48,895 nucleotides of DNA from Pseudomonadota bacterium (GTDB lineage Bacteria; Cyanobacteriota; Vampirovibrionia; Obscuribacterales; Obscuribacteraceae). The notes under the pieces were generated by a model. It was given only the letters and a program-made list of their open reading frames with translations, ran no database searches and was not told the DNA's origin. Where the stretch lies: the NCBI GenBank assembly GCA_021324135.1, contig JAJPJO010000152.1, positions 1 through 48,895 on the forward strand. Direction: 5' to 3'. This document shows positions 1-48,895 of the stretch, piece after piece; positions within the stretch are counted from its first letter, which is position 1; the number at the start of each line of letters is the position of its first letter. Made by a program: the position numbers and the translations under genes.

Positions 1-355
1 TCAGGGAGCGATGAACCGCGACGCGGATCAAAGCGATCTGAACATCGGCTGCTGAGCATGGGTAGGAGGTTGACGAAGCATCAACCAAAACCGCCGAGAC
101 GGTCCAAGGAGGTCGCCTTCCTGTCGATTGCAGCATGAAAACATGACGGCCCGTCACCAGGCGATCATCTCTTCGATGCATATGCTGAATATCATGATCT
201 AAATCCAGCCAAGAAGGAATGTCAACGTCGCCTGCGTTTTGTGAGAGGATCTTACGAAGCGAGATATACAGTCACCCCGGATGACATATCGCACAAGATC
301 AAATCGGGAATTTTCTCTCTATACTTCCAGCTTAAATTCAGCTTCAGCAAACTCT
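1..355. other. Left-edge region without a convincing gene
   Basis: A short open stretch at 2-55 (frame 2, ending TGA at 53-55) could be the tail of a gene that begins outside the window, but it is only 17 codons and cannot be judged. The remainder up to the ligD stop codon shows no good ribosome site plus open frame, no tRNA and no clear terminator. The 76-codon frame at 241-471 runs antisense into ligD and has no family resemblance, so it was not called. Confidence 0.4.
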
Positions 356-2500
356 CTAAATGCCCCGGTTCTTTCTTTGAAGCATATCTTCCAGATGGCT
401 TTTATGCTCAAAGCAATCCGCCCATAAGTCGCCCAGCTTTCTCAGGCGATCCGGTGCACTCGACATGGTGATGTCTATCGGATATATCGCCCCGAGCTCC
501 TGCCATTGCAACGGCATAGATACGGTTTGCTCTTGAACCAGCCGAGGCGAATACGGCGCAATCAAAGTCTTGCCTTTGCAGTTGGGACTGCAATCAAGCA
601 ACACCTTGTCACTGTGTTTAGCACTCAGGGCATCCAGAGTAATCTTATCTTTGTGCTGCCCTGCTACGAACCGGCTGATTGTCTCAGCAAGAACGCGCAC
701 TTCATCATGTAAGAGCGTGCGGACGATCGGAACGAAAACATGAAGTCCGTTGCGCCCGGATGTTTTTAGATAGGGTTTCAAGCGAGCCGATACAAGAGCT
801 TCCTTCAACCAATGTGCGGCTTCGCAAGCCCGAAGATACGAGTCCTTCTTGTAGACACGATTGTCCTTGCCTTCCTCGCTCGAATGACAATCTACATCGA
901 AGACAAGGAAATCCGGATAGTCACCCTTTGAATCTTGATTCTCGCGGGCTCCGGCAAGTGTGCCGCCATGCGCATCCGACTCCCCTTCGATCCGCGATAG
1001 CCAGACGTGATATTCCATCACCCCGTGCTGTGCGTACCAGAGCAAGGAAGCAACGTTATTGCACATCGCTGCTTCATCGGCACCGTCATTGAGAAAGATT
1101 GTTTCCACGAAATCCGGCACAGGGAAATTCCAGTGTTTTTGATAGAACCTCTTGCCTTTCATGCCATCGGGCGAGCGCACCACCGATAGTGGTCTGTCCT
1201 TGAGGTAGTGGAGCAAAAAGGGTGACACGCTGGCAATGTAAATGAGAAATTCTCTTTTCGTCAGCTTCGACAGATCGCCATGGTTCATCCACATTATCTT
1301 GTCCAGATGCGAGAGCTGCACCGTATCGCCTTCGACGATGATGTCTGCTTTGTCGCCTTTGCTTGCCGCTATCTGCGCTGCCAGATCGCCGGCGGAGCTC
1401 AGGTGCTCATGCGCCTTTTTCTCAGGAGCCGGCAATGAAGACATCTTATCGGCAATGACGATGCTCTGCGGAGCAACCGGCTCGGGTCCGCGCCTTTGCA
1501 ATTTAACTTCTTGAGGATCCTTATCGTCACGGAATCTCAGAAATACCGGAGTGCGCAGGTGAAAATCACGAGTCCAATCCATGAATTTTACTTCTACCAC
1601 CACCTGCGGTTTCAGCCAGGTGACGATCTTCTTCTCGTCCGGACGCTTCAGGAACGGATGCTTGGCTTGCTTGAGCGGCTCGACTCTCCGCATGGTCTCT
1701 CGGAGAAGGCGCTCGTCGAAGCCGGTTCCGACAGATCCACAGTAAATGAAATGCCCCGATTGATCGTATGAGCCAAGTAAGAGGGCACCAAATGCGGAGG
1801 CACGCGAGCCCTGACCCTGCGTAAAGCCACCGACGACAAACTCGTCGGTCTGCTGCGCCTTGACTTTTATCCAATCGGGCGAGCGACGCCCCGGTTCGTA
1901 GATACTGTCCAGCCGCTTAGCTACAATACCCTCAAATCCATTTTCAACGCAGGCCTGGTAAGCGGCCATTCCATCATCCTTGAAGAAGGATAGAATATTG
2001 ACGTTGTGAGAGCTTGTGAGAACCTTCGCTAAGACTGCTTTGCGATCCGCCAGTTTCGCTCCGCAAAGGTCAAACCCATCAGCATAAAGCACATCGAAGA
2101 CGAAGTAATAGACAGGAATGGCAGTCTCCGCTCTTATGATATCCGGGGCATGAATCAAGTTGATGCGCTGTTGCAGATGTTGAAACGACGGCCGGCCCTG
2201 CTCATTTAAGGCGACAATCTCTCCATCGAGCAGCACATCGCATGCCACCATATCCGGTAGCGCGCGCGCCAATGACGGATACTGATGGGTGATGTCCAGA
2301 GCTCGCCTGGATAACAGAGTACATGCTTCTCGCGTCACCAGAGACAGGGCGCGCATGCCGTCCATCTTCGGCTCATATATCCACCCCGGACGCAGGAAAT
2401 CTGCTTCAGGCAAGGCTGCCAGCATGGGGACAAACTTGGCCGGCAGAGTGCGTCGCCGTGCACCAGCAACTCCTGCGATACCAAGCAAGTCAGCGCTCAT
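356..2500 (-). CDS. ligD: Two-domain ATP-dependent DNA ligase D (ligase-polymerase)
   Basis: Joins broken DNA ends in bacterial non-homologous end joining together with Ku. The 714-aa protein has the ATP-dependent ligase domain first: the adenylation motif EPKMDGMRAL lies near residues 44-53 (Lys is the AMP-accepting residue), followed by the OB-fold part to about residue 340. The C-terminal half is an archaeo-eukaryotic primase-type polymerase domain, with the metal-binding pair in FDVDCHSSE and the downstream SGRNGLHVFVP histidine motif. No phosphoesterase domain is visible, so the order is Lig-Pol as in Bacillus LigD rather than the three-domain mycobacterial form. The start ATG overlaps the ku stop as ATGA (2497-2500), implying translational coupling. 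The stop is TAG; read-through would add only three residues before TGA. Confidence 0.95.
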   Translation of the reverse strand: MSADLLGIAGVAGARRRTLPAKFVPMLAALPEADFLRPGWIYEPKMDGMRALSLVTREACTLLSRRALDITHQYPSLARALPDMVACDVLLDGEIVALNEQGRPSFQHLQQRINLIHAPDIIRAETAIPVYYFVFDVLYADGFDLCGAKLADRKAVLAKVLTSSHNVNILSFFKDDGMAAYQACVENGFEGIVAKRLDSIYEPGRRSPDWIKVKAQQTDEFVVGGFTQGQGSRASAFGALLLGSYDQSGHFIYCGSVGTGFDERLLRETMRRVEPLKQAKHPFLKRPDEKKIVTWLKPQVVVEVKFMDWTRDFHLRTPVFLRFRDDKDPQEVKLQRRGPEPVAPQSIVIADKMSSLPAPEKKAHEHLSSAGDLAAQIAASKGDKADIIVEGDTVQLSHLDKIMWMNHGDLSKLTKREFLIYIASVSPFLLHYLKDRPLSVVRSPDGMKGKRFYQKHWNFPVPDFVETIFLNDGADEAAMCNNVASLLWYAQHGVMEYHVWLSRIEGESDAHGGTLAGARENQDSKGDYPDFLVFDVDCHSSEEGKDNRVYKKDSYLRACEAAHWLKEALVSARLKPYLKTSGRNGLHVFVPIVRTLLHDEVRVLAETISRFVAGQHKDKITLDALSAKHSDKVLLDCSPNCKGKTLIAPYSPRLVQEQTVSMPLQWQELGAIYPIDITMSSAPDRLRKLGDLWADCFEHKSHLEDMLQRKNRGI

Positions 2501-3408
2501 CCAGTCTTGCGCTTCCTGCTCTTCTTACCTTCATCGCCGGCAACAGCCGCGACCGGCTCTTCAGCTCTTTTGGCGGCGCTCTTCCTGACCTTCTCGGCTC
2601 CGTTGCCGGTAGCGCCGGCGGTGCCGCCTTCCTGCTTCTTAGCCTTGATGCTTTCCATGCTCGCCTGCAACGCATCCATCAAATCGATGACATTGGCAGC
2701 GGCAACCTGAGGAGCCTCGTGCACCTCCTTGCCCTCGAGCTTGGCTTCGATTAGCTGCAGAAGCGCTTCTCTATACTGATCCTTATGTGCCTCAGGAACG
2801 AAATCCTGGGTCATAAGGTCGATCAGGCTCGAGGCCATCATTAGCTCTTTATCCGAGATTTGCACATCAGGCAGCTCTTTATTCTTATCGACGCGAATTT
2901 CATCGGGATACAAAAGCGTGTGCATCATCAAAGTGCCACCATATGCTCTCAAACAGCAGAGGCGCTGCTTGCTGCGAATCGCCACCGTGGCCACTGCCAC
3001 CATACCCTTTTCTGTCATCGCTTTCATGAAAAGTGCAAACGGTTTGCGCGCTGCTTCATCCGCTTCGATGTAGTATGCTTTGTCGTAGCAAACAGCATCG
3101 ATTTCGTCTTCATGCACAAACGATGTGATCTCAATGGCGTTCTTGTTCGGCAGTGGCAGTTTTTCGAAATCGTCCTTCGTCAAGACGACGTACTGGCCCT
3201 TGCTGTATTCATATCCTTTCTCAATCTCTTCGTATTCAATCTTGCGGTCGCAAACGGGGCACATCCTCTGTTCTTTTATGCGCGACTTGCAGTCCTTGTG
3301 CAGTTGGTTGAATGAAATATCCTTGTTTTCAGTAGCAGAGTACAACTTGACCGGAATGCTCACCATTCCGAATGTGACAATGCCGCTCCATATTGCTCTT
3401 GCTGCCAT
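2497..3408 (-). CDS. ku: Ku DNA end-binding protein
   Basis: Bacterial Ku homodimer that threads onto double-strand break ends and recruits LigD. The 303-aa protein starts with the typical MAARAIWSG..TFGMVSIPVKLYSAT core and carries the Ku beta-barrel through about residue 250. A CPVCDRK segment near residue 50 gives a Cys pair seen in many bacterial Ku proteins. The tail from about residue 255 is low complexity, Lys/Ala/Gly rich and ends SRKRKTG, like the basic DNA-binding extensions of other Ku proteins. An AGGTG ribosome site precedes the ATG by about six bases. The gene is upstream of ligD with a 4-base overlap, forming a minimal NHEJ operon. Confidence 0.96.
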   Translation of the reverse strand: MAARAIWSGIVTFGMVSIPVKLYSATENKDISFNQLHKDCKSRIKEQRMCPVCDRKIEYEEIEKGYEYSKGQYVVLTKDDFEKLPLPNKNAIEITSFVHEDEIDAVCYDKAYYIEADEAARKPFALFMKAMTEKGMVAVATVAIRSKQRLCCLRAYGGTLMMHTLLYPDEIRVDKNKELPDVQISDKELMMASSLIDLMTQDFVPEAHKDQYREALLQLIEAKLEGKEVHEAPQVAAANVIDLMDALQASMESIKAKKQEGGTAGATGNGAEKVRKSAAKRAEEPVAAVAGDEGKKSRKRKTG

Positions 3409-3641
3409 AATTTCACCTGCGAGTTACTTGTCCCCGACAATTCAAAATCACGCGGACCACCGATATATCCTTCCACTTTGTAATATGTATTATGCAGACA
3501 TGCATCAGTCATACATATGGATGGTGTCGGCATGTAAAGCCGGTCTTGCGAGGATTCGATGAGAGCTTCCAGCGCCGCAGGCTAGATTAAATCTGCCTTT
3601 AGGCGACCGATAACTTGCTAGAAAGGACGTTCTGAAGCCAA

Positions 3642-4475
3642 ATGAGCATCACATTGAATAAGCCAAACGACGGTCAAAATCCAGTCACCCCTGATTTTGT
3701 CTGGTCGCTCAAGCCGAGAGACAAAGAGGTATTTTTGATCTTGGACCGCGACGGCACGCTCGTCGAACATGCCCGTCGCCCGGACCTGGCCATCATCAGA
3801 CCGGATCAGGCTCAGCTGCTTTATCGCGTCAATGAACTTTTGAGCCGACGGGTGGCCATCGTCAGCGCTCGTGGTCTCATGTATCTCAACCATGATTTTG
3901 ATTCCGGCCGTTTCATTCTAGCCGGCAATTATGGACTGGCAGTCTCGCTCCCGAACGGCTTGCAGCATGTCCATCCCAAAGCACGTGCCGATCAATCGAC
4001 GATCAGCAAAATATTCGAGGCCATGCAGAAACAGGCACCGGAGGGCGCCGTTTTTGATTACCATTACTATTCCTTTTCGATTCACTTCAACGAATTGCCC
4101 GAAGAACGGCGTCCGGCTATCCATGAGATGCTGGCGCGATTCATAGCGGACTATCCCGAGATTCGATTCAGACCTGATGCCACCAGCTATGATGTCCTTC
4201 CGAACCTCGTCTGGAACAAAGCCGATGCACTCGATCAAATTACCAAGTTGGCCAAGCTCTCCGCCGAGGAATCTTTCTTCGCGGTATTTGGTGATTCTCA
4301 TTATGACGAGCCCATGTTCAAATGGGTCAACGAGCGAAATGGACTCTCGATAAAAGTGGGGCGCAGCCATCGCGAATCACAGGCCACTGCCATCGTGGAC
4401 AATACCACTGACGTGTATATGATTCTCGAGGATCTCTTGATCAAAAAAGGCCAGCAATCGCAGCGCGGCTTTTAA
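3642..4475 (+). CDS. Trehalose-phosphatase-like HAD hydrolase
   Basis: A 277-aa HAD-superfamily phosphatase most like trehalose-6-phosphate phosphatase (OtsB). Motif I is LDRDGTL near residues 35-41 (first Asp is the nucleophile), followed by the VSAR motif II region, the LAGNYGL cap signature typical of the OtsB branch, a lysine in NLVWNKADAL, and motif IV FGDSHYDEPMF with metal-binding acids. No signal peptide. It is transcribed divergently from ku; no trehalose-phosphate synthase gene lies nearby, so a related sugar-phosphate substrate is possible. An AAAGGA lies 14 bases before the ATG, which is long. The gene ends in TAA, and a small TGCG/CGCA hairpin with a T-run follows at 4547-4567. 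Confidence 0.75.
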   Translation: MSITLNKPNDGQNPVTPDFVWSLKPRDKEVFLILDRDGTLVEHARRPDLAIIRPDQAQLLYRVNELLSRRVAIVSARGLMYLNHDFDSGRFILAGNYGLAVSLPNGLQHVHPKARADQSTISKIFEAMQKQAPEGAVFDYHYYSFSIHFNELPEERRPAIHEMLARFIADYPEIRFRPDATSYDVLPNLVWNKADALDQITKLAKLSAEESFFAVFGDSHYDEPMFKWVNERNGLSIKVGRSHRESQATAIVDNTTDVYMILEDLLIKKGQQSQRGF

Positions 4476-4899
4476 TCAAGCTAATCCACCGGACTGATCC
4501 ACCTAAAAAGTTTGGATATAAACTGCACGCCGGCACATGAAGCGCTTGCGTAAACCCGCATTTTTTTATCGCCACGGTCAAATATGCGCCTCGAGCGCAT
4601 AGATGCTCATAGGCACGCACCGGACAAGACCCCGTCCCCAGATGCCTTTTGCAATCCGCTCGATTCACGAGCGTGAACCCCGACCATATGCCCAACAAGA
4701 AGAGCCCAGCTCAAATGACCCGAACGACAATTTCAGCCCAGAAACATACTTCATTTGGCGCCCTGCGACCACCTGCATCGCCCATTGCGTTTTTACGTAT
4801 GGCTGGCAGTCGTCTGCGGTTTTAGTATGCAGGCAGGTTGGAGACAGCCAGCTTGCCGGAAATACTGCAAGTATCGAACAGAGCCAAGAGGTGTCAGAG
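4476..4899. other. Leader/intergenic region before the amber-decoding cassette
   Basis: 424 bases between the phosphatase and the Cys-rich small protein. A frame is open from 4603 into the downstream gene, but its translation before 4900 is low-quality (no ribosome site, no recognisable composition), so it is treated as untranslated. The region should hold the cassette promoter; no clear -35/-10 pair could be picked by eye. Apart from the weak terminator at 4547-4567 nothing else was seen. Confidence 0.4.
4547..4567 (+). terminator. Weak intrinsic terminator candidate
   Basis: A four-base stem (TGCG 4547-4550, CGCA 4557-4560) with a six-base loop is followed directly by seven T residues. It is about 70 bases after the trehalose-phosphatase-like gene. 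The stem is short, so this is tentative. Confidence 0.35.
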
Positions 4900-5205
4900 A
4901 TGACTTTTATGTATAACATCGATCCGAGCAAGCCTTACGACGGTCCGGAATTCGAAGAATATTGCATCAGCGAAGGCAAGTATCTTCCCGCCAGTCGAGA
5001 CCGGACTCCATGCATGACCTGTCCTCTCTTCAGCCTGTGCCAGCCGGGATTTGAGGAACAGGTGCGCCGGCTCCAAAACGGCGAGAATCCCAGCCTTACT
5101 GAAGGCTGTGCCTTTCCTGATGGAAGCCTGGATTCCGACAACCTTTTCGTTGGTCTTACTCAAGAACAAATCGACTTCGTCAAATCAAAAATCCCCGGCA
5201 TGTGA
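4900..5205 (+). CDS. Small Cys-rich acidic protein of the amber cassette
   Basis: No family recognised. The start at 4900 is chosen because AGAGGTG sits six bases upstream; the frame is open further upstream but without a ribosome site. The 101-aa product is acidic, lacks a signal peptide or membrane segment, and has five Cys: one near residue 20 (EEYC), three in TPCMTCPLFSLCQ and one in EGCAF. The CxxC-x5-C arrangement could bind zinc or an iron-sulfur cluster, but it may equally be a redox or scaffold protein. It is followed after 41 bases by the 61-aa peptide gene and thus appears to be the first gene of the 4900-8785 cassette. Ends in TGA. Confidence 0.65.
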   Translation: MTFMYNIDPSKPYDGPEFEEYCISEGKYLPASRDRTPCMTCPLFSLCQPGFEEQVRRLQNGENPSLTEGCAFPDGSLDSDNLFVGLTQEQIDFVKSKIPGM

Positions 5206-5246
5206 AACGACGATCACTGCCCCGCTAATTCAAAGGAGAAGACAAC

Positions 5247-5432
5247 ATGAACAACAAAATAGCAGCCAATCAAAGTGGTATCACACCTGGTTTCGACGGT
5301 GCCCTCATCGGAAAGCAGCAACTCCTCATTAAGGCGAAGCTCAAAAAAGAATCAGCCCTGGTTGCAAAACAACAGCTGCATGTGAAAGCGGCATTGGCAT
5401 CTCAGCGCAAAACCGGCGGGTCGGGAAAATGA
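5247..5432 (+). CDS. 61-aa basic peptide with internal repeat
   Basis: A short gene with a strong AAAGGAG ribosome site eight bases before ATG, so it is very likely translated. The product is rich in Lys, Gln and Ala, has no Cys, and contains an imperfect duplication: GKQQLLIKAKL is followed 16 residues later by AKQQLHVKAAL. Its end overlaps the start of the desaturase-like gene as ATGA (5429-5432), indicating coupled translation. Possible roles are a carrier or substrate peptide for the neighbouring enzymes, an RNA-binding peptide, or a chaperone-like subunit; the sequence does not decide. It is too short for ordinary annotation but its ribosome site and gene overlap support it. Confidence 0.7.
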   Translation: MNNKIAANQSGITPGFDGALIGKQQLLIKAKLKKESALVAKQQLHVKAALASQRKTGGSGK

Positions 5433-6481
5433 TCGGCAAGCCCGAACTTGAGCTTTGCAGCTTGAGCAACGAGGCACCCGACCAGAGAGCGGCAATGAAC
5501 CCGGACTCGACAGTAGAGGACACACCTCAGCTTGTCACTATGCCTGCGCCTGTGCAGTTGCCGGCGGAGCTGTTGAGAAAAAGACCGCGCTTGTTCTGTC
5601 TTCGAATCGGTATCGCCTCGGCAATCATAGCGGCGACATCGACTTGCATGATGAGCGGTTCGGTGCTTCTGTTCGCTCTGGGAGCGGCCGTGCAGGGAGC
5701 CATGTACGTTCATCTCATAGAGCTTCAGCACTCAATCCTGCACAGGCAAGTTTTCGAATCTTCAAAGATCAACCGCATCCTCGGCTTCCTGCTGGGATTG
5801 CCCATGCTGATCAGTTATTCCGACTTTCAATACAAACATTTGAAGCACCACAAATACTTGGGCACCATGCGTAATACCGAAACATTTGTCTATCAGCGCC
5901 AAGAGTTGAACTCGATAGAAGGGTTTGTCAAATCGATGCTCGACTACTCGAGACTGATTACCGTGGCTAAGCGCATATCAGCTTCCTTCCTCGGCAGCGA
6001 TTGTGAACCCTGGCGATCCCAGATCTTCTGCGGAAATGCCGAGAGTGCGGATGAATATTCCTATACCAAAACAGGCGAAAAAATCAGGCGAGAGTATCAA
6101 CTGTTTGGATTGACCCTGGCAACCATCATTGCAATTTCAATCGTTTTTTCCAAACCCATGCTTTTGATACTGTGGATGGTGCCGCTCTTGATTGCGGAGC
6201 CCGTGCACTTCTTGCTTGAGCTTCCCGAGCATCTCGGGCTGCCGGCGCACTCCAACATCAACATATTTGAGAATACCCGCACCTGGGGCGGTTCCTGGTT
6301 TGCCCGCTGGTTCACTCACTACACAAATTTCCATATCGCCCATCATTATTGTCAATACGCGCCGATGGATAATCTGCCCCGCCTGCAGCCATTGATCGAC
6401 GGGAAGATACCGGCAACGTCGCGGAGCAGATCGTACCCCCATTTTTTCATGCAAGTAATCAGAGGTGAGATCGAGCCATGA
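5429..6481 (+). CDS. Membrane fatty-acid-desaturase-superfamily di-iron enzyme
   Basis: A 350-aa integral membrane oxygenase of the fatty acid desaturase/hydroxylase superfamily. Three histidine boxes are visible: HSILH (101-105), HLKHH (137-141) and HIAHH (302-306), with extra histidines at EPVHFLLELPEH (260, 268). Hydrophobic segments lie around 58-98, 117-130 and 223-258. Family members use O2 and a di-iron centre to desaturate or hydroxylate lipids, but also small metabolites and carrier-bound amino acids. It is coupled by ATGA overlaps to the 61-aa peptide upstream and to the LysRS paralogue downstream, so a role in making or modifying the amino acid handled by that synthetase is an attractive inference; the substrate cannot be read from the sequence. 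Ends in TGA. Confidence 0.8.
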   Translation: MIGKPELELCSLSNEAPDQRAAMNPDSTVEDTPQLVTMPAPVQLPAELLRKRPRLFCLRIGIASAIIAATSTCMMSGSVLLFALGAAVQGAMYVHLIELQHSILHRQVFESSKINRILGFLLGLPMLISYSDFQYKHLKHHKYLGTMRNTETFVYQRQELNSIEGFVKSMLDYSRLITVAKRISASFLGSDCEPWRSQIFCGNAESADEYSYTKTGEKIRREYQLFGLTLATIIAISIVFSKPMLLILWMVPLLIAEPVHFLLELPEHLGLPAHSNINIFENTRTWGGSWFARWFTHYTNFHIAHHYCQYAPMDNLPRLQPLIDGKIPATSRSRSYPHFFMQVIRGEIEP

Positions 6482-8103
6482 AGCAGAACAACAGCCTGCA
6501 TGCAGAAAAGCAGCGCAAACTTCAGGAATTGAAAGACCAGGGTGTGGTTACTTATGCTCATCGATTTCAAAGAACGCATACAGCTGCAGATGTCCTTGAT
6601 CGATACGATCATCTGGTCGCCGACGAGCAAGCCGCCGATCGAGTGAGAGTATGCGGGCGCATCATGCGCAAACGCTACAGCTGGAGGTTTGTTGATCTGG
6701 AAGATCAGTCAGGATCGATTCAGCTCATCTTTGAGGAAAACGTGATTGGCGCCCAGGCAGCCAAACGGCTGCGGCTGATGGATCGCGGCGATATTATCGG
6801 TGTTTGCGGCCGGCCGATGCGAACTCGCCAGGGACCGCCCTCCATCCTTGTTGAGGAGTGGGAAATCCTGGCCAAATCGATGCAACCAATTCCAGATGAT
6901 CCTGGCTTTCTTGCCGACCAGGAAGCTCGTTTTCGCCAGCGGCACCTCGATTTCATGCTCAACAAGCAGGCTCGGGAGATGCTGCTCAAGCGCGCCATGA
7001 CTGTGAAAACCATTCGCGCTTTCCTGGACGAGCGTGATTTCCTCGAGGCGGAAACGCCGATTCTCCACGAGCAAGCCGGTGGTGCCGAGGCAAGACCGTT
7101 TGTAACCCACCACAATGCCATGGATCGCGACATGTATATGCGCATCGCACCGGAATATTATCTCAGGCGCCTGCTCGTGGGCGGGTTTGAAAGGGTCTAT
7201 GAGATCGGACGCAATTTCCGCAACGAAGGCATGAGCCCTCGCCACAATCCAGAATTTACTTCCCTGGAGATGTTTCAAGCATATGGCGACTACAACGACT
7301 TGATGGAGCTGACTGAGATGATGCTGAATCAGGTCGTCAATCGAGTCTGCAAGTCGAGCAAGGTTATGCATCAAGGAATCGAGCTTGATTTCAGCTTGCC
7401 GTTTGCCCGCTGCACGATGACAGCTGCGATAAAAGATACCTGCGGATTGGATGTTGATGCGTATGAGACCGTTGATCAGTTGCGTCTCGCCGCCACCGCC
7501 GTCGGTGCCGAGCTGGACGATCAGAAAACTCGCGGAGAAATAATCAATGCCATCTTCGAGCAGAAAGTGCAGGAGACTTTGATGCAACCTACATTCATCA
7601 TCGATTATCCGGTCGAGGTTTCTGTGTGCCAGCACCGCCACCCCAACAAACCCGGCTTTGTCGAGCGCTTCGAGCTGTTTGTCTATGGCCGTGAGTTAGC
7701 CAACGGCTGCAGCGAATTGAATGATCCCGAAGAACAAAGACGGCGCTTTGCTTACCAGCAAGAAAAACGCGCTGAGGGTCATGATGAGCTGCCCGGACCG
7801 GACGCCGATTTCGTTTATGCCATGGAATTTGGCATGCCGCCAATGATGGGTCTGGGTGTCGGCATCGACCGTCTAGTCATGTTGCTCGTCGATGCAGCCA
7901 GCATCAAGGACGTGATCGCATTCCCAAGCATGAAACCAATTGCAAACTCGCGAGGCAGCACCGCTCGTGGTGCGCTCAAAGAAGTCACAGGCGCACCTGC
8001 CTCGAGCGACATGATCACCAGCGAGGCTGAGCAAAAAATGTCCTTTACACCAGTTATTCCGATCCAAGCCGGATCACCCATTTACTCAAAAGGAGGAAAA
8101 TAA
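6478..8103 (+). CDS. Class II lysyl-tRNA synthetase paralogue with altered pocket
   Basis: A 541-aa class IIb LysRS-like enzyme: N-terminal OB-fold anticodon domain (about 50-140), motif 2 with GRNFRNEG (Arg248) and motif 3 GLGVGIDRLVML (458-469). By eye against E. coli LysRS, Glu240, Glu278, Asn424 and Glu428 are kept (Glu226, Glu264, Asn409, Glu413 here), but Tyr280 is Phe266 and Phe426 is Cys411, both in the lysine side-chain pocket. The usual VSPLA[KR] segment is VSVCQH (381-386). The OB-fold loop normally containing GKASF is shortened to YSWRF. A tail of about 50 residues beyond the usual end is added. GAGGTGA lies nine bases before ATG, which overlaps the upstream stop (ATGA). The nearby tRNA-CUA is the likely partner; a housekeeping LysRS gone divergent is the alternative. 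Confidence 0.9.
   Translation: MKQNNSLHAEKQRKLQELKDQGVVTYAHRFQRTHTAADVLDRYDHLVADEQAADRVRVCGRIMRKRYSWRFVDLEDQSGSIQLIFEENVIGAQAAKRLRLMDRGDIIGVCGRPMRTRQGPPSILVEEWEILAKSMQPIPDDPGFLADQEARFRQRHLDFMLNKQAREMLLKRAMTVKTIRAFLDERDFLEAETPILHEQAGGAEARPFVTHHNAMDRDMYMRIAPEYYLRRLLVGGFERVYEIGRNFRNEGMSPRHNPEFTSLEMFQAYGDYNDLMELTEMMLNQVVNRVCKSSKVMHQGIELDFSLPFARCTMTAAIKDTCGLDVDAYETVDQLRLAATAVGAELDDQKTRGEIINAIFEQKVQETLMQPTFIIDYPVEVSVCQHRHPNKPGFVERFELFVYGRELANGCSELNDPEEQRRRFAYQQEKRAEGHDELPGPDADFVYAMEFGMPPMMGLGVGIDRLVMLLVDAASIKDVIAFPSMKPIANSRGSTARGALKEVTGAPASSDMITSEAEQKMSFTPVIPIQAGSPIYSKGGK
8091..8096 (+). promoter_or_regulatory. Strong Shine-Dalgarno for the amber-interrupted frame
   Basis: A perfect AGGAGG lies at the 3' end of the LysRS gene, 12 bases before ATG 8109. 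It is the only good ribosome site between LysRS and the tRNA: neither the ATG at 8238 nor any codon after 8474 has one. This decides that translation of the whole amber-interrupted frame should begin at 8109. Confidence 0.7.
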
Positions 8104-8108
8104 AAACC

Positions 8109-8672
8109 ATGGTAGAACTCGTACAACCCAATGAAATAACAAAGCCAAGTGCGGCTCAGAGCACTGATGCCCTGACCAAGTTTCTGCAGCAGGATTGCTA
8201 TGGGTAGGTAGACCGAACAAACCGCCCGTCCGACAACATGACAGTTACCTCAGACAGGCAGGGATCACTTCAACTCAATACCGGCGATACCTTCACACGT
8301 GCCAACGGCACTGAAAGCATCGTCACACCGCGAGGTGATGCAGGTGTTCTGCTCACCACCAGAGATGGACGAAGTACATTAATGCCTTTCGGCAATGCCA
8401 GAGTCGAAGTCGACGACGGCGACGGACAATTCAAACCGGTGAGCCCAAAGGACTATCCATGCGGATTCACGTAGATAGAAAGATATCGCGTCAGCCTACC
8501 GGATGGAACGGTAGTGACTGCCCAAGCATACAACGGAGGCAATGGCGTGCTGGGACGCTTTGAATCCGCATCATCCGGCAACCGAATCACCAGGTTCTCC
8601 GAGGCCCAGAAAGCCGTGCCCGAGAAATTGAAATCTCCAGGTAAGGGCTTTTAGACGAGCGCTAAGAAATAA
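8109..8672 (+). CDS. Amber-interrupted reading frame (three in-frame TAG codons)
   Basis: From ATG 8109 the same frame runs through TAG at 8205, TAG at 8472 and TAG at 8652 to TAA at 8670, with no other stop in 187 codons. The segments are 32, 88, 59 and 5 residues. The first begins MVELVQPNEITKP and ends QQDCYG; the second includes LQLNTGDTFTRANGTESIV and ends DYPCGFT; the third contains RYRVSLPDGTVVTAQAYNGG. Segments two and three look like ordinary soluble beta-rich protein, and neither has its own ribosome site. A CUA-anticodon tRNA lies 39 bases downstream, so TAG may be decoded as an amino acid here. Alternatives: a 32-aa peptide gene followed by a decayed gene, or a full stop at 8652. 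No family recognised. Confidence 0.7.
8205..8207 (+). other. In-frame TAG 1 (candidate recoded sense codon)
   Basis: Codon 33 of the frame starting at 8109, in the context DCYG-TAG-VDR. The bases TAGGTAGA (8205-8212) resemble the TAGATAGA at the second TAG. Would also be the stop of a 32-aa peptide if not decoded. Confidence 0.6.
8472..8474 (+). other. In-frame TAG 2 (candidate recoded sense codon)
   Basis: Codon 122 of the same frame, context PCGFT-TAG-IER. As at TAG 1, a Cys precedes by a few residues and a hydrophobic-acidic-Arg triplet follows. No start codon with a ribosome site exists after it, so the downstream 59 codons depend on read-through. Confidence 0.6.
8652..8654 (+). other. 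In-frame TAG 3 (stop or recoded codon)
   Basis: Codon 182 of the frame. It may be the true stop. If decoded, only TSAKK would be added before TAA at 8670-8672, which lies just before the hairpin at 8679-8706. Confidence 0.45.
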
Positions 8673-8678
8673 ATATCA

Positions 8679-8706
8679 GCGGCTGGTTGCAAGCCATTCC
8701 AGCCGC
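8679..8706 (+). promoter_or_regulatory. Stable hairpin immediately upstream of tRNA-CUA
   Basis: An 8-bp perfect GC-rich stem, GCGGCTGG (8679-8686) with CCAGCCGC (8699-8706), closes a 12-base loop and ends four A residues before the first base of the tRNA. There is no T-run on the plus strand. It could be a processing or punctuation element in a transcript shared by the amber-containing gene and the tRNA, or a rho-independent-like attenuator lacking a U-tract. Confidence 0.6.
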
Positions 8707-8710
8707 AAAA

Positions 8711-8785
8711 GGGTCATTAGCTCAACGGCAGAGCAGCTGCCTCTAAAGCAGAGGGATAAGAGTTCGAATCTCTTATGACCTACCA
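8711..8785 (+). tRNA. Amber-decoding tRNA, anticodon CUA, tRNA-Lys-like
   Basis: A complete cloverleaf with encoded CCA (8783-8785). Acceptor 8711-8717 pairs with 8775-8781 in seven pairs, the first being G1-U72. U8 and A9 follow. The D-stem GCTC/GAGC (8720-8723, 8731-8734) encloses a loop with A14, G18G19 and A21. The anticodon stem 8736-8740/8748-8752 has four pairs plus a G27-A43 mismatch; the loop CTCTAAA (8741-8747) puts CTA at 8743-8745 after U33 and before A37. The T-stem AAGAG/CTCTT is perfect with loop TTCGAAT; discriminator A73. The body (GGGTC..TTAGCTCA, AGAGCA, TTCGAATC, A73) resembles bacterial tRNA-Lys. The CUA anticodon reads UAG. It sits at the end of the cassette with the LysRS paralogue. 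Confidence 0.92.
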
Positions 8786-8920
8786 ATTTACTTCCCGACA
8801 TATGCCTCAGCCTTGACCCAAGTAAGAGTCAGGCGGCATCACAAGCCGGAGATTGCGCTACTTCAGTGCTCGGTAAACAAAACCCGAACGGCGCACGCAG
8901 AGCATCCCTGAGGCACTACC

Positions 8921-9679
8921 ATGAATAATCGAGAGCGACGGTTTTGTCCGTTATTTTTTATTTTACTCGTTTGCGCGGCTTGTTCTCTGCCACCAAAGGC
9001 AGTGGCAATCCGAAACCAAACCGCCGATACTACTCTGCAGAGCACTTTGATCCAAAGCGATGATCACAACCTGGCCCGACTTTTGCGAACCCGAAAAGAC
9101 GAGGTCGCCATAATGATCGACTCTGCCGCTCGCTCAGGCAAATTGAAGGAGAGCGAAGCGGCGAAATTCAACGAGCGACTGAACGCCATCGGCATTGAAA
9201 GCGAATCGGGCATCGCTATGAGCAAAGAGAAAGCGATTATGGTGGCACACGACCTGGACTCGCTGGGCAGGAAGATTTGTTCGGTGTGGAATATCAATTC
9301 CATAGCCGATGTGGTCGAATTGGATACACTTACCGGACAGGATCTCTTTTATGTCGAGCGCCCGAGAGAGAGCCTCGAGATTCAGATTACTACAGCCAAT
9401 CAGCTTTTGCGTTCGATGGAATCACGAAGACTGGCTATTCAAAGAGCTCTTCTGGCGGAGACCAATCCTAAAACCGCCAGCGAAATGAGAAATGAGATGA
9501 ACTCGATTGCCGCCATGGAAAGCACGGTCAATGAGACATTGAATCCAGGAGCGGTTGTGGCGGTTGGTTATAGACAGGATCGTTTCGGCAAACGCATCGC
9601 CGGCATAGTCAAATCTTATGAGTTTCGCCCTCTCACGCAAGGCTCATCGCTTGCCACGAAAGAGAGTATTATCAGATAA
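8921..9679 (+). CDS. Exported or lipoprotein-like protein of unknown function
   Basis: 252 aa. The N-terminus has charged residues, a hydrophobic run (PLFFILLVCAAC) and then SLPP, so it is exported; Cys in VCAAC could be a lipobox cysteine, though the -3 position is Cys rather than Leu, making plain signal-peptide cleavage possible. The mature part is mainly helical with many Glu, Arg and Asn (for example RKDEVAIMIDSAARSGKL), and a C-terminal beta-like stretch (GAVVAVGYRQDRFGKRIAGIV). No family recognised. TGAGG lies seven bases before ATG. It begins about 135 bases after tRNA-CUA; whether it belongs to the cassette is unclear. Ends in TAA. Confidence 0.75.
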   Translation: MNNRERRFCPLFFILLVCAACSLPPKAVAIRNQTADTTLQSTLIQSDDHNLARLLRTRKDEVAIMIDSAARSGKLKESEAAKFNERLNAIGIESESGIAMSKEKAIMVAHDLDSLGRKICSVWNINSIADVVELDTLTGQDLFYVERPRESLEIQITTANQLLRSMESRRLAIQRALLAETNPKTASEMRNEMNSIAAMESTVNETLNPGAVVAVGYRQDRFGKRIAGIVKSYEFRPLTQGSSLATKESIIR

Positions 9680-9790
9680 CGGCAGGCGCCGGTTTTAAGA
9701 ATGATCGAGCCAGCGGCAGGCTCATTTGCTACACTTGCTGATTAGCGCGATTACATCCGCTTAGAACGAGTTTATCCAAAGGAACCGTTT

Positions 9791-11293
9791 ATGGACAGTA
9801 TATTAGCGCCGGATGGTTATATTCCGCTCGGGCTCTGCTTTCGATGGAACGTGCCGCTTCTGGTCCTGATGGTCGTCGGCAATGTCCTTCTCTCCTCTGC
9901 ATTCTTTGCCATGGCCGCCGCCCTTGTCTCTTTTGTCAGACGCAGCCGGCACAAAGCGCACGATTGGATGTTCAACCTCTTCATCGTTTCCTTCCTGATC
10001 TGTGGTACTGCCCATGCCATCAGAATATGGACGGTTTGGCACACGACATTCTGGCTGCAATCGAGCCTCGAGTTTCTGGCCGGCATAACTTTTCTTGCCA
10101 CATCGGCATTACTATGGCCACTGATTCCGCAGATCCTGGCACTGCCAGGACCGGCTCAACTTCAAGGCGCATTCGAGGAACTGAAGGCCGAGATGGGCAG
10201 ACGCGAGAAGGCGGAGTATCGAAATCGCCAGCTGGCCTCGATCGTCGAATCATCCAATGACGCCATCATCAGCTTCATGCTGAATGGAACCGTCTTGAGC
10301 TGGAACAGAGGCGCGCAAGATCTCTTCGGTTATTCCGTCGAATCAACGATGGGCAAAACGTTGCGCCATCTGATCGGACCCGATATGGATACGGTTGTCG
10401 AAGTGCTTCGCGAAGGTCGCAAGCTTGATACCATCGAACTGACATTCCAAAGAGCGGATGGCAAAACCGTCTATCTTTCATTATGCGTATCGCCGATTAA
10501 GAACGAGAAAGGCGAGGTCGTTAATGGTGCCGCTATATTTCGAGATATAACCGAGAGCAAAGAAGCACAGAAACAATTGCTGAGAACCTCGGAACAACTT
10601 TCAAAATCAAACAAGGAATTGGAAGAATTCGCCTGGGTAGCTGCCCATGACTTGAAGGAGCCGGTGCGCACTATGGCCACATATTCAAAACTCCTCGGTC
10701 AAGAATACGCCGATCGATTGGAGGAGTCCGGGCGGCAGTACCTTTCCTTCATTAACACATCGGCAGCCAAGGCGATGGCACGCATTGATGATGTACTGGA
10801 ATTCAGCGCCGTTGGCAAGGGAAAGTTGGCGCTGCAGCCAATCGATCTGAACTTGCTCGTCGAATCGGTAATTCAAGACCTTCGTCTTGCGATCGACGAG
10901 GCGCACGCTACTATAAATTTCGAGAATTTGCCTCTCATCCAGGGAAAGAGCGAGTACATCTCGTCTCTCTTTCAAAACATTTTGAGCAATGCCATAAAAT
11001 ACAGAGGCAAAGAGGCACCGGTCATCAATGTAAGCGCATCACGAGAAGGTGACTTTTGGTGCCTTGCCGTGAGCGACAACGGCATCGGCTTCGACATGCA
11101 GCAGGCAAACAAGATCTTTCAAATGTTTCAAAGACTGCATCATGAAGATGAATATCCAGGCAGCGGGCTGGGGCTGGCAATGTGCAAAAAAATTGTCGAG
11201 TTGCACGGCGGAAAGATTTGGGCCGAATCAAAAGAAGGACAAGGCGCTACGTTTTTGTTTACTTTGCCGGCACTGGCTCAAGATGAGCATTGA
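9791..11293 (+). CDS. Ethylene-receptor-like PAS histidine kinase
   Basis: 500-aa membrane sensor kinase. Three hydrophobic segments (about 20-50, 60-83, 90-115) form an ethylene-binding-domain-like sensor: LICGTAHAIRIW gives Cys71 and His75, matching the copper ligands Cys65/His69 of plant ETR1 with the same four-residue spacing. The position equivalent to ETR1 Asp25, 40 residues before the Cys, is Asn31. A PAS domain follows (about 150-265), then a HisKA domain with phospho-acceptor His286 in AAHDLKEPVR, and an HATPase domain with N box QNILSNAIKYRG, G1 DNGIGFD and G2 GSGLGLAMCKKIV. No response regulator is adjacent in the same operon; the HTH-receiver protein at 12127-12792 is the nearest. 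The loss of the Asp may change ligand response. Confidence 0.9.
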   Translation: MDSILAPDGYIPLGLCFRWNVPLLVLMVVGNVLLSSAFFAMAAALVSFVRRSRHKAHDWMFNLFIVSFLICGTAHAIRIWTVWHTTFWLQSSLEFLAGITFLATSALLWPLIPQILALPGPAQLQGAFEELKAEMGRREKAEYRNRQLASIVESSNDAIISFMLNGTVLSWNRGAQDLFGYSVESTMGKTLRHLIGPDMDTVVEVLREGRKLDTIELTFQRADGKTVYLSLCVSPIKNEKGEVVNGAAIFRDITESKEAQKQLLRTSEQLSKSNKELEEFAWVAAHDLKEPVRTMATYSKLLGQEYADRLEESGRQYLSFINTSAAKAMARIDDVLEFSAVGKGKLALQPIDLNLLVESVIQDLRLAIDEAHATINFENLPLIQGKSEYISSLFQNILSNAIKYRGKEAPVINVSASREGDFWCLAVSDNGIGFDMQQANKIFQMFQRLHHEDEYPGSGLGLAMCKKIVELHGGKIWAESKEGQGATFLFTLPALAQDEH

Positions 11294-11399
11294 TCGGCGA
11301 CATTTTGCAAAATCATGTTAAGCAGTCCTGAGCGGGCGGCATCACTTGAGGCTGAGTGCGCTAAATCTGCATAGCAAGTTGGCGCCCGGGGAGTTCCAG

Positions 11400-11723
11400 A
11401 TGACAAAAGTGCCTGCGTCGGTGATGCTATGCGGTTTCACGCTCATGGTCCTCATGCTCGTCTATCCACCCTGGGTTCTTCAAGACAGTGCCGGTGAGAA
11501 ATACCCGATGGGATATGGCTTCATCTGGGATCCGCCGATCAGACGAGTGGAGGTGCCGGGGCTGGTGACAAAATGGTTTGATGTCAATCTCAGTGAAGTA
11601 AAACCGGCAAATTCGATAGATATCAACCGATTGCTCGTTCAGGAGGGCATTGTTCTGGTAATCATGCTGGCCATGGTGGCAATAACACGAAACATGCCGC
11701 GCCAAAAGAGCTCAGAAACCTAG
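11400..11723 (+). CDS. Small two-segment membrane protein
   Basis: No family recognised. The start at 11400 is preferred over an upstream in-frame codon because GGGGAG lies six bases before it. The 107-aa product has a hydrophobic N-terminal segment (about 7-25), a soluble loop with YPPW, GYGFIWDPP and a Val/Asp-rich middle, and a second hydrophobic segment near residues 78-95 (VLVIMLAMVAI). The stop is TAG at 11721; the same frame stays open for 27 further codons and ends in a TGA that overlaps the next gene's ATG, which may be chance. Confidence 0.6.
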   Translation: MTKVPASVMLCGFTLMVLMLVYPPWVLQDSAGEKYPMGYGFIWDPPIRRVEVPGLVTKWFDVNLSEVKPANSIDINRLLVQEGIVLVIMLAMVAITRNMPRQKSSET

Positions 11724-11803
11724 GATAAGCGATTGAGCTCGGCAGGCTCAGTCCGAACAGGAAGCAGCAAGCACGCCGTAACCGCCAAAAGGGAGAGCAC
11801 GAC

Positions 11804-12118
11804 ATGATAAGTAATGATCTCGAATTTGATGATCGCAGGGTCATCATAATTGAAAAGGACTCAGGAGTGGGTTGGGCGGTAGCTTTTATTGTGCTGGCAC
11901 TTGCCATTGGATTCGGTATCATCATTTTCATGGATCAGCAATCTATGGTTGAGTACAAAATCGAGCAAGCTCTCGATCGCATGCAAGAGAATCGCTTCAA
12001 ACGAACGGCCACGGCAAAATCAATTCAAAGCGATGAGCCGCTTATGATGCAATCGCGCAGTCTCGCTTCTCATGTGCCGCTGTACGGGCACGACCAAAGC
12101 GAGCCCAAGCTCCACTGA
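11804..12118 (+). CDS. Small single-pass membrane protein
   Basis: 104 aa with an acidic N-terminus, one membrane segment at about residues 22-42 (VGWAVAFIVLALAIGFGIII) and a basic, Gln/Arg/Ser-rich C-terminal part that begins helical (VEYKIEQALDRMQENRF). GGGAG precedes the ATG by 8-9 bases. It lies 80 bases after the other small membrane protein, probably in one transcript, and converges on the HTH-receiver gene. No family recognised. Confidence 0.65.
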   Translation: MISNDLEFDDRRVIIIEKDSGVGWAVAFIVLALAIGFGIIIFMDQQSMVEYKIEQALDRMQENRFKRTATAKSIQSDEPLMMQSRSLASHVPLYGHDQSEPKLH

Positions 12119-12126
12119 AGGACGAC

Positions 12127-12792
12127 CTATTTGCCAGGCAAGGCACTGGTTGCAAACCAGTAGGTGAGAACGTTGTTGATGGCGCGTTCGTAATCGCTCG
12201 GATCGACCGGCTTGGTGAGAAACGAATTGGCAAAGTGAGCATAAGTCTTTCGCACGTCTTCTTGATTGGAAGACGTGGTCAAGATGATCACCGGAATATG
12301 ACGCAAAGGCTCAGCTCCCTTGATCTCGACCAGCAAATCGTAGCCGTTGGTGCCGGGCAGGTTCAAATCCAGGAAGATGATCTCGGGCAGGTCATCCTCT
12401 CCTTTTATATAGCGCTCGATTTGCTCTTGAGCTTTCTTGCCGTTTTCAATTACATCGACTGAAGTGGGCAGTGCATTTTGCTTTACACAACGCTTGAACA
12501 TAAATATGTCGGCCGGGTTGTCTTCAATTAGAAGTATTTTGATGGGCTGACCGGCTTCGCGTGACGATTCCTCGGCTTTTGAAATCAAATCGGAAACGGT
12601 CGTGTCCAATGCATCGGCGATATTCTTCAGGCTGTCGATGCTGATGTTTTTGGTTCCGCACTCAATACTATTAATATACGTGCGATGCAAACCCGAACGC
12701 TCAGCCAGCTCAGTCTGCGACATCCCGAGTTGCTCGCGACGTTTTCTTATCAGTTTGGCTATGGCGCCCAGAAGATATTGGGAATCGGACAT
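12127..12792 (-). CDS. XRE-type HTH fused to a CheY-like receiver
   Basis: 221-aa cytoplasmic regulator. Residues 8-70 form a Cro/C1-type helix-turn-helix (LIRKRREQLGMSQTELAERS, then HRTYINSIECG). Residues 84-212 form a receiver of the small Rcp1 type: acidic pocket Glu90-Asp91 (LLIEDNPAD), phospho-acceptor Asp142 in FLDLNLPG, the Thr in ILTTSS and Lys in FLTKPVD. DNA-binding domain first and receiver second is the reverse of common response regulators. ATG at 12792 is chosen because GAGG lies eight bases upstream; the frame extends further upstream into promoter DNA. CTACAG-type boxes lie 30-52 bases upstream and in the divergent sigma promoter, which suggests autoregulation. The nearby orphan ethylene-receptor-like kinase is a possible partner. 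Confidence 0.88.
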   Translation of the reverse strand: MSDSQYLLGAIAKLIRKRREQLGMSQTELAERSGLHRTYINSIECGTKNISIDSLKNIADALDTTVSDLISKAEESSREAGQPIKILLIEDNPADIFMFKRCVKQNALPTSVDVIENGKKAQEQIERYIKGEDDLPEIIFLDLNLPGTNGYDLLVEIKGAEPLRHIPVIILTTSSNQEDVRKTYAHFANSFLTKPVDPSDYERAINNVLTYWFATSALPGK

Positions 12793-13166
12793 GGAAGACC
12801 TCGGTCGCTGTATTAAATTCTCTACAGTAGATTCTACCCTACAGCACTGCCGCCGGGAACCCCGCATTCGACCAAACAGCAGAAAGCCCGTATCATGCGA
12901 CATTCCGGATGGGATGCTAATCGGCCGTCAAATAATGACAAGTTGCTTTACAATTTTTCGAAACGCTTAAAGCCAACAAAATTCAATATTTCAGGCAATT
13001 TGTAGGGTGCAGTCTACAGTTTCCTTGACGACTGCGCCCAAACTGTAGTATATTGTGTACAGTATATGGTCATTCCATAACGAGACCCAAATTTATTCAG
13101 CTTGAGCCGGCACACGGATGGGCGTTCCATCCGGAATGATTTGCCGCATATTTTGGGAGGTCAACC
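12793..13166. promoter_or_regulatory. Divergent promoter region with CTACAGT boxes
   Basis: 374-base region between the HTH-receiver gene and the sigma-factor gene. The heptamer CTACAGT or its complement ACTGTAG occurs at 12822-12828, 13014-13020 and 13042-13048, with partial copies at 12839-12844 (CTACAG) and around 13058-13066 (TACAGTATA). The pair 13014-13022/13040-13048 (CTACAGTTT and AAACTGTAG) is a perfect 9-bp inverted repeat spanning a -35-like TTGACG. These are candidate operators for the HTH-receiver protein. Confidence 0.6.
13025..13053 (+). promoter_or_regulatory. Sigma-70-type promoter for the sigma-factor gene
   Basis: TTGACG at 13025-13030 and GTATAT at 13048-13053 with 17 bases between. 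The CTACAGTTT/AAACTGTAG inverted repeat overlaps both ends of this promoter, so a repressor bound there would block it. Confidence 0.5.
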
Positions 13167-14144
13167 ATGTTTGCCTATAGCGGAAGTGTCTATCACGACG
13201 AGGAGCAAAAGTGGCCCTCCGATCGTGAAAATACAGTTCCATTCAAGCGGAAAGTGAGTGGACTTGACGAGATTGAACACATTTCTCAAATCCGGCTTTT
13301 TGATGCCAGAAAAAGTTATCAGCCGGTAAAAAGTTATCTTGATACCATAGGTGATATCAAGACCCTGACCGTTCAAGAAGAGCGGGACCTTGTCAACAGA
13401 GCAAAGAAAGGGGATCGCCGAGCTCGCAATGTGCTCACCCTGGCAAATTTGAAATTGGTAGCCACGATTGCCAAACGTTATGAAGATCGTGGATTACCAA
13501 TGATCGATCTGCTGCAGGAAGGCAGCATCGGTCTGATGACAGCCGTTAAGAAATTCGATCCGAAAATGGGTCACCGTTTTTCCACTTATGCCGCCTGGTG
13601 GATTCGTGAAGCAATCACCCGCGCGCTCTCCAATAAATCACGCATCGTCAGACTGCCGGTGCACTTAAATGAATTGATGACAAAGATTCGCCGGGTGCGA
13701 TCACAATTGTCCGTCAAGCTCGGACGTCAGCCCAGCACAATCGAAATTGCCGATGAGCTCCAGGAGCATCTCGACAAAGTCGAGCGGGCGCTCAATTGCT
13801 CTCAACCATGTCTTTCGCTCGACCAGAAAGTATCGACCACCGAGGACGAAGGCTGCACCTTGGGCGATACCATAGTCGACGACGAGCATGAGAGCCCGGT
13901 TGAAAGTGTTGACGCTCATTACGTCAGCAAACAAATTGAAAGCCTTCTCAACGTCCTCAATGAGCGCGAGCGCAAAGTTGTTCAGTTGCGCTTCGGATTG
14001 GGAACGGGCAAAGAGAAGAGCCTCAGGGAAATCAGCAAGGAGATGGGTTTGACCCGAGATCAAGTCGGCAAGCTCTCCTGCATCGCTATGCGCAAACTAA
14101 AGAGGGTCGCAAAAATAGAGGAATTCGAGGGCTATTTGGCCTGA
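13167..14144 (+). CDS. Group-2 sigma-70 family RNA polymerase sigma factor
   Basis: 325-aa alternative sigma factor of the RpoD-like branch. Region 1.2 begins near YLDTIGDIKTLT, region 2 holds NLKLVATIAKRYEDRGLPMIDLLQEGSIGL and FSTYAAWWIREAITRAL, region 3 follows with RLPVHLNELMTKI, and region 4 has ERKVVQLRFGLG with the HTH SLREISKEMGLTRDQVGKL. No region 1.1. The region 4 HTH reads TRDQVGKL where typical RpoD has TRERIRQIE, so promoter -35 preference may differ. GGGAGGT lies six bases before ATG. Transcribed divergently from the HTH-receiver gene, with shared candidate operator boxes. Confidence 0.92.
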   Translation: MFAYSGSVYHDEEQKWPSDRENTVPFKRKVSGLDEIEHISQIRLFDARKSYQPVKSYLDTIGDIKTLTVQEERDLVNRAKKGDRRARNVLTLANLKLVATIAKRYEDRGLPMIDLLQEGSIGLMTAVKKFDPKMGHRFSTYAAWWIREAITRALSNKSRIVRLPVHLNELMTKIRRVRSQLSVKLGRQPSTIEIADELQEHLDKVERALNCSQPCLSLDQKVSTTEDEGCTLGDTIVDDEHESPVESVDAHYVSKQIESLLNVLNERERKVVQLRFGLGTGKEKSLREISKEMGLTRDQVGKLSCIAMRKLKRVAKIEEFEGYLA

Positions 14145-14167
14145 AACTTACCTGCAGGCCGACCTGT

Positions 14168-14217
14168 GCCCGACAGATGCTTAAGAGCGCGCCAACGCAT
14201 CAGCAGACCTGTCGGGC
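14168..14217 (+). terminator. Inverted repeat after the sigma-factor gene
   Basis: GCCCGACAG (14168-14176) and CTGTCGGGC (14209-14217) form a 9-bp perfect inverted repeat with a 32-base loop about 25 bases after the sigma-factor stop. A T-run is lacking, so termination is only a guess. Confidence 0.4.
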
Positions 14218-14364
14218 GCTGCGCTTTAAGCTCTTGAAGCCGAGTACCACATAACTATAGATGTCCTGCCCTTTCAGATCGGCTTGCGCTGCCAGGCATT
14301 GTCATTATCTTTGCCGGGCTGCGCTATGTTCAATCTGGATAATCAAGAGACCTAGGGAGGGCCT

Positions 14365-14757
14365 ATGAATTTTCTGATCAGACTGGTGCTGCTTGCACTG
14401 GCTTTTGAATTCGTAATGCCGATGATCGGCGGAATCAGAGTGCACGGCGGCTTTCTTACATCGCTGTGTCTGGCTTTGCTCTTCTCAATACTGGGCGTCG
14501 TCGTCAGCTGGGTCGCGGTTGCTCTTTCGGCATTCTTAGCGATAACCAGCCTGGGGATGGCATTGATCGTTTTAATTCCGCTGTGGATCCTGGGATTCTG
14601 GCTTTTGCCTGCCTACACGCTCATGTTGACGGCAAGTATTATGCCGCAGTATCTGACAGTGGCCGGATGGTGGCCTGCGATTTTAGGCGGTCTAATAACG
14701 CTTGTAATCGGCGTTATCACAGACTCGCATCATATATCGCGCTGGCGTTCGGTGTGA
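14365..14757 (+). CDS. Small polytopic membrane protein, phage-holin-4/YvlD-like
   Basis: 130 aa with about four hydrophobic segments (5-20, 28-48, 52-82, 100-118) and few charges. The pattern of hydrophobic blocks with IGGIRV and a terminal GVITDS resembles the YvlD/phage_holin_4_2 membrane family, but the match is by eye only. GGGAGG lies six bases before ATG. It stands alone between the sigma gene and a convergent secreted-protein gene. Ends in TGA. Confidence 0.55.
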   Translation: MNFLIRLVLLALAFEFVMPMIGGIRVHGGFLTSLCLALLFSILGVVVSWVAVALSAFLAITSLGMALIVLIPLWILGFWLLPAYTLMLTASIMPQYLTVAGWWPAILGGLITLVIGVITDSHHISRWRSV

Positions 14758-14890
14758 TCGCTGGGACGGAAGAGAGACATGCACCGAATATGGTGCCTGG
14801 GGTAAGAGGGAGGAGTGCTCATTTTTCCCTCTTATCGTTACAAGAGACCTACGAAAATTGGCTCAGACACAAAATCTGCGAAACTGTCAG

Positions 14891-15652
14891 TCAGAATCTG
14901 TAATTACCCTGATTGAACTTCTCCATGTTTCGCGCTTTTTCCTTGTCTCGGCGTTTGCGCAAATCAGAAATTATGTCGGGGTCTCGCCTGAGCTCGGGCG
15001 GCAGTTTCATCAAGGCCGTGTTGTAAGCATCATCATTAATCTTGGTCACATAGCCCGAACTCACATCCGGTCCCTGCCAAACCGGATCGAATTGATCCTT
15101 GAGAATATTGAACTTCTTTCTTCCGGCCATCGATCTAACCGGTCGAGTCGTCTTATAAACGACGCTCGATTTGACTTGCTCATTTATGGCTTTCAATATT
15201 GCATCAAGCTGGGGCTTGACCTTGTCTTGCGGCGCACCGGAGCGCACGGAAGCCTCCAGGCTTTCATAGGCTTTGGCATAAGTGCTGACGCCGACACCGC
15301 GACCCTGTGCCGCCACCAACCATGCCCGCAAATGTTTACGGTCGGTATCGAAGGGTCCCGGGCTAACCTCACTGAGCGCAATTGTCGGAGCAGGCGCCGC
15401 TTTGGCTGGCGCTTTTCCTGTTGCCGGCTTTGCTAAATCCACTTTGCCCGCCGGTGCAAGATCAGGTTGTTTGGCAGTAGCCGCCGGGCTTGATTTCGCT
15501 GGATCAGCCTGGACTGGACTGGCTGTGCCCGGCTGCGGCGCTGTTGGCACCGCTCCTTTGCTCGCCTCGGCTGCCGGCTCGGCTTGCCCGGGCGCCGACA
15601 GCGACAAGAAGGACAGATATAGGACTATGTATGGTGCCGCGCGTCTAGCCAT
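14891..15652 (-). CDS. Secreted Pro/Ala-rich protein of unknown function
   Basis: 253 aa. Signal peptide at 1-24 (APYIVLYLSFLSLSAPGQA), then a 65-residue Pro/Ala/Lys linker, then a compact C-terminal domain from about residue 100 with LRAWLVAAQGRGVGVSTYAKAYESLE and a basic end (DLRKRRDKEKARNMEKF). A helical bundle is likely. GGAG lies seven bases before ATG. No family recognised. Ends in TGA. Confidence 0.7.
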   Translation of the reverse strand: MARRAAPYIVLYLSFLSLSAPGQAEPAAEASKGAVPTAPQPGTASPVQADPAKSSPAATAKQPDLAPAGKVDLAKPATGKAPAKAAPAPTIALSEVSPGPFDTDRKHLRAWLVAAQGRGVGVSTYAKAYESLEASVRSGAPQDKVKPQLDAILKAINEQVKSSVVYKTTRPVRSMAGRKKFNILKDQFDPVWQGPDVSSGYVTKINDDAYNTALMKLPPELRRDPDIISDLRKRRDKEKARNMEKFNQGNYRF

Positions 15653-15753
15653 CGCTTTTCTCCGCTACCTGATTGATCTGAAATCGTCTCAAACACATGA
15701 GTATTAAGCCAGCTTCCAAGCTTAATTTACCCATTTCTGTAAAGCTCTCTCGC

Positions 15754-16374
15754 TCAGGCGGGATGATCCAGTGAATGCCGAACCCGAGTTAAAAAGCGAT
15801 AAACGGTCAAAGATGTGCAATTGCCCACCAGAATTCCTGCTACTTTGCCGCCTCTATCGACGATAACCAGGGTAGGGAAAGCGAAGACGTGAAACTTTTT
15901 CTGGAGATCGGAAACCAGCCGCGGATTGCGCCCACCCGTCTCCTTGAACTTATCGGTGACCCGCACGGGCATGAAATTCGCACTGATGACGTTTTGAATC
16001 TCGGCATTAGAAAGAGCCGTTCGCTCCATGGTTTTGCAAGGATCGGACCAGTCAGCGCCGAATTCGTATAAGACGAATTTGCCTTGAGCCTGGCTGGCAG
16101 CCATGATCTCGTCCACCTGCTTCTGCGACTCAGGAGAGATCTCCGGCGTCGTGCGCGCGGCAGGCTGAGCGGCCTGGAGAGGAAGAGCATCGCACTGCTC
16201 GGGAATTTGTTTCCAGACCGGCGCCTTGAGCGAGGCTTCATGCAAGCTTGGCGATTCTGATGAGGCGACCAGATGAACACCGAGATCGATGATGCGGGCG
16301 AATAGAAATAGAGATGCCACCACAATCAGTACCAGCGGTATTTTGGCCGTCGATCTTTCCTTAATTAGTTCCAT
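15754..16374 (-). CDS. Membrane-anchored thioredoxin-fold protein lacking the CxxC pair
   Basis: 206 aa from ATG 16374. One N-terminal membrane segment (about 12-30), a linker with Pro/Ala, then a thioredoxin_7/DUF255-like fold: KFVLYEFGADWSDPCKTMER replaces the usual WCGPC with WSDPC, so only one active-site Cys remains. FPTLVIVDRGGKVAGI gives the cis-Pro and following strand. A disulfide reductase is therefore unlikely; a chaperone or single-Cys mixed-disulfide role is possible. Its start overlaps the upstream ABC permease stop by 14 bases, so it is the last gene of an ABC exporter operon. Confidence 0.8.
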   Translation of the reverse strand: MELIKERSTAKIPLVLIVVASLFLFARIIDLGVHLVASSESPSLHEASLKAPVWKQIPEQCDALPLQAAQPAARTTPEISPESQKQVDEIMAASQAQGKFVLYEFGADWSDPCKTMERTALSNAEIQNVISANFMPVRVTDKFKETGGRNPRLVSDLQKKFHVFAFPTLVIVDRGGKVAGILVGNCTSLTVYRFLTRVRHSLDHPA

Positions 16375-17158
16375 AGAAGAACTCCCTCTTGCTCGTCGCC
16401 GCAATAGCAAACAACAGGTAAAGGCTGACCGCCGAAATATACGCGATCAAAGGGGACCAGTTGAATGAGGCGGCGCTGATCAGGTCGTAAACGTTAACCG
16501 TCGGCAGTATCAAAGTCGAAATGTACTGCGACATCGAGAGCATCAATTTTGTCGCTTCGATGGACAAATCTCCGGTTGCCCCGGCACTGACTCCGGCGAC
16601 GCTCACAGGTGGGATGGTTTGACCGGCCAGCCAGATGTAAAAACCGAGAATGGCCGTGATCTGAAAGGCCGGGTTACGATTCAACATCGTCAAGATCATG
16701 GCCGCGGAAATAAGCGCCGCGTCAAGAAAACGTTCTGCCACCATACTCAGTACCGCTTGCCCGCTGATCGTCTCACCAAAGAAAATGCCGATTACCGCTA
16801 TGATCATGTTCTGCAATGCCGTCAAACAGCCGCCCATAGCCGCGATCACGACCCACTTGCTGATCACGTACTCGGCTCTGCTTATCGGTCGGGTAAAGAT
16901 TAGCGGCAGATATTCACCGCCGCGACCGCTCTGGGTGGAAGTATTGCCTGCCAGCCCAAGACACAAGACCATGAGAACGAAGGCGACACCAACTTTTCCG
17001 GTCAGCATTTCAAAGGTTTGCGAATCGGCCGCGCCATGGACCATAGATGCCACCTTCATGCCGATCGGCATAACGAAGCCGAGCAGAGCCACGTAGAGCA
17101 GCTTGAGCGGATCAAGGCAGGCCGACATGATGGTGAACTTCATGATCGTCTTATTCAT
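16361..17158 (-). CDS. ABC-2-type exporter permease
   Basis: 265-aa integral membrane subunit with about six hydrophobic segments. The GEYLPLIFTRPISRAEYVISKW segment is the cytosolic gate-helix motif typical of ABC-2 permeases. It overlaps the ATPase gene upstream by eight bases and the thioredoxin-fold gene downstream by 14 bases. The substrate is unknown. Ends in TAA. Confidence 0.87.
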   Translation of the reverse strand: MNKTIMKFTIMSACLDPLKLLYVALLGFVMPIGMKVASMVHGAADSQTFEMLTGKVGVAFVLMVLCLGLAGNTSTQSGRGGEYLPLIFTRPISRAEYVISKWVVIAAMGGCLTALQNMIIAVIGIFFGETISGQAVLSMVAERFLDAALISAAMILTMLNRNPAFQITAILGFYIWLAGQTIPPVSVAGVSAGATGDLSIEATKLMLSMSQYISTLILPTVNVYDLISAASFNWSPLIAYISAVSLYLLFAIAATSKREFFYGTN

Positions 17159-18101
17159 TAGTCTCGCCTCCGGTTTTGTCCGCGAAGAGCTGCTCGAGAC
17201 GCACGCGCTCGGGAACGGCCTCCTCCACCGGCAAACCGCGGGCCACCAGTTCTCGAATCAGGGAGGCGGCCGCACCACCGTCGCTGACCAGGAAACGACC
17301 CCACTCGTGGTGGCATTCGCGCACCAGAGTACTCGACTCGAGCGCGGCCGTTTTCACCACGGAATCGAGAGTGCCGTTTAACTGATTAGCGCTCCAGCGT
17401 ACGAACAGCATATAGTCGCATATACTGCCGCTCTTTATGTTTTCAATCGAGGCAATTTTTCCCTGCCGTATGAATGCCACTCGATCGCAAAGTCGCTCAA
17501 TCTCATCAAGCTGATGCGAATTAATGATCGCAGTCACACCCTGATCGCGCATATTCTTGATGGCGTTCCGCACCATCGCCACGCCTGTCGGATCCAGCCC
17601 CAGGGTCGGCTCGTCCAGCAAAGCCAGTTGCGGCTTGCCGATCAAGAGCTGCGCCAGGTTGAGCCGCTGGAGCATGCCGCGTGAATAAGTCTTCAAACGC
17701 CGATTCCAAGCCGATGGAGCAATGTCGACAAATTCAAGCGCTTCAGTTATGTCATGCTCCGCCGAGCCCTTGTCCCGGCCGGCAAGCCCGTGATGATAGC
17801 GTAGAAACTGACGAGCCGTCATCCAATGCTCGAACTCCGCCCTCTCAGGCAGATAACCGGTGATTTTCCTGACGGACATCAGGTCAGGTGATTTGCCGAA
17901 AATCTTTATGCTGCCCGAATCCGGCTGCAGAAGCGCGAGCAGGCAGCCGATCAGCGTCGTCTTGCCGGCGCCGTTTGGTCCAATCAATCCGAAGATCTCG
18001 CCTCTTGCGATGCGAAGATCGATTCCATCCAGGGCAAGAACATTGCCACCTTTGTATGTCTTGCGAAGCTCTTTGACTTCAACAGCGGTTTCTGTTTCCA
18101 T
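17151..18101 (-). CDS. ABC-2-type exporter ATPase
   Basis: 316-aa ATP-binding subunit. Walker A GPNGAGKTT near 38-46, ABC signature as YSRGMLQRL (S-R-G-M instead of LSGGQ), Walker B LALLDEPTLGLDP and switch His in NSHQLDE. A 90-residue C-terminal domain follows, as in CcmA/NatA-type exporters. ATG 18101 starts the conserved part (METETAVEVKELRKTY); the frame extends upstream but that overlaps the divergent promoter region. The acyltransferase gene is divergent. Confidence 0.92.
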   Translation of the reverse strand: METETAVEVKELRKTYKGGNVLALDGIDLRIARGEIFGLIGPNGAGKTTLIGCLLALLQPDSGSIKIFGKSPDLMSVRKITGYLPERAEFEHWMTARQFLRYHHGLAGRDKGSAEHDITEALEFVDIAPSAWNRRLKTYSRGMLQRLNLAQLLIGKPQLALLDEPTLGLDPTGVAMVRNAIKNMRDQGVTAIINSHQLDEIERLCDRVAFIRQGKIASIENIKSGSICDYMLFVRWSANQLNGTLDSVVKTAALESSTLVRECHHEWGRFLVSDGGAAASLIRELVARGLPVEEAVPERVRLEQLFADKTGGETNE

Positions 18102-18216
18102 ATTCAGCTGGCGTGTGCGAATGTGTGGTACGTATTTGAAGGATGCTACTACGATAAGCTCGGGGGCGAATTTAATCACTGGGGTGAACCCTGAACAAGG
18201 ACCAGGAGACTTGGAA

Positions 18217-19113
18217 TTGGACAGCACTTTCTTGATGGTATGCGGCGTGCTTGCTGTGTTGGCGCTGGCATTACTGATTGCCTGGCTCGGGCAAAAGGCG
18301 ATCCAGCGAGTGCGCTTCTGGCAGGATGAAACGAAAAAAGTGCAAGCGGGCGGCTATGTACCGCCCAGACCAAATTTTATTCACGCGCTCCTGATGCGCT
18401 CTTTTTGCATTTGCTTCGGCTTCATCGAGGTCGGTCCAATCAAAATAATCGGCAAAGAGCGAATGCCTAAAAAGGGACCGACTATCATCGCTCCTTTTCA
18501 TATGGATGCAGGCGACGCCTCGATCGTTTCGCACTTGCTGGGCATCAGGCCGATGTACTATCTGATTAGAACTACCGAGGTGCAGGGCTGGCGAGGCTAT
18601 ATGGCTGCCGCCACCGGCGCCATCGCCGTCGATGAGGAGACGCAAGAAGGTCGCTCGAAAGCGTTCAAAGCCGCTATAAATGCGCTTGCCAACGGCGGAC
18701 CCAACGTCTGCATGGTAATCTTTCCGCAAGGACAGCTGGTCCCGGACCAGGTCGTGCGCCGCCTCGACTTTAAGTCGGGCACGATGGCGATTGCCAAAAT
18801 TGCTGCCAGAAAAAGAAAGGAGCCAATCTGGATCGTCCCGGTCGGCACATATTACAAAACTGATCCGCAAAACTCGACAATGTTTCAACGTTTAATAGAA
18901 AGCATGGGCTTCTCCAAGTTCAGGAACCTCTTCGCTCAGAAGAATTACGGTGCGGTCGCCATCGTCGGAAAGCCATTCAAAGTCAGTCACCAGGCGGCAA
19001 ATCTCGATGACGTCCTGAAGGGTATCACTCTTGCAGATGATGCCGAGAAAGCCACCGATATGTATGTAGAGCGCTTGCGTATCTTACAGAAGGCCGTCAG
19101 GAAGCGCATTTGA
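18217..19113 (+). CDS. PlsC-type membrane acyltransferase
   Basis: About 298 aa if translation starts at TTG 18217, which has AGGAG eight bases upstream; ATG 18235 is the alternative but has none. One N-terminal membrane segment, then a glycerol-phosphate acyltransferase fold with catalytic HMDAGD (H-x4-D) and FPQGQ in place of FPEGT. A second hydrophobic entry (FCICFGFIEVGPIKIIG) precedes the catalytic motif. Likely acylates lysophospholipid or another acceptor; the missing EG in motif III makes the precise substrate uncertain. Ends in TGA. Confidence 0.82.
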   Translation: MDSTFLMVCGVLAVLALALLIAWLGQKAIQRVRFWQDETKKVQAGGYVPPRPNFIHALLMRSFCICFGFIEVGPIKIIGKERMPKKGPTIIAPFHMDAGDASIVSHLLGIRPMYYLIRTTEVQGWRGYMAAATGAIAVDEETQEGRSKAFKAAINALANGGPNVCMVIFPQGQLVPDQVVRRLDFKSGTMAIAKIAARKRKEPIWIVPVGTYYKTDPQNSTMFQRLIESMGFSKFRNLFAQKNYGAVAIVGKPFKVSHQAANLDDVLKGITLADDAEKATDMYVERLRILQKAVRKRI

Positions 19114-19191
19114 TCGGATATCTCCTTTAACGCCATCGCGGCAAGAGCACTATGCTACGTCTCTCTTGCCAATGCTTTCGAGGGAGAGACA

Positions 19192-19416
19192 ATGACCACA
19201 ACTTTCAGGGAAAATGAATCCGTTGCCGCTGCATTGGAACAATCGACGCCCGAAGCACGGCTTGGGCGGCTTGTTACAATCTGCGCGCTCACGGCAATGT
19301 TATTGTCGTTTGTGGCGATTTATAACTTAAACGCTGATGTAAACGACCTGGCCAAAAACAAAATTCAATACATTCAGGCGCGCCTGGCCGATTTGAGCTT
19401 CAAGCTCCACAAATAA
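19192..19416 (+). CDS. Small single-pass membrane protein
   Basis: 74 aa with an acidic N-terminus, one membrane segment (about 26-45, LVTICALTAMLLSFVAIY) and a coiled C-terminal tail (NADVNDLAKNKIQYIQARLADLSFKL). GGGAGAG precedes ATG by a few bases. Located between the acyltransferase and the ThDP enzyme; no family recognised. Confidence 0.65.
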   Translation: MTTTFRENESVAAALEQSTPEARLGRLVTICALTAMLLSFVAIYNLNADVNDLAKNKIQYIQARLADLSFKLHK

Positions 19417-19441
19417 ATCATTGCAGGAGTAAATCAAGTCT

Positions 19442-21250
19442 ATGAACGTCAGTGATTTTCTCGTCGAGCGCCTGCTGCACTGGGGCGTCAAGCGCATCTA
19501 CGGCTATCCTGGTGATGGCATCAATCCTTTCCTGGGGGCTGTGCAGCGCAAGAGCGACGATATCAGCTTCATTCAAGTAAGGCACGAAGAAATGGCTTCC
19601 TTCATGGCTTGCGCTCATGCTAAATTCACGGGCGAACTCGGCGTCTGCTGCGCCACTTCCGGGCCTGGAGCAATCCAGCTGCTCAATGGGCTTTATGACG
19701 CCAAACTGGACAACCAGCCGGTACTTGCTATAGTCGGACATGTTTACCGCGGCGCCCAGGGCGGCAGTTACATTCAGGATGTAAATTTGCCCGCGCTTTT
19801 TCAAGATGTGGCCAGCCCGTATGTAAATGTGGCAATGGTACCATCGCAGGTGCGGCATCTGATCGATCGCTCCATTCGCATTGCGCTTGCAGAGCGGACC
19901 GTGACCTGCATTATACTGCCTCACGACGTGCAGCGTTTGGCGGCTGTGGAAGAGCCTGATCCGCAGGACGACAAAGGCGCCTCCGTATCCGGGATCGGTT
20001 ATTCGCCGCCACGGGTGGTGCCCAACGAAGTGGACCTCCACAGAGCCGCAGATATTTTGAACCAGGGTCAAAGAGTGGCAATTCTGGCCGGCGCCGGTGC
20101 CCTGTCAGCATCCGAGCCGCTCATCCAGGTAGCGGACGTCCTGGCTGCCGGAGTCGCCAAGGCGCTTCTGGGCAAAGCAGTCCTGCCCGATGAACTGCCC
20201 TATGTCACAGGCTCAATCGGCTTTCTGGGAACGGAAGCAACTGCAAAGATGATGCAGGAATGCGACACTCTTCTTGTGGTCGGCTCCAACTTTCCCTATG
20301 GGGAATACTTGCCCAAGCCCGGCACAGCCAAAGGCGTGCAGATCGATATTGCCGGTCGAAACTTGAGCGTGCACTATCCAATGGATGTGACAATTCAAGC
20401 TGACAGCTCCGAAGCACTGATTGCCCTTTTGCCGCTTCTGGAGCCAAAAACCGATAGATCCTGGCGAGATAAGATTGAAAAGTATACTCAAGAATGGTGG
20501 CAAACAGCCGAGGCTCGCGCCCGCGATCAGGCCGATCCGCTCAATCCCCAATTAGTCGTCTGGGAGCTCTCTAATTTGCTTCCGGAAGGTTCGATCATAA
20601 GCGCCGATTCGGGAACGTCCACGGTATGGTTTGCGCGTGATTTAAAAATCAGGAGCGGAATGATGGCTTCTGCCTCCGGCGCTCTCGCCTCCATGGGCAA
20701 TGCGGTACCATATGCAGTGGCAGCCAAATTCGCCTTTCCCGAGCGCCCAGCTTTTGCTCTGGTCGGCGACGGCGCCATGCAGATGGGTGGAAACGCAGAG
20801 CTTCTCACGGTGGCAAAATATTGGAAAGAGTGGAGCGATCCGCGTTTGATCGTAATCGTGTTCAATAACAAAGAGCTCAGCTTTGTCACCTGGGAAATGC
20901 GGGTCATGGAAGGTGATCCGAAGTTCAAAGCTTCACAAGACATACCGGATTTCTCTTATGCAAACTATGCTGAGTCACTCGGTTTGCGCGGCATCGTCAT
21001 TCAGTCGGTTGATGATATCGGACCGGCTCTCAATGCGGCAATTGTGGCCAATAGGCCGTGCATTATCGATGTTCATTGCGATCCGAACGTGCCACCCTTG
21101 CCGCCCAATATCAGCTTCGAGCAGGCTAAAGCAATGGCTTCATCCATGCTCAAAGAAGGGGGCGCTACCGCCCAGAAGACATTTGCCGGCTCGATCAGTC
21201 AGATCATAAAAGGCATATTCGCCAGTCATCAACACCATGGCCCTAAATAG
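19442..21250 (+). CDS. ThDP-dependent pyruvate oxidase/acetolactate synthase-like enzyme
   Basis: 602 aa. N-terminal Pyr domain with YGYPGDGINPFLGA and catalytic Glu in VRHEEMASFMA; central domain with ILAGAGAL; C-terminal PP domain with Mg-ThDP motif VGDGAMQMGG...NNKELSF. The order and length fit PoxB (pyruvate:quinone oxidoreductase) and acetolactate synthase large subunits. The STSTVWFARDLKI region and lack of a nearby small regulatory subunit favour a PoxB-like assignment. A C-terminal lipid-activation segment cannot be confirmed. AGGAG lies 10-14 bases before ATG. Ends in TAG. Confidence 0.87.
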   Translation: MNVSDFLVERLLHWGVKRIYGYPGDGINPFLGAVQRKSDDISFIQVRHEEMASFMACAHAKFTGELGVCCATSGPGAIQLLNGLYDAKLDNQPVLAIVGHVYRGAQGGSYIQDVNLPALFQDVASPYVNVAMVPSQVRHLIDRSIRIALAERTVTCIILPHDVQRLAAVEEPDPQDDKGASVSGIGYSPPRVVPNEVDLHRAADILNQGQRVAILAGAGALSASEPLIQVADVLAAGVAKALLGKAVLPDELPYVTGSIGFLGTEATAKMMQECDTLLVVGSNFPYGEYLPKPGTAKGVQIDIAGRNLSVHYPMDVTIQADSSEALIALLPLLEPKTDRSWRDKIEKYTQEWWQTAEARARDQADPLNPQLVVWELSNLLPEGSIISADSGTSTVWFARDLKIRSGMMASASGALASMGNAVPYAVAAKFAFPERPAFALVGDGAMQMGGNAELLTVAKYWKEWSDPRLIVIVFNNKELSFVTWEMRVMEGDPKFKASQDIPDFSYANYAESLGLRGIVIQSVDDIGPALNAAIVANRPCIIDVHCDPNVPPLPPNISFEQAKAMASSMLKEGGATAQKTFAGSISQIIKGIFASHQHHGPK

Positions 21251-21342
21251 GCTCTGTTCTTTTGCAGACCAGGCTCATCAAGGCAACAAAAGCTGGAAGC
21301 TTAGCTATAGATGATCTTGGCAGGAACAGAGGTGGCCAGGCG

Positions 21343-22110
21343 GTGCAGAAAGGTTTTGAAGAGCGACGCGGCGGAAACTTGTTGTCATGGCTGTCTCCGC
21401 TCGGGCAGGCGACACGGCTGTTCTGCCTCTCCTTATCATACGACTCGTGGCGCACCTTCTCCTGGAGAGATTTCAAACGATACTGCGGCTGGCTCGGACC
21501 GCGTTCCTTCCACTTCATAGCTCTGGCAGGAGTGGCAATCTCGCTGGCCATGACCATTGAATGTGTGCTTGAGCTGCAGAAATATCGGGCGCAAGACTTA
21601 GCCGGGGCAGTAATCTCGATAGGGCTCTTGCGAGAGCTGGCGCCCCTGACGCTCAGCACCGCCTGGTGTGCGAGTGTGGCGGCGCTGATTGCCGGCGAAT
21701 GCAAATGGTATCGCTGGCAATACCAGGATGATGGCGAGCTGGCCGCTTCTTTCGTGCTGCCGCGTTATTTGGCCGCCCTCTGCATGTCGCTGCCGCTCTC
21801 CGGATATGGTCTGATCATCGGCTTCGTGACCGGAGCGCTTTTTGCACCGCTCTTAGGTGTAACCTCGATCAATGACTTCTTTGAAGCAGCGCGGCAAGCT
21901 ACACATGACACCGACATCATTGTCTTCTTTATCAAACTGGTGGCCGTAAATCCGACCGTCGGCGTCTTCGCCGGTTGTGCAGCCGGTATGGCGGCCACCT
22001 CCACGAAAGACCCGGTCGAGGCAAAGGCAGTGGTGGCAACGGCGCTGGCCTGTTACCTTATCAACCTGGGCATAACTGCCGTGTTTTATCTCGTCGGAGG
22101 TTCAAGCTGA
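21343..22110 (+). CDS. MlaE/permease-type lipid-transport membrane protein
   Basis: About 255 aa if started at GTG 21343 (AGAGGTGG lies some eight bases upstream); the frame opens earlier at TTG 21262. Five or so hydrophobic segments and the family pattern LLRELAPLTLSTAWCASVAALIAGE, PRYLAALCMSLPLS and VNPTVGVFAGCAAGMAA fit MlaE/TGD1 permeases that move phospholipids across the inner membrane. It is coupled to the MCE protein by ATGA overlap (22108-22112). No MlaF ATPase gene is adjacent. Confidence 0.82.
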   Translation: MQKGFEERRGGNLLSWLSPLGQATRLFCLSLSYDSWRTFSWRDFKRYCGWLGPRSFHFIALAGVAISLAMTIECVLELQKYRAQDLAGAVISIGLLRELAPLTLSTAWCASVAALIAGECKWYRWQYQDDGELAASFVLPRYLAALCMSLPLSGYGLIIGFVTGALFAPLLGVTSINDFFEAARQATHDTDIIVFFIKLVAVNPTVGVFAGCAAGMAATSTKDPVEAKAVVATALACYLINLGITAVFYLVGGSS

Positions 22111-23111
22111 TGACCGCTACAGCAAGACAAAGGCGCATCGAAGACTCAGAAAGATACGACATTCCGCCTTATTCCGACGGGGCGCTCGGCATATTCACGG
22201 CGGTGGCAATAGTACTCCTGCTCTGGGCCTGGTTTTGGTTTCGAAATTTTGCATCGCTGCAACCGCCGCAATTCATCAATGTCCGCTTTCATGAGGTGGC
22301 CGGCTTGAATGAAAATGCGGCGGTGTTTGTCGATGGAGTGCGCCTGGGCATCGTAGATAAAATCGAATGGCAGGGGATGCACAATGTTGTGGTTCGCATC
22401 CGAGTCACATCAAGCAAGCTGTCTGTGCCGTTTGGCTCGCGTTTCTCCATATTGAGCAACGGCGTCGTCGGTGCAAAGTATATAGATATAAATCTTCCTG
22501 AGGTAACAGGCAGCACAAAACTACGAACGATCGATGCAAAAACCATAGTTACAGGCGAGGATCCGGTCCGCCCGGAGCTGGCTATCAATCATGTTGCAGC
22601 CGGACTGGACAAAGTCGATATAGACAAGATTCGCCAGCATCTTCTCATTGATGAGGAGCGGCTGACGCGTGCGGCTGAGGACCTCTCCCAGCTCGCCCGC
22701 AAGGCTTCGCCGGCAATGGAGCGGGCAGTTCCGCTTGAGTCTGAACTTACCGGGCTGAGCAGGGATCTTCGTGGCGTCTCACGGCGCGTCACAACAACCC
22801 TCGATAAGGCTGGTCCACTGGAGTCAGAGCTGACCGGTCTTACCAAAGATCTCAGAGGAGTTTCACAGCGCCTGACAAAAACAGTGGACAATCAAACTTA
22901 TCGAAGCGATCTAAGGTATGTGCTCACGAAAACGCGAGACACTCTCGATCATGTCGATCTTGCCGCCAGGCAGATGAATCAGATTCTCGATAAAAAACAT
23001 CCGCTCTTCCATATGATGGTGGGCAGGCCCGGTCATGTGAAGGACAGCGACGACAAAGAGAAAGCAAAGGACAAGGATAAAGAAGAGAAAGGCGACGCCT
23101 CAAATTTCTGA
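22110..23111 (+). CDS. MCE-domain (MlaD-like) lipid-binding protein
   Basis: 333 aa from ATG 22110, overlapping the MlaE stop. One membrane segment (about 28-46), then a single MCE domain (FINVRFHEVAGLNENAAVFVDGVRLGIVDKI, about 60-150), then a long helical tail with a tandem duplicated unit of about 30 residues: PLESELTGLSRDLRGVSRRVT followed by PLESELTGLTKDLRGVSQRLT. The C-terminus is a charged Lys/Asp/Glu tract. Tail helices in MCE proteins form a barrel or syringe for lipid; the duplicated unit may lengthen it. Confidence 0.87.
   Translation: MTATARQRRIEDSERYDIPPYSDGALGIFTAVAIVLLLWAWFWFRNFASLQPPQFINVRFHEVAGLNENAAVFVDGVRLGIVDKIEWQGMHNVVVRIRVTSSKLSVPFGSRFSILSNGVVGAKYIDINLPEVTGSTKLRTIDAKTIVTGEDPVRPELAINHVAAGLDKVDIDKIRQHLLIDEERLTRAAEDLSQLARKASPAMERAVPLESELTGLSRDLRGVSRRVTTTLDKAGPLESELTGLTKDLRGVSQRLTKTVDNQTYRSDLRYVLTKTRDTLDHVDLAARQMNQILDKKHPLFHMMVGRPGHVKDSDDKEKAKDKDKEEKGDASNF
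22727..22885 (+). repeat. In-gene tandem duplication in the MCE tail
   Basis: Two copies of a roughly 81-base unit encoding PLESELTGL..DLRGVS.R; the proteins match at most positions while the DNA is diverged, so the duplication is old and kept by selection. Confidence 0.7.
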
Positions 23112-23146
23112 GGTTGCACCGTATGCAATACCATGCAAAAACCGGG

Positions 23147-24214
23147 TCAATGAATGGCTGCGTTTATGCCGAATCTCATGGCATTAGTGACTGCCGCGCG
23201 AAACACTGATTTACCCTGGCGTTTCACTTCAGTCTTTATTGGATGAGCACGCGGATCGTTTCCAATCATTGGAGCGTCGGAAATGTTGGCTCCAGGAGCG
23301 ATCTGTCCATCTGACAAACGGAAATCTTCCTCCTTGTCGTACATAGGCTTGCCATAATCGCTGAACTCAGGCCAATCAAAGTTCTTATAGGCTACGAACG
23401 GGCGCGCCGCCATTCGCTCATGCATGATCACGTCCGTTGTCTTCACGGCATTATTGGGTACTTCCCTGGTTGCGGGATTGATCGCATTGCGATAAAACAC
23501 ATCGCTTGTCCCGAGACGATGTTCCTTTTCATAGGCTATATCAAAGCCCTGCATGTGGCTTCGAGCTTTTTCGTCCTTGGGATGCTGAGCGATGTGCCCC
23601 AGTTGCATCTGGCTGAAAGTTGCTTTTTTCTGCGCCAGGCTGAGCATGGGATCTTGCCAGACCTTGTATAAATCCTTGGCGAAATCAAGCTCGCGAGCGA
23701 GGTCGTCGGACCGCCAGTATCCGGGCAGGCAAGTCAGGACGATACCATCCGGGGTAAGCACGAAAATCTGAATGTTGTGCGGACCCGAGCCGTTGCTCGT
23801 TTCAATCGACTGACCACCGGGCATGTGCTTGCGCGACGAGCCTGCATGGCTGGAATTCTCGATGTCCCTGTAACCGCAAACGAATTCATTTCTCAAAATA
23901 TCGAATGAAGGCTGCGAGGAGAGCGACACGGCTCTCAAACTATTTCCCGCGCTTCAAGTGGCGCCGTCAATTTTACCGACCATGTGCACCCAGACAATTA
24001 ACTTTCCTTGCTCTTGGGCAGCTTCCTCGGCCTTCTTCAGATTGTTGTACCAGTGAATATCACAGGTAAGTTTGTCCACCTGCTGCCGGCTTATGTAGCC
24101 TGAGTAAACCTCGGGCGCGGCGTCAGCCGCCGGGCTCAATAGCATGAAAAGAACGGCGGCAGCCACCGAAGAGAGGACGGACTGCGCCAGGGACGAGCGA
24201 TTTGATTTCCTCAT
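23147..24214 (-). CDS. Thioredoxin-like exported protein with in-frame TGA (selenoprotein candidate)
   Basis: From ATG 24214 (GAGGT seven bases upstream) the frame encodes a signal peptide (to about residue 32, ending AADAA) and the start of a thioredoxin fold (WYNNLKKAEEAAQEQGKLIVWVHMVG), reaches TGA at 23954-23956 after KIDGAT, and continues in the same frame as SAGNSLRAVSL.. for 268 more residues with strands such as NIQIFVLTPDGIVLTCLPGY. The second part has no ATG near its start and no ribosome site. The TGA (codon 87) stands where such folds carry the first active-site Cys. A GAGAGC/GCTCTC hairpin with a G in loop position 2 begins 17 bases after TGA. Selenocysteine insertion or a recent nonsense mutation are the options; one gene split in two is a third. 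Confidence 0.6.
23919..23936 (-). promoter_or_regulatory. Candidate bacterial SECIS hairpin
   Basis: On the minus strand, GAGAGC-CGTGTC-GCTCTC forms a 6-bp perfect stem with a six-base loop. The loop begins 23 bases after the in-frame TGA and has G as its second base, within the range described for bacterial SECIS elements. A 6-bp stem can arise by chance. Confidence 0.35.
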
Positions 24215-24410
24215 GCATCTACCTCTGGTAAAAGAGAGAACTTGCGTTTTGAATAAATTTGCGATTAGTAGAAACTTCGCCAGGCAGACCGAAAACCCGC
24301 GAGTAATTGGAATAAGACGGCGAGAGGCGGATAATGTTCCTCAAACGCTTAGACAGGGAATAATTTTAAGGCCAGATGAACGCTCGATATGGCTGGATAA
24401 AGGTTAGTAA

Positions 24411-25652
24411 ATGAATTGCAGCGAAGCCAAACCCTTGCTGGAAGCTATTCTCCAAGATAACGGAGAACCGGCGGACACGGCAAAAGTGTTGCAGCATCTA
24501 AATAAATGCTCATCCTGCCAGTCGACATGGAAGGACAATCCGGCATTGGACGCCCATCTGCATAGCTACAAAGAATACGCGGCCGAGCCAAACAAACGAC
24601 CGGATCCGAGCAAACGTGCTCCGCGCCAGGCCGGCAAAGCTGGAGCAAGCCCGGCGGGCGAGAACAAGGAAGAGGACTCAGCCTCGAGCACTGTTTTGGA
24701 CAGCGATGATGATTTAGAGGAACCACTCGTTGACGACATCATTCATCTGGTTGATGAGGAAGATGATGTCACATCACCTGAGCAATTGGTACAGGAGAGC
24801 ATTCGCGGACTGTCAGATGGCGATCCTATCCGCATGTATTTACGAGAGATCGGCTCCATTCCCCTTCTTACTCCCGATCAGGAGATCGCCTACGCCAGAC
24901 GCATAGAGCGTGGTGGCGCAGATGGTGCCATGGCCAAACGCCAGCTCGTGCAAGCAAACCTTCGTCTTGTCGTCTCAATTGCAAAGAAATATTTGAATCG
25001 CGGCATTCAATTCCTTGATTTGATCCAGGAGGGCAACCTCGGGTTGATCAGAGCGGCAGAAAAATTCGATCACTCCCGGGGCTACAAATTCAGCACCTAT
25101 GCGACATGGTGGATCAGGCAGGCGATAACGCGCGCCATCGCGGATCAAGCACGCACGATTCGCATTCCTGTGCACATGGTAGAAACGATTAACAAAATCA
25201 GGCGGGTAAGCCGCCTGCTCGCCCAGGAGAAAAACCGCAAGCCTACTGATGAAGAGATTGCCAAAGAATTGCAGATTAGCGTCAGTAAGCTGCGCGACAT
25301 TTTGAAGATGGCGCAGGAGCCGGTCTCGCTCGAAACGCCGGTTGGCAAGGAAGAGGACAGCCGCCTGGTCGATTTCATCGAAGACAACGTTTCTCAATCG
25401 CCAGGAGAACAAATTACGCGCGAGCTTTTGCGCGAAGATATCCTTGCGGTGATGGCGGCACTGTCGCCGCGAGAACGCGACGTCTTGCGCTTGCGCTTTG
25501 GCCTGGACGACGGGCGGACCCGCACGCTCGAGGAAGTAGGACAATTGTTTGGTGTAACGCGTGAGCGGATTCGGCAAATCGAAGCAAAGGCTCTCCGCAA
25601 GCTTCGGCACCCTCAGCGCTCGAAGAAACTCCGCGATTACATGGACAACTAA
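24411..25652 (+). CDS. RpoD-type sigma factor with an N-terminal anti-sigma zinc finger
   Basis: 413 aa. Residues 1-40 match a zf-HC2/anti-sigma zinc-finger pattern: [13 protein letters not shown] then HLNKCSSC gives Cys3, His29, Cys33, Cys36 (H-x3-C-x2-C). An acidic/basic linker follows to about 125. The rest is a full group-1-like sigma: region 1.2 [17 protein letters not shown], region 2 [49 protein letters not shown], region 3 and region 4 with [38 protein letters not shown] in the usual form. AAGG lies eight bases before ATG. Region 1.1 is replaced by the finger and linker. Either the primary sigma with an in-cis control domain or a specialised one. Confidence 0.9.
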
Positions 25653-25768
25653 AATGCTCTTGCGCCGGCGCTGATAGACTATAATCTGATCTCTTCAACC
25701 ACTTGTCCGGTGGTTGCCAGCCTTGAAATGGCATAACATGTTAGTCGTATTGGTATCCGGTACTAAGA

Positions 25769-27805
25769 GTGAAGTTTGCTCGAAATTTAGGAACGATTCT
25801 CGCCCTCTCCTCGACCCTGCTCTATTTAAGTTGGGCCCGAGCGGAGTCCCTTGTGGCGAGGGAAGACACCGCCCGGTACAGGACGCTGCTCGAGCACTGC
25901 GTCGACCTCAGCAAGCCCTTCGACAACAAACGGCAATCATTCTATTTCCTGCTGGACAAATCCGGTGCCCTCGCCAAGCCGCTTGACTATTATTTCGTCT
26001 CTCAATTTCATGATGGTCTGGCTGCAGTCACAGAGCCAAAAGAGGGTGAGTACAGAACCGGTTTTATCAATAGTAGCGGCGAGCTGGCCATACCGCTCAA
26101 GTTCACCAATGCCGGGATCTTTTCCGAGGGGTTAGCCTGGGTTTGGAGCGGCTCGGGCGAAAACGGTTATATAGATAGAACCGGACAGCAAGTGATTAAG
26201 AGCCGAGACTATGCCGAAGGGCGACCTTTTTCAGAAGGATTGTCGGCTGTGCAAATCAAAGCGAATGACGATGCCAACACGGCCCATGGCAAATGGGGAT
26301 TCATCGATAGAAACGGAAATATAGTCATTAAGCCGCAATATGAAGGCGCTGGGGACTTTGTGCAGGGTCGCGCCGCTGTGGAAGTAATTGGCAAATGGCG
26401 ATACATAGACAAATCGGGTGCCACCATAGGCGATGAATACGATGGAGCAAAACCATTCTCGGAGGGTTTCGCTGCCGTATGCAATGAAGGTAAGTGGGGA
26501 TTTGTCTCGACAGACGGTAAAGTAGCCATTCCGCTCGTTTATGAAGCAGCAGGGCATTTCTCAGAGGGACGAGCCGCCATCAAATCCGGTGGCAAGTTCG
26601 GTTTCATCGACAAGAAAGGCAATGTCGTTATTGCGCCACACTTCATCGAAGTCGGTTGGTTCAGCAACCGTCTCTGCCCGGCAACACTGGGCGGCAGATG
26701 GGGCTTCGTCGATGATTCCGGCAAATTCAAAATAGCACCGCGCTTCGATCACTGCGATAGCTTCTGCGATGGGAGAGCTCGAGTTCGCATCGGCTTCTCC
26801 TTTGGATTTGTAGATGAGCATGGAGACTTCATAGTCAAACCGCAATATGAATTTGCCTATCCTTATTCCGATCAGATGGCAATCGCCCGCAAACGAAATT
26901 GGGATCATCCTATTGCCCGCGAGGAACTGATGAATCTGCATCTGGCAGGCTGGAAAGCGCGCCTCGATCAGCATGGCAAATCAGCCGCTTCTTCCAGCAA
27001 CCACAATAATCACATCTACATACCGGCCAACTTGGATGAAGCGCTCAACGAATTGACTGAGACATTGCCGACCAAGGCTCAGCAGGATATAAAAACGGTG
27101 ACCGAACATGAGATGGTCTGCTACCACGATGGGCTCGGCGCCTGGCTGCGTGACAATTGGGGTCTGACGAATGACAGCCGATTGGCAAAGTATTTTAACG
27201 GCATCGGCATTATTCATCCCGATGACATGTCGGCAATCATCCTGCATTCATTGTGGCGCAAACTGCATGGCCAGCCGATAGAGCTGGATAAACAGGTGGT
27301 GACATATCAGGATTATTGGCTTAAATTGAGACCGATTGTAGATTTATCTGCACAGCTACCAAGCGATATTCTCAATGCCGAATTGAAGGAAACGTCGGGT
27401 GAGCAACTATCTCTGAAAGGACTTCTAGAGCAACAAGATGTGACGGTTCTGGCATTATGCGGTAGAGGAGACAGCAACTCAAAGCGCCTTATATCGGAAC
27501 TTGATCATATGAGTGCAAAACTATCACAAAGGAAAGCGGCGTGCATCGCAGCAATTGACGGGGAGCTTGAACCGGAAGCGAATGGAGCGCGCGCTCACGT
27601 ACCCTGTCGACACTTCTATGTCCCGAAACAATTTTTTGCCCAGGTTAGCTCCGCGCTGCAGCTGGAACCGATGGTAATGCCGCAAACACTTTTGATAAGG
27701 CGCGGCGGCATGGTCCTGAAACGATTCAACGGTTTGGACAGTGATACGCCCGCGTCCATTGAAACGGCGGTAAGAGCTATCTCTGCAGCCTCAGCCAATG
27801 ACTAG
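25769..27805 (+). CDS. Exported WG-repeat protein with DUF6794-like domain
   Basis: 678 aa, GTG start. Signal peptide at 1-26 (LALSSTLLYLSWARA). Residues 60-400 hold about eight WG repeats of the type WGFIDRNGNIVIKPQYEGAG (also WGFVSTDGKVAIPLVYE, FGFIDKKGNVVIAPHF). Near 415-520 a domain with LDEALNELTETLP, LGAWLRDNWGL and GIIHPDDMSAIILHSLWRKL resembles DUF6794. The C-terminus (about 540-675) looks like a thioredoxin-type fold (VTVLALCGRGDSNSKRLISEL, then PQTLLIRRGGMVLKRFNGL). Likely periplasmic or surface-bound; function unknown. Ends in TAG. Confidence 0.82.
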   Translation: MKFARNLGTILALSSTLLYLSWARAESLVAREDTARYRTLLEHCVDLSKPFDNKRQSFYFLLDKSGALAKPLDYYFVSQFHDGLAAVTEPKEGEYRTGFINSSGELAIPLKFTNAGIFSEGLAWVWSGSGENGYIDRTGQQVIKSRDYAEGRPFSEGLSAVQIKANDDANTAHGKWGFIDRNGNIVIKPQYEGAGDFVQGRAAVEVIGKWRYIDKSGATIGDEYDGAKPFSEGFAAVCNEGKWGFVSTDGKVAIPLVYEAAGHFSEGRAAIKSGGKFGFIDKKGNVVIAPHFIEVGWFSNRLCPATLGGRWGFVDDSGKFKIAPRFDHCDSFCDGRARVRIGFSFGFVDEHGDFIVKPQYEFAYPYSDQMAIARKRNWDHPIAREELMNLHLAGWKARLDQHGKSAASSSNHNNHIYIPANLDEALNELTETLPTKAQQDIKTVTEHEMVCYHDGLGAWLRDNWGLTNDSRLAKYFNGIGIIHPDDMSAIILHSLWRKLHGQPIELDKQVVTYQDYWLKLRPIVDLSAQLPSDILNAELKETSGEQLSLKGLLEQQDVTVLALCGRGDSNSKRLISELDHMSAKLSQRKAACIAAIDGELEPEANGARAHVPCRHFYVPKQFFAQVSSALQLEPMVMPQTLLIRRGGMVLKRFNGLDSDTPASIETAVRAISAASAND

Positions 27806-27857
27806 CATCAAGCAAAATTACTGATTCAATCAGCGATCGAGATTGGCGCAGAAAAGT

Positions 27858-28442
27858 TCAAGACGTCTTCTTATACTTTTTTCGCACGGTACGAAAGGTA
27901 ATCGCATAACGCAACTGCTTCACAGGTGCGATGCTGTGCTGCCAGACCGATCGAGACGCACCGCGGAGCACGTACAGCGAACGGCGAGCGATAGGCTGCT
28001 TGTACAACTCGAAGACATCGTCTTTGAGCCGGCGAAAACGCATCGTGTCGTCAGACGCGAGCGAGATACCGACCACCTCCGGACCAAATGCGGGCGCATC
28101 TCGATGCCAGCCGATGCCCGCACCTGGAGCATAACGCGCTACGAGGGCTTGCTCCATCTCCTCGGCTGGCAAGCCTGCAAAGGGAGCGGCTTTATCGCGC
28201 AATTCAATCAGCCAGTTCGGAAAAGGATCTTGCTCATGCACGGCTTCACTGTAAAACTCATAGCCATAGCCGAAGTGATGGATCTTTCTTTTGGCGGCCA
28301 CCCCCTGCAGAACAAAATCGTAAAACTCCACGCCTTGCTCGATTTCAGCAAGTATCCTTTGCTCATCGGCTGGCGAGATGAAATCGGGCACGTACAGCAA
28401 TCCCTGAGGAGCATCATCAATGCGTTTTATTTTGCGAGGCAT
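27858..28442 (-). CDS. AlkB-like 2-oxoglutarate/Fe(II) dioxygenase
   Basis: 194 aa from ATG 28442 (MPRKIKRIDD); an earlier in-frame ATG at 28487 sits only a few bases after GGAGG, so the start is uncertain. Iron ligands are HRDAP (His-x-Asp) and the later His in WQHSIAP; the Arg of RYAITFRTVR binds 2-oxoglutarate. The YVPDFISPADEQRILAEIE entry is typical of the ALKBH-like branch. Repairs alkylated bases or demethylates RNA or protein. It converges on the WG-repeat gene and lies just downstream of the SDR gene on the same strand. Confidence 0.87.
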   Translation of the reverse strand: MPRKIKRIDDAPQGLLYVPDFISPADEQRILAEIEQGVEFYDFVLQGVAAKRKIHHFGYGYEFYSEAVHEQDPFPNWLIELRDKAAPFAGLPAEEMEQALVARYAPGAGIGWHRDAPAFGPEVVGISLASDDTMRFRRLKDDVFELYKQPIARRSLYVLRGASRSVWQHSIAPVKQLRYAITFRTVRKKYKKTS

Positions 28443-28500
28443 CGTTCGATCAAAGAGTATGCAGGCTGACAGTCTTGATTCTAACATTACCTCCACTGCC

Positions 28501-29253
28501 CTAACGCAACGACCAACCGCCGTCGACAACTAGAACTTCGCCTGTGACTCCATCGGCTACAGACAGGTAAAGGAAAGCATCGGCAATCTCATCCACATTG
28601 AGCCAGCGTTTGATCAGAGCGCCTTCGGCAAGCATGTCCTTTGTCTCCTGGGGAACCCCATCAAAAGCCGATGTGAGCGTGTATCCAGGTGCCACTGCAT
28701 TAACGTTAATATGAGGTGCGAGATCTTTAGCCAGCGTTCTGGTAAAGCTGATCAGTGCCGCTTTGGCAGCTGAATACGGCATGATGCCCTGCCTCCCGGC
28801 ATAATCGAGTCCTCGAATCGACGCGTTATTGATGATTTTGCCGCTGCCGTTTTTTACCATTATTTTGGCTGCCGCCTGCGAGCACAGGACACTGGTGAAG
28901 AAATTAGCATCGAATGCTTGAAGCCAGTCATTCTTGCTTAGATTGAGGAATGGTTTTTCATGGACCACGCCGGCGTTGTTGATTAAAACGTCAATCGTTC
29001 CAAAATTCGCGACAATTGCATCAAACAGGCTTGCCACCGCATCTGGTTGCGACACATCAGCTTGAACATAGATCGCCTCGGCACCAAGTGACTCGATCTC
29101 ATCAACAACCTTTTTGCCGCCCTCGACGTTTGATCGCGAATTTATGACAAGCCTGGCACCATGCTCGGCAAAGCGCAATGCAATAGCGCGTCCAATGTTG
29201 TCAGACGCTCCTGTAACGAGGACGACCTTCGATTTCAGCGTGGCGAAGTTCAA
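28501..29253 (-). CDS. Short-chain dehydrogenase/reductase (FabG-like)
   Basis: 250 aa if started at TTG 29253, which has AGAGGT seven bases upstream; a GTG at 29271 is the other option. Classical SDR: cofactor loop TGASDNIG, LINNAGV, and the Ser-Tyr-Lys triad in NNASIRGLDYAG..PYSAAKAAL, with the ending VTGEVLVVDGGW. NADP(H) is suggested by the SRS after the second strand. The product cannot be assigned beyond a FabG-like reductase. Ends in TAG. Confidence 0.87.
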   Translation of the reverse strand: MNFATLKSKVVLVTGASDNIGRAIALRFAEHGARLVINSRSNVEGGKKVVDEIESLGAEAIYVQADVSQPDAVASLFDAIVANFGTIDVLINNAGVVHEKPFLNLSKNDWLQAFDANFFTSVLCSQAAAKIMVKNGSGKIINNASIRGLDYAGRQGIMPYSAAKAALISFTRTLAKDLAPHINVNAVAPGYTLTSAFDGVPQETKDMLAEGALIKRWLNVDEIADAFLYLSVADGVTGEVLVVDGGWSLR

Positions 29254-29298
29254 AATTAATACCTCTTGCACAACAGATCAGTACAGCAAAAGATATTA

Positions 29299-29946
29299 CT
29301 ATTTTTGTCCGGGCTTTTTATAGCCCGCCGGCGGTGTCAAGGAACCATCAATCCGATTTGGCTGATATGCAGCTCGCATAATCAAATCATCCAGCTGCGG
29401 AATCCTGAATTGCTCTACTTCATCGGCAGCCGGCGGCAGTGGAAAATCTGATCCGCCGCCCTGACTCATTATTGTTTGTGGTTTCGGCTTTGTCGGCTCC
29501 GGCATGCGATTGAGCGTCGGCATACTGCCCCAGCCGGCACCATGTACGGTGCCGGATTGCAAACTTCTGGGCGCGACCGGCTGACGCGAATATAAATTTG
29601 GATTGCTCATGGAGCGAGGTTGTTCTTTTCTCGATATATGAGAGCCGGGCGAGCTGGAACCTTGTGGTTGATATAAACCTGGGCTTATCTGGTTTATAGT
29701 TGGCGATGGATCCGATTGGGAAAAAATAGTGCTTCCCGGGGTCAAATCAATGCGGACATTTGATTTACTACTGCTCGGACCATCAGGCGCGGAACTGTTT
29801 TTTGCACCGTCTCCCGAATTCCCCCATCTCTTGTAGGAGGGCTCATCTAAAAAATCGGCTGAGGCGCGGGCAGCAAAAAATACATATGTGAAAGCTGCTG
29901 CAATCAGCAGTAAGCGAGCATTGAAAAGGCACGGCACCGAATCCAT
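29299..29946 (-). CDS. Secreted Ser/Pro-rich protein of unknown function
   Basis: 215 aa from ATG 29946, giving a clean signal peptide (LLLIAAAFTYVFFAARASA). The rest is Ser, Pro and Gly rich and probably disordered, with no cysteine motif or repeat that suggests a fold. Stops with tandem TAG-TAA. It lies seven bases after the TPR-like gene on the same strand, which suggests an operon. No family recognised. Confidence 0.65.
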   Translation of the reverse strand: MDSVPCLFNARLLLIAAAFTYVFFAARASADFLDEPSYKRWGNSGDGAKNSSAPDGPSSSKSNVRIDLTPGSTIFSQSDPSPTINQISPGLYQPQGSSSPGSHISRKEQPRSMSNPNLYSRQPVAPRSLQSGTVHGAGWGSMPTLNRMPEPTKPKPQTIMSQGGGSDFPLPPAADEVEQFRIPQLDDLIMRAAYQPNRIDGSLTPPAGYKKPGQK

Positions 29947-29953
29947 CTTCACA

Positions 29954-30706
29954 CTACGGTCCTCCGTAACGACGCCAATCAGAATCACTGCCGCGCCCCT
30001 GCATGAAGCGATAAACCGCATCACCATCACCGGCTTGACGCGCTCTGCTTGCAGCATCCTGCTCGTATTGCGAAGGCGAACTGCTCGTTGGCGCTTTTGT
30101 ATGAATCTTTGCATTAAGCATTGCATAACCGAGCTTGCGATCGAATTTCACTCGCTGCACAACGATCGGATTGATCTGGGCCAGGAGCGCTTTGCACTTC
30201 TGGCGCACCGAGTCCGGTCCACCGGTCGTATTGAGGGCATTGCGAAGCGTGTGGTCCGCATCGACATATTTGTCCTTCGCACAATAATAAACAGCCTGGA
30301 GATACATCCATGATGGATTGTTCGGCTCAAGACCGACCAGAGTGTTGTAAGCCTCGCCCAGCGAAAGATAGGCAGTGCAGTGTCGGAAATCGCCGGGGTG
30401 CTCACTCAAGTAATCGCGAGTCGCTCTTGTCAGACATGCCAGAGCTCTGCGAGCTACCTGACGTTGTTGCTCCTCGCTCATGGTATTCGAGGATCCACCA
30501 CTCTGAAAACTCCTCGGTACCATGCCACCATAGCTCGTCGATTTGAGCATGGTTAAATAGGTTCGCCCCGCGGATGTATAGTCGCCCTGTGCCTCCTGAC
30601 GCCTTCCTTGCTGTTCCAGCGATGAAATATCCATCTGCGCAAAGGAAGGCAAACACTGCGATACGGCCGCCACAACAATACAGACGAGCTGAATCAATCG
30701 CAACAT
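29954..30706 (-). CDS. Secreted TPR-like protein
   Basis: 250 aa; ATG 30706 is preferred over TTG 30721 because it gives a compact signal peptide (LRLIQLVCIVVAAVSQCLPSFA). Helical pairs resembling TPRs occur at EQQGRRQEAQGDYTSAGRTYLTML and again at AYLSLGEAYNTLVGLEPNNPSWMYLQAVYYCAKDKYVDADHTL. A low-complexity tail follows. A protein-interaction role in the envelope is likely. Ends in TAG. Confidence 0.72.
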   Translation of the reverse strand: MLRLIQLVCIVVAAVSQCLPSFAQMDISSLEQQGRRQEAQGDYTSAGRTYLTMLKSTSYGGMVPRSFQSGGSSNTMSEEQQRQVARRALACLTRATRDYLSEHPGDFRHCTAYLSLGEAYNTLVGLEPNNPSWMYLQAVYYCAKDKYVDADHTLRNALNTTGGPDSVRQKCKALLAQINPIVVQRVKFDRKLGYAMLNAKIHTKAPTSSSPSQYEQDAASRARQAGDGDAVYRFMQGRGSDSDWRRYGGP

Positions 30707-30799
30707 CTTCGGCTTACCCAAGGTTGGTTTACAAACTGTTCCCTGACGTCAAAGTCTAGACCAGTGTATGCGCTGATGTCAACGAAGCATTCTTGTTTG

Positions 30800-32008
30800 C
30801 TAACTCACCAGTGTTTCCCGCAACTTACGGTTGCGCAATCGCCATATAAGTCCATCGGTAATGATGTGGAAGAAATTGAAAGCGGCAAAAATTGAAGCCG
30901 TTGCCGTAGCGTACGCAAAACCGCAGGTCTGAAGAATTCCCGGAGCTACAAAATAGATTGCCGATGTAATCAGACTGATTGTAGCGATCAATCGAACGAT
31001 TGGGTTTCTCACCCAGAGCAACAGAGATGGCAACTTCTGGTTGTGCAAATTATCTTTTTTCTGGCACAACCAGGCATGGTCGAGCGACTGGCTCTGTTGC
31101 AAGTGCTTTGAGAAAACAATCATAAGATATTGCGATCCATGCATGAAGGCCGAGACGTAGAGCCAATATATAGTGTTGGCAAATGGGTCGAGGACAAAAG
31201 CGGTGATAGCGCTAGCCAGCGTGAGCTGCGCGGCGAATGGAAACATTTGCCTGTTCTGCAAGAGCCTGATCAGGATCAGGGCGCAAAACGACAGCGCCGA
31301 TCCTGTCAGGCACATCTGCGCCACGTCCACAAACATTTGCGGCAGCGGTCCCCAAAACGGCACAGGCTGCATCAGGAAAGTGGCGCCGCTGAATTCCTTG
31401 AATGTCAGCTGCCGCAAAACAGCAAAAACCGTTACGCTTCTCACCAGGCACAGGAGAACGCGGCGCTCCCAGGGATTGAGACTATAACCGGCTTTCATAC
31501 AATAGAGCACCGCCACACCGTAGCTCTGAGACATGAAATGATGAGGAATGATCAACAAATATACTTTCACCAGAATTGAGGCCGCACCAGGCAGAGCGAT
31601 GCCGAATACGGCAAGCGCCAGACTCAGAGCCGCCATCAAATAAAGCGCCGATCTTAGTAATCCCGGAGATTTGGCATGGCGGAAACCCGCTACCAACGTG
31701 GCTGCCGTGTGAGTCTCACTGAGGCACACTGCACCCAATGATGAAGTTATAATCAGGGCTTCAGCAATAGTTCCAGTGCCCGATCCGTTCAAAAAATAGT
31801 AATGCAGTAAGAACAGAATCCAGACCAGACCACCACAGCCAAACAGAAAGTCGATCACCGGACTGACGATCCATGCAGATCGTGGAGCAGGCGATGCCGC
31901 GATGCTGGTATTGTATACGGTATCACCTCCCGGCCGGGAAGAGGCGATCTCTTGAACGGTCACAGCGGCGCTGGCAGGCACCAGAGGCGGTGCAAAGGAT
32001 TTAAGCAT
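30800..32008 (-). CDS. Polytopic membrane protein of unknown function
   Basis: 402 aa with nine or more hydrophobic segments from residue 50 on. Conserved-looking polar motifs inside the membrane are SETHTAATLVAGFRH, IIPHHFMSQSYGVAVLYC, SAFMHGSQYLMIVFSKH and FNFFHIITDGLIWRLRN; the many His residues suggest metal or haem binding or a membrane-bound enzyme. The start lies two bases after the stop of the upstream secreted/membrane protein gene. No family recognised with confidence. Ends in TAG. Confidence 0.75.
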   Translation of the reverse strand: MLKSFAPPLVPASAAVTVQEIASSRPGGDTVYNTSIAASPAPRSAWIVSPVIDFLFGCGGLVWILFLLHYYFLNGSGTGTIAEALIITSSLGAVCLSETHTAATLVAGFRHAKSPGLLRSALYLMAALSLALAVFGIALPGAASILVKVYLLIIPHHFMSQSYGVAVLYCMKAGYSLNPWERRVLLCLVRSVTVFAVLRQLTFKEFSGATFLMQPVPFWGPLPQMFVDVAQMCLTGSALSFCALILIRLLQNRQMFPFAAQLTLASAITAFVLDPFANTIYWLYVSAFMHGSQYLMIVFSKHLQQSQSLDHAWLCQKKDNLHNQKLPSLLLWVRNPIVRLIATISLITSAIYFVAPGILQTCGFAYATATASIFAAFNFFHIITDGLIWRLRNRKLRETLVS

Positions 32009-32010
32009 GA

Positions 32011-32613
32011 TCAGGGTCTGGGCAGAACGATTGCAGACGCTCTGGTTCGAACAGTAGTCATTCTTTCACTTGGCTTGATCATCTCATCGCCCGGTGAAAG
32101 CAAGATTGTTCTTCCCACTGATCGAGATCTCCATTCCTTATTCTCATCAGCTGATTTTGACAAAACGATCTCGTTCCTCCACACCAAACCGGCCAGAATG
32201 AACACGGCCGTGGCAACGCCCCCAATAACCCATATTGGCGCTCTTTTTTGTTTGTACATGAATCGAAGTCCCCAGATGAGAAGACTGGCGATCAAAGTAG
32301 AAAAGAGAATCACGGTGACAAGGGGAAGCTGCTTCGGCTTGCTCGTCGACGGAGTACCGACCGTCGCGATTGGTGTCGTCACTATGCCCGGCGGACCGAT
32401 TGTTCCGTTAGTTGCCCCAGGCAGGATCGGGGCGTTCCCACTGGGCGGGTACTGTTGGGTGGCGGGAGGGGCTTCATGAGCGCGGACAACGCCGCGCCTG
32501 ATTAAATTAGATCGCTCAGGACTTCCCTGATTCTGCGCCAGGACAGGCAGACCGCAGGTCATTGAAAGAAAGAGCGCCATGGCGAACGATAAGTACCGGG
32601 CAGTGCAGCTCAT
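32011..32613 (-). CDS. Membrane-anchored protein with Pro-rich exported segment
   Basis: 200 aa: signal peptide (to about residue 26), Pro/Thr-rich segment, two membrane segments (about 100-118 and 128-145), then a basic tail. Likely anchored in the inner membrane with both ends exposed. Its stop lies two bases from the start of the polytopic membrane protein gene, so the two probably work together. GGAG lies about five bases before ATG. No family recognised. Confidence 0.68.
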   Translation of the reverse strand: MSCTARYLSFAMALFLSMTCGLPVLAQNQGSPERSNLIRRGVVRAHEAPPATQQYPPSGNAPILPGATNGTIGPPGIVTTPIATVGTPSTSKPKQLPLVTVILFSTLIASLLIWGLRFMYKQKRAPIWVIGGVATAVFILAGLVWRNEIVLSKSADENKEWRSRSVGRTILLSPGDEMIKPSERMTTVRTRASAIVLPRP

Positions 32614-32745
32614 AACTACTCCGTCTAAATCACTATGCCTGTCGATATCCTACAGGTTGTCCATGAAATTGCGCAGTAAGCTCACACTGAAGAAAGATCA
32701 GGGTTTTCACTATGATCGGAAAGTTTGGATGGCAGCCAGATCGGC

Positions 32746-33480
32746 TTATTGTCGGTCACTCTTGCTCGAATCCACACTCTTGTCCGCCTCATTCTTGGCT
32801 GATTTAGCGCGCCAATACGTGAGCTTCCAATTGTCGCCTTCCTTGACAAACATCTCGGTCACAAAGGTTTGCTCATCCTCGAGCAGTTTGCCCTGAATTG
32901 ATTTGACTGCCTTGTATGTCACTACGGCAGTGCCGCCGAGAACCTTTATATAAGGCGAATCGATCGTGTATGCAACAATCTGCCTGCCGCCTGCCGTATC
33001 GCGCTGAAAGTCGAGTTTCAACCGTTTCAAAATTGCCTCACGGCCGCTCACGGTCTTTCCCTCATGTTCGTCATAGAGTGAGCAATCATCTGAAATTAAA
33101 TCGCCGTACCGATCAAGCTTCCCTCGGCCATAGGCGGAGGCAAGTGCAACTGCCGCCTTTAGTACATCCGGGGCTTCCGGCTTGGGTGAATGCATCTCCA
33201 GTGCTTCATGCGGATTGATGCATCGAACCAGGTTATCTGATTCTGATTCTTGTTGCTGCTCAGTTGTTTTTGAAGAGACGACTGTCTCAGCAGAGGTGTT
33301 TGACTTGACGGGCAGATCCGCCGGCTTTATTTCTCTGGTCATGCCGGGTATACCGCGAATCGACTTGTCGTCTTCTGCGCGCGCCATGTCCGCCCATGAG
33401 GCAATGCCACCGCAAGTGGTGAGGAGGCAGAGGCAAGGCAACATATGTTTCAGCTTTTGCGAAACGATGCGGTTCTTCAT
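32746..33480 (-). CDS. Secreted SnoaL/DUF4440-like (NTF2-fold) protein
   Basis: 244 aa: signal peptide (LPCLCLLTTCGG..), a disordered Ser/Glu/Gln segment to about residue 100, then an NTF2-like fold: ALASAYGRGKLDRYGDLISDDCSLYDEHEGKTVSGREAILKRLK, followed by strands ending NWKLTYWRAKS. Fits the nuclear-transport-factor-2/ketosteroid-isomerase-like superfamily, here exported; enzymatic role unproven. AGGAGGT lies eight bases before ATG and overlaps the end of the upstream coiled-coil gene. Ends in TAA. Confidence 0.75.
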   Translation of the reverse strand: MKNRIVSQKLKHMLPCLCLLTTCGGIASWADMARAEDDKSIRGIPGMTREIKPADLPVKSNTSAETVVSSKTTEQQQESESDNLVRCINPHEALEMHSPKPEAPDVLKAAVALASAYGRGKLDRYGDLISDDCSLYDEHEGKTVSGREAILKRLKLDFQRDTAGGRQIVAYTIDSPYIKVLGGTAVVTYKAVKSIQGKLLEDEQTFVTEMFVKEGDNWKLTYWRAKSAKNEADKSVDSSKSDRQ

Positions 33481-33497
33481 CAGCAGCTACCTCCTGA

Positions 33498-33782
33498 TCA
33501 GCGCAGAGCATCCATGGCGCGATCAACGTCTCGTATGGATTGATCGAGCTGCCCCAGGTAATTTTCCAAAAGAGCCTGTTGATGGCGGAGCTGATCGATT
33601 TGCGACCGCACCTCGCTATACGAGCGCATCACTTCTCTCTGCTGCGCCCGAAGCGCGTCGCTGGAGGCCTTCAGCTTGTTGTAACTCTCCGGATCGGAAG
33701 CCGGACTTGGCCTCATTATCATGGAACAAAATACAGAGATCAGAAATGAGAGACTCAAAAGAATTCTCCTGCTCCTGTTCAT
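33498..33782 (-). CDS. Small exported coiled-coil protein
   Basis: 94 aa from ATG 33782 (MNRSRRILLSLSFLISVFCS), giving a signal or anchor segment. The mature part is a continuous heptad-like helix rich in Gln, Leu and Arg (EVMRSYSEVRSQIDQLRHQQALL). Probably co-transcribed with the NTF2-like gene, whose ribosome site overlaps its stop. No family recognised. Confidence 0.65.
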   Translation of the reverse strand: MNRSRRILLSLSFLISVFCSMIMRPSPASDPESYNKLKASSDALRAQQREVMRSYSEVRSQIDQLRHQQALLENYLGQLDQSIRDVDRAMDALR

Positions 33783-33887
33783 GTTGCATCGCTCCGTTGT
33801 CCCAAATAACAATATTCTGCGAGCCAGGTCGTCAACCGTCCACAACGAATCGCATCGTCTAGAGGTGGACTGCCGGCTTGGTTATAT

Positions 33888-33893
33888 TATAAT
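33888..33893 (+). promoter_or_regulatory. TATAAT -10 box upstream of the DUF1579-like gene
   Basis: A perfect TATAAT at 33888-33893 with a weak -35 candidate (TGGACT, 33866-33871, spacing 16). It lies directly before the inverted repeat at 33906-33940. Confidence 0.4.
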
Positions 33894-33905
33894 GACAGTT
33901 CCTCA

Positions 33906-33940
33906 TACAGGTTAAAGGTATCTATAGTGCTTAACCTGTA
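33906..33940 (+). promoter_or_regulatory. 10-bp perfect inverted repeat in a 5' leader
   Basis: TACAGGTTAA (33906-33915) and TTAACCTGTA (33931-33940), 15-base spacer, just after a TATAAT box and 54 bases before the gene at 33994. Either an operator or a 5'-UTR hairpin. Confidence 0.55.
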
Positions 33941-33993
33941 CGAGATGCTGCACGAATCAGGAGCTGACCGCAAAACAACAGCGGAGGACGGGC

Positions 33994-34632
33994 ATGAATT
34001 ATAGAGCAAAACTATTCAAGCAAGGCAGTGCCTTATCGGCAGCCCTCGCCCTCGCCATAGCGCTGCAGGCGAATCTGTGCCTGCCGGCTTCCAGTGCGGC
34101 AAACGGGCAATCGGCATTCGATGCCCTCAAGGCGCTCGAAGGTGACTGGTCCGGGAAAGACGACGATGGACAGCCGGCTGTCGCCAACTATGAGGTATCA
34201 TCCGGCGGCACCATAGTTATCGAAAAACTTACGCCCGGCAAACATCCATGCATGACCAGCGTCTATCATCGAGATAAGGATTCACTGATGATGACCCACT
34301 ATTGCAATATGGACAATCAGCCGCGCATGCGCCTGAGTGCTTATGATGCCGAGAAAGGCACGATGCAATTTGAGTTTGTCGATATAACCAATCTGAAAAA
34401 TGACAAAGAAGGGCACATAAACGGCTTGAAAATATCAATGCCGGATAAGAATCATCTCGAGCACGATTGGACGTTTTCCCAGGAGGGCAAACAAGCGCAT
34501 GCCGTGTTTATCTTCCAAAGGAAGGCCCCGGCCAGCGAAAGTCAACGGGAATCGGACAAATCAAAAAAGAGCTCCAGTTTAATTCACAGGCACCAGGAGA
34601 TCAGCAAAGCTTGCTGCAGCAGGAAGATCTAG
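33994..34632 (+). CDS. Secreted lipocalin-like (DUF1579-type) protein
   Basis: 212 aa: signal peptide (ALALAIALQANLCLPASSA), then a beta-rich domain starting FDALKALEGDWSGKDDDG, a pattern shared by DUF1579 and related calycin-like proteins, with alternating strands through HDWTFSQEGKQAHAVFIFQRK. A basic tail with a terminal CC is added. Possibly binds a small lipid or haem. GGAGG lies eight bases before ATG. Ends in TAG. Confidence 0.72.
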   Translation: MNYRAKLFKQGSALSAALALAIALQANLCLPASSAANGQSAFDALKALEGDWSGKDDDGQPAVANYEVSSGGTIVIEKLTPGKHPCMTSVYHRDKDSLMMTHYCNMDNQPRMRLSAYDAEKGTMQFEFVDITNLKNDKEGHINGLKISMPDKNHLEHDWTFSQEGKQAHAVFIFQRKAPASESQRESDKSKKSSSLIHRHQEISKACCSRKI

Positions 34633-34835
34633 CTGCCTGAGCTGACACTGAATGCGGTGGCATAGGGGCGTTTATCCTTAAAGAAAAATTGCAGTCTCCT
34701 CGCCGGGGATTGAATATTAAGGCCGGATCGCCTGCGGGAACCAAATCGGGCAAGAACCGTCGAATCCCGAAATTTCACATACCGGGGCGAATCAAGCCGA
34801 TCAATGACTTTCAGCTTGCTGAAAGGAGAACCACT

Positions 34836-35645
34836 ATGAGTAAAAAAGCATTTCTGCTGATGCTGACAGCATTAAGCATCTCCATTATTAATCACACGCC
34901 TGCCGGCGCAGAAAACTGGGCGGCCAGGCAGAGAGCGCATGCCGAGGGCGGGGTAGCCGGCGATTACAATACAATCAACAACAACATGCGCAACGGCATA
35001 AACAACATCTCAAACCAGATTCAGACAAATCAGGCATCGGGCAAACTGACACCGCAACAAGCACAGATGCTCCGCTCCCAGTTGCGCGACCTTGAGGCGC
35101 AGAGCCGGAGCATGGGCAGTGATGGTATATACACGACAGCGGAGGTGTCGAACTGGCTATCGCAATTGAGTGATTTGTCATCGCAAGTCAACTCGGCGAT
35201 CAATGGTTCTCCTGTTGTCGTGAGAAATAATCCCGGTGCATACAACCGATCCAGACATGGATACGATCGAGGAAATTCTTATAACAGGTTCGCCAACTCC
35301 CGCTATAACTTCCGGCGTAATTACGGAGACAACGGCTATAGTGGAAGCGAAGGTTACGCCAACCGGATTGGCTATCGTGATCGTTATTCAACGGCGCCCT
35401 TCTCGGACTACAGCTCCTACAACGAGTTTCGACGCCAGCTCTGGCGCGAGATAAATGATGCGTCCGTTCCTGAGGATCGAAGACAGGCATGGCTGAGCGA
35501 GTTTAGAGATATAAGCAGCGGCTTTGCCCCCAATCAGGATAACTGGAGTGCTTATCGAGATGACGATCGGCTCAATCGGCTGATGAGATTGCACGAGCGC
35601 GTGCGCGAGCAAACCGCAAATGAGGGCAACCGGCCCTGGTATTAG
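34836..35645 (+). CDS. Secreted Asn/Tyr/Arg-rich protein
   Basis: 269 aa from ATG 34836 (AAAGGAG seven bases upstream; the frame opens earlier without a ribosome site). Signal peptide at 1-26, a helical Gln/Asn domain (about 40-120, NNNMRNGINNISNQIQTN), then a Tyr/Arg/Asn/Gly-rich low-complexity zone, and a C-terminal helical segment with FRRQLWREINDASVPEDRRQAW. Likely surface or matrix associated. No family recognised. Ends in TAG. Confidence 0.7.
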   Translation: MSKKAFLLMLTALSISIINHTPAGAENWAARQRAHAEGGVAGDYNTINNNMRNGINNISNQIQTNQASGKLTPQQAQMLRSQLRDLEAQSRSMGSDGIYTTAEVSNWLSQLSDLSSQVNSAINGSPVVVRNNPGAYNRSRHGYDRGNSYNRFANSRYNFRRNYGDNGYSGSEGYANRIGYRDRYSTAPFSDYSSYNEFRRQLWREINDASVPEDRRQAWLSEFRDISSGFAPNQDNWSAYRDDDRLNRLMRLHERVREQTANEGNRPWY

Positions 35646-35752
35646 GCTTGGCTGCAGATTGCCTGGCGGCTCCGAGTTAAGCTTCATCAGGCTGGGTATA
35701 GACAGCGAAGAAGGAACTGCCTGGTTCCCCCATCCAAATTTGCTGTCCAGTT

Positions 35753-38209
35753 ATGCCGTCTTTCGTTCAAAAGAAGTGCCTTGAATGCCAGCAGTCGTTT
35801 GCTCGCGATGCGATCAATTGTCCAAGCGACGGCTCTCCGCTTTCCGTGGTGCTCAGCGGCTCACCTATAGGCCTTGTGCTGGGTGGGCGTTACAGCATCG
35901 AGGAAGAGCTTGGTCGCGGCGGCATGGGTTTGGTTTGCCGGGCTGTCGATTTGAAGGAGAATCAACGAGTGGCGGTGAAATTCCTCCTGCATGATACGGA
36001 GGAAAACGACATTATGCGCAAACGTTTCATTGCAGAAGCGCGCGCCGTGAGCTTGTTGAACCATCCTAATATAGTTCAACTTTTTGAATTCAGTTTCTCT
36101 GATGAGGGGCTACCATATGTGGTGCTGCAATATCTCGAAGGACAATCACTCGAGCAGATACTCGATGAAGATGACGAACTGACAATCGAGCTCTTGCTCT
36201 GGTTCATCATCGACCTTTGTGACGCGCTGGCGCACGCCCATCGCCGCAATGTCATACATCGAGATATCAAGCCGAGCAATATAATGATTGTGCCTGATGG
36301 CGAGGGCGCTGAAAAAGCAGTGCTGGTGGACTTTGGCATTGCCAAAATTTTCGCGCAACCGGGCCACAGCAGCATGCATCTAACCCAAACCGGCGAAGTG
36401 TTCGGCTCGCCGCTGTACATGAGCCCTGAGCAATGCATGGGCCAAAAGCTCGATGCTCGCTCGGATATCTACAGCCTGGGGTGCCTCTTGTACGAATGCC
36501 TGACCGGGGCGCCACCATTTACCGGCGACAATTTTCTCAACATCATCTACCGGCACATAAACGATAGTCCGGACCGATTTGCCAAACGCAAAGCCGACCG
36601 GCAGCTCGAGTCGATCGTTCTAAAAGCGCTCAGCAAGAATCCGCAGGATCGATTTGCATCGATGATCGATCTCCGCCAACATCTCGAGCATTGTCTCAAA
36701 TCGCTTGCCGATGGAAGCGATGACGAACAGGAGTTTGACGTTGGAGATTACGAGGAGCGCAGCGGCGATGAGTTCAGTTACTACGAAGATCTTGCCGAAA
36801 GAGGCGATGCCAACGCGCAGTTCGAAGTAGCTCTCTTCTACAGAGATGGTCTCTATGTCGAGCAAGATGATGAAATGGCCTTTGAATGGTGCCTCAAATC
36901 TGCCGAGCAAGGGCTTGCCGAAGCCGAGGCAATGTTAGGCGACATGTACTATGACGGCATCGGCGTCGAGCAAGACTACAAAGAATCATTGAGGTGGTAT
37001 ATGCGCGCCGCCGAACAAGCCAACCCGAGCGCTCAGGTACGCGCCGCCGACATGCTCGAAAAAGGCATGGGCGCGCCTGTCGATTCGATCAAAGCGCGGC
37101 AATTGGTCAAGCTTGCCGCAGAGGCAGGAAACATATGGGCGCAGCTGCGATTCGGCGACATTCATGCATTTGGCGAGGGTGTCCCCGTCGACCAATTTGA
37201 AGCAGCGCATTGGTACAGGCAAGCAGCCGAGCAAGGTGACGCCGAAGGGCAAATCTCATTGGCCCTGTGCTACCGTGATGGCAAAGGCGTAGAGCAGGAT
37301 TACAAGGAGCAGGTGGGATGGCTCACTCTGGCTGCCGACCAGGGGCATTGTGAGGCACAAAGAATGCTTGCTGAGTGTTACTGTGACGGACTGGGAGTTG
37401 CTCAAGACGACGATGAAGCGCTGAGGTGGATGAGCGAGGCGGCGCTAAACGGAGACGCGCGTGCTCTTGTTTCATTAGGCTATTGGAGCGCCGTCGGCCT
37501 TTATGGTTTGCCAAAGGATCAGAAACAGGCGATCCGTTACTACAGAGAGGCAGCAGAGCTGGATGATCCGGAGGCAAAGTACTATCTCGGATCTCACTAT
37601 CGCACCGGTGATGGTGTCGTCTGCAATTTGAAAACCGCATTCCACTGGTTCAAAGCATCAGCAAAAGGCGGCTCACCTCGAGGTCAACACGAGCTCGCCC
37701 TTTGTTATCGTGATGGATTGGGGACCAATAAGGACGAAGCCAGTTTTATCAAATGGCTGAAGGAGGCTGCCGAAAATGGTCTTGATGCCGCTCAGTACGA
37801 TATCGGTCTGCACTACAGCAAGAAGGGCGATCGGGCTCAAGCGGAATACTGGCTAGCACAAGCAGCCGAGCAAGGGCACAGCAAAGCGAAACGAAAGTTG
37901 GATGAGCTCAGGGGTAATACATCCTCGGCAATGGTTGGCAGCGACAATAAACCGCGCTTATCGCAACGGCTGAGACCTGCCAATCCAGGCAGTGCAGATA
38001 GCCCTGATCAAGAGGCGCTCCCCATCGAAAAAGGAAAGACCGTTCTTCGCAGACCAAAGCGTATGCGAGCCGCTGAGACCATATTGCAGAATGAGACTCA
38101 AAGCTCTAGCGGAACGAAAAAAATCAATATGAATCGACAGCAAGAAGATCAAAAGGAAGATTCATTCAGGCATGAACATGATCTCGATGATACGATCAAT
38201 GAGACTTAA
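35753..38209 (+). CDS. Ser/Thr protein kinase with Sel1 repeats
   Basis: 818 aa. An N-terminal Cys pair plus a third Cys (KKCLECQ..INC) looks like a partial zinc ribbon. The Hanks-type kinase domain spans about 46-330: GRGGMG loop, Lys76 in VAVKFL, HRDIKPSNI with Asp171, DFG (Asp193) and SPEQ. About ten Sel1 repeats follow from about 350 to 725 (for example AEQGLAEAEAMLGDMYYDGIGVEQDYKESLRWYMRAA). The tail is disordered. No membrane segment is seen, so it should be cytosolic; the Sel1 solenoid probably binds partners. Ends in TAA. Confidence 0.93.
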   Translation: MPSFVQKKCLECQQSFARDAINCPSDGSPLSVVLSGSPIGLVLGGRYSIEEELGRGGMGLVCRAVDLKENQRVAVKFLLHDTEENDIMRKRFIAEARAVSLLNHPNIVQLFEFSFSDEGLPYVVLQYLEGQSLEQILDEDDELTIELLLWFIIDLCDALAHAHRRNVIHRDIKPSNIMIVPDGEGAEKAVLVDFGIAKIFAQPGHSSMHLTQTGEVFGSPLYMSPEQCMGQKLDARSDIYSLGCLLYECLTGAPPFTGDNFLNIIYRHINDSPDRFAKRKADRQLESIVLKALSKNPQDRFASMIDLRQHLEHCLKSLADGSDDEQEFDVGDYEERSGDEFSYYEDLAERGDANAQFEVALFYRDGLYVEQDDEMAFEWCLKSAEQGLAEAEAMLGDMYYDGIGVEQDYKESLRWYMRAAEQANPSAQVRAADMLEKGMGAPVDSIKARQLVKLAAEAGNIWAQLRFGDIHAFGEGVPVDQFEAAHWYRQAAEQGDAEGQISLALCYRDGKGVEQDYKEQVGWLTLAADQGHCEAQRMLAECYCDGLGVAQDDDEALRWMSEAALNGDARALVSLGYWSAVGLYGLPKDQKQAIRYYREAAELDDPEAKYYLGSHYRTGDGVVCNLKTAFHWFKASAKGGSPRGQHELALCYRDGLGTNKDEASFIKWLKEAAENGLDAAQYDIGLHYSKKGDRAQAEYWLAQAAEQGHSKAKRKLDELRGNTSSAMVGSDNKPRLSQRLRPANPGSADSPDQEALPIEKGKTVLRRPKRMRAAETILQNETQSSSGTKKINMNRQQEDQKEDSFRHEHDLDDTINET

Positions 38210-38261
38210 TACAGCGACTCTGCTCATAAAATCGGTTCGCTTCCGGGAAAGGAACTTCTGA

Positions 38262-38939
38262 ATGGCTCAAGTGGAAGAAAAATTGATTGCCGCCAATGCC
38301 GCATTGGATTTGATCGAAAATGGTATGACTGTGGGGCTGGGAAGCGGAACGACGGCTGCCATGTTTTTAAGACTGCTCGGCGAACGAGTCAGATCCGGGC
38401 TGAAGATCAAGGGCGTTCCGACATCAGAAAGTACAGCGCAGCTAGCAAGAGAACTCGGCATTCTTTTGGTATCACTCGATGATCAGCCACATCCCGACAT
38501 AGATATCGACGGCGCCGATGAAGCCACCGAATCGATGTGCCTCATAAAAGGCGGCGGTGGTGCACTTTTGAGGGAAAAAATTGTCGCATTTGCCTCGCGG
38601 CGCTTTGTCGCGATTATCGACTCCAGCAAACTGGTAAAGAAGCTGGGCAAATTTCCTTTGCCAGTTGAGATAGTTCCCTTCGCCCGCAGTCTTGTCGCTG
38701 ACGCCGTCGTGGATCTGGGCGGCAAGCCGGTCTTGCGCCAGGCGAATGACGGCACCGCCTTCCTTACCGATCAGGGAAACTGGATCTTGGACTGCAGTTT
38801 CGGGGCCATCGAAGATCCCTCGTCGCTGGCATCCAAGCTCGCTGATATACCAGGTATAGTCGAGCACGGCTTATTCATTGGTCTAGCCGACCAGATCATT
38901 GTCGGGCGAAACGGAAGCGCCGTTCGGCTTGGCAATTGA
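38262..38939 (+). CDS. rpiA: Ribose-5-phosphate isomerase A
   Basis: 225 aa, usual length for RpiA. Interconverts ribose-5-phosphate and ribulose-5-phosphate. GLGSGTTAAMFLRLL is the phosphate loop; DGADEA and KGGGGALLREKIV are the classical motifs, with catalytic Asp and Glu in them, and the lysine in VKKLGKFPLPVEIVPF. AAAGGA lies about nine bases before ATG. Stands alone between the kinase and a convergent secreted-protein gene. Confidence 0.95.
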   Translation: MAQVEEKLIAANAALDLIENGMTVGLGSGTTAAMFLRLLGERVRSGLKIKGVPTSESTAQLARELGILLVSLDDQPHPDIDIDGADEATESMCLIKGGGGALLREKIVAFASRRFVAIIDSSKLVKKLGKFPLPVEIVPFARSLVADAVVDLGGKPVLRQANDGTAFLTDQGNWILDCSFGAIEDPSSLASKLADIPGIVEHGLFIGLADQIIVGRNGSAVRLGN

Positions 38940-38954
38940 GCAACTTTAGTGATA

Positions 38955-40040
38955 CTACATACGGTGCGGATGCTGGCGCAGGACGACTTCCTTCACTATA
39001 GCGTCGACGTGATCCATCAGCTCGATATCCTTTTCTTTATCGTTGGGAAAGAGGTTATCGTTGAGCTGGCGCAAGCGCTTGAGCAGGTGCATGTCCGGAT
39101 AGGTCCGGCCGAACGTGTGCATTTCGCACCAGGCAACACGGTTGACCAGCCTGGCCCCCGCCTGTGGTGGCTCATCCTTAAGAACTTCTTGCCCTTCAGC
39201 AGGCTCTTCTGGAAAAGCATTGAACCCGTGGAACTTGGGACGATGTTGCATCGGACCACCAAGAACAGCCTCGGCCGGCACATTCATCGGTGAGACCAGT
39301 CCGGCATCATCCATATAATCGCTGTGATCGCGCGTTCCGATAAATGCTTTTTTGTGCAGGTTGCTCTCAGCGTATCTCTCGAGCGCGTCCGTGCGATCGC
39401 TCAGATCGGCGCTGCGCGATGGTGAGCCAAACGCTTTAGTCTCCATCCTCTGCAGACGGGTCGACAGCGACTGGCCGGCATAAGTCTGACCGAGAATTTC
39501 GTTCTCCAGGTACGAGATATGCGGGTAGTCGGTGTCGTCTGCAGGCTCGGATGCCGTTCTGGCAGTTTTCGCATTGCCGTCCAGAGAGTCGTTGGGATTG
39601 CTCATGCGAGAGGCAGAGTTTGGTTTCGGAACCGACACTTTGCTGTCCAGATCCATTACATCGCTGATCAACGCCGACGGCGAATGAGTTTGCAATGTGC
39701 CTGCCACTCGTGCCAGGCGCTGAGCCGGCGTACCGGCATGGGTAGCGCCAAAGGTGAACTTTTCCAGTCGCGTTATGCGCTCGTCAATCGTATCGCGAGC
39801 AAAGTCATGCAGAAAGAACCGCGTCTCCAGATCAGACAGTTGCTTATCCATGGATGGCTGAGTCTGCGCAATCGTCTCACGCGCTCCCTTGACGCCATCA
39901 AGTGAAGCAATCAGTCCAGGTTTGCTGCCGCCGGGCTCTGAGGCGGCTTTGTTCCAGACGACTGCCAGGGCATTTTGTCCGCTAGCTGATACGGCTAGCG
40001 CTGTGGTGGCCAAAACCACCAGAGGTGAAATGGGCCTCAT
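38955..40040 (-). CDS. Secreted protein with RLxxLE/FG repeats
   Basis: 361 aa with signal peptide (VVLATTALAVSASGQNALA). A short unit recurs: ERITRLEKFTFGATHAGTPAQRLARV, then LENEILGQTYAGQSLSTRLQRMETKAFG, then a third near WCEMHTFGRTYPDMHLLKRLRQL, separated by disordered linkers. Each unit is a helix with E..FG followed by RL..LE. Likely an envelope protein; the same repeat may occur elsewhere in the genome. Ends in TAG. Confidence 0.7.
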   Translation of the reverse strand: MRPISPLVVLATTALAVSASGQNALAVVWNKAASEPGGSKPGLIASLDGVKGARETIAQTQPSMDKQLSDLETRFFLHDFARDTIDERITRLEKFTFGATHAGTPAQRLARVAGTLQTHSPSALISDVMDLDSKVSVPKPNSASRMSNPNDSLDGNAKTARTASEPADDTDYPHISYLENEILGQTYAGQSLSTRLQRMETKAFGSPSRSADLSDRTDALERYAESNLHKKAFIGTRDHSDYMDDAGLVSPMNVPAEAVLGGPMQHRPKFHGFNAFPEEPAEGQEVLKDEPPQAGARLVNRVAWCEMHTFGRTYPDMHLLKRLRQLNDNLFPNDKEKDIELMDHVDAIVKEVVLRQHPHRM

Positions 40041-40064
40041 TTTTTCTCTCCGACACCGTGCGTC

Positions 40065-40084
40065 TGCATATTATAAGATATGCA
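40065..40084 (-). promoter_or_regulatory. Palindrome upstream of the secreted repeat protein
   Basis: TGCATAT (40065-40071) and ATATGCA (40078-40084) form a 7-bp perfect inverted repeat with six bases between, about 25 bases before the ATG at 40040. Operator candidate. Confidence 0.45.
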
Positions 40085-40116
40085 AGCTCAATATAAGATC
40101 AGATCAAAGGTATAAG

Positions 40117-40158
40117 TTGACCTGAGATATAGATCATCGTATCTTATCGAATCGATAA
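40117..40158 (+). promoter_or_regulatory. Promoter with overlapping palindrome for the PARP-finger gene
   Basis: TTGACC (40117-40122) and TATCTT (40140-40145) with 17 bases between form a sigma-70-like promoter. A perfect TTATCGA-A-TCGATAA palindrome (40144-40158) overlaps the -10 and the start point, so a repressor site is likely. Confidence 0.55.
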
Positions 40159-40216
40159 TTCAGAAACCTCTAATTTCAGATAGTGAACTCGGATCGGATT
40201 AAGGAGCCTACTATCG

Positions 40217-40756
40217 ATGGCGCATGTTATTGAAGCAGCAAAAACAGGGCGAGCCAGTTGCCGAACTTGCAAATCACCAATCGCTAAGGGTGAATTGCGC
40301 TTCGGAGAAGAAGTGCCGAATGCATTTGCACCCGGAGAAATGACTTATTTCTGGCATCACCTGGGATGCGCAGCCAAGAAGAAACCAGCAGCGCTCAAAC
40401 AAGCCTTAGAGACGACCGAGCAAGACATTCCAAACAAAGAAGAGCTCTTGCAGACAATCGATGCCTCAGCGAAAACAGAAAAGCCCACGACGTTTCCTTA
40501 TGCCGAGCATGCACCGACTTCCAGATCCTCCTGCGTCGAATGTGGTGAGAAAATCGAGAAGGGTGAGCTGCGAGTGGCCATCGAGCAAGAAATCAGCACC
40601 GGCGGTTTCTCGCGCAGGGGCGCAGGCTATCTTCATCCGGGTTGTGTAGCCGAGCATACCGATGGCGATTCAGAAGAGTTGTACTCTAAGATCAAAGCCA
40701 ACAGCTTGAATTTAAACAGCAGCGAACTCCAGGCCTTGCAGGCGCAAATGCAATAG
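40217..40756 (+). CDS. Double PARP-type zinc-finger protein
   Basis: 179 aa with two complete PARP-type CCHC fingers. Finger 1: Cys15, Cys18, His48, Cys51 within GRASCRTCKSPIAKGELRFG and WHHLGC. Finger 2: Cys106, Cys109, His140, Cys143 within SRSSCVECGEKIEKGELRV and LHPGC. Both have the C-x2-C-x(29-30)-H-x2-C spacing of PARP1 and DNA ligase III fingers, which recognise DNA nicks and breaks. No catalytic domain is attached. AAGGAG lies about ten bases before ATG. A stand-alone nick sensor or a zinc-dependent adaptor is possible; the ku-ligD operon in the same window makes a repair role plausible but unproven. Confidence 0.88.
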   Translation: MAHVIEAAKTGRASCRTCKSPIAKGELRFGEEVPNAFAPGEMTYFWHHLGCAAKKKPAALKQALETTEQDIPNKEELLQTIDASAKTEKPTTFPYAEHAPTSRSSCVECGEKIEKGELRVAIEQEISTGGFSRRGAGYLHPGCVAEHTDGDSEELYSKIKANSLNLNSSELQALQAQMQ

Positions 40757-41187
40757 CGCTATTTCGTGCCGTCTTATTGAGGGCATTTTAAGGACATGTA
40801 AGATCGCTCCGTAAATGGCGCGTATACCCGGGGTTTCGCGTCGATCATTGATGGTTTTTCTCTGCCATGCGCACCACCGGTCATACCACCGTCTTGATGC
40901 GGCGCAGTGTTGGTGCTGACCGGGCGATTTTACGGAAGTGTAACAACGTCTGTAGTGCCCATGATGCCGAGGTTGAGCCGGCTCGATGCGGTGCCGATGC
41001 GGCTGTTCAATTAGCCCCGGGGAATGACGCGGCAACCTTTCGATGTATGCTGGTCTAAGACAGGTTGGAAGCGCGATTAAATCATATTCGGCCGGCACGA
41101 CACCGGCCGCGGTGCCTTCGTTTGCAAAGATTGTAACCATGTAGAGGTCTCGCGTGATCTCCTGTTTCTGCGCGAGGATTTTGATAA
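40757..41187. other. Intergenic region with hairpin
   Basis: 431 bases between the PARP-finger gene and the DUF4173-like gene. A CGGCCGG (41089-41095)/CCGGCCG (41103-41109) hairpin with a 7-base loop is the only clear structure. The 199-codon minus-strand frame at 40712-41311 runs through here but has an odd composition and overlaps both neighbours, so it is not called. Confidence 0.4.
41089..41109 (+). promoter_or_regulatory. GC-rich hairpin of unknown role
   Basis: 7-bp perfect stem, 7-base loop, no T-run. About 80 bases before the DUF4173-like gene; it may shape its 5' leader. Confidence 0.35.
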
Positions 41188-42729
41188 ATGAAAATTGCAA
41201 CCACAATTCTGCTGTCAGCGGCATCATTAGCCGTTTTAGCCGACCTTCTCTTTCATGACTCAATCTTTCACTCGGTACCCTGGGGCTTGAGTGTCCTTGC
41301 CTGGGTATCAACGATCGTTCTGGCCGCTGCCCTGCTTGCTCGCCGGTTCAAGCCCCGCTCCAGTTGGGGAAGCTTATGGTTCACTGCACCATCTATAGTT
41401 CTAGCAATAGCATGTTGCTGGAGAGATTCCAGTATTCTGAGATGGCTCGACATCTGCCTTATTGCCTTTTTTCTTTTTGCTGCATCGATGTCTATGCGAG
41501 GAGTCCGCATGCTCGTGTCGGGACTGACAAAATACTTGTTGATACCTGTACAGGCAATCGAATCGCTCGTGGCGAAACCTCTTGAGCTTCTCTTTCTTGA
41601 ATTGGAGTGGTCAAGCATGCTGTCCGATGCGATGAAAGGGCATGCACGATCCGTGCTCAGAGGAGCGGCAATCGCCTTGCCGTTGCTGCTCATATTCGGA
41701 TCATTATTCTGGGCTGCTGATGCCGCTTTTGCCGCCATTGTCAAAAACAGCTTGCAGTTCGATGGAGTGCAAATCTGGCAGCACGCTCTACTGGCCGGCG
41801 GAACATTTTGGTGTGCATGCGGATTCTTGCAGAGCATGCATGGTAAGGGCAAAGAGCAGGCCTTGCATTTGCAAGAGGCTCTTGAGACGCCGATAGAAAC
41901 GGCTTATCCCACAGCTCATGGAGATGGGAAGCAAAAGGAATTCTCGCTTGGAATTGTCGAGGTAAGCGTCGTTCTAGGCATGATGAACTTGATGTTTCTC
42001 ACTTTTGTTTTCGTGCAGGCGCAGTACTTTTTCGGCGGATCGAACCTGGTTGAAGCGACAACCGGTCTCACCTATGCAGACTATGCCAGACGTGGATTTT
42101 TCGAGCTTGTAACAGTGGCGGCACTGCTACTGCCTGTTTTGCTCAGTCTTGATTTTCTTTTCAAGGCTTCTACGAGAAACCAGCTGCTGATCTTCCGTTC
42201 GCTAAACCTCCTGCAATTAGGTTTGCTCTTCGTGGTCATGATCTCCGCCGTGCAACGCATGCGTCTGTATCAATTCGAGTACGGGATGACTGAGCTGCGA
42301 TTTTATACAACGGCATTCATGGGCTGGATATTTGTTGTCTGCCTGGTCTTCATTGCCACGGTTTTGCGCGGCAAACGGCACCGATTCGCCTTCGCCTCAG
42401 TGTCGTCAGGATTGCTTGTGGTTATCGCTCTGCATGCAATCAATCCGGATGCTCTGATCGTGCAGGCTAACGTCAATCATGCCAGAGCCGGCAAAACATT
42501 CGATGTTCAATATGCGCTCAGCCTGAGCAATGATGCCGTTCCCGACTTGATCGCACTGGCGCCGCAATTGAGCCGAGAAAATCAAAAGATTATCTGGGAC
42601 AGTCTTAAGGGCGAGTATAAACAGGCCTGGAAAACGGATTGGCGGAGCTGGAACCTATCACGCGCGCGAGCGTACGAAGTGGTAAGAAGTTACCTGAGCA
42701 CAGCACAAGACAATCAGATGCTCAGGTAA
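41188..42729 (+). CDS. Polytopic membrane protein, DUF4173/DUF4153-like
   Basis: 513 aa with about ten hydrophobic segments. The region RMRLYQFEYGMTELRFYTTAFMGWIFVV is characteristic of DUF4173 membrane proteins (an internal Leu/Tyr-Tyr-Gly-Leu-Thr-Glu-Leu-Arg pattern). A short soluble C-terminal tail of about 80 residues follows. AGGAT lies about 12 bases before ATG. The family's function is not established. Ends in TAA. Confidence 0.8.
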   Translation: MKIATTILLSAASLAVLADLLFHDSIFHSVPWGLSVLAWVSTIVLAAALLARRFKPRSSWGSLWFTAPSIVLAIACCWRDSSILRWLDICLIAFFLFAASMSMRGVRMLVSGLTKYLLIPVQAIESLVAKPLELLFLELEWSSMLSDAMKGHARSVLRGAAIALPLLLIFGSLFWAADAAFAAIVKNSLQFDGVQIWQHALLAGGTFWCACGFLQSMHGKGKEQALHLQEALETPIETAYPTAHGDGKQKEFSLGIVEVSVVLGMMNLMFLTFVFVQAQYFFGGSNLVEATTGLTYADYARRGFFELVTVAALLLPVLLSLDFLFKASTRNQLLIFRSLNLLQLGLLFVVMISAVQRMRLYQFEYGMTELRFYTTAFMGWIFVVCLVFIATVLRGKRHRFAFASVSSGLLVVIALHAINPDALIVQANVNHARAGKTFDVQYALSLSNDAVPDLIALAPQLSRENQKIIWDSLKGEYKQAWKTDWRSWNLSRARAYEVVRSYLSTAQDNQMLR

Positions 42730-42777
42730 AGCCAGCTTCACAATTTGCTTCTTGTTCCCCATCCAACAAATTTGAGG

Positions 42778-42812
42778 AGTGGTCCTGCAAATGCAGGCCA
42801 CTTCTTCTTTTA
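42778..42812 (+). terminator. Intrinsic terminator after the DUF4173-like gene
   Basis: AGTGG-T-CCTGC (42778-42788), AAAT loop, GCAGGCCACT (42793-42802), then a pyrimidine run TTCTTCTTTT. The stem has one bulged T. A good rho-independent terminator. Confidence 0.75.
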
Positions 42813-42949
42813 GGGAACCACTTAGAGGCAGTTCCTTCAAAAAAGATGATAATTTCTGCCGCCAGAGCTGCTTATGGGATAAACATCATTGACAATGCTC
42901 CAGCTTGCCATTAATTTTTTTGCTATTCATATGTCATCAGACTAAATTA

Positions 42950-43936
42950 TTGCGGTACCGAGGATTGATTTTTCGTCTCTTATCTCTGCTTCTCGTAACA
43001 TCATTGTGTATTTCGACACAAGCGATTTTGTGCGAGCGAGCAACAGCCAAATCGAGCAGCGATTTTGAGCGGGCCAACCAGCTTTATAGCAAGGGTGATT
43101 ATGTTCAAGCGCGCCAAATGTTTGAGTCATTATTGCGCCTCAATCCAAATAGCTGGGCCGTCATATACCAAATGGGAAACTGCGATCTCAAGCTCAACAA
43201 TTTGAACCGTGCCGAGCAAGAGTATTTCCAGTGTATCGCCCATGAGCCTGCCGGAGATATTGCCCAACGCTGCAATTCAGCATTGAAGTTCATCAGAGCG
43301 AACAAAGAAAGAATAGAGAAGAAACAGAACGCCGCATCGATGGAGACTAAAAAGATCGCCGGCACCGCATCTGGTGGCAACGCCCCAGCCGCCGATCGCG
43401 AACAGCTCGCCGACAAACTGTCCAACCAGGCGGAGGATCAGTTTGCGAAACGTAGAGCCGCAGCCGTTGAGCTGAAGAGGAAAATAATGGATGATGCCGT
43501 GAAAGAGGCCAAACTGGTTCGAGACAGGGCAAAGGATTCTCTCGAGTCCTATAAGATGACGGTGCGTAATACTGGAACCGGTGAGTACTCATACGACGTG
43601 CCCACGATACTGAAAAATCAGATCCTCGATAGTGCCGAAGCGGAAGCAGAACGGATAATGAAATGCGCGGAAATCCGCTCGAGAGGTGTAGAAGTTCCCG
43701 AGGCGGATAGCACCGCCAGTGGTATCAAAAGTCAATTAATGGATCAGCGGAAAGGGGCAGTCAGGTTAGACCATCACGGCACGAACTTATACGTTCGCAA
43801 CTACGTCCAGACCGCCCCGAGAAACATTTCCAGCCGCTCAAATGCGCCTGCCTCAGCAAATGCTTCGCAAGCGAAGTCGCCTGCGCGCAATCCTGCGACT
43901 GGCAGCAGCGGCGGTCCCTTGATCGGCACCAAATGA
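42950..43936 (+). CDS. Exported TPR-like protein with coiled-coil and Ser/Ala tail
   Basis: About 328 aa if started at TTG 42950; the frame opens at TTG 42905, and neither start has a clear ribosome site. A signal peptide (LIFRLLSLLLVTSLCISTQA) is followed by TPR-like helices (ANQLYSKGDYVQARQMFESLL, NCDLKLNNLNRAEQEYFQCI), a long charged coiled coil (about 130-240) and a disordered Ser/Ala/Asn C-terminus. Envelope-associated. No closer family recognised. Ends in TGA. Confidence 0.68.
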   Translation: MRYRGLIFRLLSLLLVTSLCISTQAILCERATAKSSSDFERANQLYSKGDYVQARQMFESLLRLNPNSWAVIYQMGNCDLKLNNLNRAEQEYFQCIAHEPAGDIAQRCNSALKFIRANKERIEKKQNAASMETKKIAGTASGGNAPAADREQLADKLSNQAEDQFAKRRAAAVELKRKIMDDAVKEAKLVRDRAKDSLESYKMTVRNTGTGEYSYDVPTILKNQILDSAEAEAERIMKCAEIRSRGVEVPEADSTASGIKSQLMDQRKGAVRLDHHGTNLYVRNYVQTAPRNISSRSNAPASANASQAKSPARNPATGSSGGPLIGTK

Positions 43937-43940
43937 GATA

Positions 43941-44168
43941 TCACTTCGATTTGCGTGCTTCGATCAGTTCGACATCATCGTACTTGCCATTGCGCTCTTC
44001 CTTCACTTCCTCAATGATTGAATTGAGCTCGTCGGAAACCGCATAGCCCACATGCAAGGCCTTGTTTACACCGCGCCTTACCAGCTTTCTGCCATCCGGA
44101 AGAACACTTAGCAGTACGACAACGACCGCCCAGGGACTGAGCACAACCTCTAAAAGATCTTCGAGCAT
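43941..44168 (-). CDS. Small membrane protein with charged tail
   Basis: 75 aa: one hydrophobic segment (about 8-22, VVLSPWAVVVVLLSVLP) followed by an amphipathic charged part (KLVRRGVNKALHVGYAVSDEL and an acidic/basic tail). GAGGTAAC lies just before ATG. Convergent with the TPR-like gene. Reminiscent of small DUF5132-type membrane proteins, but by general look only. Confidence 0.6.
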   Translation of the reverse strand: MLEDLLEVVLSPWAVVVVLLSVLPDGRKLVRRGVNKALHVGYAVSDELNSIIEEVKEERNGKYDDVELIEARKSK

Positions 44169-44410
44169 TGTTGTTACCTCAAATACTCAGCACTTGTTCT
44201 TATTTACCTTCACATTCTCAAATTGTATCAGCTTTCGCCCTTTGATCCTTGCAAATGACATTCAGCGGAGCCCAGACAATCCTTTGCTTCGCGCAGCCTT
44301 TGCATCGATGCCGATCAGCAAACTGTACAGTGAGCAAACTGATCGGATGAGAGCCGCCTGCGCTCTTTATGTCCAGTAAAGTGTGATTGTTGCAATCAGG
44401 AGGAATCACT

Positions 44411-44887
44411 ATGAACCGAAAAGCATTGCCAATCTTTGCCGTCGTTTTGACCGCACTTTCCCTTCCCACTGCCGCTTTTTGCCAGGAGACACAAGATCAG
44501 GATCAGACGGCGCAGGCTGCTTCCAGTCCGACGAAATATGATAATACGGCTCGCCGAACCGAGTCGAACAAGGAGCTGAAAGAGACAGCAATGGTACCAA
44601 TCAGGGCGCTGTCATCAGCTACCTCCCTGGTGATCGGAACACCTGTCCTGCTGGCGCGCCATGAGGCTAAGAACCTGGGACGTTACACGAATGCGCTGAG
44701 CGAGGAATTCAATTCAAATGATGGACCGACGCCTCTTATGATTTTGAGCGTCCCGGGACAAACGATTCGCACGGTAAGCACCATAGGTGAAGGCATTGCC
44801 GATGCGGTCGTGAACACTCGATCGAGCTGGAAACAGCCATTTTCAAAGGAAGCTTTCGGGCTTGGCGACTTGAACTTCGCAAATTAA
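44411..44887 (+). CDS. Small secreted protein of unknown function
   Basis: 158 aa from ATG 44411, with AGGAGGA six bases upstream; an earlier in-frame start at 44387 is less likely. Signal peptide (LPIFAVVLTALSLPTAAFC), then a Gln/Asp-rich mature N-terminus and a helical segment with hydrophobic stretch SATSLVIGTPVLLARHEAKNLGRY. Ends in TAA. No family recognised. Confidence 0.68.
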   Translation: MNRKALPIFAVVLTALSLPTAAFCQETQDQDQTAQAASSPTKYDNTARRTESNKELKETAMVPIRALSSATSLVIGTPVLLARHEAKNLGRYTNALSEEFNSNDGPTPLMILSVPGQTIRTVSTIGEGIADAVVNTRSSWKQPFSKEAFGLGDLNFAN

Positions 44888-44911
44888 ACGTAACATTAGA
44901 GCATACAGTCT

Positions 44912-44956
44912 CAGCCTGGGCCTCCGGGGAACATGGTTTCCTCGGGGCTCAGGCTG
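44912..44956 (+). terminator. Long hairpin between the secreted-protein and ABC exporter genes
   Basis: CAGCCTG (44912-44918) pairs with CAGGCTG (44950-44956), and pairing continues inward with several G-T pairs to about 20 pairs, leaving a CATGG-like loop. It is followed not by T residues but by a TATAAT (44960-44965). It may serve as terminator for the upstream gene while the TATAAT belongs to the exporter promoter. Confidence 0.5.
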
Positions 44957-45061
44957 GTATATAATGACAACTCATCCTGATCGAGCCCAAACCACCGCTT
45001 CGCTCCTGGGACACATACTACTTTCACGACTGTCGAGGCAGGCACGACAACGGGTAGGCCC

Positions 45062-46912
45062 ATGTCAATGAAGAGCCCTATTCCCTATCTTCTCAATACC
45101 GGCTGGCGATTCGCCGGCAAACATCGTGCGCTTTTCGTCGTCTATTTGATTATGTTTGCTGCGGCACAAGCGATCACTCTTGCTGAGCCGTTTATAATCG
45201 GCAAACTGATCAACTGCGTGCAGGAGAGCGCCACCAGCGGATTCAAAGATGCGCAGCAGCTGCAGGACAGCATTCTGTTTTATCTGGCAATTTACTTTCT
45301 CACGCAAGTCGGGTTCTGGTCCTTTCACGGGCCGGCTCGTTTGATCGAGCGATTTGTCGCCTTTCACATAAAAGTCAACTATAAGAGCGAAATGTTTCGC
45401 AAGCTGACGGAGCTTCCCATGCAATGGCACAGAGAACATCACTCCGGAGACAGCATCGACAAGATCAATCGCGCCTCCGTCGCGCTGTCCGAGTTCTACG
45501 ACAATACATTTGAAGTGGCATACATGCTCTTCCGCTTGTTCGGAGCTCAGATCGTGCTCATCTGTTTTATGCCGGCTGCCGGACTGGTTTCCTTCAGCAT
45601 CGCCGCCTTATCGGTCGGCATCATCTTCTGGTTCGATCGTCTGCTCTATGCCAACTATCGCAGCTTGAATCAGTTTGATAATGCAACCGCTTCAGCTATA
45701 CATGACTATGTTACGAACATAATCACCGTCATTACCTTGCGATTGGAAACACGTGTTCTGCCTGAGGTGCAGCGACGACTGAATGCACCACTGAAGCTGT
45801 TCAGGCACAACAATAATCTCGTCGAGATAAAATGGTGCCTCACGACTATAACTATTGCCGTGATGGTTGTGCTGGTTCTGGGCTGGTACACAAAGACGAC
45901 TCTGGCTGGTGGAAAACCCCTCTTAGCCGGCACTTTCTTTGCTTTGTTCGAGTATTTGCGCCGCATCGGTGATTCGTTCTACAACTTCGCCTGGCTTTAC
46001 GGATCGGTAACAAGACAGGCAGCCGACGTCCAGAGCGCTGAAACGCTGGAAACCGCCTATGATACTACGCATGGTGCAAAGCCGCCCGAGGCGTTGCCGT
46101 CCGCGTGGCAGAGAATAGAGATTGCCGATCTCGACTTCGTCTATGAAGACGAAAAACATCGTACACATCATCTGGCCGATATCAATATCGTTCTTGAAAA
46201 AGGAAAGGCGATCGCCTTTGTCGGCGAAAGCGGCAGTGGCAAAAGCACCTTGCTGAGCCTGATTAGAGGAGTTCAATGCTCGGATACCGCCAGAGTTATA
46301 TGTGACGGCGCCTTGCTTGCCGAGGGCATGTCCCGCATCACTGCCAGTACCACTCTCATGCCTCAGGATCCTGAGATTTTTGCCGACACGATCAAGTTCA
46401 ATATCACATTCGGTATCACTGCCGACGACCAGGCGATCGATGAAGCAATCAGGCTGGCTCGCTTCGACTCCGTTCTTGCAAAGCTTCCAAAGGGTTTGGA
46501 AACCAATATCGCTGAAAAAGGCGTCAACCTGAGCGGCGGAGAGAAACAGCGTTTAGCTCTGGCTCGCGGGTTGTTTTTCGCTCAAGACAGTGAAATAGTG
46601 CTGCTCGATGAACCAACGAGCAGTGTCGATCCGCAAAATGAGCACATCATTTACGAAAACATCCTGCGAAAATTTCACCACAAATGCATCGTTTCGGCAG
46701 TTCACAAGATCCATTTGCTCGACATGTTCGATTACATCTACGTTTTCGATGACGGGCGCATCGTGGAGCAAGGCGATCTTCAGACTCTTTTGAAGGAGAA
46801 CGGAAAGCTTGCACAACTCTGGCAAGCGATCGACTCGTCCGACGAGAAGAGAAACGATGAATTGATCACACTGAAGGCATATTATGAGGATCTTAGTGAG
46901 GCCAACAGTTAG
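45062..46912 (+). CDS. ABC exporter, fused membrane and ATPase domains
   Basis: 616 aa half-transporter (homodimer expected). About six membrane segments occupy 20-330. The nucleotide-binding domain has Walker A GESGSGKST, Q-loop MPQDPEIF, signature NLSGGEKQR, Walker B IVLLDEPTSSVDP and switch His in AVHKIHLLD. Resembles MsbA-type/type I exporters; the substrate is unknown. The start is uncertain (second ATG at 45068). Ends in TAG. Confidence 0.92.
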   Translation: MSMKSPIPYLLNTGWRFAGKHRALFVVYLIMFAAAQAITLAEPFIIGKLINCVQESATSGFKDAQQLQDSILFYLAIYFLTQVGFWSFHGPARLIERFVAFHIKVNYKSEMFRKLTELPMQWHREHHSGDSIDKINRASVALSEFYDNTFEVAYMLFRLFGAQIVLICFMPAAGLVSFSIAALSVGIIFWFDRLLYANYRSLNQFDNATASAIHDYVTNIITVITLRLETRVLPEVQRRLNAPLKLFRHNNNLVEIKWCLTTITIAVMVVLVLGWYTKTTLAGGKPLLAGTFFALFEYLRRIGDSFYNFAWLYGSVTRQAADVQSAETLETAYDTTHGAKPPEALPSAWQRIEIADLDFVYEDEKHRTHHLADINIVLEKGKAIAFVGESGSGKSTLLSLIRGVQCSDTARVICDGALLAEGMSRITASTTLMPQDPEIFADTIKFNITFGITADDQAIDEAIRLARFDSVLAKLPKGLETNIAEKGVNLSGGEKQRLALARGLFFAQDSEIVLLDEPTSSVDPQNEHIIYENILRKFHHKCIVSAVHKIHLLDMFDYIYVFDDGRIVEQGDLQTLLKENGKLAQLWQAIDSSDEKRNDELITLKAYYEDLSEANS

Positions 46913-47000
46913 CTCTTTAGTATATTATTGGTCCGCATAACATTCTCACATCGTTAGCCGAGAGTGGATTTCAAGTGAGTCCCGGACCCGTGCTGCCGGA

Positions 47001-48824
47001 ATGCACATGAGCTTGATCGAGGCATTACTCTTGAAATTAAAGGAAAGTGCCGGATACGTTCCCATAATTGAAGCTTGCATTATCGGCTTTGTAGCAGGCG
47101 GCTCATCTGTTCTCTTGAGCATGGGCGTCACAGCCCTGGGAGCATGGCGAGTGCAGATATCGGAAGGCGCCTCGCCGACGATTTTTCTGTCCGCCTTTGG
47201 CCTGGCCGGTGGATTGGTAGCCGGTTTTCTGGTCGATAAGGTGGCTCCGGAAGCCTCCGGGAGCGGGATTCCACAAGTGAAAGCCTGGTTGGACCGCGTC
47301 ATGATGGCGCTCGATTTTCGCGTGGCGCTCGTAAAGCTCATGGGCGGCATCGTGGCGCTCGGTTGCGGCTTATTCCTCGGCAGAGAAGGCCCGACCGTGC
47401 AAGTGGGCGCAGCGGTCGCCAACCCCATTAGTCGCTGGCTGCCGACGACCGCTGCTCACAAAAGACAATTGATCGCCGCCGGTGCTGGTGCGGGTTTGGC
47501 TGCCGCATTCAATGCGCCGCTTGCCGGTGTCGTGTTCGTGCTCGAGGAGTTGCTCAAGGAAATCAGACCATCGACTATTGTTCTTACAACCATAGCTTGT
47601 GCGGTTGCATCGCTCGTTCTGAACACCTTTTGGCCGCCGCATCAAAGATCCATTGTGGAGCCGCTTATGCAGGCAATCTCATTCAAATCACCGGAGTTGC
47701 CCTTCTACTTGTTGCTCGGTATTTTGAGCGGCTTGTGCGGGGCGGCCTTCAATGCCGGCATCCTGGGGGCACTGAATTTCAACAAGAAAGTCTTGAGACT
47801 CCCCACGGCCTTGAGAGTCGGGCTGGCGGGTATGGTATCAGGGGCGGTGATCTCCCTATTGCCGATTTCGTTTCACGATTACGCCGGCATGCGGGCCTTA
47901 ATCATCGCCGGTGAGCCGAACACCAATGTTGTGGTCGCTGCCTTCTTCATATATAGCCTGCTGACTTTTCTGGCGTACGGCTCCGGTGCTCCTGGCGGAT
48001 TGTTTGCTCCCAGCCTTGCCCTCGGGGCGGCCTTGGGTCATATGGTCGGGGTGCTGGAGCGCACCATATGCGGTACCGATGCCACAGTGACGTTCGCCCT
48101 GGTAGGCATGGGTGCATTTTTTAGCGCCGTCGGACGGGTGCCGCTCACGGCCATAGTTATTACCTTCGAGATGACCACCAACTTCACATTGTTGACCCCG
48201 CTCATGCTCACCTGTATCTTGAGCGCCGCCGTGGCCGAGCTTGTTTTCAAAGGCGGGCTCTACGAGCACCTCATGCGCTGGAACAAGATCAATTTGCAGG
48301 GGCCGGGCACGAGCAAGAGCGGGCAGCTCCTCCTGGCGAAAGACATTTTGCGCACCAGTTATGAGAGTTTCGACGGCTCAACCCTGGTCAGGGAGGTTCT
48401 CTCCCAGATCGGCGGCTCGCATCAAAGAGGTTTTCCGGTTTTGCAGCATGGTAAGCTGGTCGGCGTGCTCACCCAGACAGATCTGAGTAAGCTCAACGAC
48501 ATTGACGATTTTGGCCGCATGACCATAGCTGAAATCATGACACCACATCCGGTGGCAGTCAGTTTGCTCGACAATCTCGACGATATTTTATTCTTGTTCA
48601 GCCGCCACAAGTTCAGCTGGCTTCCTGTTACCACGGACGATAAACTGCAAGGCATAATCACGCAAGGTGATGTCATAAACGCCCTGTTCACGGAAGAAGA
48701 GCGCACAGCAACCCTCAAGCACCACCAGATCGAAAATCCAGAGGAAGAAAAAAACGACAGCGAGAATTCATCTGCACTCGAGGAAAAGGAAAAGAGCAAA
48801 CCCAGTAGCGACCAGGGAGAATAA
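47001..48824 (+). CDS. ClC-type chloride/proton antiporter with CBS pair
   Basis: 607 aa. ClC selectivity motifs GSGIP (87-91), GREGP (127-131) with the gating Glu129, and GGLFAPSLALGA. A second acidic pair at Glu182-Glu183 (LEELLKE) corresponds to the proton-path glutamate of ClC-ec1, so an exchanger rather than a channel is likely. Two CBS domains follow (about 445-570), then a charged tail. ATG 47001 or 47007 are both possible. The next gene begins two bases after the stop. Confidence 0.92.
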   Translation: MHMSLIEALLLKLKESAGYVPIIEACIIGFVAGGSSVLLSMGVTALGAWRVQISEGASPTIFLSAFGLAGGLVAGFLVDKVAPEASGSGIPQVKAWLDRVMMALDFRVALVKLMGGIVALGCGLFLGREGPTVQVGAAVANPISRWLPTTAAHKRQLIAAGAGAGLAAAFNAPLAGVVFVLEELLKEIRPSTIVLTTIACAVASLVLNTFWPPHQRSIVEPLMQAISFKSPELPFYLLLGILSGLCGAAFNAGILGALNFNKKVLRLPTALRVGLAGMVSGAVISLLPISFHDYAGMRALIIAGEPNTNVVVAAFFIYSLLTFLAYGSGAPGGLFAPSLALGAALGHMVGVLERTICGTDATVTFALVGMGAFFSAVGRVPLTAIVITFEMTTNFTLLTPLMLTCILSAAVAELVFKGGLYEHLMRWNKINLQGPGTSKSGQLLLAKDILRTSYESFDGSTLVREVLSQIGGSHQRGFPVLQHGKLVGVLTQTDLSKLNDIDDFGRMTIAEIMTPHPVAVSLLDNLDDILFLFSRHKFSWLPVTTDDKLQGIITQGDVINALFTEEERTATLKHHQIENPEEEKNDSENSSALEEKEKSKPSSDQGE

Positions 48825-48825
48825 T

Positions 48826-48895
48826 ATGCAAAGCCAGCGCCGTCTTCTGATCACCATCGCCTTAGTTTTAAGCGGATGGATCGGCACACCCCAAA
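48826..48895 (+). CDS. Start of an exported protein (partial)
   Basis: Begins at ATG 48826, one base after the ClC stop, with GGGAG about eight bases upstream. The 23 codons present give a signal-peptide-like start (QSQRRLLITIALVLSGWIG). Cut off by the window edge. Confidence 0.6.
   Translation, partial: MQSQRRLLITIALVLSGWIGTPQ

What the first reader, a model, noticed from the sequence alone, without database searches (positions are those of the whole stretch)
8711..8785. A tRNA-Lys-like tRNA with a CUA (amber) anticodon
The cloverleaf is nearly complete, with encoded CCA, U33, A37, A73 and a perfect T-arm, and it has the general body of bacterial tRNA-Lys. The loop is CTCTAAA, so the anticodon is CUA and the tRNA should decode UAG. 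Deviations are a G1-U72 pair and a G27-A43 mismatch. Naturally encoded amber-decoding tRNAs of this type in bacteria are essentially known only from pyrrolysine systems, whose tRNA is very different. This appears to be an independent tRNA-Lys-derived amber decoder.
Basis: partly seen in the sequence, partly recalled or inferred. Interest (0 to 1): 0.97.

Follow-up and report, generated by a model that had tools for sequence, protein, structure and literature searches.

The report
Lysine-like amber (UAG) decoding cassette
In some uncultured relatives of cyanobacteria, an extra lysine tRNA that should read the UAG stop codon and an extra, altered lysyl-tRNA synthetase sit beside a gene interrupted by in-frame UAG codons, which points to a natural system, not described before as far as we could find, that reads a stop codon as an amino acid.

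Summary
The tRNA is real: ARAGORN calls anticodon CUA at 8711-8785; Rfam scores it 64.9 bits. Its nearest relative among 71 tRNAs read from this genome is tRNA-Lys(CUU). It ends a run of five genes on one strand: small Cys protein, desaturase-like diiron protein, LysRS paralogue, ORF with three in-frame TAGs, tRNA. The genome also has another LysRS and RF1; TAG ends 119 of 401 long ORFs in a 594-kb sample. Five of 50 family genomes carry this LysRS clade. Four of the five have the CUA tRNA within 1.5 kb; 0 of 26 other LysRS loci scanned do. All four have a TAG-interrupted ORF between the two. Nine of its ten in-frame TAGs follow [FY][TG], and in three genomes the protein stays conserved beyond them. 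All five synthetases share changes in the lysine pocket and the anticodon-binding domain. Best reading: a dedicated LysRS/tRNA-CUA pair inserts lysine, or a lysine derivative, at UAG in the linked protein. Charging, expression and the amino acid are not shown. Three results do not fit neatly: one clade member lacks a detectable tRNA, and two lack the diiron gene.

The parts
4900..5205 (+). Small conserved five-Cys protein (101 aa; the frame is open from 4603). Function unknown.
   Evidence: Seven homologues are 70-81% identical to the window copy; C22, C38, C41, C47 and C70 invariant in 8 of 8. Found in 5 of 5 genomes with the amber LysRS clade and in 3 of 45 others. No Pfam match at E 1.
5429..6481 (+). 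FA-desaturase-like diiron membrane protein; candidate lysine-modifying enzyme (inferred)
   Evidence: PF00487 117.6 bits. Best NCBIfam match is GntB, an L-arginine gamma-hydroxylase, far below its cut-off of 380 (40.3 bits here; 62.8 bits for the G041 copy). HxxxH, HxxHH, HxxHH in 3 of 3 homologues. At E 1e-20 found in 3 of 50 family genomes, all with the LysRS clade.
6478..8103 (+). LysRS paralogue, class II; overlaps the preceding gene by 4 bp
   Evidence: TIGR00499 564.9 bits, cut-off 427.6. 55% identical to the other LysRS of the same genome. One of five on one side of a 100/100 branch, with shared pocket and OB-fold changes.
8091..8096 (+). Shine-Dalgarno AGGAGG before the TAG ORF
   Evidence: Read. 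The three related TAG ORFs also have a purine-rich SD-like stretch before their start codon.
8109..8672 (+). TAG-interrupted ORF, 187 aa, ends with TAA; proposed target protein
   Evidence: Three in-frame TAGs. Homologues beside the same LysRS in G034 and G014, E 6.5e-14 and 2.1e-12; the only stops inside these matches are TAG. G026 has a shorter version that shares the leader and the TAG motif.
8205..8207 (+). TAG codon 1 (aa 33), context C-Y-G-TAG
   Evidence: Lies in the linker between leader and beta domain, as do the first TAGs of G014 and G034; the linkers differ in length and do not align column by column.
8472..8474 (+). TAG codon 2 (aa 122), context G-F-T-TAG (TTC ACG TAG)
   Evidence: Aligned with GFG-TAG in G014 and EYG-TAG in G034.
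8652..8654 (+). TAG codon 3 (aa 182), context G-F-TAG; may be a true terminator
   Evidence: Window only, followed by TSAKK-TAA.
8679..8706 (+). Inverted repeat GCGGCTGG...CCAGCCGC between the TAG ORF and the tRNA; role unknown
   Evidence: Read directly; not tested further.
8711..8785 (+). tRNA with CUA anticodon, tRNA-Lys(CUU)-like, CCA encoded

Best explanation
This is a dedicated amber-decoding cassette. A copy of tRNA-Lys(CUU) acquired anticodon CUA, and a duplicated LysRS evolved with it: it keeps the residues taken to be catalytic but has an altered OB-fold anticodon domain and an altered lysine pocket. The pair inserts lysine, or a lysine derivative, at UAG codons of the ORF that lies between the two genes, in competition with RF1. 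The product is a short conserved leader plus a beta-sheet domain, with UAG residues in the linker and in a loop. UAG stays a stop elsewhere, so the expansion is local, as recalled for pyrrolysine in Methanosarcina. The diiron protein is a candidate maker of a derivative. Shown by sequence: the tRNA and its kin, the LysRS clade and its shared changes, the linkage, the TAG sites and protein conservation across them. Inferred: charging, specificity, read-through, the amino acid, and the roles of the two upstream proteins.
For: CUA tRNA closest to tRNA-Lys(CUU). Another LysRS in the genome. LysRS clade in 5 of 50 family genomes; CUA tRNA beside it in 4 of 5 and beside 0 of 26 other LysRS loci scanned, a few of which are cut short by contig ends. 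A TAG ORF between LysRS and tRNA in all four, with SD-like stretch and start codon in 4 of 4. Nine of ten TAGs follow [FY][TG] (dropped from this count: one TAG upstream of the likely G014 start and three late TAGs of the G026 frame). Protein conserved beyond the first TAG, with mismatches by codon position 56/49/82 (G014-G034), 67/53/90 (window-G034), 67/60/88 (window-G014). LysRS changes in 5 of 5 against 26 others: Y266F, Y411C (2 of 26 others also have C), M262S, T225P, L227F/Y, H228Y/F; OB fold: T126E (23 of 26 others have T), K103R, T112R/K, R114M/I/V. In 50 genomes the diiron protein occurs in 3 of 5 clade carriers and 0 of 45 others, the small protein in 5 of 5 and 3 of 45; Fisher p 5e-4 and 3e-5, uncorrected for kinship.
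Against: No expression or biochemical data. RF1 is present and TAG ends 119 of 401 long ORFs in the sample, so efficient suppression would be costly. G041 has the LysRS, diiron and small protein, but no CUA tRNA was found in 20 kb around them or by pattern in the genome, and no TAG ORF; it is about 70% complete. G014 and G034 (88% and 90% complete) lack the diiron protein at E 1e-20, so it is unlikely to be the sole maker of a required amino acid. In G014 and G026 the tRNA is on the strand opposite to the LysRS, so the genes are not one operon there. G034 LysRS has His for the conserved Asn at 409. Codon-usage scores do not set the TAG ORF apart: 27 frames of its kind in the sample for TAG, against 43 for TAA and 108 for TGA. 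No other target with the motif was seen among the 30 of 45 sites read.
Confidence: 0.84

Rival explanations
1. A narrower form of the best explanation: the pair inserts ordinary lysine. The cassette is a read-through switch or a fixed weak suppressor, and the altered LysRS pocket reflects drift or tuning, not a new substrate. (Its odds overlap with those of the best explanation, which leaves the amino acid open.)
For: LysRS scores as a true LysRS and keeps the residues taken to be catalytic. The diiron protein was not found in G014 and G034, which have the rest of the cassette.
Against: 5 of 5 clade members share Phe at 266 (26 of 26 others have Tyr) and Cys at 411 (24 of 26 others have Tyr). 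A diiron protein closest to an amino-acid hydroxylase occurs only in clade carriers among 50 genomes. The TAGs sit in a recurring motif.
Confidence: 0.4
2. The LysRS paralogue and the small protein do something other than decode UAG (for example charge another tRNA or lysylate a protein); the tRNA and TAG ORF were added later in some lineages, or are side features.
For: G041 has LysRS, diiron and small protein with no CUA tRNA found. A second LysRS clade in G010 and G028 also has the small protein upstream but no tRNA within the fetched 20 kb.
Against: G041 belongs to the same clade and is only about 70% complete; in G026 the small and diiron genes lie on another contig than the LysRS, TAG ORF and tRNA, so a split is possible in G041 too. 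In the other four of five both tRNA and TAG ORF are present.
Confidence: 0.12
3. The TAG ORF is a decaying pseudogene and the CUA tRNA a chance mutant; the linkage is coincidental.
For: Codon-usage scores of the ORF are weak and such frames are common by chance. A LysRS remnant at G026:C76 shows that cassette genes can decay.
Against: A read-through search that tolerates any stop found only TAG inside the homologous ORFs of three genera. The second site aligns in three of them. Conservation continues past the TAGs, SD-like stretch and start are kept in 4 of 4, and the tRNA stands beside the same LysRS clade in four genomes.
Confidence: 0.03
4. A pyrrolysine (pyl) system or its relic.
For: ARAGORN labels the tRNA Pyl, from the anticodon alone. 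The LysRS has a weak match to PylS, 24.1 bits against a cut-off of 178.15.
Against: 0 of 5 clade genomes have a PylS match over the cut-off (weak class II matches of 22-26 bits in 3 of 5). The tRNA body is tRNA-Lys-like with a normal D arm. The synthetase is full-length LysRS with an OB-fold domain. pylB, pylC and pylD were not searched for.
Confidence: 0.01

Closest known systems
Pyrrolysine cassette (pylTSBCD) of methanogens and some bacteria
   Same: A dedicated class II synthetase and CUA tRNA encoded together, few target genes with in-frame UAG, UAG still used as a stop (recalled, and in part in passages of PMC11363022).
   Different: The synthetase is not PylS and the tRNA is not tRNA-Pyl. 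The pair is closest to LysRS and tRNA-Lys(CUU); the target is not a methylamine methyltransferase.
Bacterial class II LysRS (TIGR00499) with tRNA-Lys(CUU)
   Same: Full-length fold, residues taken to be catalytic, tRNA body.
   Different: Clade-specific pocket and OB-fold changes, CUA anticodon, an extra copy beside another LysRS.
Phages that read UAG as an amino acid with suppressor tRNAs
   Same: A CUA tRNA reads UAG as sense.
   Different: Recalled: those change the code across a phage genome (usually to Gln) without a dedicated LysRS. A listing for phage phAss-1 (PMC10607447) was seen, no more. The tRNA pattern and the small protein were not found in viral contigs.
EF-P lysylation (EpmA/B/C)
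   Same: A LysRS paralogue working with lysine-modifying enzymes (recalled).
   Different: The paralogue here keeps the OB-fold domain and is linked to a tRNA. The EpmA model scores 234.9 bits, below its cut-off of 286.9.
GntB-type FA-desaturase-like L-arginine hydroxylase
   Same: Best NCBIfam match of the diiron protein.
   Different: Far below the equivalog cut-off (62.8 against 380 bits); substrate unknown.

Membership tests
tRNA (RF00005) | Cloverleaf scoring above the gathering threshold | tested here: met
   64.9 bits against 29; ARAGORN cloverleaf.
Amber-decoding tRNA of tRNA-Lys descent | CUA anticodon and closest kinship with tRNA-Lys | tested here: met
   Anticodon cta; nearest of 71 tRNAs is Lys(CUU).
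Amber-decoding tRNA of tRNA-Lys descent | Actual charging and UAG decoding | not testable with these tools
   Needs biochemistry or mass spectrometry.
Bacterial class II LysRS | LysRS equivalog score | tested here: met
   TIGR00499 564.9 against 427.6 bits.
Bacterial class II LysRS | Residues taken to be catalytic (assignment recalled from E. coli LysU) | tested here: met
   E226, R248, E264 and E413 kept in 5 of 5.
Bacterial class II LysRS | Usual lysine side-chain pocket (Tyr and aromatic; assignment recalled) | tested here: not met
   F266 and C411 in 5 of 5; Y266 in 26 of 26 and Y411 in 24 of 26 others. N409 is His in G034.
Pyrrolysine system | PylS catalytic domain (TIGR02367) over cut-off | tested here: not met
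   0 of 5 clade genomes over the cut-off; 1 of 14 control genomes over it.
Pyrrolysine system | tRNA-Pyl body (small D loop, long anticodon stem; recalled) | tested here: not met
   Four-pair D stem, seven-base D loop, tRNA-Lys-like body.
Pyrrolysine system | pylB, pylC, pylD biosynthesis genes | not tested
   No search was run for them.
Natural genetic code expansion cassette | In-frame UAG at conserved positions of a target gene | tested here: met
   Second TAG aligned in ORFs of three genera; first TAG in the linker of the same three; repeated motif in a fourth genome.
Natural genetic code expansion cassette | Non-canonical amino acid inserted | not testable with these tools
   Indirect only: pocket changes and the diiron protein.
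Genome-wide UAG reassignment | UAG no longer used as stop; RF1 lost | tested here: not met
   TAG ends 119 of 401 long ORFs in the sample; RF1 479 bits, cut-off 423.25.

The most novel reading that the evidence does not exclude
A natural cassette that genetically encodes a further amino acid, a lysine derivative (for instance a hydroxylysine made by the diiron protein). It is charged by a LysRS paralogue with a remodelled pocket onto a tRNA-Lys-derived CUA tRNA and inserted at [FY][TG]-UAG motifs of one small protein family. It would have arisen independently of pyrrolysine and is so far seen in three genera of one family of Obscuribacterales.
Probability: 0.45. Interest if true: 0.99.

Novelty: categorically new. 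Interest (0 to 1): 0.95.

Why it matters
Pyrrolysine is, to my knowledge (recalled), the only natural case of a dedicated synthetase and amber tRNA. A second, independent case built from LysRS and tRNA-Lys would show how an expanded code can start: gene duplication and one anticodon change, with UAG still a stop elsewhere and one linked target gene. It would make the origin of code expansion testable in a simple cassette. It might also supply a new orthogonal pair and possibly a new amino acid.

Tried and rejected
Genome-wide reassignment of UAG: rejected. TAG ends 119 of 401 ORFs of at least 150 codons in 594 kb of this genome, 66 of 178 in 280 kb of G040, which lacks the system, and 28 of 92 in 141 kb of other carriers. 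The mean open stretch after TAG is 42.2 codons in this genome, against 23.0 after TAA and 35.6 after TGA; in G040 it is 43.0, 44.8 and 48.3. The excess over TAA was not tested further and I do not count it as evidence.

Other target genes: SSNTTCACGTAG occurs at 45 places in 8 genomes, against 141 for the reversed control. 30 of the 45 were fetched and judged by eye; only the known ORFs looked like read-through genes. 15 were not fetched, 2 of them in this genome. Other contexts were not searched.

RNA element after TAG: eight stretches folded, z-scores 0.51 to -1.35, nothing strong.

Structures: the small protein model is poor (mean pLDDT 48.5). The TAG ORF model (G034, TAG read as Lys) has mean pLDDT 62.4, with block means of 69-88 over residues 51-140. 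Foldseek gives no match at E 0.001; the best is the CPAP G-box at E 0.11. A TAG-free paralogue has a Tcp10_C match below its cut-off, 23.8 against 36 bits. No function is claimed from these.

Mobile origin: no relative of the small protein and no exact match to the tRNA pattern in viral contigs. In plasmids, 20 records match at 60-80% identity; the five rows listed lie in the LysRS part.

Small protein in 386 genomes drawn evenly from the phylum: 1 hit, the own genome.

Invalid scripts: searches (genes on the minus strand read wrongly; an extra record in a FASTA file) gave unusable LysRS comparisons; one search replaced them.

Searches, on pocket residues and the hydroxylase, gave nothing that I used.

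Full report
The observation. ARAGORN reports one tRNA in the window, at 8711-8785 on the plus strand, anticodon CTA, with CCA encoded. Rfam's tRNA model matches it at 64.9 bits. The label 'Pyl' follows from the anticodon.

Descent. RF00005 finds 74 tRNA matches in this 7.96-Mb, 574-contig genome. Of the 71 tRNAs that ARAGORN reports in the 42 stretches fetched, the closest to the CUA tRNA is tRNA-Lys(CUU) on contig C512. The first 41 bases differ at two positions, one of them position 36. That tRNA-Lys(CUU) stands beside tRNA-Arg(UCU) in 6 of 6 genomes looked at (G000, G014, G026, G034, G041, G040), so I take it as the housekeeping copy and the CUA tRNA as an extra one.

The neighbours. On the same strand, in order: a small protein with five Cys (4900-5205), an FA-desaturase-like diiron protein (5429-6481), a LysRS (6478-8103), an ORF with three in-frame TAGs ending in TAA (8109-8672), and the tRNA. 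The LysRS overlaps the diiron gene by 4 bp. The TAG ORF starts 5 bp after the LysRS stop codon, behind AGGAGG.

The synthetase is a paralogue. The genome holds another LysRS on C196, 55% identical. In 50 genomes of the family, four others carry relatives at 58-62% identity: G014, G026, G034 and G041. The first three also carry a second LysRS at 50-53%. The five fall on one side of a 100/100 branch against 26 other LysRS; the tree is unrooted and the window protein has a long branch. Of 31 LysRS loci scanned, the CUA tRNA appears within about 1.5 kb in four, all of this clade. It does not appear beside the fifth member, G041, nor beside the 26 others, a few of which are cut short by contig ends. 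A 20-kb stretch around the G041 gene also has none, and a pattern search of the 50 genomes found the CUA form only in the same four. G026, G034 and G041 belong to one genus; the window and G014 to two others.

The synthetase is altered in the pocket and the anticodon domain. Compared with 26 other LysRS, all five share Phe for Tyr at 266, Cys for Tyr at 411 (two of the 26 also have Cys), Ser for Met at 262, Pro for Thr at 225, and changes at 227 and 228. In the OB-fold domain they share Glu at 126 (23 of 26 others have Thr), and changes at 103, 112 and 114. By alignment to a solved LysRS (3a74), 266 and 411 match Tyr and Phe. That these line the lysine side chain is recalled; a paper search for those residues found nothing. 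E226, R248, E264 and E413 are kept in 5 of 5; Asn 409 is His in G034.

The TAG ORF. Homologues lie between LysRS and tRNA in G034 (E 6.5e-14) and G014 (E 2.1e-12), and the only stops inside these matches are TAG. G026 has a shorter one that shares the leader (FVQxLLP) and a repeated PPFT-TAG-GSP unit. All four have an SD-like stretch and a start codon. The contexts are CYG, GFT and GF (window), PYT and GFG (G014), GFT and EYG (G034), and GFT and PPFT twice (G026): nine of ten end in [FY][TG]. Left out of this count are one TAG upstream of the likely GTG start of G014 and three late TAGs of the G026 frame. The latter frame runs RR-TAG-S-TAG into a hairpin, so those may be true stops. The second site aligns in three genomes; the first lies in a linker of varying length. 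After the first TAG, mismatches by codon position are 56/49/82 (G014-G034), 67/53/90 (window-G034) and 67/60/88 (window-G014). Among identical residues, 37 of 55, 28 of 44 and 31 of 49 use different codons. The protein thus seems to be under selection beyond the stop codons.

In G014 and G026 the tRNA lies on the strand opposite to the LysRS, so co-transcription is not a shared feature.

UAG is still a stop. RF1 is present at 479 bits, and TAG ends 119 of 401 ORFs of at least 150 codons in 594 kb. No other read-through gene was seen in a limited search. The expansion looks local.

The other two genes. The diiron protein has the three His boxes in 3 of 3 homologues. Its best named match is the L-arginine gamma-hydroxylase GntB, far below the equivalog cut-off. 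It occurs in 3 of 50 family genomes, all of the clade. The small protein occurs in 8 of 50: the five of the clade, G010 and G028 upstream of a second, divergent LysRS clade, and G033 without a LysRS nearby. In the window all five parts lie within 4 kb; in none of the other four clade genomes were all five found together.

Against. G014 and G034 lack the diiron gene at E 1e-20. G041 lacks a detectable tRNA and TAG ORF. Codon-usage scores alone do not single out the TAG ORF: 27 such frames in the sample, against 43 for TAA and 108 for TGA. There is no expression evidence.

Spread and print. An exact-pattern scan of genome contigs (one genome for each of 84,980 species; the own genome may be left out) found 13 stretches. 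None of those ten has a LysRS in the stretch held. Five paper searches listed 0, 20 of 37, 5, 15 of 22 and 4 papers; none by its title or abstract start describes a LysRS/tRNA-Lys amber cassette. The library lacks most subscription papers and all bioRxiv preprints. From two papers I read passages found by search term: PMC8629427 says in its introduction that in bacteria all known changes reassign UGA; PMC11363022 treats pyrrolysine as the 22nd amino acid. Other papers were seen in listings only.

Verdict. A dedicated LysRS/tRNA-CUA pair that reads UAG in a linked target is well supported by comparative sequence. Whether it inserts lysine or a derivative is open. It works like the pyl cassette but is not a member of it. 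I rate it categorically new because neither synthetase, tRNA nor target belongs to a code-expansion system known to me; a stricter reader could call it a new variant of the pyl kind.

Noticed in passing
L188 (G010:C17) and L189 (G028:C16): A second, divergent LysRS clade (Cys at the 411 position, Tyr kept at 266) with the same small Cys protein about 400 bp upstream and no tRNA within the fetched 20 kb; its substrate tRNA is unknown.
   Followed up: partly
L130 8056-8253 (G026:C76): A LysRS remnant between the small protein and the diiron gene, while an intact LysRS with tRNA and TAG ORF lies on another contig; one copy seems to have decayed.
   Followed up: partly
L053-L060, L062, L063: Ten other stretches from other groups match the CUA-tRNA pattern. 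ARAGORN calls a CTA tRNA in eight of them; L054 reads as a four-base anticodon and in L062 the place is not called. No LysRS in any of these stretches.
   Followed up: partly
G000:C291:293-3066 and G000:C534:67-981 (L120, L115): Dense tRNA arrays: 19 tRNA matches on C291, several with low scores, and six on C534. They may be phage or plasmid arrays or contamination; not examined.
   Followed up: no
G033:C227:39374-39664 (L190): The small Cys protein without a LysRS in the fetched 20 kb.
   Followed up: partly
L048, L049, L050: TAG-free proteins in G026 and G041 resemble the beta domain of the TAG ORF; one has a weak Tcp10_C match below the cut-off.
   Followed up: partly
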